From the NCBI GenBank assembly GCA_002690945.1, contig NZGL01000012.1:1-52749 (forward strand): a stretch of 52,749 bases of DNA. Direction: 5' to 3'. Position numbers and translations under genes: made by a program. Origin of the DNA: Gammaproteobacteria bacterium. GTDB lineage: Bacteria > Pseudomonadota > Gammaproteobacteria > Magnimaribacterales > TMED112. The notes under the pieces are model-generated. The model was not told the DNA's origin, ran no database searches, and was given only the letters and a program-made list of their open reading frames with translations. Shown piece after piece: positions 1-52,749 of the stretch; position 1 is the stretch's first letter; every line of letters starts with the position of its first letter.

Positions 1-951
1 CCATCTTATATTCTTGAGATTCAAGAAGTTGTAAATGACTCCATAAATGTCTCTGGAGCAATAAAAGTTACAGCAAATGATGGAAGCCTACCAAGCAATA
101 CTCACATAAGAAGATCTTCTGGAATAGCGCCTATTCAGTATCCTGCTATTAATTTAACAGACCAATATATTATGTATGTAAAAACACTATCTCCTAAAAG
201 CCCAACCTCTTCAATTGAAGGAGTTAGCTGGCCAACCGAAGAAGTTATTGATCTTGAGTGGTTAGATGCTGACGGAGTAACTAGAAGTGGTATTTCGCTT
301 GAAATGTTTGGTATAGATAATGACCTTATAGTATTCAATATTCCTTCAATGGATGACTTAGGCGATAGTAAGCTACCAGATACTCTAACAATAAACTATA
401 AGGTAAATAATGATAGTGAAGACAGATCATTCTCCATCCCCAAATATACCATTACAGAATTTAGAGGTGCTATGCGTGAAGGCTTGCCAGATGACGTCTC
501 TTCTCCCGGAGGACAACTAAAATGGCCTACTCCCGAACCTCATAGAGAAGGTGTATGCATTCTAGATTTTATTAATAACAATGAAAAATGTGAACTATTT
601 GATGACTACATGGTTTTAGCACGAGACCTTGAATTTAATGGGGTTGGTGCTGATTATAGTATAGTGTTTGGACAACGTTATGATGGCAATCAAGCTTACC
701 CCAACATTAGCTGCCCATGGTGTTTGTCTGGATGGAAGCCACCCGGAATACATTCAATAAAATTAATAGATGATGAATTATTAATTTGGTTTAAAGAAAG
801 CAATCAGGACAAAACGGGAGGCATTCTTTATAAAGCTTCAGGGAACATTAATAATTTTATGGAAGACGGATTAACAACATTCACTATAACCGAATCTACC
901 AGTCCTCAAAAAGATTTTGATCTAATAATGTCTCTAATTAAAATTGAATAA
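1..951 (+). CDS. Unrecognised protein, C-terminal part (truncated by window start)
   Basis: The frame is open from base 1 and ends with TAA at 949-951, so the last 316 residues are visible and the true start lies outside the window. An ATG at 172 is internal, because the coding frame continues upstream of it without a stop. I do not recognise the family. The visible part has alternating hydrophobic and polar stretches typical of beta-rich extracellular or periplasmic domains, and four cysteines: two about 15 residues apart (near bases 560-600) and a CPWC pair at 712-723. There is no membrane segment in this part. The gene is convergent with the oxidoreductase at 958, with only six bases between the stops. 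A secreted or envelope protein is a guess. Confidence 0.7.
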   Translation, partial: PSYILEIQEVVNDSINVSGAIKVTANDGSLPSNTHIRRSSGIAPIQYPAINLTDQYIMYVKTLSPKSPTSSIEGVSWPTEEVIDLEWLDADGVTRSGISLEMFGIDNDLIVFNIPSMDDLGDSKLPDTLTINYKVNNDSEDRSFSIPKYTITEFRGAMREGLPDDVSSPGGQLKWPTPEPHREGVCILDFINNNEKCELFDDYMVLARDLEFNGVGADYSIVFGQRYDGNQAYPNISCPWCLSGWKPPGIHSIKLIDDELLIWFKESNQDKTGGILYKASGNINNFMEDGLTTFTITESTSPQKDFDLIMSLIKIE

Positions 952-957
952 AATAAA

Positions 958-1959
958 TTATTCGTTAGTAAGCACTACTTTACCCATCACCTTTCTATTG
1001 CCGATCATTTGAATAGCATCAACAGCTTTTTCCATTGGGAATGTTTCTGAAATTAGAGGCTTAATTTTACCTTCAGCTAACATTTTATTTATGTCAGCAA
1101 TATTTTGTTGATTGATTTCTGCTTCAAGACCGGTAAAGCTTCCCCAGAATACACCAACTAGAGATGCCCCTTTCAAAAGAGTTAAGTTAATAGGTAATTT
1201 AGGTATCTGCCCAGCAGCAAAACCAACTACGAGATATTTGCCTTTCCAACCAATAGATCTAAATGCAGGCTCAGTGTAACAATCGCCAATAGGATCATAA
1301 ATAATACTATAGCCACCATGTGTGCTCTTAGATTTAAGTTCAGCAGCAAAAGCTTTTGATTCATCTTTGTCTTTTGGTCCATCACCATAAATAACAACAT
1401 CATCGACTCCGTAGTCGCGGCAAATTTTTGCTTTCTCTTCGGTTGAGACTCCAGCTACAACTCTTGCACCTTTAGCCTTAGCTATATCAACAGCCGCTAA
1501 ACCAACACCTCCTGATGCTCCCAGCACCAAAACTTCATCATGGTCTGTAAGTTGTCCTCTTTGCATCAAGGCATGATAACTTGTGCCGTAAGCCATTTGA
1601 TATGAAGCTGCCATTTCAAATGTAATGTCGTCAGAAATTGGAAACACTCCAAACTCATGCGTACAAGCCTCTTCGGCAAAAGCGCCATAGGGAAGCATAA
1701 AAGAAACTCGATCTCCTTCTTTGACACGAGTGACATTCTTCCCAATTTTTTTAATTACACCTGCACCTTCATTACCTGGAGCGAAAGGAACCTCAGGCTT
1801 GAACTGATAAAGCCCTTGTACAATCAAATAGTCTGGAAAATTTAAGGCCGCAGCCTTTATCGTTACTATAACTTCGTTGTCACCTGGTTCAGGCGAATCA
1901 ATATCTTCCCAAACAAGATTTTCTACTGGCCCATATTCTTTGCAATGTAAAATTTTCAT
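958..1959 (-). CDS. NADPH:quinone oxidoreductase-like MDR protein
   Basis: This is a 333-residue zinc-independent medium-chain dehydrogenase/reductase of the quinone oxidoreductase type, which reduces quinones or enoyl/enone carbonyls with NADPH. The N-terminal GroES-like domain carries PGNEGAGVI near residues 61-69, and the Rossmann nucleotide loop GASGGVG is at 147-153. The catalytic zinc ligands of alcohol dehydrogenases are not apparent. The ATG overlaps the gshA stop as ATGA (1956-1959), so it is the last gene of a dsbB-pckA-gshA-qor operon. A strong Shine-Dalgarno sequence (GAGAGGAGA on the minus strand, 1964-1972) precedes the start. The exact substrate cannot be read from the sequence. 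Confidence 0.9.
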   Translation of the reverse strand: MKILHCKEYGPVENLVWEDIDSPEPGDNEVIVTIKAAALNFPDYLIVQGLYQFKPEVPFAPGNEGAGVIKKIGKNVTRVKEGDRVSFMLPYGAFAEEACTHEFGVFPISDDITFEMAASYQMAYGTSYHALMQRGQLTDHDEVLVLGASGGVGLAAVDIAKAKGARVVAGVSTEEKAKICRDYGVDDVVIYGDGPKDKDESKAFAAELKSKSTHGGYSIIYDPIGDCYTEPAFRSIGWKGKYLVVGFAAGQIPKLPINLTLLKGASLVGVFWGSFTGLEAEINQQNIADINKMLAEGKIKPLISETFPMEKAVDAIQMIGNRKVMGKVVLTNE

Positions 1960-3443
1960 TTAATCTCCTCTCTAAAATTTTTAATGAAAGTTTGAAAGTC
2001 TATATTATCTTGATTCTTAGCCTTTAGGTATTCCTTCTCAGATAATGCACTTTCTTTCCTAAAGAGATCTAAGACTGAATCAGGCACTTTATCTTTTATT
2101 TTCTTTGAATTTTTCAAAACATAATTAAGCAGCTGATCGGAAGCAATATCATTAAGTAAACGAGATGATAAAGGGTTCTTATTTCTAGAGAAATACTCAG
2201 AAAACATATTATCTAACTGAGATCTCAATTCTATTTTTTTTGCAAAACTTTCTAAATCTTCTAAAAGGTTATTGGTTAATTCTTCTATATCTGTTTCACC
2301 ATTTTCTACACCTAAACCATTCAATAAAGTACAGTTTTGTCCAACTTCTGAAGCACGCCTTATATTTTCCTTAATGACAGTAGCTTCAGTTTCATCTATC
2401 TTTGGTGAATCTGAGAGAGCACAGAATAAAGAAAGCAATTCTAAGAATTCAACATCTTCAATTGAGATTCCAATCTCAGAATAGGGGTTGAGATCGATCG
2501 ATCTAATTTCTAAGTATTCAATTCCTGATTTCTTAAGTTGGTTGTACTGTCTTTCAGTAGTAGAAAATGGTCCCTTAGGTCTAATATGGTTATAAAGCTC
2601 ACTTTCCATCTGAATAGTGCCATTATTCACTTGCTGTTTCAGGTCTAATGATATGTCACTAAATTTTTCATTTGGAGTATTAATATAGTTTTGAATAGTT
2701 TCAAGATATTCTTCTAGAGAATTGAAAGTAATAAAGTTTTCATCTTGTTCTTCTGAATAGTAGCCTAGCCGGCTTACCCTTAGAGAAGTAGATTTAGGCA
2801 GGTAGCAGTCTTCATCATTTAACTTATCAATATTGAGGTTTCTATCCTTAAGAAAAGATTTATGCGTGACAGGGGAACAGCCTATTAATCTCAAAACAAG
2901 AGGAAAGGCTCTCAAAAAATTTCTACAAGCACCCAAGTATATATCTGTCTTATTTTCTGAAAGTGACTTAATTACAGAATCAGAAAAAGAAATATTGAAA
3001 TGGATGCCAGCTGTACTTTGCATCTTGTCACCGTATCTATTTCTTAGTCCCAATCTGTATAAATGAGCTAGCTTTGTAATATTTGCATCCCTATGAGGTG
3101 GTAGTTTGATATATTTTCTTTTAAATCTTGGAGGCATGGAGTAATTCCATAGAAAATCTTCACCTAGATTAGACTCGACATAAGTATGAAGGTGTTTTAA
3201 GAACCCAAATAGCTCTTGGTTGTCTTCAAATGTAGGGGTGACAATTTCTAAATGAGGCTCTGAATAATCAAGTGTGACAAAACTATTGAAGTTATGAATT
3301 CCAAAAGTCTTAGGAAAATCATTATTTGATATTTTTCCCTCTGGATCTGATCTTAAATTTTCTTTTTCTAAGCCTTTTATCGTTTTTCTATCAGAATTTA
3401 AAAAACTTGAGATTTTTTTTTGGCTGGTTTCAACCTTAGTCAT
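1956..3443 (-). CDS. gshA: Glutamate-cysteine ligase
   Basis: This enzyme makes gamma-glutamylcysteine from glutamate, cysteine and ATP, the first step of glutathione synthesis, in the cytoplasm. The protein is 495 residues, a little shorter than the E. coli type-1 enzyme. It shows family signatures SMPPRF near 102-107, LRNRYGDKMQ near 133-142 and GIHFNISF at 146-153. The start is ATG at 3441-3443, four bases after the pckA stop; the stop overlaps the ATG of the downstream oxidoreductase. The second enzyme, gshB, is in this window at 46850. The two genes are in different operons. Confidence 0.95.
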   Translation of the reverse strand: MTKVETSQKKISSFLNSDRKTIKGLEKENLRSDPEGKISNNDFPKTFGIHNFNSFVTLDYSEPHLEIVTPTFEDNQELFGFLKHLHTYVESNLGEDFLWNYSMPPRFKRKYIKLPPHRDANITKLAHLYRLGLRNRYGDKMQSTAGIHFNISFSDSVIKSLSENKTDIYLGACRNFLRAFPLVLRLIGCSPVTHKSFLKDRNLNIDKLNDEDCYLPKSTSLRVSRLGYYSEEQDENFITFNSLEEYLETIQNYINTPNEKFSDISLDLKQQVNNGTIQMESELYNHIRPKGPFSTTERQYNQLKKSGIEYLEIRSIDLNPYSEIGISIEDVEFLELLSLFCALSDSPKIDETEATVIKENIRRASEVGQNCTLLNGLGVENGETDIEELTNNLLEDLESFAKKIELRSQLDNMFSEYFSRNKNPLSSRLLNDIASDQLLNYVLKNSKKIKDKVPDSVLDLFRKESALSEKEYLKAKNQDNIDFQTFIKNFREEIK

Positions 3444-3446
3444 AGA

Positions 3447-4970
3447 TTACCTGGGTCCTGCATCAATTATTTGCTGAGCAACATCAAATTTTCTGAAATT
3501 CTCTTTAAATTTCATGCATAATTTATCGCATTCCTCATCATAATCATCAGCAGATGCCCAACAATTTCTTGGATTTAATAATTCTTGCTTAACTCCCTTA
3601 ATATCTTTTGGAACATTTAGGTTAAGTTTTTTAAGATGGTCAAAATCATCTGTATCAACTTCATTTTCTTGTATGGCATTAATAATTGCTCTGGTTACAG
3701 GAATAGGAAACCTTTCGCCAACACCATAACCACCACCAGTCCACCCTGTATTAACCAAAAAGACCTTCGTATTATTTTTCTGCATTCTCTTTATCAGTAA
3801 ATCTGCATATTCACCAGCGGGTCTAGGAAAAAAGGGTGCGCCAAAGCAGGTTGAAAAAGCAAAATCCATTGATTTTGTGCTGCCAACCTCAGTTGACCCA
3901 ACCTTTGCTGTGTATCCACTTAAAAAATGATAAGCTGCACTATTTTCGTCCAGCATGCTTACAGGAGGAAGGACACCTGAAAGATCACAAGTAAGAAAAA
4001 TAATGTTATCTGGTTCGCCACCTTGATTCTCGGGGACAGACCCCTCAATGAAATCTCTTGGATAGCAAACTCTTGTATTCTCGGTATATCTGTCATCGTC
4101 ATAATCTGGAATACCATTTTCATCAATCGCAACATTTTCTAAAATGCTGCCAAACTTTATAGCATCCCAAATTAATGGCTCATTTTCTTTAGAAAGTTTA
4201 ATGCATTTGGCGTAACACCCACCCTCTAAATTAAACACTGACCCATCACTCCAGCCATGCTCATCGTCACCAATTAATGAACATTTAGGATCTGCTGATA
4301 ATGTTGTTTTTCCAGTGCCAGAGAGCCCAAAGAAGAGTGTAGTTCTTTTGTCTTTAGTCTGATTAGCTGAACAATGCATTGGAAGAACATCCTTTTCAGG
4401 CAATAGGAAATTTTGAACGGCAAACATTGATTTTTTCATTTCTCCGGCATACCTCATTCCTGCTATCAATACCTTTCTTCTTAGAAAATTAATAATTACA
4501 CAAGATTCAGAATTAGTATGATCAACCTCTGGATCGCAAACATAGTCTGCAGCTGTCATAATTTTCCAAGTTTCTTTTTCTTCTTCATTAAATATTTCAG
4601 GAACTATGAAGATAAGTTTTGAAAATAATGAATGCCATGCCTTCTCAGATTTAACAGTTACAGGAATATAGTGATCTTTATTAGAGCCAACATGGACTTC
4701 AGACATATAACAGTCCTTGCTGTCTAAATAGTCGGAAACCTTACCCCATAGATTATCAAAGTGATCAGCTTCAAAAGGAATATTAACTTCACCCCAATCA
4801 ATTTTATCAGCTGTACTATTTTCTTGGACTATAAAACGGTCACTTGGGCTTCTTCCGGTTCTATTTCCAGTTAGTGCTAAGAATGCACCTGTATTAGTGA
4901 GCTCCCCTTCGCCATTAGCAATTGCTTGCTCGATTAATTTTGAATTAGTTAAGTTAAGCTCTCGTGACAT
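3447..4970 (-). CDS. pckA: Phosphoenolpyruvate carboxykinase (ATP)
   Basis: This enzyme converts oxaloacetate and ATP to phosphoenolpyruvate, CO2 and ADP, the entry to gluconeogenesis. The protein is 507 residues with the kinase-1a P-loop [11 protein letters not shown] at about 215-225 and the metal-binding GDDEHGW at 234-240, both diagnostic of the ATP-dependent family. [11 protein letters not shown] near 36-46 fits the N-terminal substrate loop. The start overlaps the dsbB stop as TGATG. Together with acs (16968) it would allow growth on acetate or amino acids. Neighbouring glutathione and disulfide genes do not suggest a shared function; the cluster is probably a convenience of packing. 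Confidence 0.96.
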
Positions 4971-5479
4971 CAGTTATATTTATGGCCCTTTAAAATAATT
5001 AGAAGGTATCTTACCAACATTAAACCTATCATTGAAGCAAAAAATACCATTGACCATTCAGCAATATTTAGCCCTAAGAGTGACCAAACTTCTTCAGCGC
5101 ATTTGCTGCTGCCTTGAAAAACTTTTGCCATGGCATCAAAAAATGGATTCATATCAAATAATAGGTAAAAGGGCGTATCACAATAACCACCAGCTAATTC
5201 ATCTTTAGGAATATTTTGAAGATAAATTTGTCTTCCGCTTGCTGAGACACCAAATGCTAATGCAAAAATCCCTAAAAAATCAAAAAGAAATTTAAATTTT
5301 AGAACTAGCATCTTGAATAGGAATATAAAAAAGACTGCTTGAGCAGAGTATTTCTGTAATATACATAGATTGCATGGCTCAAGACCTACAATACTCTCAA
5401 GATAATACTGACTTCCAACAACAATTGCTGCACAAAAAGTTATGAAGAAATCTAAGTAGTTTTCAAAAAATGCTTTCAC
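4970..5479 (-). CDS. dsbB: Disulfide bond formation protein B family
   Basis: This inner-membrane protein reoxidises periplasmic DsbA and passes electrons to quinone. The protein is 169 residues with four predicted membrane helices. The first periplasmic loop has the CxxC pair C36 and C39 (PCNLC). A second pair of cysteines lies in the other periplasmic loop (GGYCDT and SSKCAEE). The start is GTG at 5477-5479, and the frame begins [11 protein letters not shown]. It heads the minus-strand operon with pckA, gshA and the MDR gene. A TATAAT box at 5488-5493 would place transcription initiation almost at the GTG. Its partner oxidase is at 8753. Confidence 0.92.
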
Positions 5480-5487
5480 TATTAAGT

Positions 5488-5493
5488 ATTATA
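5488..5493 (-). promoter_or_regulatory. -10 box for dsbB-pckA-gshA operon
   Basis: Perfect TATAAT on the minus strand. Seven bases downstream is about 5481, two bases before the GTG at 5479, so the transcript would have essentially no leader. No clear -35 match was identified. Confidence 0.5.
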
Positions 5494-5499
5494 TATATA
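5494..5499 (+). promoter_or_regulatory. -10 box for polA
   Basis: TATATA on the plus strand ends seven bases before the ATG at 5506, so the expected transcription start coincides with the start codon. It lies back to back with the dsbB -10 box on the other strand in a 26-base intergenic region. Confidence 0.45.
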
Positions 5500-5505
5500 A
5501 GTCCT

Positions 5506-8163
5506 ATGATATTTAGACCAGATGTAATTTTAATTGATGGATCATCATATATATATAGAGCATTTCATGCTCTGCCGCCTTTGAGCACATCAAAAGGAAA
5601 ACCAACAGGAGCTACACGAGGCTTTGCTTCAATGTTGCGCAAACTTATTTCTACATACCCAGGCGTACCAATGGTTATGGTTTTTGATGCAAAAGGACCA
5701 ACTTTCAGAAGTGACTATTACCAAGCTTATAAAGCTAATAGACCCTCTATGCCTAATGAGCTCAGAGTTCAGATTGATGATATTAAAAATCTTTCTAAAT
5801 TATTTAATTTTTCAATACAAGAAGTTGTGGGAGTTGAAGCAGATGATGTAATAGCAACACTTGCAGACAGATTAGGTAAAAAACAAAAAGTATTGATATC
5901 TTCCCCCGATAAAGACCTTACTCAGCTCGTAAAAAAGAATGTTATACAACATAACTCCGTATCAAATGAATTTTTTGATGAAAAATATGTAGAGGAAAAG
6001 TTTGGAGTTCTACCAAATAAAATTGCTGAGTTATTGGCACTAGTTGGAGATAAGTCTGACAACATCCCTGGTATTACAAAAGTTGGCAATAAAACAGCAT
6101 CTAAATGGCTTAATCAATATGGTGATATCGATAGTTTAGTTGCTAAAGCAGATGAGATAACCGGAGTTGTTGGTGAAAACTTAAGAAATGAAAAAAATAT
6201 TTTACAAAGAAACCTTTTTTTAGTTGCACTTAAAAAAGATCTGGATTTAGATTTAGAGCTAGATTCCTTAAATATACCTGAAGCAACTAATGATGAATTA
6301 AAAGATTTCTATAAAGGCTTGGAATTTAACTCATTCATAGAAGATAAAGTTGGAGAAAAAGTATCAAAAAATTATAGCTCTATCAAAAATTTAAAGCAGC
6401 TAAAAGAAATAGAAAAAGAGTTAGATGATTCAAAATGCTTTGCTTTTGATACAGAAACAACATCTTTATTGGCTCATGAAGCTGAATTGGTAGGGTTCTC
6501 TTTTGCTTTAAAAGGAAACACAGGCGTTTATGTACCAATTAGACATAATGAACAAACAGACTTAGATGCCGATGAAACAACTATATGGCTGAAAGCAGTT
6601 TTAGAGAGGAATCAACAAAAAATCGTAGGCCAAAATTTAAAGTATGATTTATCTGTACTTGAAAAATACGATATTGAGATAAACAAATTTTGTGCTGACA
6701 CGATGCTAATGTCTTATGCCATTAATAGCACTGCCACAAGACATAATCTTGATGCTTTAGCAGAACACTATTTAAATGTTCAAACAATAAAGTACTCCGA
6801 TGTAATGGGTAAAGGGGCCAATAAATATAAAAGCTTCAATGAAGTGCCCATAAAAGAAGCTACAAACTATGCTGCTGAAGATGCTGATATAACTTTTCAG
6901 CTATATGAAAAATTTAAAGAGCTAATAAATGAAGAAACTGAAAGTTTACTACAAGATATTGAGTATCCTTTAGTCAATGTTCTATTAAAAATGGAAAATA
7001 AAGGCGCATTAATTGATACAAAGCACCTCAAAAAACTTTCGAATGAATTTGGATCAAAGCTTATTGGTCTCACAAAAAAAATCCATGATATATCAGGTAG
7101 CGTATTTAATATCGATTCTCCAAAACAACTTAGTGAGGTTCTTTTTGAAAAAATGAAAATAGACTCTAAAGGATTGAAAAAGACCTCTACCGGATATTAC
7201 TCAACTTCAGAGTCAGTTCTACAAAAATTATCCCCTGAAAATGAGATTGTTAGGAATATTTTGGAGTACAGAACATTAGCCAAACTTAAGAATACTTATA
7301 CTGATAAAATCTCTGATATATGTGATGCAAATTCTAGAGTCCATACGTCTTATCATCAAGCAGTAACCTCTACTGGAAGACTGTCTTCATCAGACCCAAA
7401 TTTACAAAATATTCCAATCAGGACGAATGAAGGTATAACAATAAGAGAGGCTTTTATTGCCCCAAAAGACAAGAAGCTCTTAGCGATGGATTATTCCCAA
7501 ATTGAGCTTAGGCTAATGGCTCATTACTCTAAAGACCCAATAATGCTTAATTCATTTAGAAATGATGAGGACATACACAAAAGAACAGCAGCAGAAATAT
7601 TTGGAGTTGGAATAGATGATGTTGATGGCCAAATGAGGAGAAGAGCAAAAACAATTAACTTTGGTCTATTGTATGGAATGAGCGCTTTTGGACTATCTAA
7701 TCAACTTGAAGTTTCAAGACCTGAAGCCGATATTTTCTTAAATAATTATTTCGAACGATATTCTGCTGTTAAAAGTTTTATGTCAAAGATAGTAGAAGAA
7801 GCAAAAAAAGATAAATTTGTAAAAACTTTATATAACAGGAAAATACATGTCCCAAATATAGAAGCTGGCAACTATATGATGAGACAAGGATCAGAAAGAG
7901 CTGCTATCAATGGGCCTCTACAGGGCAGTGCTGCCGATATTATTAAAATCGCAATGATTAAGATTCAAGATTTAATTAAAAATGATAAGCCAGAAATTAA
8001 AATGATTTTACAAGTTCACGATGAACTAATTTTTGAAGTGCCTACTGATTTTACAGATGAAGATATAAAGCCAATTATTTCAATTATGGAAGAAACTACA
8101 AAAATTAGTGTTCCATTGAAGGTTGAGTATGGCTTTGGAGTTAATTGGAGAGAAGCACACTAA
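5506..8163 (+). CDS. polA: DNA polymerase I
   Basis: Repair and Okazaki-fragment polymerase, 885 residues, with all three domains. The 5'-3' exonuclease begins with VILIDGSSYIYRAFHAL. The 3'-5' proofreading domain keeps D315 and E317 (DTETTS), the ExoII N-x3-D (VGQNLKYD) and the ExoIII Y-x3-D (YAAEDAD), so proofreading looks intact. The polymerase domain has motif A DYSQIELR (D662), motif B RRRAKTINFGLLYG and motif C QVHDE (D839). I chose ATG 5506 over ATG 5470 because the family starts just before the VILIDGSS strand and the earlier start would run into dsbB. Its last 23 bases overlap the convergent engB. Confidence 0.97.
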   Translation: MIFRPDVILIDGSSYIYRAFHALPPLSTSKGKPTGATRGFASMLRKLISTYPGVPMVMVFDAKGPTFRSDYYQAYKANRPSMPNELRVQIDDIKNLSKLFNFSIQEVVGVEADDVIATLADRLGKKQKVLISSPDKDLTQLVKKNVIQHNSVSNEFFDEKYVEEKFGVLPNKIAELLALVGDKSDNIPGITKVGNKTASKWLNQYGDIDSLVAKADEITGVVGENLRNEKNILQRNLFLVALKKDLDLDLELDSLNIPEATNDELKDFYKGLEFNSFIEDKVGEKVSKNYSSIKNLKQLKEIEKELDDSKCFAFDTETTSLLAHEAELVGFSFALKGNTGVYVPIRHNEQTDLDADETTIWLKAVLERNQQKIVGQNLKYDLSVLEKYDIEINKFCADTMLMSYAINSTATRHNLDALAEHYLNVQTIKYSDVMGKGANKYKSFNEVPIKEATNYAAEDADITFQLYEKFKELINEETESLLQDIEYPLVNVLLKMENKGALIDTKHLKKLSNEFGSKLIGLTKKIHDISGSVFNIDSPKQLSEVLFEKMKIDSKGLKKTSTGYYSTSESVLQKLSPENEIVRNILEYRTLAKLKNTYTDKISDICDANSRVHTSYHQAVTSTGRLSSSDPNLQNIPIRTNEGITIREAFIAPKDKKLLAMDYSQIELRLMAHYSKDPIMLNSFRNDEDIHKRTAAEIFGVGIDDVDGQMRRRAKTINFGLLYGMSAFGLSNQLEVSRPEADIFLNNYFERYSAVKSFMSKIVEEAKKDKFVKTLYNRKIHVPNIEAGNYMMRQGSERAAINGPLQGSAADIIKIAMIKIQDLIKNDKPEIKMILQVHDELIFEVPTDFTDEDIKPIISIMEETTKISVPLKVEYGFGVNWREAH

Positions 8164-8713
8164 TTTCTTTCCTCAAATCAGTTATGCTACCTTGGTCTTT
8201 TATTGATAAAGACATTACATCTGAAAATATTTTTTTATTACGATCTTCGGCAATTTTCTTTTCAGATGCACTGACCTTATCAGATTTCGTTAGCACCACC
8301 ATAAAAGGAAGTTTAAGGTCTACTAACATTGACACCATTTCTAAATCTGACTCTTTCATTGGATGTCTTATATCAGTAAATATTAAAACTCCTATAAGGT
8401 TATCTCTATACTGAAAATACTTAGGGATTTCTCGTGACCACTCTTTTTTTTGTTCTTTTGAGACTCTCGAAAACCCATAGCCAGGAAAATCCACTATATA
8501 CCCTTGCTTATATTTAAAAAAATTAAATAACTTAGTTTTTCCAGGAGTCTTGCTTACTTTTGCAAGCTTTTTATTATTTGATAAAGCATTTATAGCTGAT
8601 GATTTACCAGCATTAGATGCCCCGACAAATGCAATCTCTTTTTCCTGATGATCAAGGCACTGGTCATACAAAGCCGCACTTGTCACAAACTCAAGATCTA
8701 AATTTGTTTTCAT
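8141..8713 (-). CDS. engB: Ribosome biogenesis GTP-binding protein EngB/YihA/YsxC
   Basis: Essential GTPase for large ribosomal subunit assembly in many bacteria. The protein is 190 residues. GTPase motifs are complete: G1 GASNAGKS at 31-38, G2 around KTPGKTKLFNFF, G3 DFPGYG at 75-80 and G4 TKSD at 142-145. The start is ATG 8711-8713. A perfect TATAAT on the minus strand at 8720-8725 puts the predicted transcription start at the ATG itself. The 3' end overlaps the end of polA by 23 bases, leaving no room for a terminator between the convergent genes. Confidence 0.95.
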   Translation of the reverse strand: MKTNLDLEFVTSAALYDQCLDHQEKEIAFVGASNAGKSSAINALSNNKKLAKVSKTPGKTKLFNFFKYKQGYIVDFPGYGFSRVSKEQKKEWSREIPKYFQYRDNLIGVLIFTDIRHPMKESDLEMVSMLVDLKLPFMVVLTKSDKVSASEKKIAEDRNKKIFSDVMSLSIKDQGSITDLRKEISVLLSN

Positions 8714-8719
8714 TAATAA

Positions 8720-8725
8720 ATTATA
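8720..8725 (-). promoter_or_regulatory. -10 box for engB (leaderless geometry)
   Basis: Perfect TATAAT on the minus strand. The predicted transcription start, seven bases downstream, is base 8713, which is the A of the engB ATG. Confidence 0.55.
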
Positions 8726-8737
8726 ACCAACTTGTTA

Positions 8738-8743
8738 TATAAT
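8738..8743 (+). promoter_or_regulatory. -10 box for the dsbA-cytochrome operon
   Basis: Perfect TATAAT on the plus strand. The predicted transcription start, about 8750, is three bases before the ATG at 8753. This would exclude the upstream TTG (8732) as a start, since it lies 5' of the predicted transcript. Confidence 0.55.
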
Positions 8744-8752
8744 CATGTTCGC

Positions 8753-9346
8753 ATGAACAGCTTCTTTGTAAAACATATTTCAATGACTTTATTTCTGCTA
8801 TTTTCCTTAGCAATTACTGCTCAACCTCAGTTGAATAAAGATTACGAAGTAATACCACAAGGTCTTATTAATGATGAAGGTATTACAGAAATTTTTGGCT
8901 ATTGGTGTCCAGCATGTTTCACTTTTGAGAGCACAGTCCAGGATATAAAAGAAAGAAGACCAGATATTGCAATAAATCAAGTACCAGCTGGCGACGAAAC
9001 TATAGCTAGACTTTATTACACAATAAAAGCATTAAACCTTGGAGAAGAAGCTCATATGAATGTTTATAAGGATTGGCAATTAAAAAGAAAATCATTCAGA
9101 ACTGAGTCAGACATGACGGCTTTTGCTGAGCGTCATGGTTATAATGCCAAGAAGTTCATGGAAGTCTACAATTCATTTGGTGTCGGTTTAAAAGCAAAAA
9201 ATGCTTTAAGACTCGTAAACTCGCTTAGTAATTCTGGAGTGTTCGATGGAGTTCCAACTGTAATAGTTAATGGAAAATATAAGGTTAGAAGAGGCAGAGA
9301 TATTGAAAAAAATATATCTACCATTATCTATTTATCAGACCTTTAA
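8753..9346 (+). CDS. dsbA: DsbA-like thiol:disulfide oxidoreductase
   Basis: Periplasmic thioredoxin-fold oxidase that introduces disulfides into secreted proteins. The protein is 197 residues from ATG 8753, with a signal peptide (hydrophobic run MTLFLLFSLAITA, residues 11-23). The active site is CPAC at 52-55, where the classical DsbA has CPHC. The cis-proline loop GVPT is present near the C-terminal end (GVPTVIVNG). I preferred ATG 8753 to the upstream TTG at 8732 because the TATAAT box lies inside that longer frame. The downstream cytochrome starts six bases after the stop. The partner DsbB is encoded at 4970-5479. Confidence 0.92.
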   Translation: MNSFFVKHISMTLFLLFSLAITAQPQLNKDYEVIPQGLINDEGITEIFGYWCPACFTFESTVQDIKERRPDIAINQVPAGDETIARLYYTIKALNLGEEAHMNVYKDWQLKRKSFRTESDMTAFAERHGYNAKKFMEVYNSFGVGLKAKNALRLVNSLSNSGVFDGVPTVIVNGKYKVRRGRDIEKNISTIIYLSDL

Positions 9347-9352
9347 ATAAAA

Positions 9353-9757
9353 ATGAAAAAATTTATATTTTGTATTGTGACAATAGTCCTTTCACTACAG
9401 TTCTACTCAGCTCCTTATGAAGATGAAGTACGAAAAAGACTTGGATTATTAAAAAATAAACCTGTAGTGGCAATGACTCCTAGTAATTCAGAAGATATGG
9501 CTTCTACAGCAAGAAATGGTGAGACTGTTTATAATGTTGGTTGTGCAGCTTGCCATACTGCCGGATTAGCAGGTGCACCTATGTTTGCTAATGTTTCTCA
9601 ATGGCAAGGTAGAGTTGAAAAAGGACTAGAGACTTTAGTTAATAACTCGTATAACGGCTATAACGCTATGCCCGCTAAAGGTTTGTGCCAGGATTGCACG
9701 AGGGAAGAAATACAAAATTCAGTACAATATATGCTAGATGCTTTAACGGTTAACTAG
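9353..9757 (+). CDS. Cytochrome c5-like monohaem cytochrome
   Basis: Exported electron carrier, 134 residues, with a signal peptide of about 20 residues (KKFIFCIVTIVLSLQFYSA). The haem c site is CAACH at 64-68, and the methionine ligand is probably M106 in NAMPAKG. The LCQDC motif that follows resembles the second cysteine pair of cytochrome c5 proteins. It likely feeds a terminal oxidase, though none is in this window. Its TAG stop shares the palindrome CTAG (9754-9757) with the stop of the convergent small gene. It is probably co-transcribed with the DsbA gene. Confidence 0.93.
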   Translation: MKKFIFCIVTIVLSLQFYSAPYEDEVRKRLGLLKNKPVVAMTPSNSEDMASTARNGETVYNVGCAACHTAGLAGAPMFANVSQWQGRVEKGLETLVNNSYNGYNAMPAKGLCQDCTREEIQNSVQYMLDALTVN

Positions 9758-9930
9758 ACCCTATTTTCTAATTCACTTAATTTTTGTTCAAGAGATTCTA
9801 TTCTCTCAAGCGCCTTATCGAGTTCTTCTTGCTTTACAAAACCTGATTCTTTCATAAATTTCTCTAAAGCAGGCTTCACCATCTTTTCCATCCCTTTAAG
9901 GTCTTTCCCCATTCCAAACGGATTAAACAT
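9754..9930 (-). CDS. UbiK/BMFP-like small coiled-coil protein
   Basis: A 58-residue open frame, ATG at 9928-9930 and TAG at 9754-9756, starting MFNPFGMGKDLKGMEKMVKP. The C-terminal half, FVKQEELDKALERIESLEQK followed by LSELENRV, is a heptad-like coiled coil that closely resembles the C-terminal end of the BMFP/UbiK family (typically ...REEFDxQ...LExRLxxLE). UbiK is an accessory factor of the ubiquinone biosynthesis complex. The N-terminal half is shorter than in UbiK. The start overlaps the end of yigB by 8 bases, suggesting translational coupling at the end of the dapF-xerC-yigB operon. Gene call fairly secure; function is inference from a short similarity. Confidence 0.65.
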   Translation of the reverse strand: MFNPFGMGKDLKGMEKMVKPALEKFMKESGFVKQEELDKALERIESLEQKLSELENRV

Positions 9931-10651
9931 TATCTTTCTCCAAAATAAAATTTTTATTTATTGTTTGATAAAGATCTTGCCAAGATTTAGCTTGTAAATC
10001 ACAAGGAAAGATCTCATCCCATTTATTCTTATCACAATTGAACCATATGGTGTTGAAATTGCAATTTCTTGCTCCACCAATATCATTAACAGGACAATCC
10101 CCAATATGTAGAGCTTCTTCAGCTTCACAATTGGCAAGCTCTAAAGCTTTGATGAAATGCTGTGGAGATGGTTTATTACTTTTTACATCTTTTGAACTAA
10201 GACTAAATTTAAAGAAATTTGATATTCCAATAATTTCTAAGTCTGCATTACCATTTGAGAGTGCTCCGATTATTACTTTTCGATATAATCTTTCAAGGAT
10301 TTTTTTTGCATCTGTATATAGCTGAACCTTGTTTCTTATTTTAAAAAATTCGTTAAAGCTTTCATTACTGTAATAAATGGCATCAACGCTATCTATATCA
10401 CTTCTTAATAAAGTTTCTTTAATTATTTCTTTTCTAAATTGAGTTAAGTCATTTTTTAAAGAAGGGTCAGCTTCAATGAGATCAACCCTAACTCTACTTA
10501 AAGATTCTTCACTAAACTCATCTATAAGATTTGGAAATTTAGTGATAATGAAACTAAGCCAGGCATTCTCTGCATCAACAATAACTTTTTTGTTGGGCCA
10601 CAGAGTATCGTCTAGATCAAGTGTTATTAGTTTTATTTTCTTTCTTGGCAT
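9923..10651 (-). CDS. yigB: HAD-family phosphatase, YigB type
   Basis: Haloacid dehalogenase-like hydrolase of 242 residues. In E. coli YigB dephosphorylates FMN and the riboflavin intermediate 5-amino-6-ribitylaminouracil phosphate. Motif I is DLDDT with nucleophile D12 and acid D14. The C-terminal KSNKPSPQHF and HIGDCPVNDIGGA correspond to motifs III and IV. It follows dapF and xerC in the same order as in E. coli, which is the main reason to call it YigB instead of another HAD. The start overlaps the xerC end by 35 bases. Confidence 0.85.
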   Translation of the reverse strand: MPRKKIKLITLDLDDTLWPNKKVIVDAENAWLSFIITKFPNLIDEFSEESLSRVRVDLIEADPSLKNDLTQFRKEIIKETLLRSDIDSVDAIYYSNESFNEFFKIRNKVQLYTDAKKILERLYRKVIIGALSNGNADLEIIGISNFFKFSLSSKDVKSNKPSPQHFIKALELANCEAEEALHIGDCPVNDIGGARNCNFNTIWFNCDKNKWDEIFPCDLQAKSWQDLYQTINKNFILEKDNV

Positions 10652-11510
10652 GAGGGTGCGATTTATCGTAAATTTTTGCTAACTGTTGGAAGTTTAATTT
10701 AGTGTAAATTTGTGTAGTACTCAAGCTACTGTGACCTAACATCTCTTGAATTGATCTTAAATCACCACTTGACTCAAGAATATGGGTTGCAAAACTATGT
10801 CTTAACATATGTGGATTTACAGGAGGCATGCCCTGGCTGACTGATAAGTTATACAATCTTTCTTGCATTGCCCTAGCAGAAATTCTTTTCCCATATTTAT
10901 TTGTAAAAAGAGCATCTATATCAACATTCATTGACTCTCTAACTGCGAGCCAATCAGCTATAGCATCACGGGCAAATTTACCAACTGGAAGCATCCTTTC
11001 TTTTCTCCCCTTACCTATGACTCTAATAAAACTAAAATCTGATTCGAAAGAAGATATATTTACATTAATTGCTTCTGATACCCTTAATCCAGAAGAGTAC
11101 AAAAGTTCTAGAAAAGCCTTATCTCTAGAATCAGAAGGGGTTTTAGGCACAAAAGACAATAATTTCTCTACGTCCTCTGGTGTAAGAGCTTTTGGTAGCT
11201 TTTCCTCAACTTTAGGAGATTGTATTCCATCAAATGGATTAGATTCTAACTCGTCATTCTTATACATATATTTATAAAAGTTTCTCAATGAAGAGATATT
11301 CCGTTGAATTGACCTATTTCCTAATCCCTTTTTGCGTAAAAAAATAATCCATTGCGTTAAATTCGATGGTGTCAAATCATTAGGATCAATCTTATTTTCT
11401 TCAAGAAAAATTAAGAAGCGATTTATATCTCTTTCATAATTTGAAATTGTATGAGGAGAATAATTTTTTATTCTCAAGAATTCTTTAAGCCTTTCTTTTA
11501 AATCATTCAT
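10617..11510 (-). CDS. xerC: Site-specific tyrosine recombinase XerC
   Basis: Resolves chromosome dimers at dif together with XerD. From ATG 11508-11510 the protein is 297 residues, the usual XerC length. A longer frame starts at 11576 but would overlap dapF by 74 bases. The chosen ATG lies in ATGAATGA, where the dapF stop follows directly, a typical coupled junction. The N-terminal SAM-like DNA-binding domain covers about 1-90. All tyrosine recombinase residues are seen: R143 (SGLRVSEA), K167 (GKGRKE), H234 and R237 (HMLRHSFATH), H260 (LGHSSLSTT) and nucleophile Y269. The dapF-xerC-yigB order supports XerC over XerD. Confidence 0.94.
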   Translation of the reverse strand: MNDLKERLKEFLRIKNYSPHTISNYERDINRFLIFLEENKIDPNDLTPSNLTQWIIFLRKKGLGNRSIQRNISSLRNFYKYMYKNDELESNPFDGIQSPKVEEKLPKALTPEDVEKLLSFVPKTPSDSRDKAFLELLYSSGLRVSEAINVNISSFESDFSFIRVIGKGRKERMLPVGKFARDAIADWLAVRESMNVDIDALFTNKYGKRISARAMQERLYNLSVSQGMPPVNPHMLRHSFATHILESSGDLRSIQEMLGHSSLSTTQIYTKLNFQQLAKIYDKSHPHAKKENKTNNT

Positions 11511-12255
11511 CAAAATCTGATTTTGAGAGCTCTCCTTCAGACTCAAGCGCATAACCAGCTGTAGATAATAGAACATTATTATGTTCGAAGAGGATCACAG
11601 AGTTTCCACCTTTCGAAGAAAACTTAAATTTTTTTTCGTTTGTTTCAAGCGATATAGCATATGCTGTAGCAGCCGTTCCTGAGCCACAAGATTTTGTTTC
11701 TCCAACACCATACTCATAAGTTCTAATGTTAATCTGATCTTCTCTTCTTTGAAAAATATTTAAATTATAGTTCGAAGGAAGACTAAATTTTTCTGCCTTT
11801 ACTTTGAAGTCTTTATATAAAAACTTTAAATCTGCTCTAAAAATATCATCTACCTCTTTTATTACATGATAATTTCCTATGTCTATATAGTAAAAATTAT
11901 CTATTTTTCTACCTTTTGGCATTCTACTTAAAACAGTAGCTATTTGTTCAGAGGATTCGTTATTTTTAATAATTAAAAAAATATTTTTATAAATTTTTAC
12001 AAGCTGTTCTTTTTCAGATGAGTAGCTAGCTAGACATCTGAGGCCGTTGAAACAGTTATTTGCCTCTGACCCATCTGCATTAAAGACTCTGACTTGCCAT
12101 TCCTTGCCAGATCTGTCCAAAAGCAATAGCTGATCAAAGCCTATACCATTTTTTCTATCAGATAATCTCTCAATAGAGGCCTTCAGTATGTTTATATCCT
12201 CCGTAATAAGAAAATCATTTCCATTACTTTGCATTTTTTTAAATTTAATCTTCAT
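11503..12255 (-). CDS. dapF: Diaminopimelate epimerase
   Basis: Converts LL- to meso-diaminopimelate for lysine and peptidoglycan synthesis. The protein is 250 residues, shorter than the common length of about 275. The two catalytic cysteines are present: C68 in NNCFNGLRC, where most family members have CGNG, and C190 in KSCGSGTAAT. The N-terminus FKKMQSNGNDFLI matches the conserved start of the family. The start is ATG 12253-12255. It leads the dapF-xerC-yigB operon, with a TATAAT box at 12279-12284. Confidence 0.95.
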   Translation of the reverse strand: MKIKFKKMQSNGNDFLITEDINILKASIERLSDRKNGIGFDQLLLLDRSGKEWQVRVFNADGSEANNCFNGLRCLASYSSEKEQLVKIYKNIFLIIKNNESSEQIATVLSRMPKGRKIDNFYYIDIGNYHVIKEVDDIFRADLKFLYKDFKVKAEKFSLPSNYNLNIFQRREDQINIRTYEYGVGETKSCGSGTAATAYAISLETNEKKFKFSSKGGNSVILFEHNNVLLSTAGYALESEGELSKSDFDE

Positions 12256-12278
12256 ATCGCACTAAAAGCTTAAATAGA

Positions 12279-12284
12279 ATTATA
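12279..12284 (-). promoter_or_regulatory. -10 box for dapF operon
   Basis: Perfect TATAAT on the minus strand, predicting a start near 12272 and a leader of about 17 bases. It overlaps the plus-strand -10 box of tkt by two bases, so the two promoters compete for the same DNA. Confidence 0.4.
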
Positions 12285-12288
12285 TAAT
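12283..12288 (+). promoter_or_regulatory. -10 box for the tkt carbon operon
   Basis: Perfect TATAAT on the plus strand, predicting a start near 12295, about 16 bases before the TTG at 12311. No good -35 match was seen. Confidence 0.4.
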
Positions 12289-12310
12289 TGTCTTAACCAA
12301 TTACCCTAAA

Positions 12311-14272
12311 TTGATAAAGAACGAAACAGTAAACGCTCTTAGATTTTTATCTGCAGATAGTGTAGAGACCGCTAACTCGGGCCATCCAGGGATGCCACTT
12401 GGAATGGCAGATATAGCAGAAGTTCTTTGGCGAGAACATTTGCAGCATTCACCAACCAATTCTCAGTGGTTTAATAGAGACAGATTTGTACTCTCAAACG
12501 GCCATGGATCTATGCTTCTTTATAGCCTTTTACATTTAACAGGCTATAAATTATCTCTTGATGATCTAAAAAATTTTAGACAATTGCATTCTAAGACTCC
12601 TGGACATCCAGAATATGGAATAACTGATGGAGTTGAAACAACGACAGGACCACTAGGACAAGGGCTAGCTAATGCCATAGGTATTGCACTAGCTGAAAAA
12701 GTTCTTGCTTCAAAGATTAACACTAATAAGTCAAAACCAGTTGATCATAAAACCTATTGTTTTATTGGAGACGGATGTTTAATGGAAGGTATTTCACATG
12801 AAGTAATGTCATTGGCTGGTGTTTTACAGTTGAATAAATTGATTTGCTTTTATGACAGTAATGGCATTTCCATTGATGGAAAAATACAAGATTGGTACAA
12901 AGATGATATTAGGCTTAGGTGTGAATCATATGGTTGGAACGTAATTGGAGAAATAGATGGTCACAACAGAGACCAAATAAATGAAGCCATAATAGAAGCT
13001 AAAGAATCAAATAAACCAACAATGATAGTCTGCAAGACTTCTATTGGTTACGGAGCTGGAAGCAAACAAGACAGTGAGTCTTCACATGGATCCCCGTTGG
13101 GAGAAGATGCACTTGATGAATTAAGAAAGAATTTAAATTGGAGTTATGGGCCCTTTGAAATACCTAAGTCAGTTTATAAAGATTGGGATTTCAAAGAAAA
13201 AGGTGAAGCTCTTGAAAATAGTTGGTCAGAGATTTGTGAAGAACATGAAAGGGAAGATCCAGAAAAAGCAGGCTTATTAAAAAGATTAGTATCTGGAGAT
13301 TTTCCAAAGGGCTTCTTCCAAGCTTTTGAAAATCACATTGAAGATTTACAAGAAAATACTGATGCTGTTGCAACTAGAAAGTGTTCTCAAATAGTCCTTG
13401 AGTTTTTGAAAGAGCAGTTACCCGAATTAGTTGGAGGCTCTGCAGATCTAAGCGGATCAAATAACACAATAACTAAATCATCTATAGCAATTAACTCAGA
13501 CTCATCTGGGAACTATATTTACTATGGAGTGAGAGAGTTTGGAATGAATGCAATTATGAATGGAATGTCACTCCATGGTGGCATAATACCATATGGTGGA
13601 ACATTCCTAGTTTTCATGGACTATGGCAGGAATGCTGTTCGTATGTCTGCACTAATGGGCATAAGAACAATTTATGTTTTTTCACATGATTCTGTAGCTC
13701 TCGGAGAAGATGGTCCAACACACCAACCAATAGAACATTTGACTACATTAAGATCTACACCAAATATGCATACTTGGAGGCCTGCCACATTAGTTGAAAC
13801 TGCTGTTTCTTGGAAGAAAGCATTAGAAAACAAAAATGGACCCACCTCTATTATCTTATCTAGACAAAATCTTAATAATTTTCCAGTTGATAGTGTTTCA
13901 GAGGTTGAAAAAGGTGGTTATTTTGTTAAATATTCTGCAGATGCAAAAATCAATTTAATTGCTACTGGATCTGAAGTTAGCACTGCAATAGAATCATCAG
14001 AAATTTTAAAAGAGATTGGTTTAACCACTAATGTAGCTAGTGTTCCATGCTTAGAAGAATTAGAAAAGAATGAATCCATCTATAAAAAAATATTTTCACA
14101 AGACAGCATTAATATTGTTATTGAATGTTCTCACCCTAATTCTTGGTATAAGCATACCGATAAAGTGATTGGTATAGATACTTTTGGAGAGTCTGGTAAG
14201 GGCAATCAATTAATGGATCATTTTGGTTTCACTCCCAGTAAAATTGCTAAGAAGATTTCTGAATTAGTATGA
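12311..14272 (+). CDS. tkt: Transketolase
   Basis: Thiamine diphosphate enzyme that moves two-carbon units between sugar phosphates in the pentose phosphate pathway. The protein is 653 residues, close to the standard length. The thiamine-binding motif GDGCLMEG starts near residue 153, the GPLGQGLANAIG loop lies upstream, and EDGPTHQPIEHL contains the conserved histidine near 474. The start is TTG at 12311; the first downstream ATG (MPLGMAD) would remove the conserved N-terminus, which includes the HPGMPLG loop. It leads a run of six genes of central carbon metabolism, and its stop overlaps pgk as ATGA. Confidence 0.96.
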   Translation: MIKNETVNALRFLSADSVETANSGHPGMPLGMADIAEVLWREHLQHSPTNSQWFNRDRFVLSNGHGSMLLYSLLHLTGYKLSLDDLKNFRQLHSKTPGHPEYGITDGVETTTGPLGQGLANAIGIALAEKVLASKINTNKSKPVDHKTYCFIGDGCLMEGISHEVMSLAGVLQLNKLICFYDSNGISIDGKIQDWYKDDIRLRCESYGWNVIGEIDGHNRDQINEAIIEAKESNKPTMIVCKTSIGYGAGSKQDSESSHGSPLGEDALDELRKNLNWSYGPFEIPKSVYKDWDFKEKGEALENSWSEICEEHEREDPEKAGLLKRLVSGDFPKGFFQAFENHIEDLQENTDAVATRKCSQIVLEFLKEQLPELVGGSADLSGSNNTITKSSIAINSDSSGNYIYYGVREFGMNAIMNGMSLHGGIIPYGGTFLVFMDYGRNAVRMSALMGIRTIYVFSHDSVALGEDGPTHQPIEHLTTLRSTPNMHTWRPATLVETAVSWKKALENKNGPTSIILSRQNLNNFPVDSVSEVEKGGYFVKYSADAKINLIATGSEVSTAIESSEILKEIGLTTNVASVPCLEELEKNESIYKKIFSQDSINIVIECSHPNSWYKHTDKVIGIDTFGESGKGNQLMDHFGFTPSKIAKKISELV

Positions 14273-15390
14273 AAGCTTTATCAGAAATTAATTTAAATAA
14301 TAAAAAAGTTGGGATAAGACTAGACTTAAATGCGCCAATAAGGGCAGGCAAACTTTTAGATCATGAAAAGTTAACTGTAGCCCTACCATCAATAATTAAT
14401 ATTCTGGAAAGAACTAGTAATTTATGTATTATCAGCCATCTTGGGAGGCCAACAGAAGGAAGTTTTAATCAAGAACTCTCACTTTTACCAATAAAAGAAT
14501 GGTTTGAAGAAAGAATGCAGAAAGAAATTCCACTTATTAGTGATTTAGATTCTATTCCTGACGGCTTATCATTCTTGGAAAATATAAGATTTTTTAGTGG
14601 TGAAAAACAAAGCACTGATGATCTATCTCAAAAAATAGCAAATACTTTTGATGTTTATGTAATGGATGCATTTGCAACAGCGCATAGAAGGTCCGCATCG
14701 ACATATGGAGCCATAAAAAAAGCCAAAAGTGTTTGCATTGGTATGCTTTTTTCTAAAGAGATAACAAAAATTGATCAAGCCTTAAAGGAAGGTTCAACAC
14801 TTAATAGTATTGTTGGCGGCTCAAAAATATCGACAAAAATTAAGGTATTGGAAAATCTTCTAGAAAAATCACAAAAAGTATTAGTTGGAGGAGGCATAGC
14901 CAATACTTTTATGAAAGCAATGGGCTATGAGATTGGTAAATCACTTGTTGAAGATAATATGCTTGATAGGGCTAAAAAAATGCTTAAAACTGACAAGATT
15001 GTGATGCCAGAAAATGTTTATATAGCAGAATCATCAGAAATGGGCGAAGTAACACTAGTTCCAGTAGAAGATGTCCCTAAAGACAAGATGATATTAGATA
15101 TTGAGTTCAATTTTACTGAGATGAATAAATTCTCAAGTGAGATGACGATATGGAATGGACCTTTAGGTATGTTTGAGCAAGATAAATTTTCAAACGGCAC
15201 AAAGAAATTAATAAGCTATCTTGAGCATACAAGTAGTAAAGTTATTGCTGGCGGAGGAGAAACTATTTTTGCAATTAAAAAATTCTCAGATAGTAAAAAT
15301 TTCGATTATATATCAACTGCTGGTGGTGCTTTTTTATCTTATCTAGCTGGAGATTTACTTCCTACGATTGAAGCGTTAAAGACAAAATAA
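14269..15390 (+). CDS. pgk: Phosphoglycerate kinase
   Basis: Interconverts 1,3-bisphosphoglycerate and 3-phosphoglycerate with ATP formation. The protein is 373 residues, slightly shorter than the usual 385-395. Recognisable signatures are RLDLNAP near the N-terminus, SHLGRPTEG, DAFATAHRRSAS, GGSKISTK, the WNGPLGMFE loop and GGGETIFA near the end; STAGGAF replaces the usual STGGGA. The ATG overlaps the tkt stop by four bases. In many gammaproteobacteria epd (erythrose-4-phosphate dehydrogenase) lies between tkt and pgk; here it is absent from the cluster. Confidence 0.96.
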   Translation: MKALSEINLNNKKVGIRLDLNAPIRAGKLLDHEKLTVALPSIINILERTSNLCIISHLGRPTEGSFNQELSLLPIKEWFEERMQKEIPLISDLDSIPDGLSFLENIRFFSGEKQSTDDLSQKIANTFDVYVMDAFATAHRRSASTYGAIKKAKSVCIGMLFSKEITKIDQALKEGSTLNSIVGGSKISTKIKVLENLLEKSQKVLVGGGIANTFMKAMGYEIGKSLVEDNMLDRAKKMLKTDKIVMPENVYIAESSEMGEVTLVPVEDVPKDKMILDIEFNFTEMNKFSSEMTIWNGPLGMFEQDKFSNGTKKLISYLEHTSSKVIAGGGETIFAIKKFSDSKNFDYISTAGGAFLSYLAGDLLPTIEALKTK

Positions 15391-15405
15391 AGCTAAAATA
15401 TAAGT

Positions 15406-16419
15406 ATGAATTTTTCCGGCCTAAGTGATATCGCAAGGTATATAGTTTCTGATGGAAAAGGCATTCTTGCCGCTGATGAAAGTAATCCAACTTGCACAAA
15501 AAGATTCGACTCTATTAATGTCGAATCCACAGAAGAAAATAGAAGAAATTACAGAGAGACATTATTCACTGCTGAAGGCATGAAAGAAAATATTGGCGGA
15601 ACAATACTTTTTGACGAAACTGTAAGACAAAAGGCTAGAAACGAAAAACAATTAACGGAAGTTATATTAGAACAGGGAGCCTTACCGGGAATAAAGGTTG
15701 ATAAAGGCTTAAAGCCCTTCAACAACTCAGATATTGAAACACTTACACAAGGGCTTGATGATCTAGATGAGAGATGTTCTGAGTATGAAAAATTAGGGGC
15801 AAAATTTACTAAGTGGAGGGCTGTCATAAACATAGAAAAAGGTCTTCCCTCACAAGAATGCATCGATGCGAATATGGATGCTTTAGCTCAATACGCAAAA
15901 ATTGCACAAAAAAATAATATGGTTCCTATTGTTGAGCCAGAAGTCTTAATGGATGGAGAGCATTCAGCTGAAGATTGTCTAGATGCAACTTCAAGGTCTT
16001 TAAAATCACTCTTTGCCTTTCTTGACAATTACAATGTAAATATTGAAGGGACACTATTGAAACCGAATATGATAACTGCTGGTTCTAATCATCCAAAACA
16101 ACTTTCAGAAGATCAAGTAGCAGAATTAACACTTGGATGTTTGAAAGAGCATGTACCTGCAAATGTTCCGGGCATTGCCTTTCTTTCAGGCGGTCAATCT
16201 GATATAAAAGCAACCCATCATTTAGATATCATGAATAAGCTAGGGGGAGGCCCTTGGAAGTTAACTTTCTCTTATGGAAGAGCATTACAGCAAGCAGCTT
16301 TAAAAACTTGGTTAGGAAAAGAAGAAAATGAGAAAAACGCTCAAGATGCGTTCTCTCATAGGGCCTTAATGAATAAATTGGCTGCTTTAGGCAAGTGGTC
16401 ATCTGAGCTAGAGGAATAA
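15406..16419 (+). CDS. Fructose-bisphosphate aldolase, class I
   Basis: Schiff-base aldolase that cleaves fructose 1,6-bisphosphate into dihydroxyacetone phosphate and glyceraldehyde 3-phosphate. The protein is 337 residues and resembles the class I enzymes of animals and some bacteria. GILAADES near the N-terminus and EGTLLKPNMITAG around the catalytic lysine (K219) are diagnostic, and FLSGGQSD is also conserved. It follows pgk by 15 bases. In E. coli the aldolase next to pgk is the unrelated class II zinc enzyme FbaA. Confidence 0.95.
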   Translation: MNFSGLSDIARYIVSDGKGILAADESNPTCTKRFDSINVESTEENRRNYRETLFTAEGMKENIGGTILFDETVRQKARNEKQLTEVILEQGALPGIKVDKGLKPFNNSDIETLTQGLDDLDERCSEYEKLGAKFTKWRAVINIEKGLPSQECIDANMDALAQYAKIAQKNNMVPIVEPEVLMDGEHSAEDCLDATSRSLKSLFAFLDNYNVNIEGTLLKPNMITAGSNHPKQLSEDQVAELTLGCLKEHVPANVPGIAFLSGGQSDIKATHHLDIMNKLGGGPWKLTFSYGRALQQAALKTWLGKEENEKNAQDAFSHRALMNKLAALGKWSSELEE

Positions 16420-16420
16420 T

Positions 16421-16978
16421 TTGAAATTTGCAGGCGTATTCCTTTCTTCTAGTGAACCAAAATTTCCTATAAAAGATGATATAGATAAATTTTGTAATTT
16501 TTTAGTAAATTCTAATACTGGCATAGTCTATGGTGGTGGAAATAGGGGGTTGATGGGCTATATTTCTAAGAAGCATAAAGAAGTCGGAGGAGTAGTAAAA
16601 GGAGTGAATCTTAAGCTTTTCCATGATCAAGGATTCACTGCTCAGGATTATATCGATCATTTTGAAGTAGAAGACACTCTCTATATTAGAAAGAAAAAAT
16701 TAATAGATTATTCTGATTTTATTGTCGTTCTTCCTGGTGGTGTTGGTACAGCTGACGAATTTTTTGATGTTTTAACTCATCTCCATATGAGTGAAATAGG
16801 TGGAGGCGTGATAAATAAAAAATTATATCTTTATAACAAGGACAATTATTGGTCAGATCTTATTGCTTGGATACAAAAAAGCGTCGATTTTGGAATGTTA
16901 AGTCAAATACCTAAAGAATTAATAGTAGTTAACACTATTGATGAACTAATTTCTGAAATTAAAGAAAATGAAATTTGA
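16421..16978 (+). CDS. LOG-family nucleotide-binding protein
   Basis: Rossmann-fold protein of 185 residues in the LOG (TIGR00730) family, whose characterised members hydrolyse nucleoside monophosphates, including cytokinin ribotides. The signature PGGVGTADE is at 105-113 and YGGGNRGLMG at 37-46. The start is TTG at 16421, two bases after the aldolase stop. The 3' end overlaps the ATG of acs. Its place inside a carbon-metabolism operon may reflect nucleotide salvage or simple packing; the real substrate is unknown. Confidence 0.9.
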   Translation: MKFAGVFLSSSEPKFPIKDDIDKFCNFLVNSNTGIVYGGGNRGLMGYISKKHKEVGGVVKGVNLKLFHDQGFTAQDYIDHFEVEDTLYIRKKKLIDYSDFIVVLPGGVGTADEFFDVLTHLHMSEIGGGVINKKLYLYNKDNYWSDLIAWIQKSVDFGMLSQIPKELIVVNTIDELISEIKENEI

Positions 16979-18878
16979 TATAGATAACTTTATCAATCCA
17001 AATTTAAAAGATTATTCAGAATATGAGACCCTATATAACGATTCAATAAATGATCCTAATAATTTCTTTTTAAAGCAAGCTTTAGAAGAAATTGATTGGA
17101 TCAAAAAACCAACGAAGAGTTCTACAGGCACTCTATCTGAGCCAAAATGGTTTGAAGATGGCACATTAAATATTTCTTATAACTGCATAGATAGACATGC
17201 AAAAACTCATCCAGAAAAAACCGCTATTATTTGGCAAGGAGATGAAAAAGATAACAATCAATATATTTCTTATAAACAGTTGCATGATGAAGTCTGCAAG
17301 CTTGCAAATGGTTTGAAGTCAATTGGAATTTCAAAAGGGGATAGAGTCTGTATTTATATGCCAATGGTACCTCAGGCAGCCTATGCTATGTTCGCATGCA
17401 TGCGTATTGGTGCAATTCATTCTGTTGTCTTTGGCGGATTTTCTCCTGAGGCCATAAAATCTAGAATACTAGATGCAGATTGTCAGTATGTAATAACAGC
17501 AAATGAAGGCATAAGAGGAGGTAAGAAAATACCTCTTAAAGATAGTGTTGATGAAGCACTTAATGATTGCCCTAATGTAAAAAAATGTATAGTGCTTAAA
17601 TATACAGAGACAAAAGTTTCATGGAATGATGAGATTGATATTTGGTATCACACGGTAGTGGACAATCAAGAAGATGTTTGTGAATGTGAAGAAATGTCTG
17701 CAGAAGACCCTTCATTTATTTTATACACTTCTGGTTCAACAGGAAAACCAAAAGGTGTTTTACATACTACTGCCGGTTATTTGCTTGGAGCAACTCTAAC
17801 TTTTAAGTATATTTTTGGATATTCAGCAGGTGATAAATACTGGTGCACAGCGGATGTTGGATGGATTACTGGTCATACTTATATTCTATATGGGCCATTA
17901 TCAAATGGCGCTACTACACTTATGTTTGAAGGAATACCAACTTATCCTGATCCATCAAGATTTTGGGAAGTCTGTGATCAGCATGAAATTAACATTTTCT
18001 ATACAGCGCCAACAGCAATAAGAGCATTAATTGCAAAAGGAGAAGAATATTTGGAGAATTCAAAACGTGATTCTTTAAAAGTTCTTGGTACAGTTGGAGA
18101 ACCAATTAATCCAGAAGTCTGGCAATGGTACTTTGAGAAAATTGGAAAATCTAAGTGTGAAGTAGTAGACACTTGGTGGCAGACTGAAACGGGTTCAGTC
18201 CTAATTAGCCCTATTGCAGGAATTACACCTAAGAAACCTGGTTCAGCAACACTACCTTTTTTTGGTGTGGAGCCATCCATTGTAGATGTAAACGGAGAAG
18301 TTATGCTGGGTGAAGCAAAAGGTAATCTTTGTATAAATAATTCATGGCCAAGCCAAATTCGTACAGTTTATCGCGATCATGAAAGGATGGTACAAACTTA
18401 TTTTTCACAATATCCAGGAAAATATTTTACTGGTGATGGAGCAAAAAGAGATAAAGACGGCTACTATTGGGTCACAGGTCGTGTTGATGATGTTTTAAAT
18501 GTTTCAGGACATAGAATTGGCACAGCAGAAGTGGAAAGCGCTGTCGTAAATCATCCAGATGTTGCTGAATCAGCAGTTGTTGGTGTTGAACATGATATAA
18601 AAGGGCAAGCAATTTATGCCTATGTAATTTTGAAAAAAACAGATAAGGATAGAAGCAGTCTGGAGACAGAAATTATTGATGAGGTTGTAAAAGCTATTGG
18701 CAAAATTGCCAAACCTGATTTTATACATTTTACTAGAGACCTACCTAAAACAAGATCAGGGAAAATTATGAGAAGAATTTTACGAAAGATAGCGAATAGC
18801 GATACAGAAAACCTTGGTGATGTTACAACCTTAGCTGACCCAAATATTGTTGATGAATTAATAAGGAGTAAAGTATGA
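16968..18878 (+). CDS. acs: Acetyl-CoA synthetase
   Basis: Activates acetate to acetyl-CoA through acetyl-AMP. The protein is 636 residues, close to the family length of about 650. The AMP-binding loop TSGSTGKPKG lies near residue 254, VDTWWQTETG is the conserved adenine-pocket motif, and TGRVDDVLNVSGHR the hinge. PKTRSGKIMRR contains the lysine (near 599) that is acetylated for control in other bacteria. The start ATG lies inside the end of the LOG gene. Its own stop overlaps the next SDR as ATGA, so the genes are probably translationally coupled. Confidence 0.97.
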   Translation: MKFDIDNFINPNLKDYSEYETLYNDSINDPNNFFLKQALEEIDWIKKPTKSSTGTLSEPKWFEDGTLNISYNCIDRHAKTHPEKTAIIWQGDEKDNNQYISYKQLHDEVCKLANGLKSIGISKGDRVCIYMPMVPQAAYAMFACMRIGAIHSVVFGGFSPEAIKSRILDADCQYVITANEGIRGGKKIPLKDSVDEALNDCPNVKKCIVLKYTETKVSWNDEIDIWYHTVVDNQEDVCECEEMSAEDPSFILYTSGSTGKPKGVLHTTAGYLLGATLTFKYIFGYSAGDKYWCTADVGWITGHTYILYGPLSNGATTLMFEGIPTYPDPSRFWEVCDQHEINIFYTAPTAIRALIAKGEEYLENSKRDSLKVLGTVGEPINPEVWQWYFEKIGKSKCEVVDTWWQTETGSVLISPIAGITPKKPGSATLPFFGVEPSIVDVNGEVMLGEAKGNLCINNSWPSQIRTVYRDHERMVQTYFSQYPGKYFTGDGAKRDKDGYYWVTGRVDDVLNVSGHRIGTAEVESAVVNHPDVAESAVVGVEHDIKGQAIYAYVILKKTDKDRSSLETEIIDEVVKAIGKIAKPDFIHFTRDLPKTRSGKIMRRILRKIANSDTENLGDVTTLADPNIVDELIRSKV

Positions 18879-19627
18879 ATAAATTAGTTTTAGTATCTGG
18901 AGCAGGAAGAGGATTAGGTGCATCTATAGCTGAATCCTTCATAGAGTCTGGCTATAGGGTTGCAATTAACTATTCTAGCAGCAAAGAAAAAGCAGAAGAG
19001 CTCTCTGCTAGATTAGGAGACTCTGCAGAATCATTTAAAGCAGACATAAGAGATGCAGACCAAGTATTAGGTATGTGCGATGAGATACACTCCCACTTTG
19101 GTGTTTATCCTGCCGTGTTAATTAATAATGCTATGGCCAATTATGTTTTTAATGGAGATTTAAGAAAAAAGGCAGAAGAGATAAGTTGGAAAGAAATGCA
19201 AGATCATATTGATGTGACAATCAAAGGATCTCTTAACTTAATACAGACTCTTGTCCCCAAAATGAAAGAAGAAAAATTTGGCAGAGTTATTAATATTGGA
19301 ACGAATTTAGTTCAAAATCCAGTAGTTCCTTATCATGACTATACCATTGCTAAAGGAGGCCTTTTAGCATTGACGAGGACCTTTGCTAAAGACCTTGGAC
19401 AGTATGGAATTACAGTAAATATGGTTTCTGGTGGACTTTTAAAAGTGACTGATGCAAGTGCAGCAACTCCAGATGAAGTTTTCGAAGCTATTGCTCAAAT
19501 GACACCTCTTCAGAAAGTAACTACAGTAAAAGATCTTGCAGATGCAGTAGTATTTTTTGCTTCAGATGCTTCTCGTGCTATTACAGGGCAAAATCTTACT
19601 GTTGATGGGGGTTTAACATTTAATTAA
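18875..19627 (+). CDS. SDR-family oxidoreductase (FabG-like)
   Basis: Short-chain dehydrogenase/reductase of 250 residues. The cofactor loop SGAGRGLG is at 8-15, the catalytic pair is Y156 and K160 (YTIAK), and the C-terminal TGQNLTVDGG is typical of FabG-type reductases. It is the last gene of the tkt operon and overlaps acs by four bases. Substrate is not predictable from sequence; 3-oxoacyl reductase activity or reduction of another ketone is possible. A 9-bp hairpin follows two bases after the stop. Confidence 0.9.
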   Translation: MNKLVLVSGAGRGLGASIAESFIESGYRVAINYSSSKEKAEELSARLGDSAESFKADIRDADQVLGMCDEIHSHFGVYPAVLINNAMANYVFNGDLRKKAEEISWKEMQDHIDVTIKGSLNLIQTLVPKMKEEKFGRVINIGTNLVQNPVVPYHDYTIAKGGLLALTRTFAKDLGQYGITVNMVSGGLLKVTDASAATPDEVFEAIAQMTPLQKVTTVKDLADAVVFFASDASRAITGQNLTVDGGLTFN

Positions 19628-19628
19628 C

Positions 19629-19654
19629 TAATGCAGGTGAGGTATCCTGCATTA
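19629..19654 (+). terminator. Hairpin after the carbon operon
   Basis: Perfect 9-bp stem TAATGCAGG (19629-19637) with CCTGCATTA (19646-19654) and an 8-base loop. It begins two bases after the SDR stop. There is no T-run directly after it; T-rich tracts occur only from 19701 onward. It could stabilise the mRNA 3' end or act as a Rho-assisted end. Confidence 0.4.
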
Positions 19655-19728
19655 ATCAAAACTCTAAGATCTTAAAAAGCCTTCGATAGAACTTAGCTAA
19701 TTTTTTTTGGCCCTTTTTAATTTGTTTT

Positions 19729-20100
19729 TTAACACTCATCTCTTAATAAATTAGTAATTTCTCTATATTTATTAGATCTTGCATAAGCTAATTTCATGCG
19801 ACAGGTCTTTAAATTATTAATATCACCATTTTCTTGATATTGGAAAGCATCAAACAATAAGCCAAATATAGAAACATCTTCATAAGGGCTGGATAAAGAG
19901 TCCTTAATATAAATAGTAAGATTACCATCAGCAGAAGTAGTTAAACATCCAGCTGAGGAAATCGGGCATCTTGAATAGACAGAATGATCATCTGTAATCA
20001 ATTTCACGCCATCAAGCTCATCGAATAATGAAGATTTACTTACCTGAGACGATAGGTCTAAAGTAAGTAAAGATAAGATTATTAAATATGTGTATTTCAT
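19729..20100 (-). CDS. Small secreted four-cysteine protein, unknown
   Basis: A 123-residue protein I do not recognise. The N-terminus KYTYLIILSLLTLDLSSQVS looks like a signal peptide, so it is probably periplasmic or exported. The mature part holds four cysteines, C45, C52, C100 and C123 (the last residue), enough for two disulfide bonds. No membrane segment follows the signal. It is a single-gene unit with its own near-consensus sigma-70 promoter at 20138-20166 and tandem repeats in the leader. The start ATG is at 20098-20100, preceded by the purine-rich AAGAAAGAG. The tight promoter suggests real expression. Confidence 0.7.
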   Translation of the reverse strand: MKYTYLIILSLLTLDLSSQVSKSSLFDELDGVKLITDDHSVYSRCPISSAGCLTTSADGNLTIYIKDSLSSPYEDVSIFGLLFDAFQYQENGDINNLKTCRMKLAYARSNKYREITNLLRDEC

Positions 20101-20112
20101 TTCTCTTTCTTA

Positions 20113-20133
20113 TGTCACACAATTGTCACACAA
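20113..20133 (-). repeat. Tandem 10-base direct repeat in leader/promoter
   Basis: TGTCACACAA occurs twice (20113-20122 and 20124-20133 on the plus strand) with an 11-base period, about one helical turn. It sits just downstream of the -10 box of the secreted orphan gene, around its predicted transcription start, which fits an operator. No regulator can be named. Confidence 0.5.
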
Positions 20134-20137
20134 AAGT

Positions 20138-20166
20138 AATATATTTGTTTCAATATAAGTTGTCAA
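20138..20166 (-). promoter_or_regulatory. Near-consensus sigma-70 promoter
   Basis: On the minus strand TTGACA (20161-20166) is followed after exactly 17 bases by TATATT (20138-20143). This is the best full promoter seen in the window. The predicted start is near 20131, giving a leader of about 31 bases before the ATG at 20100. Confidence 0.65.
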
Positions 20167-20192
20167 GAAATTTACATGAGAATGATTAATTT

Positions 20193-20309
20193 TTAATCAA
20201 TCTTTATTTTTTTATTCTTTCTAGAGTACTTTGTTTTATCGGGCTTAACGCGGGTTCTGTATTTTGGAGTTTTAAGATCTTTAGCTAAAGGATTACGCTT
20301 TTTTTCCAT
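20193..20309 (-). CDS. ArfA-like ribosome rescue mini-protein
   Basis: A 38-residue basic open frame, ATG at 20307-20309 and TAA at 20193-20195. It overlaps the end of tatC by 17 bases. The stretch NPLAKDLKTPKYRTRV, followed by KPDKTKYSRKNKK, aligns by eye with the ArfA pattern (N..L...P.FR.RV...K....Y.RK.K), the factor that recruits RF2 to ribosomes stalled on truncated mRNAs. It is shorter than E. coli ArfA (about 55 active residues). A 6-bp AT-rich hairpin (20183-20199) spans the stop codon. Eleven of 38 residues are lysine, fitting an RNA or ribosome binder. Gene likely, function inferred. Confidence 0.6.
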   Translation of the reverse strand: MEKKRNPLAKDLKTPKYRTRVKPDKTKYSRKNKKIKID

Positions 20310-20994
20310 TACTAAATAATAAACCCAGTTCAAAAAGAATGTACATAGGAACAGCTAACATAAATTGTGAAATAACATCTGGTGGTGTAAATATAGCTCC
20401 AAAGACAAAACAGACAACTAAAAATATACCTCTTAAGTCTTTTAACTTATTCTTTTCTACTATATTAAGTCTTACTATGGCATTTACTAAAATTGGTATT
20501 TGAAAAGCAAAACCAAAAGCTAAAATAAGGGTCAAAACAAAATTTAAGAACTTTGATATATCAGTAGTTATATTTATTGATTCAGGCCCTACTGACTGAA
20601 AGAAGTTAAACACATTAGGCAGCACCAAAAAGCTACAAAAAAGTAGCCCTAAAAAAAATAGCAGAGTCCCCAGTATTGTGCGAGAGAAAATAATTCCTTT
20701 TTCATTCTTATAAAGACCCGGAGCCATGAATGCTAATGCTTGATATAAGAAAAAAGGTATTGAGACTAATAAAGCTAAAAATCCAGCTAATCTTAAAGGT
20801 ACGATAAAAGGTGATGCAACTTCTATAGCAACAAGCTCAATATCTGAAATACCACTTAGTAGTGTTACAAGAAAATCAAACAAGAAATTATTGAATGGAT
20901 ATATGCATGCAAAAGCAACGATGAAAAATACTAAACAGTAAATTGCCCTAGACCTTAATTCACTGAAATGTGAAAAAAGATTATCTTTGCTCAT
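20293..20994 (-). CDS. tatC: Sec-independent translocase subunit TatC
   Basis: Six-helix inner-membrane receptor for twin-arginine signal peptides. The protein is 233 residues, slightly shorter than E. coli TatC. The N-terminal LFSHFSELRSRAI is the conserved cytoplasmic segment (HLxELRxR), and a series of strongly hydrophobic helices follows, including the ILVNAIVRLNIV region. The start ATG 20992-20994 lies inside the end of tatB. Gene order ubiE-ubiB-tatA-tatB-tatC matches E. coli. tatD does not follow; an ArfA-like mini-gene takes its place. Confidence 0.95.
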   Translation of the reverse strand: MSKDNLFSHFSELRSRAIYCLVFFIVAFACIYPFNNFLFDFLVTLLSGISDIELVAIEVASPFIVPLRLAGFLALLVSIPFFLYQALAFMAPGLYKNEKGIIFSRTILGTLLFFLGLLFCSFLVLPNVFNFFQSVGPESINITTDISKFLNFVLTLILAFGFAFQIPILVNAIVRLNIVEKNKLKDLRGIFLVVCFVFGAIFTPPDVISQFMLAVPMYILFELGLLFSNGKKA

Positions 20995-21223
20995 TTTTAC
21001 CTTTAGAAAACTCTTTCATTTTTTCTTCATTAAAAATGTCTTGTTTTAGCTCTTCAATTTTCAGCTCTTTTTTAAGTTCTTCTTTAGTTGTAGAAAGTGT
21101 ATCTTGCGTATGGACAAAAAATTTTAAAAAACTTTTTAAATAATGCTGAATATTTTCTGGTTTAACAGAAAACAATATAACTAGAGTTAAGACTAGAAGC
21201 TCAGGAATCCCTATCTGGATCAT
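20981..21223 (-). CDS. tatB: Twin-arginine translocase subunit TatB
   Basis: Membrane-anchored partner of TatC in substrate binding. The protein is 80 residues, short for TatB. It has one N-terminal transmembrane helix ([17 protein letters not shown]), the conserved acidic residue E8 after IGIP, a hinge and an amphipathic helix, then a charged tail rich in lysine and glutamate. The hinge reads VKPENI in place of the usual LGPxRLP. The identification rests on this layout and on the position between tatA and tatC. It overlaps tatA by 23 bases and tatC by 14 bases. Confidence 0.88.
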
Positions 21224-21359
21224 TGTCTTCTTTCATTTCTTTTTTGAAACCTTTTAATGATTTTCCTATATCAGAGCCTAGTGTTTTTATTCTTTTTGCA
21301 CCAAAAACTAATAAAACTATTAAAAGTACAATTAATATTTGCCACCAACTTATTCCCAT
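21201..21359 (-). CDS. tatA: Twin-arginine translocase subunit TatA
   Basis: Pore-forming Tat subunit. It is 52 residues, ATG 21357-21359 and TGA 21201-21203. It begins [20 protein letters not shown], the typical TatA membrane helix, followed by the [20 protein letters not shown] amphipathic helix and a short acidic tail. The start overlaps the ubiB stop as TAATG, and the end overlaps tatB. E. coli TatA is about 89 residues, so the tail is strongly shortened, consistent with a streamlined genome. Confidence 0.93.
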
Positions 21360-22747
21360 TATTTTTCTCCAAAATCTTCTGAAAACTGATCTTTAGTTTC
21401 TTCAATTTTCTTTAAAATCATGTATGTAAGTATATGTTTTTTTGCTACAAGATACCTAATCAAACCTTTTACACTGTATTTTTCATTGATCCAGTTATCA
21501 ATGAAGGGTTTTGATACTGACCAAAAATCTAATTCTGGATAAATTTGTCTGCCCATTCCTTCAATGTGTATTAATGTCTTAACAAGCAATAACAAATCCT
21601 GGTCTAAATATAAATTAAAGGGTTTCATTGCATCAAAAAGACTAAGAAGCAGCTCACCAAAAAGAATTTCCGCTAAAGGTTTATCTAATAAGCGCTCACA
21701 ATGTGCTCGTAAAACAGATTCAAGTTCTTCTGTTTTAGTATTCTCTGCAACCCACTCTGCATATATAAATAATTGTGCTAAAGAAAAGAAATCTCTCTCA
21801 ACTAAACAAGAAATCATTTGTGCAATCAGTATTTGATTAGATTCAGTTACAGAGCCACATATTGCATAATCCACTGCAAAATAATAAGGATTCTCATGAT
21901 CGGTTTTTGCAGCAAATATATTTCCTGGATGCATATCTGCATGGAAGAAATTATCTGTAAATACCTGCTTTAAAAATATTTTTACTCCGTTCTCAGATAG
22001 TTTCTTAAGATTTAAATTGTAATCTTTAAGTTCTTTTACATCTGTAATTGGAATTCCATCAATATATTCCATTACGAGAATTCTTTTTGTTGTAAATTCA
22101 TCCTCTATCCTAGGTACATATAGAAGTTCATTACCATCAAAGTTTTCGAATGTTTTTTTTGCGTTTGCTGCTTCAATACGGAAATCCAATTCGTTTTTTA
22201 TTATTTTTTCGTAACTATTTAGCAATTCATCCAAATTTACTCTTGGATAACCTTTATATATAAAACGCAAAAAACGAATGCCTAGTCGTAGAGCTTTAAT
22301 GTCTTTGTCAATTAGATTTAACAGGCCTGGCTTTTGAACCTTAATCACGAGATCTTTATCATTTATTTTTAATCTATGTACTTGCGCGAGTGAAGCAGAA
22401 GCAACTGGTTTCTGAGCAACATTTTCAAGAACTGTTTTTGCTCTTGATCCTAAACCTTCATTTATTTCATCACTTATATAATTGAAATCTATAGGCTCAC
22501 AATTATCAGTTAGGTTTCTAAGTTCTTTAGCAAGCTCTAATGATATAAGATCAGTTCTTGTTGAAATTAATTGGCCAAGCTTGATAAAGAATGGACCTAA
22601 ATTTTCTAAGGCTTCTTTAAAATTTTTTTCAATATTGCTCGGTTTTGTTAAAGGCTTAACTAATGGATTGAAATTATCGATAAATAAATAGAATATGCCG
22701 GATTTCCTTAGGCGTAAAAATATCTGTATAAGTCTAAAGATGTTCAT
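21359..22747 (-). CDS. ubiB: Ubiquinone biosynthesis protein UbiB (atypical ABC1 kinase)
   Basis: ABC1/ADCK-type ATPase that supports the ubiquinone biosynthesis complex. The protein is 462 residues, compared with about 546 in E. coli. The family's KxGQ motif is KLGQ at 56-59, ASLAQVHRL follows near 127, and the [10 protein letters not shown] catalytic loop is near 271-280 with VDYAICG as the metal-binding segment. The C-terminal part that carries two transmembrane helices in E. coli UbiB is missing; the protein ends in a charged tail shortly after the region matching LDLWKTAKPF. It overlaps ubiE by four bases with no ubiJ between. Confidence 0.94.
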
Positions 22748-23493
22748 TTAGTGCCTTTGTGTATTGCAACTACACCTTTAAATAAATTGTTGTAATCTGC
22801 ATTAGTGAAACCACAATCCTTCATCATTGTCAGTATTTGTTCTTGCGACTCATGAGTTTTTATAGATTTAACAAGATAGTCATAACTTTCCCTATCATTA
22901 GAGATTAGCTCTCCAATTTTTGGGATGATATTAAAATTATAGGCATCATAGACTCTAGAAAATACATCACCTTTGGTTTTTGAAAATTCTAAAATTTGAA
23001 GATTGCCTCCAGCTTTTAATACCCTTCTAATTTCAGTAAGAGCCTTTTTTTTATCAGAAAAATTTCTAAAACCAAAAGATATAAATGCTTGATCAAAAAA
23101 GTTATCTTCATAAGGAAGTTTTTCAGCACTACTGACATCAAAATTACATTTGTTAAAAAACCCTTCATTTAAAGAACGCTCTTTCGCTTTTTCAACCATT
23201 TCATTGTTTTGATCACAGACATACACTGTTTTACCAGATACTTTATCAGCTACCTTTTTGGCTATATCTCCAGTACCGGCAGCAAGATCGAGAATAATTT
23301 CATTTTCTTTTATGTTGGCTGAATCCACAAAGAGCTTTTTCCAAATTCTATGCATTCCGAGAGACATTAGGTCATTCATAAGATCATAGTTTTCAGATAC
23401 TTTAGAAAAAATATCTTCTACACCATCTTTTTTTGATTCTTTGGAGACTTTTTCATCACCAAAATAGACTTTTTCATTATCTTTGACGCTCAT
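22744..23493 (-). CDS. ubiE: Ubiquinone/menaquinone methyltransferase UbiE
   Basis: S-adenosylmethionine C-methyltransferase of ubiquinone synthesis. The protein is 249 residues. The SAM loop LDLAAGTGD is at 69-77, and the family signatures FGFRNFSDKKKALTEIRRVL and LEFSKTK are present. The start is ATG 23491-23493. AATAAT or TAATAC boxes on the minus strand at 23497-23504 lie about seven bases upstream, so the transcript may be nearly leaderless. It leads the operon ubiE-ubiB-tatABC. Confidence 0.96.
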   Translation of the reverse strand: MSVKDNEKVYFGDEKVSKESKKDGVEDIFSKVSENYDLMNDLMSLGMHRIWKKLFVDSANIKENEIILDLAAGTGDIAKKVADKVSGKTVYVCDQNNEMVEKAKERSLNEGFFNKCNFDVSSAEKLPYEDNFFDQAFISFGFRNFSDKKKALTEIRRVLKAGGNLQILEFSKTKGDVFSRVYDAYNFNIIPKIGELISNDRESYDYLVKSIKTHESQEQILTMMKDCGFTNADYNNLFKGVVAIHKGTK

Positions 23494-23526
23494 ATAGTAT
23501 TATTGTGTTGAGTAGAAAAAGTATAA

Positions 23527-24063
23527 ATGACAAATTTAAATTTACTAGCTTGGATAGACTTAGAAATGACAGGACTTGATCCTGATAAACACCATATTAT
23601 CGAAATAGCTAGCTTGGTAACTGATTCTGATCTAAATGTAGTTGAAGAAGGCCCTGAGATTGTAATATCTCAACCATCTGAAGTATTAGAGCTAATGAAT
23701 GAATGGAATGTTAACCAACATACATCCACAGGGCTTTTAGAGAAAATTAAATCTAGCAGCATTCTGATAAATCAAGCAGAAAAAGATACCTTGAATTTTT
23801 TCCAAAAACATATAAAACAACATAAATCACCTCTTTGTGGCAGTACAGTTTCTCATGATAGAAGGTTTTTAATTAAACACATGCCTAAACTAGCTAGTCA
23901 TTTTCATTACAGACATATTGATGTCAGTTCATTTAAAGAAGTAGTGAAAAGGTGGTATCCAGAAGCAGAAGAGTTTGAGAAAAAAGGATCTCATAGAGCT
24001 ATGGACGATATTAAAGAGTCTGTTGACGAGCTTAAATTTTATAGAAAAAAGTTCTTTAAGTAA
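23527..24063 (+). CDS. orn: Oligoribonuclease
   Basis: 3'-5' exoribonuclease of the DEDDh family that degrades di- to pentanucleotides and is essential in many gammaproteobacteria. The protein is 178 residues, the usual length. The first motif DLEMTGLD has D11 and E13; SHDRRFL is the second motif; HRAMDDIKES the third with its histidine. The ATG at 23527 follows TATAA directly. It probably leads the run orn-miaB-ybeZ-ybeY-ybeX-lnt; miaB begins 15 bases after its stop. Confidence 0.97.
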   Translation: MTNLNLLAWIDLEMTGLDPDKHHIIEIASLVTDSDLNVVEEGPEIVISQPSEVLELMNEWNVNQHTSTGLLEKIKSSSILINQAEKDTLNFFQKHIKQHKSPLCGSTVSHDRRFLIKHMPKLASHFHYRHIDVSSFKEVVKRWYPEAEEFEKKGSHRAMDDIKESVDELKFYRKKFFK

Positions 24064-24078
24064 TAAACTATTAAACAA

Positions 24079-25404
24079 ATGGCAAAGAAATTATATATAA
24101 AGACACATGGTTGTCAGATGAATGAGTATGATTCAGCAAAAATGCTTGATCTTCTACAAATCGAAGAAAAATTTGAAATAGCTGAGACCGAAGAGCAAGC
24201 AGATCTATTAATATTAAATACCTGCTCAATAAGAGAAAAAGCTCAAGAAAGGGTCTTTCATCAAATTGGAAGATGGAGAAAGATTAAAGATAAGAAGCCT
24301 GATTTGAAAATTGCAATTGGTGGGTGTGTTGCATCTCAAGAAGGAAAAGAGATAGTAAAGCGTGCTCCATCTGTCGATATTGTATTTGGACCACAGACAT
24401 TACATAAACTTCCTGAACTTTATAAGAAAAAAGGTAAGACCAAATCGGCCCAAATAGATATTTCGTTTCCAAAATTAGAAAAATTTGATCATTTGCCAAC
24501 ACCAGATCATGGAGAACCTTCTTCATTCGTATCTGTTATGGAAGGTTGTAATAAGTATTGCTCATTCTGTGTAGTGCCACATACTAGAGGACATGAAGTC
24601 TCAAGAGATATTGATCATATTCTGAATGAAGTATCAATTTTAGCTGATAAAGGGACAAAGGAAATTCATTACTTAGGTCAGAACGTCAATAACTTTAAAG
24701 GTTTATATAAAAATGAAAAGTCATCATTGGCTAAATTAATTAAATTAACATCAAAAATAGAAAATATAAAAAGAATTAGATTTACAACTAGCCATCCGCA
24801 TGAATTTAAGGATGATTTAGTAGAAGCTTATGACAAAGTCCCTGAATTAGTTAGCCATGTACATTTACCAGTGCAAAGCGGTTCAGATCGAATACTTGAA
24901 TTAATGAGAAGAAGATACAACATAGAAAAATATCTTAGCTTAGTAGAACGAATAAAATCTATAAGACCAGAAATGAGTTTCTCTTCTGATTTTATAGTTG
25001 GATTTCCTGGAGAAACGAAAGAAGATTTTGCTAAAACTATGGATATTGTTAATGAGGTAAAGTTTGATGAGTCATTTAGTTTTATTTATAGTCCAAGACC
25101 AAATACACCTGCTTCTGATATGTCTGATGATGTGAGCCCTGAAGAAAAGAAAGAACGACTAGACATTTTGCAGTCAAGATTAAGCCAGTTTTCTTTTGGC
25201 TATAGCAGGAAGATGGTCGGGACAATACAAAATTGCTTAGTTATGGGCCAATCAAAAAGAGACCCTGGACAGTTACAAGCTAGAACAATCTGTAACAGAG
25301 TAGTAAATTTTGCATATGACGGTATTGATTTAGTTGGACAATTGATTAATATTCGAATTGATGATGCTTTACCAAATTGTCTTAGAGGAACTTTACAGAA
25401 CTAA
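24079..25404 (+). CDS. miaB: tRNA-2-methylthio-N6-dimethylallyladenosine synthase
   Basis: Radical SAM methylthiotransferase that completes ms2i6A at position 37 of tRNAs reading U-starting codons. The protein is 441 residues. The N-terminal MTTase domain has C12, C49 and C83 for its own 4Fe-4S cluster. The radical SAM cluster is C157, C161 and C164 (CNKYCSFC). A C-terminal TRAM domain ends the protein. The YLGQNVNNFKG and LPVQSGSDRIL segments are conserved in MiaB. ybeZ begins five bases after its stop, the same order as E. coli miaB-ybeZYX-lnt. Confidence 0.97.
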   Translation: MAKKLYIKTHGCQMNEYDSAKMLDLLQIEEKFEIAETEEQADLLILNTCSIREKAQERVFHQIGRWRKIKDKKPDLKIAIGGCVASQEGKEIVKRAPSVDIVFGPQTLHKLPELYKKKGKTKSAQIDISFPKLEKFDHLPTPDHGEPSSFVSVMEGCNKYCSFCVVPHTRGHEVSRDIDHILNEVSILADKGTKEIHYLGQNVNNFKGLYKNEKSSLAKLIKLTSKIENIKRIRFTTSHPHEFKDDLVEAYDKVPELVSHVHLPVQSGSDRILELMRRRYNIEKYLSLVERIKSIRPEMSFSSDFIVGFPGETKEDFAKTMDIVNEVKFDESFSFIYSPRPNTPASDMSDDVSPEEKKERLDILQSRLSQFSFGYSRKMVGTIQNCLVMGQSKRDPGQLQARTICNRVVNFAYDGIDLVGQLINIRIDDALPNCLRGTLQN

Positions 25405-25409
25405 AAACA

Positions 25410-26354
25410 TTGTTTAATTATCAGCTAAATTTTCCTAATCTTCCGCCAGAAAGACTGATGCTCTTATGTGGAGAGCTTAATAAAAACCTCAAACAGATTG
25501 AAAAAGCTTTGAAAATTAAAGTTTCACAAAATGGCACAGAATTTAATCTTTCAGGCAAAGAAGAAGATGTACATATAGGTATCTCAGCTATCTATGACTT
25601 AAAACAAAAGTTAGAAACTAATTCAGTAATAACTTCTGATGTTGTTCACTTAAGTTTACATACTGCAAAATTCTCTGATCAGGAAGCAGTGGGTGGTGAT
25701 GGTCTGCAAATTAAAACACCTAGAGTTTTAGTAACAGCACGTGGAAAAAACCAAAATGATTATTTAAACAATATTATGACTAATGATCTTACATTTGGCG
25801 TAGGTCCATCTGGCACAGGAAAAACTTTCTTAGCTGTTGCCGCAGCTGTAGATGATTTGATTAAAGAACAAATTAGAAAAATAGTTCTAGTAAGGCCAGC
25901 AGTAGAAGCAGGAGAAAGGCTTGGATTCCTTCCTGGAGATTTAAGCTCAAAAATAGATCCATATTTAAGACCACTCTATGATGCTTTACATGACATGCTA
26001 GGAGCAGAGAGAGTAAATAGATTAGTTGAAAGAGACATAATAGAGATAGCTCCTCTTGCATACATGAGGGGAAGAACTTTAAGGGAAGCTTTTATAATCA
26101 TGGACGAGGGCCAGAATACCACTATTGAACAGATGAAAATGTTTTTAACTAGACTAGGTTTTGGCTCAAAAGCTGTGGTAAATGGAGACTTAAGTCAAAT
26201 TGATTTACCTAAAAGCAATACCTCGGGATTAAAGCATGCAATTGAAGTTTTAAAAAATGTTGATTCAATCAAATTTACAAAATTTGGAGCAAAAGATGTA
26301 GTGCGCCATTCACTAGTTCAAGAAATAGTTGAAGCTTATGATAATTTCGAATGA
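25410..26354 (+). CDS. ybeZ: PhoH-like ATPase YbeZ
   Basis: PhoH-family nucleotide-binding protein linked to rRNA maturation with YbeY. The protein is 314 residues with a P-loop GPSGTGKT at 132-139, the segment RPAVEAGERLGFLPGD, and the Walker B IIMDEGQNTT. The start is TTG at 25410, five bases after miaB; its first residues FNYQLNFPNLPPERL fit the family N-terminus. Its end overlaps ybeY. Confidence 0.95.
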   Translation: MFNYQLNFPNLPPERLMLLCGELNKNLKQIEKALKIKVSQNGTEFNLSGKEEDVHIGISAIYDLKQKLETNSVITSDVVHLSLHTAKFSDQEAVGGDGLQIKTPRVLVTARGKNQNDYLNNIMTNDLTFGVGPSGTGKTFLAVAAAVDDLIKEQIRKIVLVRPAVEAGERLGFLPGDLSSKIDPYLRPLYDALHDMLGAERVNRLVERDIIEIAPLAYMRGRTLREAFIIMDEGQNTTIEQMKMFLTRLGFGSKAVVNGDLSQIDLPKSNTSGLKHAIEVLKNVDSIKFTKFGAKDVVRHSLVQEIVEAYDNFE

Positions 26355-26802
26355 TGCTATAAACATTGAGATTTTTAATACTCCTAAATTAGTAGATGAC
26401 TACAATAAAGAAATAAAGTCTTCAATAAATGAATTTGTACAAGCATTTAAAATAACTGAGGTTAAGTTAGATATAAGTTTTTGTAGCAAAGATGAAATCA
26501 AGGATCTAAATAAAAAATTCCGTAATAAAGAAGCACCTACAAATGTATTGTCTTTTCCAGATATAGCTTTTCAGGGAATTAGAAAGAATTGTATGGGGGA
26601 AATAATAATATCTATGGATGTTATAGAAGAAGAAGTTTTAGACACTTCTAAAAGGGAAATTGATCATCTTATCCACCTCTTAATACATTCAATGCTACAC
26701 CTTTTAGGCTACAAGCATGACCTAGAAAATGATGCTATATTAATGGAAAGAAAAGAAATTGAATTTTTATCAAAAATTGGCATACAAAATCCATATAAAT
26801 AA
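26338..26802 (+). CDS. ybeY: Endoribonuclease YbeY
   Basis: Zinc-dependent single-strand RNase used in 16S rRNA 3' maturation and ribosome quality control. The protein is 154 residues from ATG 26338. A TTG at 26329 would add three residues, but ATG is the more usual choice. The zinc motif reads HSMLHLLGYKH, with H117, H121 and H127; the usual HGxLHLxGyDH glycine and aspartate are replaced by serine and lysine, while the three histidines are kept. It overlaps ybeZ by 17 bases, and its stop shares a base with the ybeX ATG. Confidence 0.93.
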   Translation: MIISNDAINIEIFNTPKLVDDYNKEIKSSINEFVQAFKITEVKLDISFCSKDEIKDLNKKFRNKEAPTNVLSFPDIAFQGIRKNCMGEIIISMDVIEEEVLDTSKREIDHLIHLLIHSMLHLLGYKHDLENDAILMERKEIEFLSKIGIQNPYK

Positions 26803-27596
26803 TGTCTGAAGAACCATCGCAGTCGTTTTTCTCTAAAATTATCAATCTATTCTCTACAAAAAGAGAAATAGAGGATCCTAATGTTGCTGATCAGCCTAGT
26901 GATGAGCAGATAGAAGAGCTTATTCAAAATGTACTAAACATTAAAGATTCAATTGTTAAAGAAATAATGATTCCTAGAGTTAATATTTCATCAATAAATG
27001 AAAATAATACGCTTGAAGAAGTTTATGAAATAGTAAAAGACACTAAACACTCTAGATATCCTGTTTTCAGCTCTGATTTAGAAAAAGTCATAGGAATATT
27101 ACATGTGAAAGATTTAGTAGATATTAAAAATAATCTAAATTTTAATATTTCAGGCCTTTTAAGAGAACCAAAGTATACCCCCGAAACAAAAGCTGTAACT
27201 TCATTACTTGAAGATTTTAAAAAAGATCGAACTCACTTAGCTATGGTTATAGATGAGTATGGCGTGCTGGCAGGTTTAATTACAATTGAAGACATTCTTG
27301 AAGAAATAGTAGGTGAAATAGAGGATGAATTCTACGAAGAGAAAAATGATGAAGTTATTAAAATTAATGAGAAAGAATATATAGTCTCCTCAATAATAGA
27401 AAAAGAAAAATTTGAAGATTTTTTTGATATTAAACTTAATTGTCCTGAAGCTGAAAGCTTAGGAGGTTTTGTGCTTAAAGAATTTGGTCATTTGCCAAAA
27501 GTTGGAGAGAGCATAAAAGTTTCAAACCTTGAGCTAATTGTAACTTCCGCTGATCAGAGAAAAATAAAAAAGATTACCGTACGAAAAATTGATTAG
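26802..27596 (+). CDS. ybeX: CorC/YbeX CBS-domain protein
   Basis: Cytoplasmic CBS-domain protein of 264 residues, linked to Mg2+/Co2+ efflux (CorC) and to ribosome function. Two CBS domains cover about residues 50-180 (VKEIMIPRVNISSI and HLAMVIDEYGVLAGLITIED are typical), followed by a CorC_HlyC domain (ESLGGFVLKEFGHLPK). No transmembrane segment is present, as expected for the short YbeX type. It overlaps lnt by eight bases. Confidence 0.94.
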   Translation: MSEEPSQSFFSKIINLFSTKREIEDPNVADQPSDEQIEELIQNVLNIKDSIVKEIMIPRVNISSINENNTLEEVYEIVKDTKHSRYPVFSSDLEKVIGILHVKDLVDIKNNLNFNISGLLREPKYTPETKAVTSLLEDFKKDRTHLAMVIDEYGVLAGLITIEDILEEIVGEIEDEFYEEKNDEVIKINEKEYIVSSIIEKEKFEDFFDIKLNCPEAESLGGFVLKEFGHLPKVGESIKVSNLELIVTSADQRKIKKITVRKID

Positions 27597-28815
27597 ATTC
27601 TTTCAACTAGGTTTTTTTATTGGGCTTATATTTTGGTCTATTTCAATATCTTGGGTATATGAGGCTATAAATTTTTATGGTGCAGGTAGTTTACTTAGCT
27701 TCTTTATGACAGCACTAATAATTTGCTATCTCTCTCTTTATTTTGGTCTATTTGGGATTGCAATAAAGTATTTTGAGAAATCTAAGTTAAAAATATTAAT
27801 CCTTCCAAGTATATTCTTTATATTAGAGTGGGTAAGATCATGGATGTTATCAGGTTTTCCCGGCCAGAATTTAGGAATTCTTTTTGATCACTTTTGGGGT
27901 CTATTGCCGATAATAGGGGTTGCTGGTACATCTTTTATAATTATTCTAGTTATCTGCATATTAGTTGAAAAATTAAGGATGGTTTATAAAGTACCCATCT
28001 CTTCTATCTTGATTCTTTTACTTTTATTTGGACCAGGACATTATCAAAATGGAGGCTCTGAAAAATTAAGAGTTTCAGTTGTTCAGCCTCTTAGCAATGA
28101 TATTTATCTTCTTAAAGAAATTACCAACAAAACTGATACAGATATCGTAGTTTGGCCTGAATCAGTAAGCTGGTATAACGAAGATATATTTAATGGGATT
28201 GAAGAAAAAACCATTATCGGCGGCTTCTTTAGAAAAGACGGAGAAAATACCTATGGATCAATAATAAATAACAGAACACAACATGTTTATGACAAAAGAA
28301 ATCTTGTGCCATTTGGTGAATTTCAACCTTTTGGGGATCTTCTTAGGCCTTTAAGTAATTTTTTTAATATTCCAGATTCAAGCCTTTCTCAAGGCTCTTA
28401 TGATCAAGATAAATCTGATTGGTCTGGTGTGGTTTGTTGGGAGATTGTTTTTAATAATACTTTTGTAAATAGGGTTAAAGGCACGGAATATATTGTGCAC
28501 ATTAGTAATGATAGTTGGTATGGTGATAGCATGCCTGAATTGCATCTCAAACATGCTCGAGCTAGAGCTGTAGAATCAAATAAATGGGTTGTTAGATCGA
28601 CTACAGATGGCATTTCACAGATTATTAGCCCAAGAAAAGGAGAATCATCAGAAAAAATTAATAAAGGGGAGGCTGGTTATATATCTCATGAAATAACATT
28701 AAATAAGAATGATACTTGGTATGTCAGAATGGGAGACCTTCCTTTATTAGCCTTCTCATTTATAACATTATTAATTACCTTAATAATAGATTTTAGGAAG
28801 AAATATGAAAGCTAG
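27589..28815 (+). CDS. lnt: Apolipoprotein N-acyltransferase, N-terminally short
   Basis: Adds the third acyl chain to lipoproteins in the inner membrane. The protein is 408 residues, about 100 shorter than E. coli Lnt. The nitrilase-like domain keeps the triad E191 (WPESVSW), K236 (YDKRNLVPFGEF) and C283 (VCWEI). The start is TTG 27589 inside ybeX, beginning at the helix matching the SWVY region of Lnt, so the first one or two membrane helices of the usual protein are missing. In this frame a TAA at 27565-27567 blocks an extension upstream. The nitrilase domain also lacks about 30 residues after its first strand. Confidence 0.92.
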   Translation: MIRFFQLGFFIGLIFWSISISWVYEAINFYGAGSLLSFFMTALIICYLSLYFGLFGIAIKYFEKSKLKILILPSIFFILEWVRSWMLSGFPGQNLGILFDHFWGLLPIIGVAGTSFIIILVICILVEKLRMVYKVPISSILILLLLFGPGHYQNGGSEKLRVSVVQPLSNDIYLLKEITNKTDTDIVVWPESVSWYNEDIFNGIEEKTIIGGFFRKDGENTYGSIINNRTQHVYDKRNLVPFGEFQPFGDLLRPLSNFFNIPDSSLSQGSYDQDKSDWSGVVCWEIVFNNTFVNRVKGTEYIVHISNDSWYGDSMPELHLKHARARAVESNKWVVRSTTDGISQIISPRKGESSEKINKGEAGYISHEITLNKNDTWYVRMGDLPLLAFSFITLLITLIIDFRKKYES

Positions 28816-29332
28816 AATATATCTACTATTTTTTTTCATACAATTAATTACAGCCATGGAAATAGAAATATCAATCACTAATCAAGAACTAATTCTTATA
28901 GATGATAATGGAGTGATTAAAATATATAAGATTTCATCATCAAAGTTTGGCGAAGGCTCAAAAGAAAATTCATTTAAAACGCCATTAGGAAAGCATGAAA
29001 TTAAAAAAATGATAGGAAAAAACGTGCCTGCTGGAGGAAGATTTATTGGCAGAGTGTATACGGGAGAAATATTTCCTATTTACTCAGATCAAGAAATATA
29101 TGTGAAAGAAGATGTAGTACAAAGTAGAATACTCTGGTTATCAGGCCTTGAAGAAAATATAAATAAGGGAAAAGAGATTGATTCATTCGCAAGATACATC
29201 TATATCCATGGAACCCCAGAAGAATGGCTACTTGGAACTAAAGCGTCAAAAGGCTGTATAAGAATGTCTAATCAAGATGTTATTGAATTATTTGATAAAG
29301 TTCACGAAGGAATGATAGTAAATATAAAATAA
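28805..29332 (+). CDS. L,D-transpeptidase (YkuD) family protein
   Basis: Periplasmic peptidoglycan or lipoprotein cross-linking enzyme. The protein is 175 residues with a signal peptide in the first 18 residues (RIYLLFFFIQLITA). The YkuD catalytic signature is present: H135 (YIHGTPE) and SKGCIRM with C151 as the nucleophile. It overlaps the lnt end by 11 bases. The exact reaction (3-3 cross-link, or attachment of lipoprotein) cannot be told from the sequence. Confidence 0.92.
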   Translation: MKARIYLLFFFIQLITAMEIEISITNQELILIDDNGVIKIYKISSSKFGEGSKENSFKTPLGKHEIKKMIGKNVPAGGRFIGRVYTGEIFPIYSDQEIYVKEDVVQSRILWLSGLEENINKGKEIDSFARYIYIHGTPEEWLLGTKASKGCIRMSNQDVIELFDKVHEGMIVNIK

Positions 29333-29396
29333 CTATCATTTATTTAACAAAATCACTTTCATTTATCTATATTAGATAGTAATATTATGAAATAAA

Positions 29397-29402
29397 TAAT
29401 AT
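29397..29402 (+). promoter_or_regulatory. Possible -10 box before the hairpin element
   Basis: TAATAT on the plus strand; seven bases downstream is 29409, at the first base pairs of the hairpin pair. No -35 match was found, so this is weak. Confidence 0.25.
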
Positions 29403-29407
29403 ATATG

Positions 29408-29458
29408 GTCAGTCTCTCCTCTCCCCCTGACTGACAGACTAGGGGCCACGGCCCCTAG
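29408..29458 (+). ncRNA. Two-hairpin structured element, candidate small RNA
   Basis: Two adjacent perfect inverted repeats in an otherwise AT-rich gap. Hairpin 1 pairs GTCAGTC (29408-29414) with GACTGAC (29429-29435) around a 14-base pyrimidine loop, TCTCCTCTCCCCCT. Hairpin 2 pairs CTAGGGGCC (29439-29447) with GGCCCCTAG (29450-29458), effectively an 8-bp GC-rich stem with a CACG tetraloop. No T-run follows it on either strand, so a classic terminator is unlikely. The loop contains CTCCT, the complement of a Shine-Dalgarno core. The strand is assumed from the possible -10 box and from the pyrimidine loop. Confidence 0.45.
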
Positions 29459-29471
29459 AAATTTAAGAAAG

Positions 29472-29555
29472 ATGGATAAATTTTTAGAAAACATAGAACT
29501 TTTTATACTTTTCGCAATATTCCTAGTATTAATACTGGGTATCTCTACCATATAA
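29472..29555 (+). CDS. Possible 27-residue single-helix membrane peptide
   Basis: ATG at 29472, TAA at 29553-29555. The peptide starts MDKFLENIE and continues as an uninterrupted hydrophobic helix LFILFAIFLVLILGISTI, long enough to cross the membrane. AAGAAAG just upstream could serve as a ribosome site. It lies 13 bases after the GC-rich hairpin and ends 19 bases before the glutathione peroxidase gene, which has its own -10 box. Short hydrophobic frames arise by chance in AT-rich DNA, so this is tentative. Confidence 0.35.
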   Translation: MDKFLENIELFILFAIFLVLILGISTI

Positions 29556-29562
29556 ATAAACC

Positions 29563-29568
29563 TATAAT
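29563..29568 (+). promoter_or_regulatory. -10 box for glutathione peroxidase gene
   Basis: Perfect TATAAT. Seven bases after its last base is 29575, the A of the ATG, so a leaderless transcript is predicted. Confidence 0.5.
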
Positions 29569-29574
29569 CACATA

Positions 29575-30105
29575 ATGAAGAAATTTCTTTTGTTTTCTCT
29601 ATTCTGCATATGTGGCCATGCATATAGTTGCAATGATCTCCTTGATACAGACGTAAAAATTTTAAATAAAGATGAATATAAAAATTTATGTGAATACTCT
29701 GAAAAAACTATTCTAGTTGTTAATACAGCTAGTAAATGTGGATACACTGATCAATTTGAAGGGTTAGAAGCATTACAAAGACGATATAGTAGTAATGGTT
29801 TTACTGTTTTAGGCTTTCCTTCAAGAAACTTTTTATGGCAAGAATATGATGATGAAGCAAAAGTAGGTGAGTTCTGCAAAGCTATGTATGATGTAACCTT
29901 CCCAATGTTTTCAATATCTAATGTAAAAAACACAACAAAACACCCATTTTATAAAAAATTATTTGAAATGACAGATGAAAGGCCCAAATGGAATTTTCAT
30001 AAATTTTTGATTACAAAAGAAGGTGAAATAAAAAGTTTTTCACATAAAGTTGAGCCCAACGATCCAAAAATTATTCAAGCAATTGAGGATTCTATTGAAT
30101 TATAG
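29575..30105 (+). CDS. Glutathione peroxidase-family thiol peroxidase
   Basis: Reduces hydrogen or lipid peroxides, probably in the periplasm. The protein is 176 residues with a signal peptide (KKFLLFSLFCICGHAYS). The peroxidatic cysteine is C55 in TASKCGYT; W139 and N140 (KWNFHKF) complete the active site. C101 (EFCKAM), 46 residues after C55, matches the resolving cysteine of thioredoxin-dependent members. The FPCNQF motif appears as FPSRNF. It overlaps the convergent rpiA by 31 bases. A lipobox around C19 (AYSC) is possible but not convincing. Confidence 0.92.
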   Translation: MKKFLLFSLFCICGHAYSCNDLLDTDVKILNKDEYKNLCEYSEKTILVVNTASKCGYTDQFEGLEALQRRYSSNGFTVLGFPSRNFLWQEYDDEAKVGEFCKAMYDVTFPMFSISNVKNTTKHPFYKKLFEMTDERPKWNFHKFLITKEGEIKSFSHKVEPNDPKIIQAIEDSIEL

Positions 30106-30743
30106 CCATCATCTTTACCAACAATAACGATTTCTGGTTTATTGACAGCGAAAATTCCCACTTCAACAACTCCATTAATATCATTTATTTCTTTTTCGAT
30201 TTGCAGGGGATCAAAAATTTGCATTTCATGCAGATCTAGTAAGATATTCCCACTATCAGATAAATTTTCTCTAGCAGTAATTTTTTGAGTGTATTCTTGG
30301 CATCTTTGAATAACATTTTCCTTATCTTTAGCTAAAACTTCAATTGGAAGAGGGAAGCTACCAAGAGTTTCTACCAATTTTGAACTATCTACAATACATA
30401 TAAAATAATTTGCAGATGCAGCAATAATTTTTTCATTTGTATGTGCACCACCACCACCTTTTATCAGATTTAAATCTTTATCGACTTCATCTGCACCATC
30501 AATATATAGATCTAATATCTTATTAGGCTTGCCTTCATGAACCGTAAAATTTAATGACTTTAATAAGTCTGTGGTTCGGATAGAGCTTGAGTAAAGAGAA
30601 TGGATATTTGTTCTTATTTTTGGCAAAAATTCTTTAGTGAATATGTCGGTAGTACTACCAGTTCCAATACCTATATCCAATGGCCCATCAATATTTTTTA
30701 TTTGTTCGAAAGCGCCTAATGCAGCATTATATTTTTCAGACAT
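30075..30743 (-). CDS. rpiA: Ribose-5-phosphate isomerase A
   Basis: Interconverts ribose 5-phosphate and ribulose 5-phosphate. The protein is 222 residues. The phosphate loop GIGTGSTTD is at 25-33; DGADEVD (D82, D85) and KGGGGAHTNEKI (K95) carry the active-site residues. It is the last gene of the long minus-strand run from lptD. The start ATG overlaps the end of fau by eight bases, and the 3' end overlaps the peroxidase gene on the other strand. With tkt and rpe it covers much of the non-oxidative pentose phosphate pathway. Confidence 0.96.
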   Translation of the reverse strand: MSEKYNAALGAFEQIKNIDGPLDIGIGTGSTTDIFTKEFLPKIRTNIHSLYSSSIRTTDLLKSLNFTVHEGKPNKILDLYIDGADEVDKDLNLIKGGGGAHTNEKIIAASANYFICIVDSSKLVETLGSFPLPIEVLAKDKENVIQRCQEYTQKITARENLSDSGNILLDLHEMQIFDPLQIEKEINDINGVVEVGIFAVNKPEIVIVGKDDGYNSIESSIA

Positions 30744-31281
30744 AATTTGTTTTATCAGTAATAACTTTATCTAATCTTATATCAAATGTATTTTGAAAAT
30801 TAGTACTTGTCTTCTGAAAGTCATAACCAATTCCCCAAATTTTTGGCCTAGTCGTTTTGTCTGAAAGATGTTGAAAAGTTCTGTCATAGTAGCCACCCCC
30901 ATATCCAACTCGGTATAAATCACTATTAAAAGCTACTAGAGGAATAAGAATTAATTGAATTTTATTCATAGGGAATATTTTTTTATGTACTGGCTCATTA
31001 ATGCCAAATTTATTCTTTTTAAATTTATTTGTATTTAAATGGAAAGTTAACCTTTCATTATTAATTTTAGGAAAAAATAATTTTTTACTTATTGGGATAG
31101 ACAAATTAGGCTCATTATCAGTTGCCAAGTAAGAAGCTATGTTCATGCAACTATTAAAGTATTGCTCTTTTTTTAAGCGTTCATTAATTAATTTAGATAA
31201 AGAAATGACTTCACTCTTTAAAAGCTCATGTCTTTTCGATCGCATTTTTTTTCTTAATGAATTTTTAGATATCTGAATCAT
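30736..31281 (-). CDS. fau: 5-formyltetrahydrofolate cyclo-ligase family protein
   Basis: Converts 5-formyltetrahydrofolate to methenyltetrahydrofolate. The protein is 181 residues with the signature GYGGGYYDRT at 127-136 and the N-terminal NSLRKKMRSKRHELL typical of the family. It lies directly after the 6S RNA, as in E. coli (zapA-ssrS-fau). The ATG at 31279-31281 lies in the segment that can form the closing stem of the 6S RNA (31269-31281), so start codon and RNA end overlap. Confidence 0.93.
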   Translation of the reverse strand: MIQISKNSLRKKMRSKRHELLKSEVISLSKLINERLKKEQYFNSCMNIASYLATDNEPNLSIPISKKLFFPKINNERLTFHLNTNKFKKNKFGINEPVHKKIFPMNKIQLILIPLVAFNSDLYRVGYGGGYYDRTFQHLSDKTTRPKIWGIGYDFQKTSTNFQNTFDIRLDKVITDKTNYV

Positions 31282-31435
31282 ATGTTCTCAGCAACCCTGA
31301 ACCCTTTGGTCAGGTGGGTAGCTCATCTATATAGTAAGGCTTCCCTAATGGTAATGCACAGCTATAAAAAATCTGCTTCCCTTTAATCTCTATTATCGAT
31401 TCAAAGAGTAAATCCGAAAACTATGATCCAGATAC
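31269..31435 (-). ncRNA. ssrS: 6S RNA
   Basis: Regulator that mimics an open promoter and binds sigma-70 RNA polymerase. It is located between zapA and fau, the conserved gammaproteobacterial site. The 3' part carries CCAAAGGGTTCAGGGTTGC, very like the 3' arm of E. coli 6S RNA. The ends pair: GTATCTGGATCAT (31435-31423) with ATGATTCAGATAT (31281-31269), 11 continuous pairs with one G-U plus two weaker outer ones. This sets approximate limits of 167 bases. A TATATT box at 31440-31445 fits a start around 31433. Exact ends are not determined. Confidence 0.85.
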
Positions 31436-31439
31436 TTTA

Positions 31440-31445
31440 AATATA
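31440..31445 (-). promoter_or_regulatory. -10 box for 6S RNA
   Basis: TATATT on the minus strand, seven bases upstream of about 31433, the 5' edge of the predicted closing stem. The -35 region (31463-31468, TTTAAT) matches poorly. Confidence 0.45.
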
Positions 31446-31469
31446 TACGGTTTTCGTGCTTTATTAAAA

Positions 31470-31742
31470 TTATTGATTAAGAAAAATTTCTATTTTTTTT
31501 GTAAGCTCAGTGACTCTATCATCTAATTCGTTGACCTTCTCTTTTAAATTTTCATTTTCTTTTGCTATGCCAAGAGCAGCATTTAAGATCGCATTATCAA
31601 GCTTATGTTCTGGGAACTTCATATTTTCTATTAGTTCTACGATTGATTTTTCTGCTTTTTTAAAAACGATGTATTCACTCTCAGGAACACCAAAATCAAA
31701 CTCTCTATCTCGAATAGTTATTTTAAGCTTATTAATTTTCAT
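31470..31742 (-). CDS. zapA: Cell division protein ZapA
   Basis: FtsZ-ring associated protein that cross-links FtsZ filaments. The protein is 90 residues: an N-terminal globular part with KITIRDREFDFGVPESE and a C-terminal coiled coil (LKEKVNELDDRVTELTKKIE). It directly precedes the 6S RNA gene, as in E. coli. It overlaps the SDR gene folM by four bases. Confidence 0.88.
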   Translation of the reverse strand: MKINKLKITIRDREFDFGVPESEYIVFKKAEKSIVELIENMKFPEHKLDNAILNAALGIAKENENLKEKVNELDDRVTELTKKIEIFLNQ

Positions 31743-32467
31743 CCTAGAGATTTTCCACCATCGACACTGATATTTCTACCAGTCATATAAGTATTTTTAG
31801 TTATTAAGTAATCAGCCAACATAACTATATCTTTCTCTGAACCTAATCTTCCCATAGGTATGCTATCTAGAATTTTCTTCTTTTTTTCTTCAGATGGTTC
31901 ATTTATATCCCATAGAATAGATCCAGGCGAGATTGAATTAACCAATACATCAGGGGCAAGCTCTCTTGCTAGTGATTTAGTGAAATTATATAGTCCGGCT
32001 TTTGCAGCCGCATAAACAGAATAGCCAGACATACCCTGTTCCGCATAAATATCTGTAATATTTATAATATGCCCATTATTTTTTACTAACTTGTCTGTAA
32101 GCGCACTGCATAAAAAGATAGGAGTTTTAAGATTTGAAGACATTAGCTTCTCCCAATCGCTAGAGTCTATTTCTGTAATTTTTTTTGGATAAAAAGTAGA
32201 AGCATTATTAATCAAAGCACAGAGATTGCTAGCATTTTTATTTATTTCTTTACAGAAGTCTGTAAAAGCAGTCTCTTCATCAAAATCACATTGAAGAGCT
32301 TGGCAAGAGTTTTCTCTTTTTGAATTTAACTGATCGCAAAGACTAATAGCAGAATCGCTAGAAGATCTATATTGAAATAGTACGTCCCACCCAATGTGAT
32401 GAAAGTGATTTACTAATTGTTTGCCAATTCTTTGTGCCCCACCTGTAATTAGAATTTGTTTATCCAT
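31739..32467 (-). CDS. folM: Pteridine reductase / dihydromonapterin reductase (FolM-like)
   Basis: SDR enzyme of 242 residues that reduces pterins or dihydrofolate with NADPH. The cofactor loop TGGAQRIG (8-15) has the arginine (RxG) of pteridine reductases. The triad is D139, Y152 and K156: the usual SDR serine is replaced by aspartate 13 residues before the tyrosine, as in PTR1. NNASTFYP is also typical. The neighbouring fau acts on folates, which fits. It overlaps cca by eight bases. Confidence 0.88.
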   Translation of the reverse strand: MDKQILITGGAQRIGKQLVNHFHHIGWDVLFQYRSSSDSAISLCDQLNSKRENSCQALQCDFDEETAFTDFCKEINKNASNLCALINNASTFYPKKITEIDSSDWEKLMSSNLKTPIFLCSALTDKLVKNNGHIINITDIYAEQGMSGYSVYAAAKAGLYNFTKSLARELAPDVLVNSISPGSILWDINEPSEEKKKKILDSIPMGRLGSEKDIVMLADYLITKNTYMTGRNISVDGGKSLG

Positions 32468-33464
32468 TTTCCTCTATAATCCTCTTTAGTTCTTTATTCT
32501 TTGCATCAATTATCTCATTAGAACTTAAATCGTTTAAATATTCAAAATTAACAGCAGCATAATCATTTAAAATTTTAGAAATATAGTTATCTAACTTTGG
32601 AAAGCATTCTAACACTTCAGATATCCCTTTTTTATAGTTTTGTGATGACATTGATTTAAAGAAACTAATTTTTTCTTTTTTGCTGGAACTAATATCAAAT
32701 CTCGAAATTTTAGACCAGATTTCTAAGGTTTTTTTAATGGATTTTGATGTTAATAGCTTCTCTGCAAACCTAAAATTATTTTTTTCTGAAACCTGACACC
32801 ATTTTATATTTGGATTACTAGAAGTTATGTTAGGTATCACTTTTAACTCATCATACCAGGGCATGTCTAAACTGAATTTTTTTATGATATATAAAAATCG
32901 TTCAAAATTTAGCTCTAAACCCTTTAATGTTTCTACCCAAACACGCTCTTTGCTAAGTTCTTTAATTTCTTCTGATTTAGAAATTCTTTGTAAAGCATCT
33001 TCTGTGTCAGGATGAATAGAAAAATCTTCAAATTGAGCATAGAATCGAGCAACTCTTAGGGCTCTCAGTGGGTCTTCAAAGAAACTTTCTGATACATGCT
33101 TCAAAATTTTTGCTTTGATATCCTTTCTTCCTCCATAAGGGTCAATTATATTTCCATCTTGATCCTCTGCTATTGCATTTATAGTCAGATCTCGTCTTTT
33201 TAGATCTTCCTCAAGCGTAATATCAGGAGAGAAATCAAATTTAAAACCCTTATAGCCTTTACCAGTTTTTGATTCTTTTCTGGCTAATGCATATTCTTCT
33301 TTTGTTTCTGAATGGAGAAATATAGGAAAATCTTTTCCAACTTTCTGGAATCCCATATTTTCCATTTCTAAGATAGATGCGCCAACAACTAGCCAATCAT
33401 TATCTTTAGGTTTAAGACCCATTAACTTGTCTCTTACCGCACCACCAACTTTATAAATTCTCAT
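32460..33464 (-). CDS. cca: CCA tRNA nucleotidyltransferase, short form
   Basis: Adds or repairs the 3' CCA end of tRNAs. The protein is 334 residues, about 80 fewer than E. coli Cca, because the C-terminal HD phosphohydrolase domain is not present. GGAVRD at 7-12 and the metal-binding aspartates D21 and D23 (KDNDW) are there, as are RRDLTINAIA and the EDPLRALRVARF motif of class II enzymes. The window's only tRNA gene already encodes CCA, so repair may be the main role. It overlaps apaH as ATGA. Confidence 0.94.
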   Translation of the reverse strand: MRIYKVGGAVRDKLMGLKPKDNDWLVVGASILEMENMGFQKVGKDFPIFLHSETKEEYALARKESKTGKGYKGFKFDFSPDITLEEDLKRRDLTINAIAEDQDGNIIDPYGGRKDIKAKILKHVSESFFEDPLRALRVARFYAQFEDFSIHPDTEDALQRISKSEEIKELSKERVWVETLKGLELNFERFLYIIKKFSLDMPWYDELKVIPNITSSNPNIKWCQVSEKNNFRFAEKLLTSKSIKKTLEIWSKISRFDISSSKKEKISFFKSMSSQNYKKGISEVLECFPKLDNYISKILNDYAAVNFEYLNDLSSNEIIDAKNKELKRIIEENG

Positions 33465-34279
33465 TTGACTGAATCAACCGTGATTATAGATTTATCATTA
33501 ACATTAATTGCTGCCAAAGCCCCGCCCCAGACACAACCTAAATCAACACCTTTGATTTTATTATGATTTGTTACTCCATTTAAGGCTGCCCAGTGTCCAA
33601 AAACTATATTATCGAGCTCTTTTAGTGATTTATGTTTATATGAAAACCAAGGCTGATATTGTTCTTTAGAGGTTTTTTTAACTTTGGTTTGTAAATCTAA
33701 TTTATTTCTACTTGTTATAAATCTCATCCTGGTAAAAACATTCACCAAGTATCTTCTTCTATTTTTTTTATTCGTTGATTTAGATATTGCCTTTCTTCTA
33801 TTTCCATACATTGTGGAAAGAAATTTTCCAGGATCTGATTTTAAGGAAGATATTAATTCATCATTCGCTGCTAACACATCATTAAGTGACCAAGTTGGAA
33901 GTATTCCAGCATGTACCACTAATGATTTTTTATTTTGATGAGAAAGGACTTTAGCAAATGGGAAAGTTAAAAAATGCTCAATTATCTCAATTGATTTATT
34001 CTTACTGAGAATTTTGTGCATCGTATCTTTTTTATCATTATGTTCTTTAATACCCATTAAAATTGCCATTAAATGTAAATCATGATTACCTAAGACGCTC
34101 TTTATTTTATTTTCTAGTATGTATTCAATTACTTTCTCTGATTCTGGGCCTCTATTAATTAGATCTCCAACACAAAAGAACTTGTTTTCCTTATTAGGAT
34201 CAATAAGTTTTAAAAGGTTCTTAAACTCTTTATAACAACCCTGAATATCGCCTATTACAAATTTAGATTTGCTCTTCAT
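33461..34279 (-). CDS. apaH: Diadenosine tetraphosphatase ApaH
   Basis: Symmetrically hydrolyses Ap4A and removes some NpnN RNA caps. The protein is 272 residues from ATG 34277-34279. A TTG at 34297 would add six residues but lies further inside rsmA. Phosphoesterase motifs are complete: GDIQGCY (D11; glutamine replaces the histidine of GDVHG, as in several relatives), GDLINRGP and LGNHDLHLMA. Conserved neighbours rsmA and pdxA support it. Confidence 0.94.
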   Translation of the reverse strand: MKSKSKFVIGDIQGCYKEFKNLLKLIDPNKENKFFCVGDLINRGPESEKVIEYILENKIKSVLGNHDLHLMAILMGIKEHNDKKDTMHKILSKNKSIEIIEHFLTFPFAKVLSHQNKKSLVVHAGILPTWSLNDVLAANDELISSLKSDPGKFLSTMYGNRRKAISKSTNKKNRRRYLVNVFTRMRFITSRNKLDLQTKVKKTSKEQYQPWFSYKHKSLKELDNIVFGHWAALNGVTNHNKIKGVDLGCVWGGALAAINVNDKSIITVDSVK

Positions 34280-35024
34280 ATTTACTAAGTATTTCAAAAT
34301 AGTCTTGTATCACAAGTTCTTCTGGCCGAGAGTTCATGTCAAATGAAAATCTAGGCATGATATTAAAAATATTTTTTAATGGATTGCTAATCTTTTTTCT
34401 AGGATTTGCAAAGCATAAAGATAAAATCCGCTTTAAAGCTATGAAGCTCTCTTTTCTGTCCTTAAATCGGCTATGCTTTCTAATCTTTACTAAAGAAGAA
34501 GTTACTTTTGGCTCTGGATAGAAAGCTTCTGGTGGAATATCAAACAATATCTCAAAATCGCAAAAAAACTCAGCAATTATTGATATTTTTGATGATTTAG
34601 TCTTTGGACAGAATCTTTGAGCAAGCTCTTTCTGTATTAAAAAAATGCAATGCTCATATTCAATATTTGCTTCGAGAATATTCAGTATTATTTGTGATGA
34701 AATATTATATGGAAGATTACCCATAATAATTAATGAAGAATCATTAATTTCACTTAAATCTACACTAAGAAAATCTTTATTAATAAAATTTACATTTTTT
34801 TTCTCAAATCTTTTTGATAAAAGAGCAATAAGACCTTTATCAATTTCATAAGCAACTAGGTTCTGAGTTCTTTCTAAAATATAGGTTGTTAAAGCTCCAT
34901 CCCCGGGGCCAATCTCAATAACATTATTTGAACTTTGTATTTCAGAACTATTAATAATTCTTTCAAGATAAAAATTATCTTTTAAAAAATTTTGTCCAAG
35001 ACTTTTTTTATATGATATTGCCAT
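34263..35024 (-). CDS. rsmA: 16S rRNA dimethyladenosine transferase (RsmA/KsgA)
   Basis: Dimethylates A1518 and A1519 of 16S rRNA. The protein is 253 residues. The opening KKSLGQNFLKD is a hallmark; the SAM loop VIEIGPGDGALT is at 35-46, and the catalytic NLPYNISS follows. It lies between pdxA and apaH, as in E. coli, overlapping pdxA by 17 bases and apaH by 17 bases. Confidence 0.97.
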   Translation of the reverse strand: MAISYKKSLGQNFLKDNFYLERIINSSEIQSSNNVIEIGPGDGALTTYILERTQNLVAYEIDKGLIALLSKRFEKKNVNFINKDFLSVDLSEINDSSLIIMGNLPYNISSQIILNILEANIEYEHCIFLIQKELAQRFCPKTKSSKISIIAEFFCDFEILFDIPPEAFYPEPKVTSSLVKIRKHSRFKDRKESFIALKRILSLCFANPRKKISNPLKNIFNIMPRFSFDMNSRPEELVIQDYFEILSKYEEQI

Positions 35025-35943
35025 TACCTGCTAATTTTAAAGCTTCAAGCATGCTTGTATAGTCAGCTTTAAACTTAGGAGCTATATCTTCTGCTGTTCC
35101 ATGATCAACAGATACCCTATGAAATGGCAATCCAAGCGTAATATTTACTGAATGATGGAAATCTAAAGTTTTTAAAACTGGAAGCGCTTGATCGTGGTAC
35201 ATTGAAAGATAGGCATCATAGCCCCCATTGATAAAAGCAGTATCTGCAGATATTGGGCCAACTATATCGAAGTCTTCTTTCTTTAGATGTGCAATTGCAG
35301 GATTTATAGACTCAATTTCTTCTATGCCAAATGAACCATCTTCTCCTGCATGTGGGTTTAATCCTAAGACAGCGATTTTAGGTGCTACTAAACCATAGAT
35401 ATCTTTCAGTCCTTTATCCAATAACTTACATTTTCTTATAATTAGATCTTTTGAAATCATTTTAGGAACATCTTTCAAAGCTATATGGGTTGTAGCTACC
35501 CCAACTTTAAGCGAATTATTTGCAAGAAGCATAAGAACGTCTTCGCAACCAAATTTTTCTTTTAGAAATTCTGTATGACCAGAGAACCCAGATATTGTAT
35601 TAGTTACTACCTTTTTATTTATAGGGCCAGTAACAAGCGGAATCTTTTCTTTATGAGCAAGATCTACCGCTTTATTTAAACATTCAATAACATAAGGAGC
35701 ATTCTTTTTGTCTGGTTTACCCAGAATGACATCTGAATCTAGATTCACTTCTATTATTTTTAAAGAATCGGTTTTATGGTAATTAAGTTTTTGAGATACA
35801 TTTTTTATAACTTTTTTTGAAGCAACTACGGTTATAAGTCCTAACTGTTCTTTTAAACTAGTTTCAAAGATTGCTTTTAAGAATACTTCTGGACCTATGC
35901 CTGATGGTTCTCCTAATGAGACAACTATTGGGTTCTTAATCAA
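35008..35943 (-). CDS. pdxA: 4-hydroxythreonine-4-phosphate dehydrogenase
   Basis: NAD-dependent step in pyridoxal 5'-phosphate synthesis. The protein is 311 residues. GEPSGIGPEV at 11-20 is the family opening. The metal-binding histidines are seen in GHTEFLKE, NPHAGEDG and YHDQALPVLK. The start is TTG at 35943, within the last codons of surA (overlap of eight bases), which resembles several other junctions in this window. Confidence 0.96.
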   Translation of the reverse strand: MIKNPIVVSLGEPSGIGPEVFLKAIFETSLKEQLGLITVVASKKVIKNVSQKLNYHKTDSLKIIEVNLDSDVILGKPDKKNAPYVIECLNKAVDLAHKEKIPLVTGPINKKVVTNTISGFSGHTEFLKEKFGCEDVLMLLANNSLKVGVATTHIALKDVPKMISKDLIIRKCKLLDKGLKDIYGLVAPKIAVLGLNPHAGEDGSFGIEEIESINPAIAHLKKEDFDIVGPISADTAFINGGYDAYLSMYHDQALPVLKTLDFHHSVNITLGLPFHRVSVDHGTAEDIAPKFKADYTSMLEALKLAGNGNII

Positions 35944-37183
35944 ATTCTTTTATTTCTACAAAAGCTTCTGCTCTTAATTCTTGTAAATGAGATTCCAATT
36001 CTTCTTCAAACTTTCTATTGAATAGATAAGAAAATGCTTGGTCTTCCACTCTTTCATCAGTTTTATCTTCAACCCTAGTTCCAAGAACTTCAAGGATATG
36101 CCAACCAAATTCAGTTAAAAAAGGCTGTGTTATTTCATTTAAATTTGATTTTTTGATTGCTTCTTCAAATTCTGGAGCATAAAGACCTTCGCCAGCCCAA
36201 CCAAGATTTCCACCTTCTTGCTTAGAGCCTGGATCATCTGAAAACTCAGCTGCTAAATCTGCAAAAGAAGCACCATTAATTATTTGTTCTCTTATTTCTA
36301 TAATTTTATCTTCACTATCAGTTTCAGTACGTATCCTATTAGGTATTAGTAGAATGTGTCTAACATTCCATTCTTTTTCAAATGTGACTGTTGGGCCTCT
36401 CTTATTTTCTAAATATAGGATATGTTCTCCAGCTCCACTTTTAATTGGCTCTGCAACCTGACCAATTTTTAATTGACTAATGGGCGATTTAAATAATTCT
36501 GGAAAACCTGTAATTTTTCTCCAACCTAAATCTCCTCGATTGTTGTCTTCTGAATACGTAACTACGAACTCATTGAAATTAGTACCATTGCCTAAACCAA
36601 TAAGTACTTCTTCATAAATTGAATCAATATCTTTACTTGATTCATTTTTTATAAGTATTTGTTTTACATTTAACTCAGGACCAAGTTGATTTAAAGCCTC
36701 TTCAGTTTTGAGAAAACTATTAACTTCTTCTCGAGAAATTGAAATTTTGTTTTGTATACTGCCTTGCTGGACTCTCCTTATTTTCAAATTTCTCTTCACT
36801 TCTTCTCTGAGTCGAGAATAAGAATCTCCTCTTTCCCCAACATACTTAATAAAATCTTCGAGCGTAAGATCATTTTGTTGTGCTAGAGATTTTATTGTTA
36901 AATTAAGTTCCTCATCACTAATCTTTATGCCAACTCTATCTGCTATCTGTAATTGCAGTTCTTCTAAGATAAGTTGATCAACTATCAACTCCCGAAGGGT
37001 AGAGTCCTGAGGTATACTTAATCCATCTAAGGCAGCATTTTTCTTATAATCGTTTATCTTGATTTGAATATCTGATTCAAGAACTACTCCATCATTTACT
37101 ATCACAGCAATCCTATCTAAATCTTGTGAATAAGTTGAACTTGCTAGGAGCAAGATAGCTATTGTTCTAATTAAATAAACCAT
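35936..37183 (-). CDS. surA: Periplasmic chaperone/peptidyl-prolyl isomerase SurA
   Basis: Escorts outer-membrane proteins, including LptD, through the periplasm. The protein is 415 residues from ATG 37181-37183 (a TTG two codons upstream is possible). It has a signal peptide (YLIRTIAILLLASSTYS), an N-terminal chaperone helix bundle starting IAVIVNDGVVLESDI, and two parvulin domains: the first around ELNVKQILIKN and the second around EWNVRHILL. Both end with a GDLGWR- or GGNLGWA-type loop. The gene starts inside the end of lptD, its main client. Confidence 0.95.
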   Translation of the reverse strand: MVYLIRTIAILLLASSTYSQDLDRIAVIVNDGVVLESDIQIKINDYKKNAALDGLSIPQDSTLRELIVDQLILEELQLQIADRVGIKISDEELNLTIKSLAQQNDLTLEDFIKYVGERGDSYSRLREEVKRNLKIRRVQQGSIQNKISISREEVNSFLKTEEALNQLGPELNVKQILIKNESSKDIDSIYEEVLIGLGNGTNFNEFVVTYSEDNNRGDLGWRKITGFPELFKSPISQLKIGQVAEPIKSGAGEHILYLENKRGPTVTFEKEWNVRHILLIPNRIRTETDSEDKIIEIREQIINGASFADLAAEFSDDPGSKQEGGNLGWAGEGLYAPEFEEAIKKSNLNEITQPFLTEFGWHILEVLGTRVEDKTDERVEDQAFSYLFNRKFEEELESHLQELRAEAFVEIKEFD

Positions 37184-39044
37184 ATTCAATAATATTATCT
37201 ATTGGAGTTAAGATATTTGATAGTCCAATAAGTTCAAATTCAAAACTAAGGTTATTTTTTACTTTTGGATTAGTCAAATATATATGTTCTGCATATGGCA
37301 TAGTAGTATAGTCAGAATCAAGAAATGGAAAGAATTTAGCTCTCTCAAAACTTACTCTCAACTTTAGACAATCATATGCCCATTCAAACCCTAAGATACT
37401 TTCATTTAAGCTCTTATCTTCTTTAGCATACTGAGCTCTGGAGAAAATAGTAAAAGAATTAAAATCCCTTTTAAACTTGATCACATAGTTATCTAGACTT
37501 TTTAAAGGATAGCTTGATGGAACTATTTTATTTTTTGCAATAGAGAATTTTGTTTTTTCATCCATATATCTCAAACCACCAATGAGACCCATAAATTTTT
37601 TCTTCTCATAACTATAATTACCCATTGAAAAGAAATTAAAATTTTTGTTATTTGTAGATAGCGAGAAAAATATAGGTTTTTTATTAAAAAACTTTTTGAA
37701 AATCATATTTTCAAGGTCGTAATTATATTTTTCATATAAATTTGTAGCTATCGAATATTTAAAGTGTTTATTCACACCTTTTTTATATATAAACACCTTT
37801 CTCATATTTGCATCACGATCTTTTCCTACCCATGGGTTTAACGAGATATTGGATTCAGGAGATGGATTAATAGGATAAGAATCTAATAATGGCAATTCAT
37901 GCTGATCTGAGAAGGTAGACCAAATGTAGCCAATTTTTAAGCTCCTATCTTCAAGCAATGAAAAAGATTGTCTAAAAGAAAAGTCACTTATATTAAGCGT
38001 CTCATCAGTATCATAGATATCATATTCTCTCCTTGAAGCAAGAAATTCATATTCATGATCAAACTGATTGTCAGAGAATGATTTACTTAGCTTTATATTT
38101 CTTGCTGTTCGATCTACTTCATTAAATATTTGATAAGGCATACTAAGGCTGAAAGGGATACTACTTTTGAATTTTGCATATTCTGAGCTTATTTCTAAGT
38201 CCCAGCCATATATTGAGTAGAATCTTTCATATAAAAAGAAATCTTTTGAATGTGATACTGGTCTTAAGGAGCCTATATTTTTAAAACTATCTGAAGAAAA
38301 TAAAAAATTTCTATTTTCATAAATCATAGAAAGACCTAGAGACTGCTTTAGATCTAAGCTTCGTCTTTTTAAATCAAGATACCTGTAGCCATAATTCTGT
38401 ATTAATGAATTACCACTAAAATCAGAATAATCCACATCCAAAGATATGAAATCATTAAAGTTAATTTGTGCATCAAGATTATATGCCCACGAACTATCAT
38501 TATCTCCCATAGTTAAGCTATCAAATTCTAAATTATTCTTCTCGTCGTCATATTCATAACTTAAAGATAACCCTAGTGAAGAATCTGAATAAATTGGCTC
38601 TACTTTAAAAATGCTATTCTCTGTTGTATTTTTAAATTTATAACTTATATCTAGGCTTGAATTAGTTATGCCTAGATTAGGAACACTAAAACTATCATTT
38701 TCATTTAAAGAAACTTCTCCTATCCAAAAAACAGGCAAGTTAAAAATCTTTAATTTTGCATTCTCTATAGTTAGATCTCTATTTGACTCATTAAATGTTG
38801 CACTTTCTGCTCCTAAGCTCCAAACTGAACTTTCTGCACAAGTAGTTACTTCAACATTCTTTAGCTCAAATTTTTCTTCTGTTGTTACAGCGCTTTCAAA
38901 CTTAACAATGCCATTATCCCCAACTTCCATTTGCCCATTTTTAATCTCTAGACTACTTGCTGTCTCCTCATCATGACATTCCGAATTAATAAGAGATGAA
39001 GTCGATAAAATTACTAACAAAAACCAATTATGAACTTTTAACAT
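37167..39044 (-). CDS. lptD: LPS-assembly protein LptD
   Basis: Outer-membrane beta-barrel that inserts lipopolysaccharide. The protein is 625 residues, about 160 shorter than E. coli LptD. It has a signal peptide, an OstA-like N-terminal domain (GQMEVGDNGIVKFESAV) and a long barrel of alternating strands. Three cysteines are visible: one near the mature N-terminus (SECHDEE), one at TTCAESS, and one near the C-terminus in YDCLKLRVSF, where most members have a CC pair. The order lptD-surA-pdxA-rsmA-apaH matches E. coli. A TATAAT box at 39054-39059 predicts a nearly leaderless transcript. Confidence 0.93.
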   Translation of the reverse strand: MLKVHNWFLLVILSTSSLINSECHDEETASSLEIKNGQMEVGDNGIVKFESAVTTEEKFELKNVEVTTCAESSVWSLGAESATFNESNRDLTIENAKLKIFNLPVFWIGEVSLNENDSFSVPNLGITNSSLDISYKFKNTTENSIFKVEPIYSDSSLGLSLSYEYDDEKNNLEFDSLTMGDNDSSWAYNLDAQINFNDFISLDVDYSDFSGNSLIQNYGYRYLDLKRRSLDLKQSLGLSMIYENRNFLFSSDSFKNIGSLRPVSHSKDFFLYERFYSIYGWDLEISSEYAKFKSSIPFSLSMPYQIFNEVDRTARNIKLSKSFSDNQFDHEYEFLASRREYDIYDTDETLNISDFSFRQSFSLLEDRSLKIGYIWSTFSDQHELPLLDSYPINPSPESNISLNPWVGKDRDANMRKVFIYKKGVNKHFKYSIATNLYEKYNYDLENMIFKKFFNKKPIFFSLSTNNKNFNFFSMGNYSYEKKKFMGLIGGLRYMDEKTKFSIAKNKIVPSSYPLKSLDNYVIKFKRDFNSFTIFSRAQYAKEDKSLNESILGFEWAYDCLKLRVSFERAKFFPFLDSDYTTMPYAEHIYLTNPKVKNNLSFEFELIGLSNILTPIDNIIEYGLFN

Positions 39045-39053
39045 ATGCTTGTT

Positions 39054-39059
39054 ATTATA
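39054..39059 (-). promoter_or_regulatory. -10 box for the lptD operon
   Basis: Perfect TATAAT on the minus strand. The expected start near 39047 is three bases before the lptD ATG (39044). Confidence 0.5.
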
Positions 39060-39085
39060 GGACTTATATAAATGGAAAAAGTTTT

Positions 39086-39943
39086 ATGAGCCTTAAAGAT
39101 AAAGTTATTTTTATGACTGGTGGGAGTCGAGGAATTGGTCTTGAAATTGCACTTAGAGCTGCAAAAGATGGAGCAAAAGTGGCAATTGCTGCAAAAACTA
39201 CAGAACCTCATCCAAAACTAGCAGGTACTATATACACCGCTGCAAGAGAAATTGAAGAAGCAGGGGGCATGTGTTTACCTTTGAAATGTGACATTAGGCA
39301 TGAAGAAAGCATTTTAGAGAGTGTAGCAAAGACTGTTAATGAATTCGGCGGCATAGATATTTGTATTAATAATGCATCTGCAATAAATCTAACTGGGACA
39401 GTAGACACTGATATGAAGAGATATGATTTAATGCATAATATAAATGGTAGAGGAACATTTTTAACGAGTAAATTATGTATTCCGCACTTATTAAAATCTT
39501 CTAATCCTCATATCCTTAATATTTCGCCTCCGTTAGATATGGACCCAAAATGGTTTAAAGATACGGTTGCTTATACGATAGCTAAATTTAACATGAGCAT
39601 GTGTGTTTTAGGCATGGCTGCAGAATTTGAAGGAAAAATAGCTGTAAATGCATTATGGCCACGAACAGCTATTAAAACAGCAGCAGTTGCTAATGTTTTA
39701 GGCGGAGATGAAATTTATAATAAATCTAGAAGCCCAGCAATCATGGCTGATGCAGCTCATATTATTTTAAATAAGGATGCGGACAAATTTACAGGAAATT
39801 TTATTATTGATGATTCGTTTTTAGCTGAACATGGAGAGACAGATTTTAGAAAATATGCAGATTATCCATTTCAAGATCTAATGCCTGATTTTTTTGTTCC
39901 TGAGCATGCATACCCTGTTCCTAAGATAGTAAAAGATAGTTGA
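39086..39943 (+). CDS. SDR-family oxidoreductase (HSDL2-like)
   Basis: Short-chain dehydrogenase of 285 residues from ATG 39086. A longer frame from 38996 would overlap lptD and add a segment unlike any SDR start. MSLKDKVIFMTGGSRGIG holds the cofactor loop at 11-18, and YTIAK holds the catalytic tyrosine and lysine. The pattern KTTEPHPKLAGTIYTAAREI and the C-terminal TGNFIIDD recall hydroxysteroid dehydrogenase-like 2 and citronellol-type SDRs, without the SCP2 domain of animal HSDL2. It leads a plus-strand run with amgK and murU. Substrate unknown. Confidence 0.88.
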   Translation: MSLKDKVIFMTGGSRGIGLEIALRAAKDGAKVAIAAKTTEPHPKLAGTIYTAAREIEEAGGMCLPLKCDIRHEESILESVAKTVNEFGGIDICINNASAINLTGTVDTDMKRYDLMHNINGRGTFLTSKLCIPHLLKSSNPHILNISPPLDMDPKWFKDTVAYTIAKFNMSMCVLGMAAEFEGKIAVNALWPRTAIKTAAVANVLGGDEIYNKSRSPAIMADAAHIILNKDADKFTGNFIIDDSFLAEHGETDFRKYADYPFQDLMPDFFVPEHAYPVPKIVKDS

Positions 39944-40902
39944 AAAAAGATTTAGAAGAAGCGGCAAATTGGATAAAGAACACTACTGGCAGTGACGAAT
40001 ATACAATTTCGCCACTAAGGCAAGAAGCCAGCAGCAGAAGCTACTATAGAATAACTACGAACGAACAAAGCTATATACTGGCTATTCAATCAAAAGAAGC
40101 TCCTGAAAAAAACTTTGCAGCCTCTGGATCATCTGCTGCAAAATTTTTATATGCAGCAAAATTACTAGAAAATAATTCTGTTAGAGTCCCAGAGATTTAT
40201 GCGTTTTCAGAGGATTTACATTTTATGTTGCAGGAAGATTTGGGTGATGTAACTCTAGACACTCATAAAAAATTAGATAATAAAATAGTTTTAGAGCAAG
40301 CTTTAGACCAATTATCTTTGATTTACTCTGTAGACCAAGATGTCCTTAAAGCTTTCTCTTATGATGATCTTTTTAAGCAAACTAGTAATTTTTTAAATAT
40401 TTTTAAAGATAGAAATATAACTCTTAGCAAGGATGAGATTGCCTTAATAAATGCTCTTAGAAAAAAATTGGTTGAGCTAATTATGAACCAACCATTTTTG
40501 CCAACCCATAATGATTTTGAGAGAAGAAATTTTATTTACTTTAAACAACAAATTTATATTATTGATTTTCAAGATCTCAATGTTGGGCCAATGGGAATGG
40601 ATTTAGCTTCTTTACTTTATGAACATGATTTTGACTATCCAGAAGACCTGATTAATGAACTACTGCAAAAGCATTGCGAAAGAAATGGACTAGGATTTGA
40701 TGCTAAACAGGCTGATATTTTAACTAAACAAGTCTTAACACATAGATCAATGCGATGTGTTGCTTTACTAAATGATTTTAATAAGCAAGGCAAATTGCTA
40801 AATAGAAAAGACGATATTGATAAATTTATTAAGAGGATTCATTTAGGTCTGAGCTCTTTAAAATTTATAGATGAAATCCATGTCATAGAGAAATTATTAT
40901 GA
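39940..40902 (+). CDS. amgK: N-acetylmuramate/N-acetylglucosamine 1-kinase (AmgK-like)
   Basis: Aminoglycoside-phosphotransferase fold kinase of 320 residues. In pseudomonads AmgK phosphorylates recycled MurNAc at C1, bypassing de novo UDP-MurNAc synthesis. The catalytic loop THNDFERRNF and metal-binding IIDFQDLN are present. The start is TTG at 39940 overlapping the SDR stop (TTGA). The call depends strongly on the following murU gene, with which it overlaps as ATGA, and on the lptD neighbourhood seen in pseudomonads. Confidence 0.88.
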   Translation: MKKDLEEAANWIKNTTGSDEYTISPLRQEASSRSYYRITTNEQSYILAIQSKEAPEKNFAASGSSAAKFLYAAKLLENNSVRVPEIYAFSEDLHFMLQEDLGDVTLDTHKKLDNKIVLEQALDQLSLIYSVDQDVLKAFSYDDLFKQTSNFLNIFKDRNITLSKDEIALINALRKKLVELIMNQPFLPTHNDFERRNFIYFKQQIYIIDFQDLNVGPMGMDLASLLYEHDFDYPEDLINELLQKHCERNGLGFDAKQADILTKQVLTHRSMRCVALLNDFNKQGKLLNRKDDIDKFIKRIHLGLSSLKFIDEIHVIEKLL

Positions 40903-41543
40903 AATCGATGATTCTCGCTGCAGGCTATGGAAAGCGCTTAGGAAATTTAACTAAAGATACACCAAAACCACTAATTGAGGTCAAAGGCAAAGCTTTAATT
41001 GATTTTCATATAGAGAAGCTTATTGCTATTGGCTGCAAAAAAATAGTGATTAACGTTCACTATTTAGCAGAAAAAATAATAAATCATGTGTCTGCAAAAT
41101 ATATTGATGCAATAGACATAGTATTCAGTCATGAAGAAAATATATTAGGAACCGGGGGAGGCATAAAAAATGCTGTTAAGCATTTTGATCAAGACGATTT
41201 TCTTGTTATCAATTCAGATATATACAGTGATCTAGATTATTCTTATTTTAATAATTTTTTTTCGCCTACTGTTTTTTCTGTACTGTCAGATAAAGAGCAA
41301 GAAGGTGATTTTTCTATAGAATCAGGCAAAGTTAAAGTCAGCGATGATAAGAATTTTACTTGGACAGGATTTAGTATTATTAATGCAAAATTATTTAATA
41401 ATATAGAGGAAAAGTCTTTTCACTATTGGCATGATTGCCTATTAAAAATAGCTAAGAGAGGAAATTTAAAAGCAGATATTCTAGATATTAATTGGTATGA
41501 TGTTGGAAGTATTGATACCTTAGAATTATTAAACAGTGAATAA
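40899..41543 (+). CDS. murU: N-acetylmuramate alpha-1-phosphate uridylyltransferase (MurU-like)
   Basis: Nucleotidyltransferase of 214 residues that would make UDP-MurNAc from MurNAc 1-phosphate. The N-terminal MILAAGYGKRLGNLTKDTPK carries the G-x-G-x-R and PKP nucleotide site (TPKPLIEVKGKALIDF), and INSDIYSDLDY holds the metal-binding aspartate. Pairing with the upstream AmgK kinase indicates the anabolic peptidoglycan recycling route. This route is known to reduce sensitivity to fosfomycin in pseudomonads. Confidence 0.9.
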   Translation: MKSMILAAGYGKRLGNLTKDTPKPLIEVKGKALIDFHIEKLIAIGCKKIVINVHYLAEKIINHVSAKYIDAIDIVFSHEENILGTGGGIKNAVKHFDQDDFLVINSDIYSDLDYSYFNNFFSPTVFSVLSDKEQEGDFSIESGKVKVSDDKNFTWTGFSIINAKLFNNIEEKSFHYWHDCLLKIAKRGNLKADILDINWYDVGSIDTLELLNSE

Positions 41544-42195
41544 AATAATTGCTCCCTCAATTCTTTCAGCAAATTTTGCAAAACTCGGAGATGAAGTTAG
41601 AAGTGTTCTAGATGCTGGAGCAGATTGGATACATTTCGATGTAATGGATAACCATTATGTCCCAAACTTAACAATTGGCCCTATGGTCTGTAAATCATTA
41701 AGAGAATTCGGAATTAAAGATTTTATTGATGTTCATTTAATGGTTGAGCCGGTTGATGGTTTAGTAAAAATGTTTGCTAATGCTGGTGCGGATTTAATCT
41801 CATTTCATCCCAACGCTACCGCAAATGTTTCAGAAACTATAAATAAAATTAAAGATTTAGGCTGCCAGGCAGGAATTGCTATAAATCCAGGAGAAGAAGT
41901 TACAGTTGCCGAACAGCATCTGGAAGACATCGATTTAGTTTTACTCATGTCAGTTAATCCAGGTTTTGGAGGACAAAAATTTATTGATGCTGTACTTGCA
42001 AAAATTTCTTATATGAGAAAACTTATTGATAAAATACCCAATGAAGTAAGATTAGAAGTTGATGGAGGCATAAATCCTGAAAATATAAGTGTTGTATCTG
42101 AAGCAGGAGCTGATACATTTGTTCTTGGCTCAGCAATTTTTAATACAGATGATTATTCGAATACTATTTCTACTCTTCGCAGCAATATCACTTAA
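41536..42195 (+). CDS. rpe: Ribulose-phosphate 3-epimerase
   Basis: TIM-barrel epimerase of the pentose phosphate pathway, 219 residues. APSILSANF at the start, HFDVMDNHYVPNLTIGP and DVHLMVEP for metal and substrate binding, MSVNPGFGGQKF and DGGI near the end are all conserved. The start is GTG at 41536, inside the end of murU. Its own end overlaps the DUF192 gene by 47 bases. Confidence 0.96.
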   Translation: MNKIIAPSILSANFAKLGDEVRSVLDAGADWIHFDVMDNHYVPNLTIGPMVCKSLREFGIKDFIDVHLMVEPVDGLVKMFANAGADLISFHPNATANVSETINKIKDLGCQAGIAINPGEEVTVAEQHLEDIDLVLLMSVNPGFGGQKFIDAVLAKISYMRKLIDKIPNEVRLEVDGGINPENISVVSEAGADTFVLGSAIFNTDDYSNTISTLRSNIT

Positions 42196-42559
42196 CTTAA
42201 GTTCAAAAGAAATATCTGTTTCTATAGCTAATAAAAAAATCTCTTTACAAGTTGCTGATACCCATGAATTACGTGCTAGAGGCCTAATGGGAATAAGAGG
42301 TCTTAATGAAGATGAGGGTATGATATTCCTATGGCCTGATGCAGATCAAAGATGTATGTGGATGAAAAACACATCTATTAAATTATCAATTGCATTTATT
42401 AATTCTAACCAGATGATTGCAGAGATAAGGGATCTTGAACCTTATAGTATAGATTCAGTTTGCTCTAGAAATAGCGATATTATTAGTGCAATTGAAATGA
42501 ACAGAGATTGGTTTGTTAAAAATAATATTAGAGTATTTTCTAAAATAAATATTCCTTAA
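42149..42559 (+). CDS. DUF192 family exported protein
   Basis: A 136-residue protein of unknown function. The domain signature is clear: RGLMGIRGL, then EGMIFLWPDADQRCMWMKNT and IKLSIAFI. The chosen ATG 42149 gives a signal peptide (IIRILFLLFAAISLNLSS); the longer frame from 42089 has no sense as a leader and lies deeper in rpe. It shares TTAA at its stop (42556-42559) with the convergent coq7 stop. Confidence 0.87.
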   Translation: MIIRILFLLFAAISLNLSSKEISVSIANKKISLQVADTHELRARGLMGIRGLNEDEGMIFLWPDADQRCMWMKNTSIKLSIAFINSNQMIAEIRDLEPYSIDSVCSRNSDIISAIEMNRDWFVKNNIRVFSKINIP

Positions 42560-43158
42560 ATATATCTACTTAATGTTGTCATTATTTTAGAAGTCACTGT
42601 CATCATTCCTTTTACAGGTGCAGGTAGGTCCATACTTCCATGGTCTTTGGCTTCTTGCCCATGAATTTCTTCTTCTTCAAGCATTTTTTCTAATATCTCT
42701 CTACTCTTTTTGTCATCAGGCGACATTTCTTTTAGGTGCCTTCTCAAGTGTTCAACTACTTGCTTCTCAGTTTCCTCTACAAAACCTAAGCTAGCACCAT
42801 CACCAATTAAAGCCGCTACCGAACCAAGAGTAAATGATCCGGCATAATACAATGGATCAAGGAAAGATTTTTTACCCCCTAACTCTTCAAGTCTTTTAGT
42901 GCACCACTCTAAATGAGCAAATTCTTCATCTCCAGCTTTGATTAGATGTTGTTTTACTTCTGGGGTCTTAGAGAAGAATGCCTGACCTCTATAAAGTGCT
43001 TGTGCCGACACTTCACCAGAAGCATTAACTCTCATCAATGAGATCGATTTTTCCTTATCTGATTTAGAAAGGCTTTCATCAGCTTCTGCATTATCTTTAT
43101 ATGTAATAATTTTTAAGAAATGATTGAGTTCATTTGCAATTTTATCGTTAAGACTCAT
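42556..43158 (-). CDS. coq7: Demethoxyubiquinone hydroxylase Coq7
   Basis: Diiron monooxygenase that adds the C6 hydroxyl in ubiquinone synthesis. The protein is 200 residues from ATG 43156-43158, preceded by GGAG at 43165-43168; a TTG four codons upstream is less likely. Diiron ligands fit ExxH repeats: E49 region, E79 with H82 (EEFAH), an EETEKQVVEHL helix and E163 with H166 (EEIHGQE). It replaces the flavin enzyme UbiF of E. coli. It overlaps purD by 11 bases and is the end of the fis-purH-purD run. Confidence 0.94.
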   Translation of the reverse strand: MSLNDKIANELNHFLKIITYKDNAEADESLSKSDKEKSISLMRVNASGEVSAQALYRGQAFFSKTPEVKQHLIKAGDEEFAHLEWCTKRLEELGGKKSFLDPLYYAGSFTLGSVAALIGDGASLGFVEETEKQVVEHLRRHLKEMSPDDKKSREILEKMLEEEEIHGQEAKDHGSMDLPAPVKGMMTVTSKIMTTLSRYI

Positions 43159-44404
43159 AAATTTCTCCAATATCTGTTCTAAAGGTCATGCCATCAAAGT
43201 TTACTTCTCCAATATTATCGTAAATATATCTTTTACAGTCATCTATAGAATCTGAAGAATAATTTAATGAAAAAACTCTACCACCATTAGTAACTAGCTT
43301 ATCATCCATAGATTTCGTTCCAGCATGAAATAGCTTTCCATTTTTAAGTGTACCAATATTTATTGGGACCTTATTTTTATATGAATTTGGATAACCTCCT
43401 GAAGCTATTACTACACCCATTGTTGATCCAGTCTTCCATGTTATTTTAGGTTCTTCTCCATTCAAAGCTTGCAAAATAGCATCTAAAAGATCAGATTCCA
43501 TTTGCATCATTAAGCATTGAGTCTCAGGATCACCCAAACGACAATTAAATTCTAGAACCTTAGAAATATTGTCTTTTACCATTAAGCCAAAATACATAAA
43601 ACCATAATAGTTAATTCCTTTATTCTTTAATCCAGATATTGTTGGCTTCACAACTGTCTCTAAAATATTATTTTTTAGATCTTTATTCATAAAAGGAGAG
43701 GGAGACATACATCCCATACCTCCAGTATTTAGACCTTTGTTACCTTCATGGAGTGGTTTGTAATCAATGCTAGTTTCAAATGGAATAAAAAAATCAGGGG
43801 TTAATATGCCCATAAAACTAAGTTCAGTACCAAACAAACATTCTTCAATAATAATATTTTTACCTGCAACCCCAAATTTAGAGCCCTCCATAACTTCATT
43901 AACCCAGTTCTTTGCTTCTTCTAATTCATTAGCAACTAAAACCCCTTTACCTGCAGCCAATCCATCAGCTTTTAGGACTATGGGAAAATTAGATTTTTCA
44001 AGATGAGCTAGTGCTTTATTTGATGATGAAAAAAATGCTGCTTTTCCAGTTGGTATATTATTCTTAAATAAAAATTCTTTAGAATAGATTTTTGAGCCTT
44101 CAAGTTGTGCTCCTTTAGCATCAGGACCAAAGACAAGCACATTAGAATCTGATAGATAATCTTTTATACCATTTACCAATGGATCCTCAGGACCAACAAC
44201 AACTAATTCAATACTATTCTCTTCAATAAATGATTTAATCATTGGAAAATCATCAGAAGAAATATCTACATTAGTGCATCTAGCTTCTAATTCAGTTCCT
44301 CCATTACCTGGAGCTACAAAAACTTGAGTAACTTTTTCTGATTTTTGTAACTTCCATGCGATTGCATGTTCTCTACCACCTTGTCCTATAACTAAAATAT
44401 TCAT
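43148..44404 (-). CDS. purD: Phosphoribosylamine-glycine ligase
   Basis: ATP-grasp enzyme for the second step of purine synthesis, 418 residues. VIGQGGREHAIAWKL at the start, VVGPEDPLVNGI, the LKADGLAAGKGV ATP-grasp loop, and the LEFNCRLGDPETQ signature near the centre are complete. It begins on the last base of purH (TAATG). The order fis-purH-purD is the one seen in pseudomonads. Confidence 0.97.
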   Translation of the reverse strand: MNILVIGQGGREHAIAWKLQKSEKVTQVFVAPGNGGTELEARCTNVDISSDDFPMIKSFIEENSIELVVVGPEDPLVNGIKDYLSDSNVLVFGPDAKGAQLEGSKIYSKEFLFKNNIPTGKAAFFSSSNKALAHLEKSNFPIVLKADGLAAGKGVLVANELEEAKNWVNEVMEGSKFGVAGKNIIIEECLFGTELSFMGILTPDFFIPFETSIDYKPLHEGNKGLNTGGMGCMSPSPFMNKDLKNNILETVVKPTISGLKNKGINYYGFMYFGLMVKDNISKVLEFNCRLGDPETQCLMMQMESDLLDAILQALNGEEPKITWKTGSTMGVVIASGGYPNSYKNKVPINIGTLKNGKLFHAGTKSMDDKLVTNGGRVFSLNYSSDSIDDCKRYIYDNIGEVNFDGMTFRTDIGEIYES

Positions 44405-45885
44405 TAATGCTTAAAGTGCCTAATTCCGGTCATGGTCATAGATATCTTATGTTCATCTACTGCCTTAATCACCTCATCATCTTTGATTGAACCGCCTGGC
44501 TGAATAATATGTTTTACGCCTTTTTCAGCAGCTAGATCAATATTATCCCGAAAAGGAAAGAAAGCATCAGAAGCTAAAACACAATTTTTAGAATCAAGAC
44601 CTTCCTCTTCTGCTTTCATGAATGCTATTTGTGTACTAATTACTCTGCTCATTTGTCCAGCCCCAATACCGAGAGTCATTTGATTTTTGGCAATGACAAT
44701 TGCATTTGATTTCACATGTTTTGCAACTTTAAGAGCAAAAATCATATCTTTTAAATCGGCTTTATCAGGCTTTTCTTGTGAGACTGTTTTTAACTTAATT
44801 TCAGAGAAATCAATATTGTCGACTTCTTGAGACAAGTGCACTCCAGAAAAAGATTTCAACTCTTTTGTTACTGGATTCATTATTTGGGCCTTTAGTACCC
44901 TGATATTTGGTTTTGCTTCTAGTATTTTTTTTGCGTCTTTATCAAAATCAGGTGCAACAAGAACCTCTATGAACTGATTATCCATCATTTTTTTTATGAC
45001 ATCTTCAGTAGCAGTTTTATTTAGTGCTATAACACCACCAAATGCAGATGTTGGATCAGTTGAGAAGGCTTTATCATATGCTTTTTGTAAGTCATCAGCT
45101 GAGGCAACACCACACGGATTTGTATGTTTTACAATACAGACGGTTGGATCCTCAAATTCAACGCAACATGACCATGCAGATAATGCATCAACTACATTGT
45201 TATATGATATTTGTTTGCCTTGTATGGGTCTCTTAAAATCAATAGGACATTCTTCTTCAACAAAAAAATCTGCACTTTGATGTGGGTTTTCACCATACCT
45301 CAAATCTATTTCAACAGGCTCTGATATTTTACTTAACCAACATGCCACATCTAGATCATATTGTTGAGTAGCAATAAACACTTCCGAAGCAAAATCTTTT
45401 GAATCTTCTTCATCAATACCATTAGTTTTAATTAGTCCATAATCTTCTGGATTACATATAGCTAATGTATGTTTGAAGTTCTTTGCGGCTGCTCTAAGCA
45501 TAGCTGGACCACCAATATCTATCTTTTCTATGATTTCTTGTTCTGAAGAATTTTTAGCCACCTCTTCTGAAAAGGGGTATAAATTCACCACCACAAGATC
45601 TATTTTTTTAGCTCCAAATTCTTCTAATTCTTTTCTGTCTTTTTCGCCGCGAGCAAGAATGCCTGCATGAATCTTTGGATGCAGAGTTTTAACTCTACCA
45701 TTGAACATCTCAGGAGAGCCTGTGTAATCTGATACTTCAGTTACTTCAATGCCATTTTTTATTAGATGTTGAGCTGTCCCCCCTGAAGATAGTATTTCAA
45801 CATTATTCTTAGCTAGAAATTCTGCAAGCTCAAGTATCCCTGTTTTGTCATAAACACTTAAAAGAGCAGTTTTAATTTTGATCAT
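44404..45885 (-). CDS. purH: Bifunctional AICAR transformylase / IMP cyclohydrolase
   Basis: Carries out the last two steps of IMP synthesis. The protein is 493 residues, about 35 shorter than E. coli PurH. The N-terminal cyclohydrolase (MGS fold) shows SSGGTAQHLIKNG and GRVKTLHPKIHAGILAR. The transformylase has RYGENPHQ, the catalytic KHTNPCG and the C-terminal DAFFPFRD and QPGGSIKDDEV. It starts on the last base of fis. Confidence 0.97.
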   Translation of the reverse strand: MIKIKTALLSVYDKTGILELAEFLAKNNVEILSSGGTAQHLIKNGIEVTEVSDYTGSPEMFNGRVKTLHPKIHAGILARGEKDRKELEEFGAKKIDLVVVNLYPFSEEVAKNSSEQEIIEKIDIGGPAMLRAAAKNFKHTLAICNPEDYGLIKTNGIDEEDSKDFASEVFIATQQYDLDVACWLSKISEPVEIDLRYGENPHQSADFFVEEECPIDFKRPIQGKQISYNNVVDALSAWSCCVEFEDPTVCIVKHTNPCGVASADDLQKAYDKAFSTDPTSAFGGVIALNKTATEDVIKKMMDNQFIEVLVAPDFDKDAKKILEAKPNIRVLKAQIMNPVTKELKSFSGVHLSQEVDNIDFSEIKLKTVSQEKPDKADLKDMIFALKVAKHVKSNAIVIAKNQMTLGIGAGQMSRVISTQIAFMKAEEEGLDSKNCVLASDAFFPFRDNIDLAAEKGVKHIIQPGGSIKDDEVIKAVDEHKISMTMTGIRHFKH

Positions 45886-46136
45886 TATAACAATCCATAT
45901 TTAGCCATCTTTTTTCTTAGCGTGCCTCGATTTAGTCCGAGTATTTTACTTGCTTGGGATTGATTACCTCTACACTTTTTTAATACTACTTCCAGAAGAG
46001 GTGGTTCTATTTGGCTTAATGTAAGATTGTATAACTCAATTGGATTCTGCCCATCAAGATTTCGATAATATCTCTTGATAGCTCTTTTAACTTCAGTCCT
46101 AAGACTTCTCTTCTTTGTATTAAACTTTGTCGACAT
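45885..46136 (-). CDS. fis: Nucleoid-associated regulator Fis
   Basis: DNA-bending protein of 83 residues, shorter than the 98-residue E. coli Fis at the N-terminus. The C-terminal helix-turn-helix CRGNQSQASKILGLNRGTLR followed by KKMAKYGLL is clear, preceded by the dimer helices LSQIEPPLLEVVLKK. It leads a fis-purH-purD operon, so nucleoid and purine genes share a promoter. A TATATC box at 46143-46148 places the transcription start at the ATG. Confidence 0.93.
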   Translation of the reverse strand: MSTKFNTKKRSLRTEVKRAIKRYYRNLDGQNPIELYNLTLSQIEPPLLEVVLKKCRGNQSQASKILGLNRGTLRKKMAKYGLL

Positions 46137-46141
46137 CTAAA

Positions 46142-46150
46142 TGATATAAT
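46142..46150 (+). promoter_or_regulatory. Extended -10 promoter for rsmE operon
   Basis: TGATATAAT is a perfect extended -10 (TG-n-TATAAT). The predicted start near 46157 lies five bases before the rsmE ATG (46162). Confidence 0.55.
46143..46148 (-). promoter_or_regulatory. -10 box for the fis operon
   Basis: TATATC on the minus strand; seven bases downstream is 46136, the A of the fis ATG. It overlaps the plus-strand -10 box of rsmE. Confidence 0.4.
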
Positions 46151-46161
46151 TTCTGCTCGTA

Positions 46162-46845
46162 ATGAAAACAGCTTCAATTTTCCTCAAAAAAAAACTAGAA
46201 GAAAATATTGATCATTTTTTAGACAATAGTCAAATACATTATTTGAAAAAAGTACTTAAAATTAAAGATGGTGAGCATATTCAGGTATACGATGGCCAAG
46301 GAAACAAAAGTTTAGCTATATTTGATGGTGAAGACATTATAAAAATAATTAAAAAAGAAAATCAGAAGAGAAAGTTTGAAGTAACAACTCTTATTCCTGT
46401 CCTCAAAAAAGCAAAATTTGAGTTTCAAATACAGAAAATGGTTGAAATAGGAGTTAAAAATATGGTTTGTTATGTTTCTGCTAAAACTAAAGATCAATAT
46501 GATTCAGAAAAAGAATTAGGGAAAACTGAAAGGTATAAGGAAATAATTACATCTGCTTTTTTGCAGTCAGAAAACTTCTATCTACCTACAATTTCTTTTA
46601 TTGATTCATTATGCTCATTTAATATGAATAATTTTAAAAAAACTATAGTCTTAGACCAAAATGCTGAAAAGACACTAGGATTAAACATAGAATGCGACTT
46701 AATAATTTCAGGAGGAGAATTTGGTTTCGATAGCTCCGAAATAGATTTTCTTTCAGAAAATCAAGCAACTTTTTTTAATTTAGGTGAAAATATACTTAGA
46801 GCTGAGACTGCTCCAATAGTCGCTTTATCAAGGATAAATTTTTAG
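46162..46845 (+). CDS. rsmE: 16S rRNA m3U1498 methyltransferase RsmE
   Basis: SPOUT-fold methyltransferase of 227 residues. The PUA-like N-terminal part (HYLKKVLKIKDGEHIQVYDG) precedes the knot, which shows ISGGEFGFDSSEI and LGENILRAETAP, corresponding to the usual IGPEGG and LGxRILRxETA motifs. A gshB neighbour, as in E. coli, supports the call. It leads a plus-strand operon through rpoD. Confidence 0.93.
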   Translation: MKTASIFLKKKLEENIDHFLDNSQIHYLKKVLKIKDGEHIQVYDGQGNKSLAIFDGEDIIKIIKKENQKRKFEVTTLIPVLKKAKFEFQIQKMVEIGVKNMVCYVSAKTKDQYDSEKELGKTERYKEIITSAFLQSENFYLPTISFIDSLCSFNMNNFKKTIVLDQNAEKTLGLNIECDLIISGGEFGFDSSEIDFLSENQATFFNLGENILRAETAPIVALSRINF

Positions 46846-46849
46846 AAAA

Positions 46850-47779
46850 ATGAAAGTAGGTTTTATTATCAATGATCTAGATTCCATGGATCTCAAGAAG
46901 GACTCTTCTGTATATTTAATGAAGGAAGCATTTGATCGTGGCCATGAAGTAAGAATCTTTGATGTGTGTAATGTGACACATAAAGATAACGATCTTTACT
47001 CAGATTCCAGTAAAGTTCATTTTAATAATTCTAATGACTTCAAATTTACTCTAGAAGATCGTGAGGACACAAAAATCAAAGATTTCAGTTATGTTATTAA
47101 CAGAGTTAATCCGCCATTTAATAAAGAGTACCTTTATTTAACACAACTACTTGAAGTATCCGGAGTAGATTGTATTAATTCAGCAAAATCTTTAAGAGAA
47201 AATAATGAAAAACTTATAATTCTTAATTTTCCGGAATTAATACCCTACACAAAAGTTACTAACTCATTACAAGAGATCAAAAAAATTTTTGATCAAGGCT
47301 TTAAGAAAGTAGTCCTTAAGCCACTTGATGGGATGGGAGGAAAATCCATATTTTTTATTAATGAAGATGACAAAAATCTTAATGTAATCTGGGAAACTAT
47401 CACACAAGGAGGGAGAAAGCATATCATTGCACAAGAGTTTGTTGATGCTGCTATAGATGGTGATAATAGGCTTACCTTTATTAACTACGAACTATTGCCA
47501 AAGAAACTTATCCGTTTAGCCTCAGATAGTGATTTTCGTGGAAACCTTGCAGTTGGAGCTACTTCAAAAGTAGAAGATATTACCGATTTAGATAGGAAGA
47601 TAGCATCAAAAATTATCCCTTATCTAAAAGAAAATAAAATTTATTTTGCTGGAGCTGACATGTTAGGAGATAAACTATCTGAGATTAATCTTACCTCTCC
47701 AACATGCTTACAAGAAATCCATAGAGGGTCAGAAATAAACCCCGCAAAAATTTTTTGGGACAATCTCGTTGAGGTTTAG
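46850..47779 (+). CDS. gshB: Glutathione synthetase
   Basis: ATP-grasp ligase that adds glycine to gamma-glutamylcysteine. The protein is 309 residues. It opens KVGFIINDLDSMDLKKDSS; NRVNPPFNKEYLY, VLKPLDGMGGKSIF and EINLTSPTCLQEI are the conserved substrate and ATP sites. It lies four bases after rsmE and two bases before ruvX; the usual yqgE between gshB and ruvX is absent. Partner gshA is at 1956-3443. Confidence 0.96.
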   Translation: MKVGFIINDLDSMDLKKDSSVYLMKEAFDRGHEVRIFDVCNVTHKDNDLYSDSSKVHFNNSNDFKFTLEDREDTKIKDFSYVINRVNPPFNKEYLYLTQLLEVSGVDCINSAKSLRENNEKLIILNFPELIPYTKVTNSLQEIKKIFDQGFKKVVLKPLDGMGGKSIFFINEDDKNLNVIWETITQGGRKHIIAQEFVDAAIDGDNRLTFINYELLPKKLIRLASDSDFRGNLAVGATSKVEDITDLDRKIASKIIPYLKENKIYFAGADMLGDKLSEINLTSPTCLQEIHRGSEINPAKIFWDNLVEV

Positions 47780-47781
47780 AT

Positions 47782-48168
47782 TTGAGTAAACAGGCAAGTG
47801 TAGTACTTAGTTTAGACTTTGGAACAAAAAAAGTTGGAGTCTGTATTGCCGAGACTTATACGGGACAAAGCTCCCCATTACCAGTATTGAAAAATGATGA
47901 TTATTTATTTAATAATTTAGATAAGGTTATAAATGAATGGCTTCCTAATTTTTGTATTGTTGGGAAACCAAAGGAAATGGGGGAAGACTTCAAAAAGGCA
48001 TATAAATTTTTTTATAAAAGTTTTATTGAAAGATATAAGATGAGTATTACTGAAGTAAATGAAGACTTTACGAGCCAAGCAGTAAGTAAAGATAATAAGA
48101 AACAAGATTATGATTCATACTCTGCAGCATTAATATTTGAAGAATGGTTTAATCAAAAAAATGCCTAA
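47782..48168 (+). CDS. ruvX: RuvX/YqgF RNase H-fold resolvase or rRNA nuclease
   Basis: RNase H-like protein of 128 residues, required for 16S rRNA 5' processing and also called a putative Holliday junction resolvase. The N-terminal LSLDFGTKKVGVCIAE has the first catalytic aspartate; IVGKPKEMG and the C-terminal YDSYSAALIFEEW follow. The start is TTG at 47782. Its end overlaps dnaG by eight bases. Confidence 0.92.
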   Translation: MSKQASVVLSLDFGTKKVGVCIAETYTGQSSPLPVLKNDDYLFNNLDKVINEWLPNFCIVGKPKEMGEDFKKAYKFFYKSFIERYKMSITEVNEDFTSQAVSKDNKKQDYDSYSAALIFEEWFNQKNA

Positions 48169-49906
48169 TTTAATACCAAGAGATTTTATTGATAGACTTG
48201 TCAGTGATTCAGATATTGTTTCAGTCTTAGGCGCTTATTTAGATCTTAATAAGAAAGGCAATAATTATGTTTGTAGATGTCCATTTCATGAAGAAAAAAC
48301 CGGATCTTTTACAGTAAGCCCTCAAAAATCTATATACCATTGTTTTGGCTGTGGGAAGGGCGGAAATGTGCTTACATTTATTCAAGAATATGAAGGATTA
48401 AATTTTATAGAAGCAGTAGAGAAGCTAGCAGAAATAAATAATGTCACAGTTCCTAGAGAGTCAAAATCTAATTCTGAAGATTACTCAAATATTTATCAGC
48501 TCAATCAGATTTTAGCTGATCATTATCTTGCAGCTTTAAAGGACAAGAATAACAGGCATGTAGTCGAATACTTAAAACAAAGAGGTCTATCCGGCAATAC
48601 GGCAAAGAAGTTCTTAATTGGATATGCAGATTTCAACCAAAAAGAACTAAAGAAAAAATTAATTGACCAATTTAGTGAAGCGATACTATTAAAAAGTGGA
48701 AACTTTCTAAAAAATGAAAAAGGAATGTACCCATTTTTTAGAAATCGATTGATGTTTCCAATCAAAAATTCTACTGGAAAGATTATTGGTTTTGGCGGTA
48801 GGACCATAGATGACTCTATGCCTAAGTATCTCAATTCAAAAGATAGTAAGTTCTTTAACAAGTCTAGAGAGCTTTATGGTTTCGATTCTGCAAAACAAAG
48901 TCACAAACATGATTTTTTCATAGTTACGGAAGGCTATATGGATGTTGTTATGCTTTCACAGCATGGAATAGAAAATTCTGTGGCATCTTTAGGTACAGCT
49001 TTCTCTCTGAGCCATTTACAGAAATTATTTAAACTAAAAAGAAAAATAGTTTTTTGCTTTGATTCAGATGAAGCAGGGCTAAAAGCAGCTTGGAGATCTT
49101 TACAAATATCGCTTGCACAAGTATTTGATGATAAAACGGTGAGATTCTTATTTCTTCCTGAAGGCGAAGATCCGGATTCTTTTGTAAAAGAAAATGGACA
49201 AGAAGCATTCTTAAAAAAAATTGAAAGATCGATGGTAATTGAAACTTTTGTTTATCAGTTTCTTAAAAGAGGTAGGAATGTAGATTCGCCTGAAGATGTC
49301 AGATTAATTATTTTTGACTTTAAAAAAATAATAGAAGCCACTAAGTCAGAGACTCTAAAAGAAACTCTTCTACAAAAATTCGCAAAAGAACTTAATATGA
49401 AAAAAGAGCTATTACTTAGTCAAGATGCACCAAAAAGGAAAATTACCAAACCGTTAACTAATAAGAAAGAAAAATTAGATTTTGATAATCAATCCTGTCT
49501 CATAATTTATTTATATGAGAATTTTTATGAAATAATCAGAGAATCCACTAAATCATTTGAAAGCTTTTTACTTACTAATACAAATGATGCATTAAATGAT
49601 CTAAAAGAAACGATAATGTCTATCACTAAAGGAAATAAAGCCCATAAGGAGTACTCGATATATGCAAAGGCTATGATGATAGATATGAATTTATCTAATG
49701 AAGAAGTCCTACATGAATTTAATAGGGCTACTGATAACATTAGATTAGAATCTGATAAATCATTTTTAGAATATTTAAAAAAATTAGCAGAAAAAAAGGA
49801 ATTAACTGCAGAAAGAAAAGAAAATCTGCAAAAATTGTTAAATTTGAGTGATAATATCTCAGTTCAGGAAGAGGAGCTTATAAAATTTCTAAATACTTAT
49901 AGTTGA
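48161..49906 (+). CDS. dnaG: DNA primase
   Basis: Makes RNA primers for replication. From ATG 48161 it is 581 residues; the longer frame at 48137 lies inside ruvX. The zinc ligands are C40, H43, C61 and C64 (CPFHEEKTGSF, CFGCGKGGN). The TOPRIM domain has VTEGYMDVV and FDSDEAG. A C-terminal helicase-binding domain ends the protein. In E. coli dnaG sits after rpsU; here ribosomal protein S21 is not upstream. Confidence 0.97.
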   Translation: MPNLIPRDFIDRLVSDSDIVSVLGAYLDLNKKGNNYVCRCPFHEEKTGSFTVSPQKSIYHCFGCGKGGNVLTFIQEYEGLNFIEAVEKLAEINNVTVPRESKSNSEDYSNIYQLNQILADHYLAALKDKNNRHVVEYLKQRGLSGNTAKKFLIGYADFNQKELKKKLIDQFSEAILLKSGNFLKNEKGMYPFFRNRLMFPIKNSTGKIIGFGGRTIDDSMPKYLNSKDSKFFNKSRELYGFDSAKQSHKHDFFIVTEGYMDVVMLSQHGIENSVASLGTAFSLSHLQKLFKLKRKIVFCFDSDEAGLKAAWRSLQISLAQVFDDKTVRFLFLPEGEDPDSFVKENGQEAFLKKIERSMVIETFVYQFLKRGRNVDSPEDVRLIIFDFKKIIEATKSETLKETLLQKFAKELNMKKELLLSQDAPKRKITKPLTNKKEKLDFDNQSCLIIYLYENFYEIIRESTKSFESFLLTNTNDALNDLKETIMSITKGNKAHKEYSIYAKAMMIDMNLSNEEVLHEFNRATDNIRLESDKSFLEYLKKLAEKKELTAERKENLQKLLNLSDNISVQEEELIKFLNTYS

Positions 49907-49932
49907 TTTTTAGAATTTAATTAGCATATAGA
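49903..49932 (+). promoter_or_regulatory. Promoter for rpoD
   Basis: TTGATT (49903-49908) and TATAGA (49927-49932) with an 18-base spacer. The -35 overlaps the dnaG stop. The predicted start, about 49939, is at the rpoD ATG (49938), which again gives almost no leader. Confidence 0.45.
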
Positions 49933-49937
49933 GACGC

Positions 49938-51746
49938 ATGGCAGAAAAAAGCAATCCATTAGAAAAAAGCAACGCATCAACTGATATTGCACAGCTAATT
50001 CAGCTTGCAAAAGACCAGGGATATTTAACACATGCCGATATTACAGATACTTTACCTGATGGCTCTACTGATGCGGATAATTTTGAAGAGATAGTTCAAG
50101 TACTCAAAGATATGGGTATTAAAGTTTTTGAAGATACTCCAGATCAAGATGAATTAATGCTTGGTGAGGATGAAGAAACTGATGATGTCGCAGCAGAAGA
50201 TGCTGTTGCAGCACTTTCTCAAACAGAAATAGAATCAGGCAGAACCACTGATCCTGTAAGAATGTATATGAGAGAAATGGGTAGTGTTGATCTCTTAACT
50301 AAAACAGGGGAAATAGATATCGCAAAAAGAATAGAAAGTGCAATGAAAGAAGTTCTTGCACTCTGCGCAGAGTACCCTCTCTGTATTGAGTACGTTTTAG
50401 ACTTTTTTGCCAGAATTAAAATTGGAGAAAAGAAGACTCAAGATTTAATTTCAGGGTTCATGATTGATGATCCAGTGGAAGAAGTCGTTGAGGAGGAATT
50501 TGTAGAAAATGACGATGAAGAAGAAGAGGAAGAAGTTACAGCAGTATCTTTTGAAGAGTGTGCAAGCAAAATAAGAATTATAAAAAGGGAATACAACAGA
50601 TATCTAAAATCACTTAGCAATAATAAATTAGATACTAAAGGCCAAAAAGCTTTAGATAGACTCAAGTTAGAATTTCAATATATAAAATTTAACTCAAAAG
50701 TCTTTGATACTTTAGTTGAAATACCAGGTGAGAAGAGGTTTTTAGTTGGTGGGTTTGAAAGAGAGTTAAAAAAGTTACTTAAGTCTATTGGAGTACCAAA
50801 TAAAGAAATAAGAGAACTAATCGATGCAAATTTAATTAACACCAAACTTTTAACAAAAATTGCTAAAGATCGAAGGTTTAAGAAAAAAGATGTAGAAGAA
50901 ATCAAGCCTACCTTCATCAGAATACAAAAAGATTTAATAAAAATAGATGAAAATAACTTAATGCCTGTTACTCAAATACTTTCTTTAAATAAGAGAATAA
51001 ATAAAGCATACAGAGGACTCCTAAGAGCTAAGAAAGAAATGATTGAAGCTAACCTAAGATTGGTTATATCTATTGCTAAGAAGTATACCAATAGAGGACT
51101 TCAGTTCTTAGATTTAATACAGGAAGGAAATATTGGTTTAATGAAAGCAGTTGATAAATTTGAATATAGAAGAGGATATAAATTTTCAACTTATGCAACA
51201 TGGTGGATAAGACAGGCAATTACAAGATCAATTGCTGACCAAGCTAGAACAATCAGGATTCCTGTTCATATGATAGAAACAATCAATAAACTAAATAGAT
51301 TATCCAGACAAATGATGCAAGAGATTGGTAGGGAACCAACTCCTGAAGAGATGTCTAAAAGACTTGATATTCCAGAAGATAAAATGAGGAAGGTTATGAA
51401 GATAGCCAAAGAACCTATTTCTATGGAAACACCAATAGGCGATGATGAGGATTCAAATCTAGGAGATTTTCTTGAGGATTCATCAATTAACTCTCCAATA
51501 GATGATGCTTCAATAAGAAGTCTTAAAGATTCTACTGATGAAATCCTCGCTTCATTAACAGCTAGAGAAGCAAAAGTCTTAAGAATGCGTTTTGGTATTG
51601 GTATGAATAATGATCACACTCTTGAAGAAGTAGGCAAGCAATTTGATGTTACAAGAGAAAGAATTAGACAGATTGAAGCTAAGGCTTTAAGAAAATTAAG
51701 ACACCCTTCAAGATCAGATGTGCTAAAAAGCTTTTTGCACGAGTAA
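49938..51746 (+). CDS. rpoD: RNA polymerase primary sigma factor RpoD (sigma-70)
   Basis: Housekeeping sigma factor, 602 residues. Region 1.1 covers the N-terminus; region 1.2 shows [16 protein letters not shown] strongly acidic stretch of glutamates and aspartates near 180-195 lies in the non-conserved region. Region 2 has the [19 protein letters not shown] -10 recognition helix and the downstream RPVHMIET-type segment (RIPVHMIET). Region 4.2, [20 protein letters not shown], recognises the -35 element. It follows dnaG by 31 bases and is followed by a tRNA gene. Confidence 0.98.
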
Positions 51747-51793
51747 ATATCCTTTGTTAAATTATTAAAAGAGTATAGACTACTTTACTCCGT

Positions 51794-51870
51794 GGGCCTG
51801 TAGCTCAGTTGGTTAGAGCAGTGGACTCATAATCCATTGGTCGGAGGTTCGAGTCCTCCCGGGCCCACCA
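51794..51870 (+). tRNA. tRNA with anticodon CAU, probably tRNA-Ile2
   Basis: A complete 77-base cloverleaf. The acceptor stem GGGCCTG (51794-51800) pairs with CGGGCCC (51860-51866), the discriminator is A, and the CCA end is encoded (51868-51870). The T stem GGAGG/CCTCC encloses TTCGAGT. The anticodon CAT is at 51828-51830 in a CTCATAA loop. CAU can be elongator Met or lysidine-modified Ile2. The site directly after rpoD matches ileX in E. coli, which is the reason for the Ile2 call. Confidence 0.95.
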
Positions 51871-51880
51871 TTCTTACGTT

Positions 51881-52749
51881 CTAATTCTCTTTATATTTTT
51901 CAAACCAGGCAAGAATATGGTCAACCTTTGTAATTAGATTTGATGGTCTGCTTGCAATTCCATGCGCTGTATCAGGTATTCGAATCATGGCACTATCAAT
52001 ACCTCTTAGTCTTAGAGCTTGATAGAATTGTTCGGTTTCTGACATTGGTGTACGTCTATCTTCTTCACCTGTTATTAGCATGGTCGGAGTAGTGACATTT
52101 CCAACTAATGATAAGGGTGAACGCTTCCAATAATGTTCAACATGCTCCCAAGGCGGTCCCGGAAACTGATGATATATTTGCCCAACCATAGAATCTGCAG
52201 TCAAAGGCTTACTTAACCAATTGATGACTGGCTTAGATGCAACTGCTGCATTAAAACGATCAGTTAAACCAACAGCATAAGCAGTACCAATACCACCAGC
52301 ACTACCACCAGCTATAAAGAGATTATTTTCATCAACAATACCTTTATCAATTAAAGCATCAATACCTGATATATGATCAGCAAAATCTTCTGAGCTGGCA
52401 TATTTATATTGTAGAAGTAGAGCAAAATCTTCTCCATAAGATTCACTGCCTCTATAGTTATCATAAAAAACAATATACCCAGCTGCTGCCATTATTTGGA
52501 GTTCTGCAGAAAAATGAGGACCATAAGCTAGATGAGGCCCACCATGTATTTCAAGAATTAAAGGATATTGTTTTGTTGGATCATAATCGGGGGGAGTAAT
52601 GTACCATCCTTGAATTTCCTGACCATCAAAAGAAGATTTGTAAACTATTTCATTTACCTCACCAAGTTTTCGATGAGCAAGAAGATCTTCATTAAGCCCT
52701 GTTAAAACCTTAAATTTTCCATTCTGCATAATAGCTAAATCTGCAGGAC
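51881..52749 (-). CDS. S9-family peptidase, C-terminal catalytic part (truncated by window end)
   Basis: Prolyl oligopeptidase-type serine peptidase. The frame stays open to base 52747 at the window edge, so the N-terminal propeller lies outside; 289 residues are visible. The alpha/beta hydrolase domain starts with LILEIHGGPH. The nucleophile is in GGSAGG, the aspartate probably in GEEDRRTP and the histidine in DTAHGI. It is close to dipeptidyl or acylaminoacyl peptidases. The stop is 11 bases from the convergent tRNA. Confidence 0.92.
   Translation of the reverse strand, partial: PADLAIMQNGKFKVLTGLNEDLLAHRKLGEVNEIVYKSSFDGQEIQGWYITPPDYDPTKQYPLILEIHGGPHLAYGPHFSAELQIMAAAGYIVFYDNYRGSESYGEDFALLLQYKYASSEDFADHISGIDALIDKGIVDENNLFIAGGSAGGIGTAYAVGLTDRFNAAVASKPVINWLSKPLTADSMVGQIYHQFPGPPWEHVEHYWKRSPLSLVGNVTTPTMLITGEEDRRTPMSETEQFYQALRLRGIDSAMIRIPDTAHGIASRPSNLITKVDHILAWFEKYKEN

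Follow-up and report, generated by a model that had tools for sequence, protein, structure and literature searches.

The DNA behind a YkuD-type L,D-transpeptidase gene of SAR86, an abundant, streamlined, uncultivated lineage of the ocean, contains a short GC-rich double hairpin with a C-rich loop. Is this element the gene of a small RNA (sRNA), a leader of the genes behind it, or only a terminator? The window, by which we mean the whole stretch of 52,749 nucleotides that was analysed, has the element in the gap between the transpeptidase gene (28805-29332, plus strand) and a glutathione peroxidase-like gene (29575-30105, plus strand). Neither Rfam nor the open-access papers that were searched describe this RNA or another SAR86 sRNA.

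Structure of the element

The features of the locus are as follows.

29350-29407, plus strand: promoter region, which in relatives has TATTGATA (-35 TTGATA) and a TATTAT/TATAAT-like -10
29408-29435, plus strand: hairpin 1, stem GTCAGTC (29408-29414) / GACTGAC (29429-29435), loop TCTCCTCTCCCCCT (29415-29428)
29415-29427, plus strand: seed UCUCCUCUCCCCC in the loop of hairpin 1, the presumed mRNA-pairing site, identical in 20 of 20 congeneric genomes that bear the element
29439-29458, plus strand: hairpin 2, arms CTAGGGGCC (29439-29447) / GGCCCCTAG (29450-29458)
29472-29555, plus strand: conserved small open reading frame (sORF) MDKFLENIELFILFAIFLVLILGISTI, 27 residues with a single transmembrane segment, between the sRNA and gpx
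29575-30105, plus strand: gpx (glutathione peroxidase-like, PF00255), the downstream neighbour and a locus marker in two SAR86 families

The two adjacent, perfect stem-loops described in an earlier sequence-only reading were confirmed at 29408-29458, and the 5' end of the sRNA presumably lies near 29407/29408. RNA folding of the element gives both hairpins with an energy of -26.2 kcal/mol (z = -3.65), and none of 200 dinucleotide shuffles is equally stable. Of 2000 shuffled versions of the gap with the dinucleotide content preserved, only 20 had tandem perfect stems of 7 bp. The base composition is indeed unlike the surroundings, with 65% GC in the element against 33% in the window, where equally GC-rich 51-mers make up 0.008% of all 51-mers. 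Hairpin 2 is followed in the window by AAATTT and not by a T-run.

The 27-residue sORF is probably a neighbour and no part of the sRNA. Its codon differences between the closest species (3:0, 4:2 and 4:2) are mostly synonymous, and the sORF thus probably encodes a real small protein. A second sORF of 34-35 residues lies ahead of it in L014-L016 and L018-L020, and a relic of this sORF seems to be present in L017 and L021.

Conservation in the genus

The element is found in 19 of the 20 other congeneric genomes, and in the distant ones the alignment narrows to the two hairpins. The covariance search in relatives that the earlier reading had proposed finds, with model R1, one strong copy each in 20 of the 21 genomes of the genus, the single genome lacking a match being a 60% complete assembly. 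Common to all 20 available sequences of the genus are GTCAGTC-TCTCCTCTCCCCC, a GACTGAC-type 3' arm (with G-U variants) and GGGGC-NNNN-GCCCC. The seed is unchanged across the copies of f1, the SAR86 family of the window, and the flanks diverge. With respect to the two species closest to the window (L003 and L004), 49 and 48 of the 51 positions of the element are kept, compared with 58-60 of the 70 positions upstream. The loop had been proposed to expose an anti-Shine-Dalgarno sequence, and this is supported by its being the best-conserved part.

Rfam has no match for the element at the gathering threshold, nor at E<=5 (f1) or E<=1 (f3 and f4). Specifically, the window, f1 and f3 copies do not match the models RF02344, RF01719, RF02837 and RF00021. 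A viral origin was rejected, as the exact hairpin-2 pattern is absent from viral contigs.

Promoter and terminator signals

The -35 sequence TATTGATA is situated 37-40 nt upstream of GTCAGTC in 17 of 20 f1 copies. It is missing only in the window, which has GTAATA, and in its two closest species (L003 and L004). In SAR86 family f3, TTGATA was present between -34 and -37 in each of the 16 copies examined, most of which also have a TATAAT-like -10; altogether, 33 of 36 copies have TTGATA, and its distance is nearly constant. At the other end, L014-L020 have T6-T9 after hairpin 2, which mostly reads GGGGC-UUCG-GCCCC, an arrangement corresponding to an intrinsic terminator. The T-runs are shorter in L005-L013, and L003 and L004 have AAATTT as in the window. 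In its ancestral form, hairpin 2 is a Rho-independent terminator. Because a T-run is common in the relatives, and the commoner state is assumed to be ancestral, its lack would be a derived condition of the window's lineage. The earlier remark that there is no T-run is thus right for the window but does not extend to the relatives with T6-T9.

A promoter and a terminator signal belonging to the element itself are therefore both present in the relatives and both degraded in the subclade of the window, where the hairpins and the seed nevertheless remain intact. The disappearance of the -35 box and the T-run suggests that the RNA in this subclade is probably made in small amounts, from a less active promoter, or cut out of a longer transcript of the ykuD-gpx region.

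Copies in a second SAR86 family

Model R1 gives weak matches of the correct shape in family f3. With the refined model R2, matches were obtained in most f3 genomes, at E values between 1e-14 and 1e-5 and frequently with 2-3 copies per genome. The loop core CUCUCCCCC is kept in most of these copies while stem 1 varies on both arms together, the variants being GTCAGCA/TGCTGAC, ATCAACA/TGTTGAT, ACCAACA/TGTTGGT, AACAGCA/TGCTGTT and GCTAGCA/TGCTAGC. With the GTCAGTC/GACTGAC stem of f1 included, compensatory, two-sided changes are seen at six of the seven pairs of stem 1; they fill 16 cells against 3.7 in shuffles, a value reached by 0 of 500 shuffles. The count was made on the arms only, joined by an artificial constant linker, and is hence independent of the alignment. 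The full alignment is in agreement with it.

The f3 copies are found at three kinds of locus, for which the gene names are our own reading of the translated sequences. At locus (i) a divergent FadJ-like gene precedes the copy, which is followed by a 28-30-residue sORF and gpx. At locus (ii) it stands alone, convergent with sbcB, and several such copies adjoin an azurin-like gene. At locus (iii) one copy stands alone, adjoining an alternative-oxidase gene. At the sbcB and alternative-oxidase loci examined, no open reading frame was found behind the copies. In the gpx-locus copies L098, L142, L145-L148, L150, L154, L155, L160 and L161, the two hairpins are joined by a linker with the motif (C)TCTG(G)AA, which the sbcB copies lack.

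The suggestion of the sequence-only reading that this may be an undescribed small RNA of the clade is supported by the conservation, the covariation, the promoter and terminator of the relatives and the lack of an Rfam match. On this comparative evidence, the element probably represents a real sRNA family in two SAR86 families, unlisted in Rfam.

Candidate targets

Against the start regions of two genomes, G012 and G007, the loop has no clear advantage in duplex energy over shuffled C/T-rich loops, and 35 conserved gene pairs have complementarity to the loop compared with 10-33 for the shuffled loops. There is no clear excess, and selective targeting is thus without statistical support from these counts.

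A single site stands out by its conservation. The gene of a 75-residue protein with two transmembrane segments has CATGGGGGA directly before its start in 18 of 18 congeneric genomes having the gene. The pattern CATGGGGGAN{2,4}ATG is present in 17 of the 21 genomes of the genus, each time with a match at the start of this gene, and a control pattern gave 1 hit in the 21 genomes. G009 has the same site with a longer spacer, and in the three remaining genomes the gene is absent from the assembly. The leader of the gene is CATGGGGGAATTATG, and its conservation reaches beyond the complementary 9-mer. Slightly more than half of the f1 sRNAs have the full 9-nt complement of CATGGGGGA, UCCCCCAUG; UCCCCC is found in all of them, and the core of the pairing that does not vary is 6 bp long. 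All four SAR86 families have the protein, for which Pfam gave no match. From this pattern we infer that its gene is the best target candidate.

In all four SAR86 families the gene is one of a tandem pair, encoding two-transmembrane proteins of 75 and 77 residues (G012:C1:254010-254521, which is L229; L282 in G007; G000:C1:56453). A terminator, GCATGGGGGGTAACCCCCATGC, is situated between the two genes in G012 and G007, and the leader of the 75-residue protein gene could base-pair with one arm of this terminator.

The proteorhodopsin gene has CGGGGGAAATTATG in G012 (C1:683143) and G007 (C1:643946). Its unusual all-G ribosome-binding site, GGGGGAAATTATG, was seen in five congeneric genomes (these two and three others). 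Proteorhodopsin was rejected as a conserved target, since the GGGGGA ribosome-binding site is present in only 5 of the 16 genomes of the genus with the gene. The TonB-receptor gene and other single targets were also rejected, their complementarity being weaker or lost between G012 and G007.

A tblastn search with one E. coli query, run without a positive control, found no Hfq gene in G012 (complete) or in 92% of G007 (920 kb), which fits the Hfq-independent sX13.

The polA locus and known C-rich-loop sRNAs

The polA-engB gap is the locus of Spot 42, sX13 and ErsA (PMC3771888, PMC8575079). In the window polA (5470-8163) and engB (8141-8713) overlap by 23 nt (8141-8163), and the classical site of polA-locus sRNAs is therefore absent. 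Membership in the sX13/ErsA/Spot 42 group by position was rejected, the window copy lying outside polA-engB. In the f4 genomes of one genus, R2 has a match between convergent polA and engB, which reads CCGTCAGCA-TCTCTCTCCCC-TGAAAAT-TGCTGACGG and has the stem GUCAGCA/UGCUGAC, also seen in f3. In other f4 genomes and in f2 genomes this gap is occupied by C-rich-loop hairpins of a different sequence (L192-L196, L198-L204), and the GAACTT-N16-GTCTAA-like motifs ahead of the f2/f4 hairpins resemble, in our reading, sigma-E promoters. Similar hairpins are found in the polA-engB gaps of several unrelated gammaproteobacteria, and for three such gaps (L165, L173 and L187) Rfam gave matches to anti-hemB and ErsA that stay below threshold. 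A relocation of the sRNA from the polA locus is possible; it is unproven because the f4 score is modest and the stems differ in other f4 genera.

Homologues elsewhere in the Gammaproteobacteria were rejected, the inspected class-level R2 matches being mostly terminator hairpins. One locus of another gammaproteobacterium, L134 (G267:C57:36757-36828), has an AACGGA..TCCGTT hairpin with the loop TTCCCCTCCCCTCCCTTA and a GC-rich terminator hairpin with a T-run, between sodB-like and parC-like genes. The architecture is the same and the kinship is unproven.

Among the described sRNAs, sX13 of Xanthomonas, encoded at polA, is Hfq-independent and uses C-rich loops (CCCC/CCCCC) on G-rich motifs near starts (PMC3771888), a likeness drawn by description. 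It has three C-rich hairpins beside polA, whereas the SAR86 RNA has one C-rich hairpin and a terminator, at gpx/sbcB. In ar14/NfeR1 (RF02344) of the Rhizobiales the anti-Shine-Dalgarno loop is ultraconserved while the stems diverge, and mRNAs are silenced at the start region (PMC10746234). This RNA is alphaproteobacterial and has three hairpins, each with CCUCCUCCC, in contrast to the one loop, CUCCUCUCCCCC, of the SAR86 RNA. The likeness to alphaproteobacterial sRNAs noted earlier holds as a functional analogy only, because the host is SAR86, a gammaproteobacterium. Pseudomon-1/ErsA (RF01719) and anti-hemB (RF02837) are of the same general kind, but the SAR86 f1/f3 copies fit neither model. 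Spot 42 (RF00021) is situated at polA-engB, where the f4 copy of SAR86 lies; its sequence differs and it is Hfq-dependent (PMC3771888), and the SAR86 RNA has no Rfam match.

Interpretation

The element is probably the gene of a compact, trans-acting SAR86 sRNA that uses its C-rich loop to block ribosome-binding sites. Such an RNA would be about 51-60 nt long. Hairpin 1 would present the seed unpaired, and hairpin 2 would serve as transcription terminator and 3' stabiliser. In selected mRNAs, the seed would find its partner in Shine-Dalgarno regions rich in G or in purines (GGGGGA, GGAGAG, GAGGAG), and the pairing would block ribosome entry and translation, as with sX13 or ar14/NfeR1, probably with no need of Hfq. 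Pairing of C-rich loops at ribosome-binding sites is experimental for sX13 (PMC3771888) and NfeR1 (PMC10746234). For the SAR86 RNA, transcription, pairing, repression and targets are inferred, and its function as an anti-Shine-Dalgarno RNA is suggested by analogy.

It is unlikely that the element is instead a cis-acting leader or attenuator of the 27-residue sORF and gpx, with hairpin 2 as a leaky terminator before the sORF start and hairpin 1 in control. The gpx locus has the layout for it, as almost all genomes have the sORF start a short way after hairpin 2, and the loss of the T-run and the -35 box in the window's subclade is as expected if the element had turned into a leader. The main evidence against it comes from the copies at sbcB and the alternative-oxidase gene, which have the same seed, stem and promoter and stand alone, with no open reading frame behind them; the element is thus not always upstream of one gene family. 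Furthermore, the seed is kept as a sequence, and not just as structure, though the ribosome-binding site of the sORF changes. The structured leader considered by the sequence-only reading is accordingly disfavoured as a general account, while a leader or co-transcribed form is possible in the window's subclade.

That the element is no more than a transcription terminator or a REP-like palindromic repeat, without a part in regulation, is very improbable. Hairpin 2 alone is like ordinary SAR86 terminators, some of which the model also matches (L096, L099 and L105), but neither a terminator nor a repeat needs the invariant 13-nt loop and the compensating stem changes of hairpin 1, and a promoter is conserved upstream. 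Genomes of the genus have a single strong copy each, unlike a dispersed repeat, and a REP or palindrome repeat was rejected on this ground. An RNA that sponges or titrates a partner other than mRNA, such as a protein binding C-rich RNA, a ribosomal component or another sRNA, is equally improbable. The very rigid seed and the target counts, which do not clearly exceed those of shuffled loops, would suit such a role; however, the nearest analogues described so far work at the start regions of mRNAs (PMC3771888, PMC10746234), and a conserved complementary site lies before the 75-residue protein gene.

The trans-acting sRNA can be placed in a more specific scenario, which is speculative and, taken as a whole, doubtful. 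It would be a minimal, Hfq-free sRNA with one seed, descended from a polA-locus sRNA that is kept in f4, and moved to gpx/sbcB in f1/f3 with its own promoter. It would act chiefly on the SAR86-wide two-transmembrane protein through the CATGGGGGA leader, and proteorhodopsin, with CGGGGGAAATTATG in five genomes, would be an additional, lineage-specific target.

The study of sX13 raised the question of whether the C-rich-loop sRNAs of the polA locus form one widespread class conserved in structure (PMC3771888), and the SAR86 RNA bears on whether they do. A covarying RNA with a single seed and a defined candidate target, in a host apparently lacking Hfq, offers a concrete test of post-transcriptional control in small genomes.
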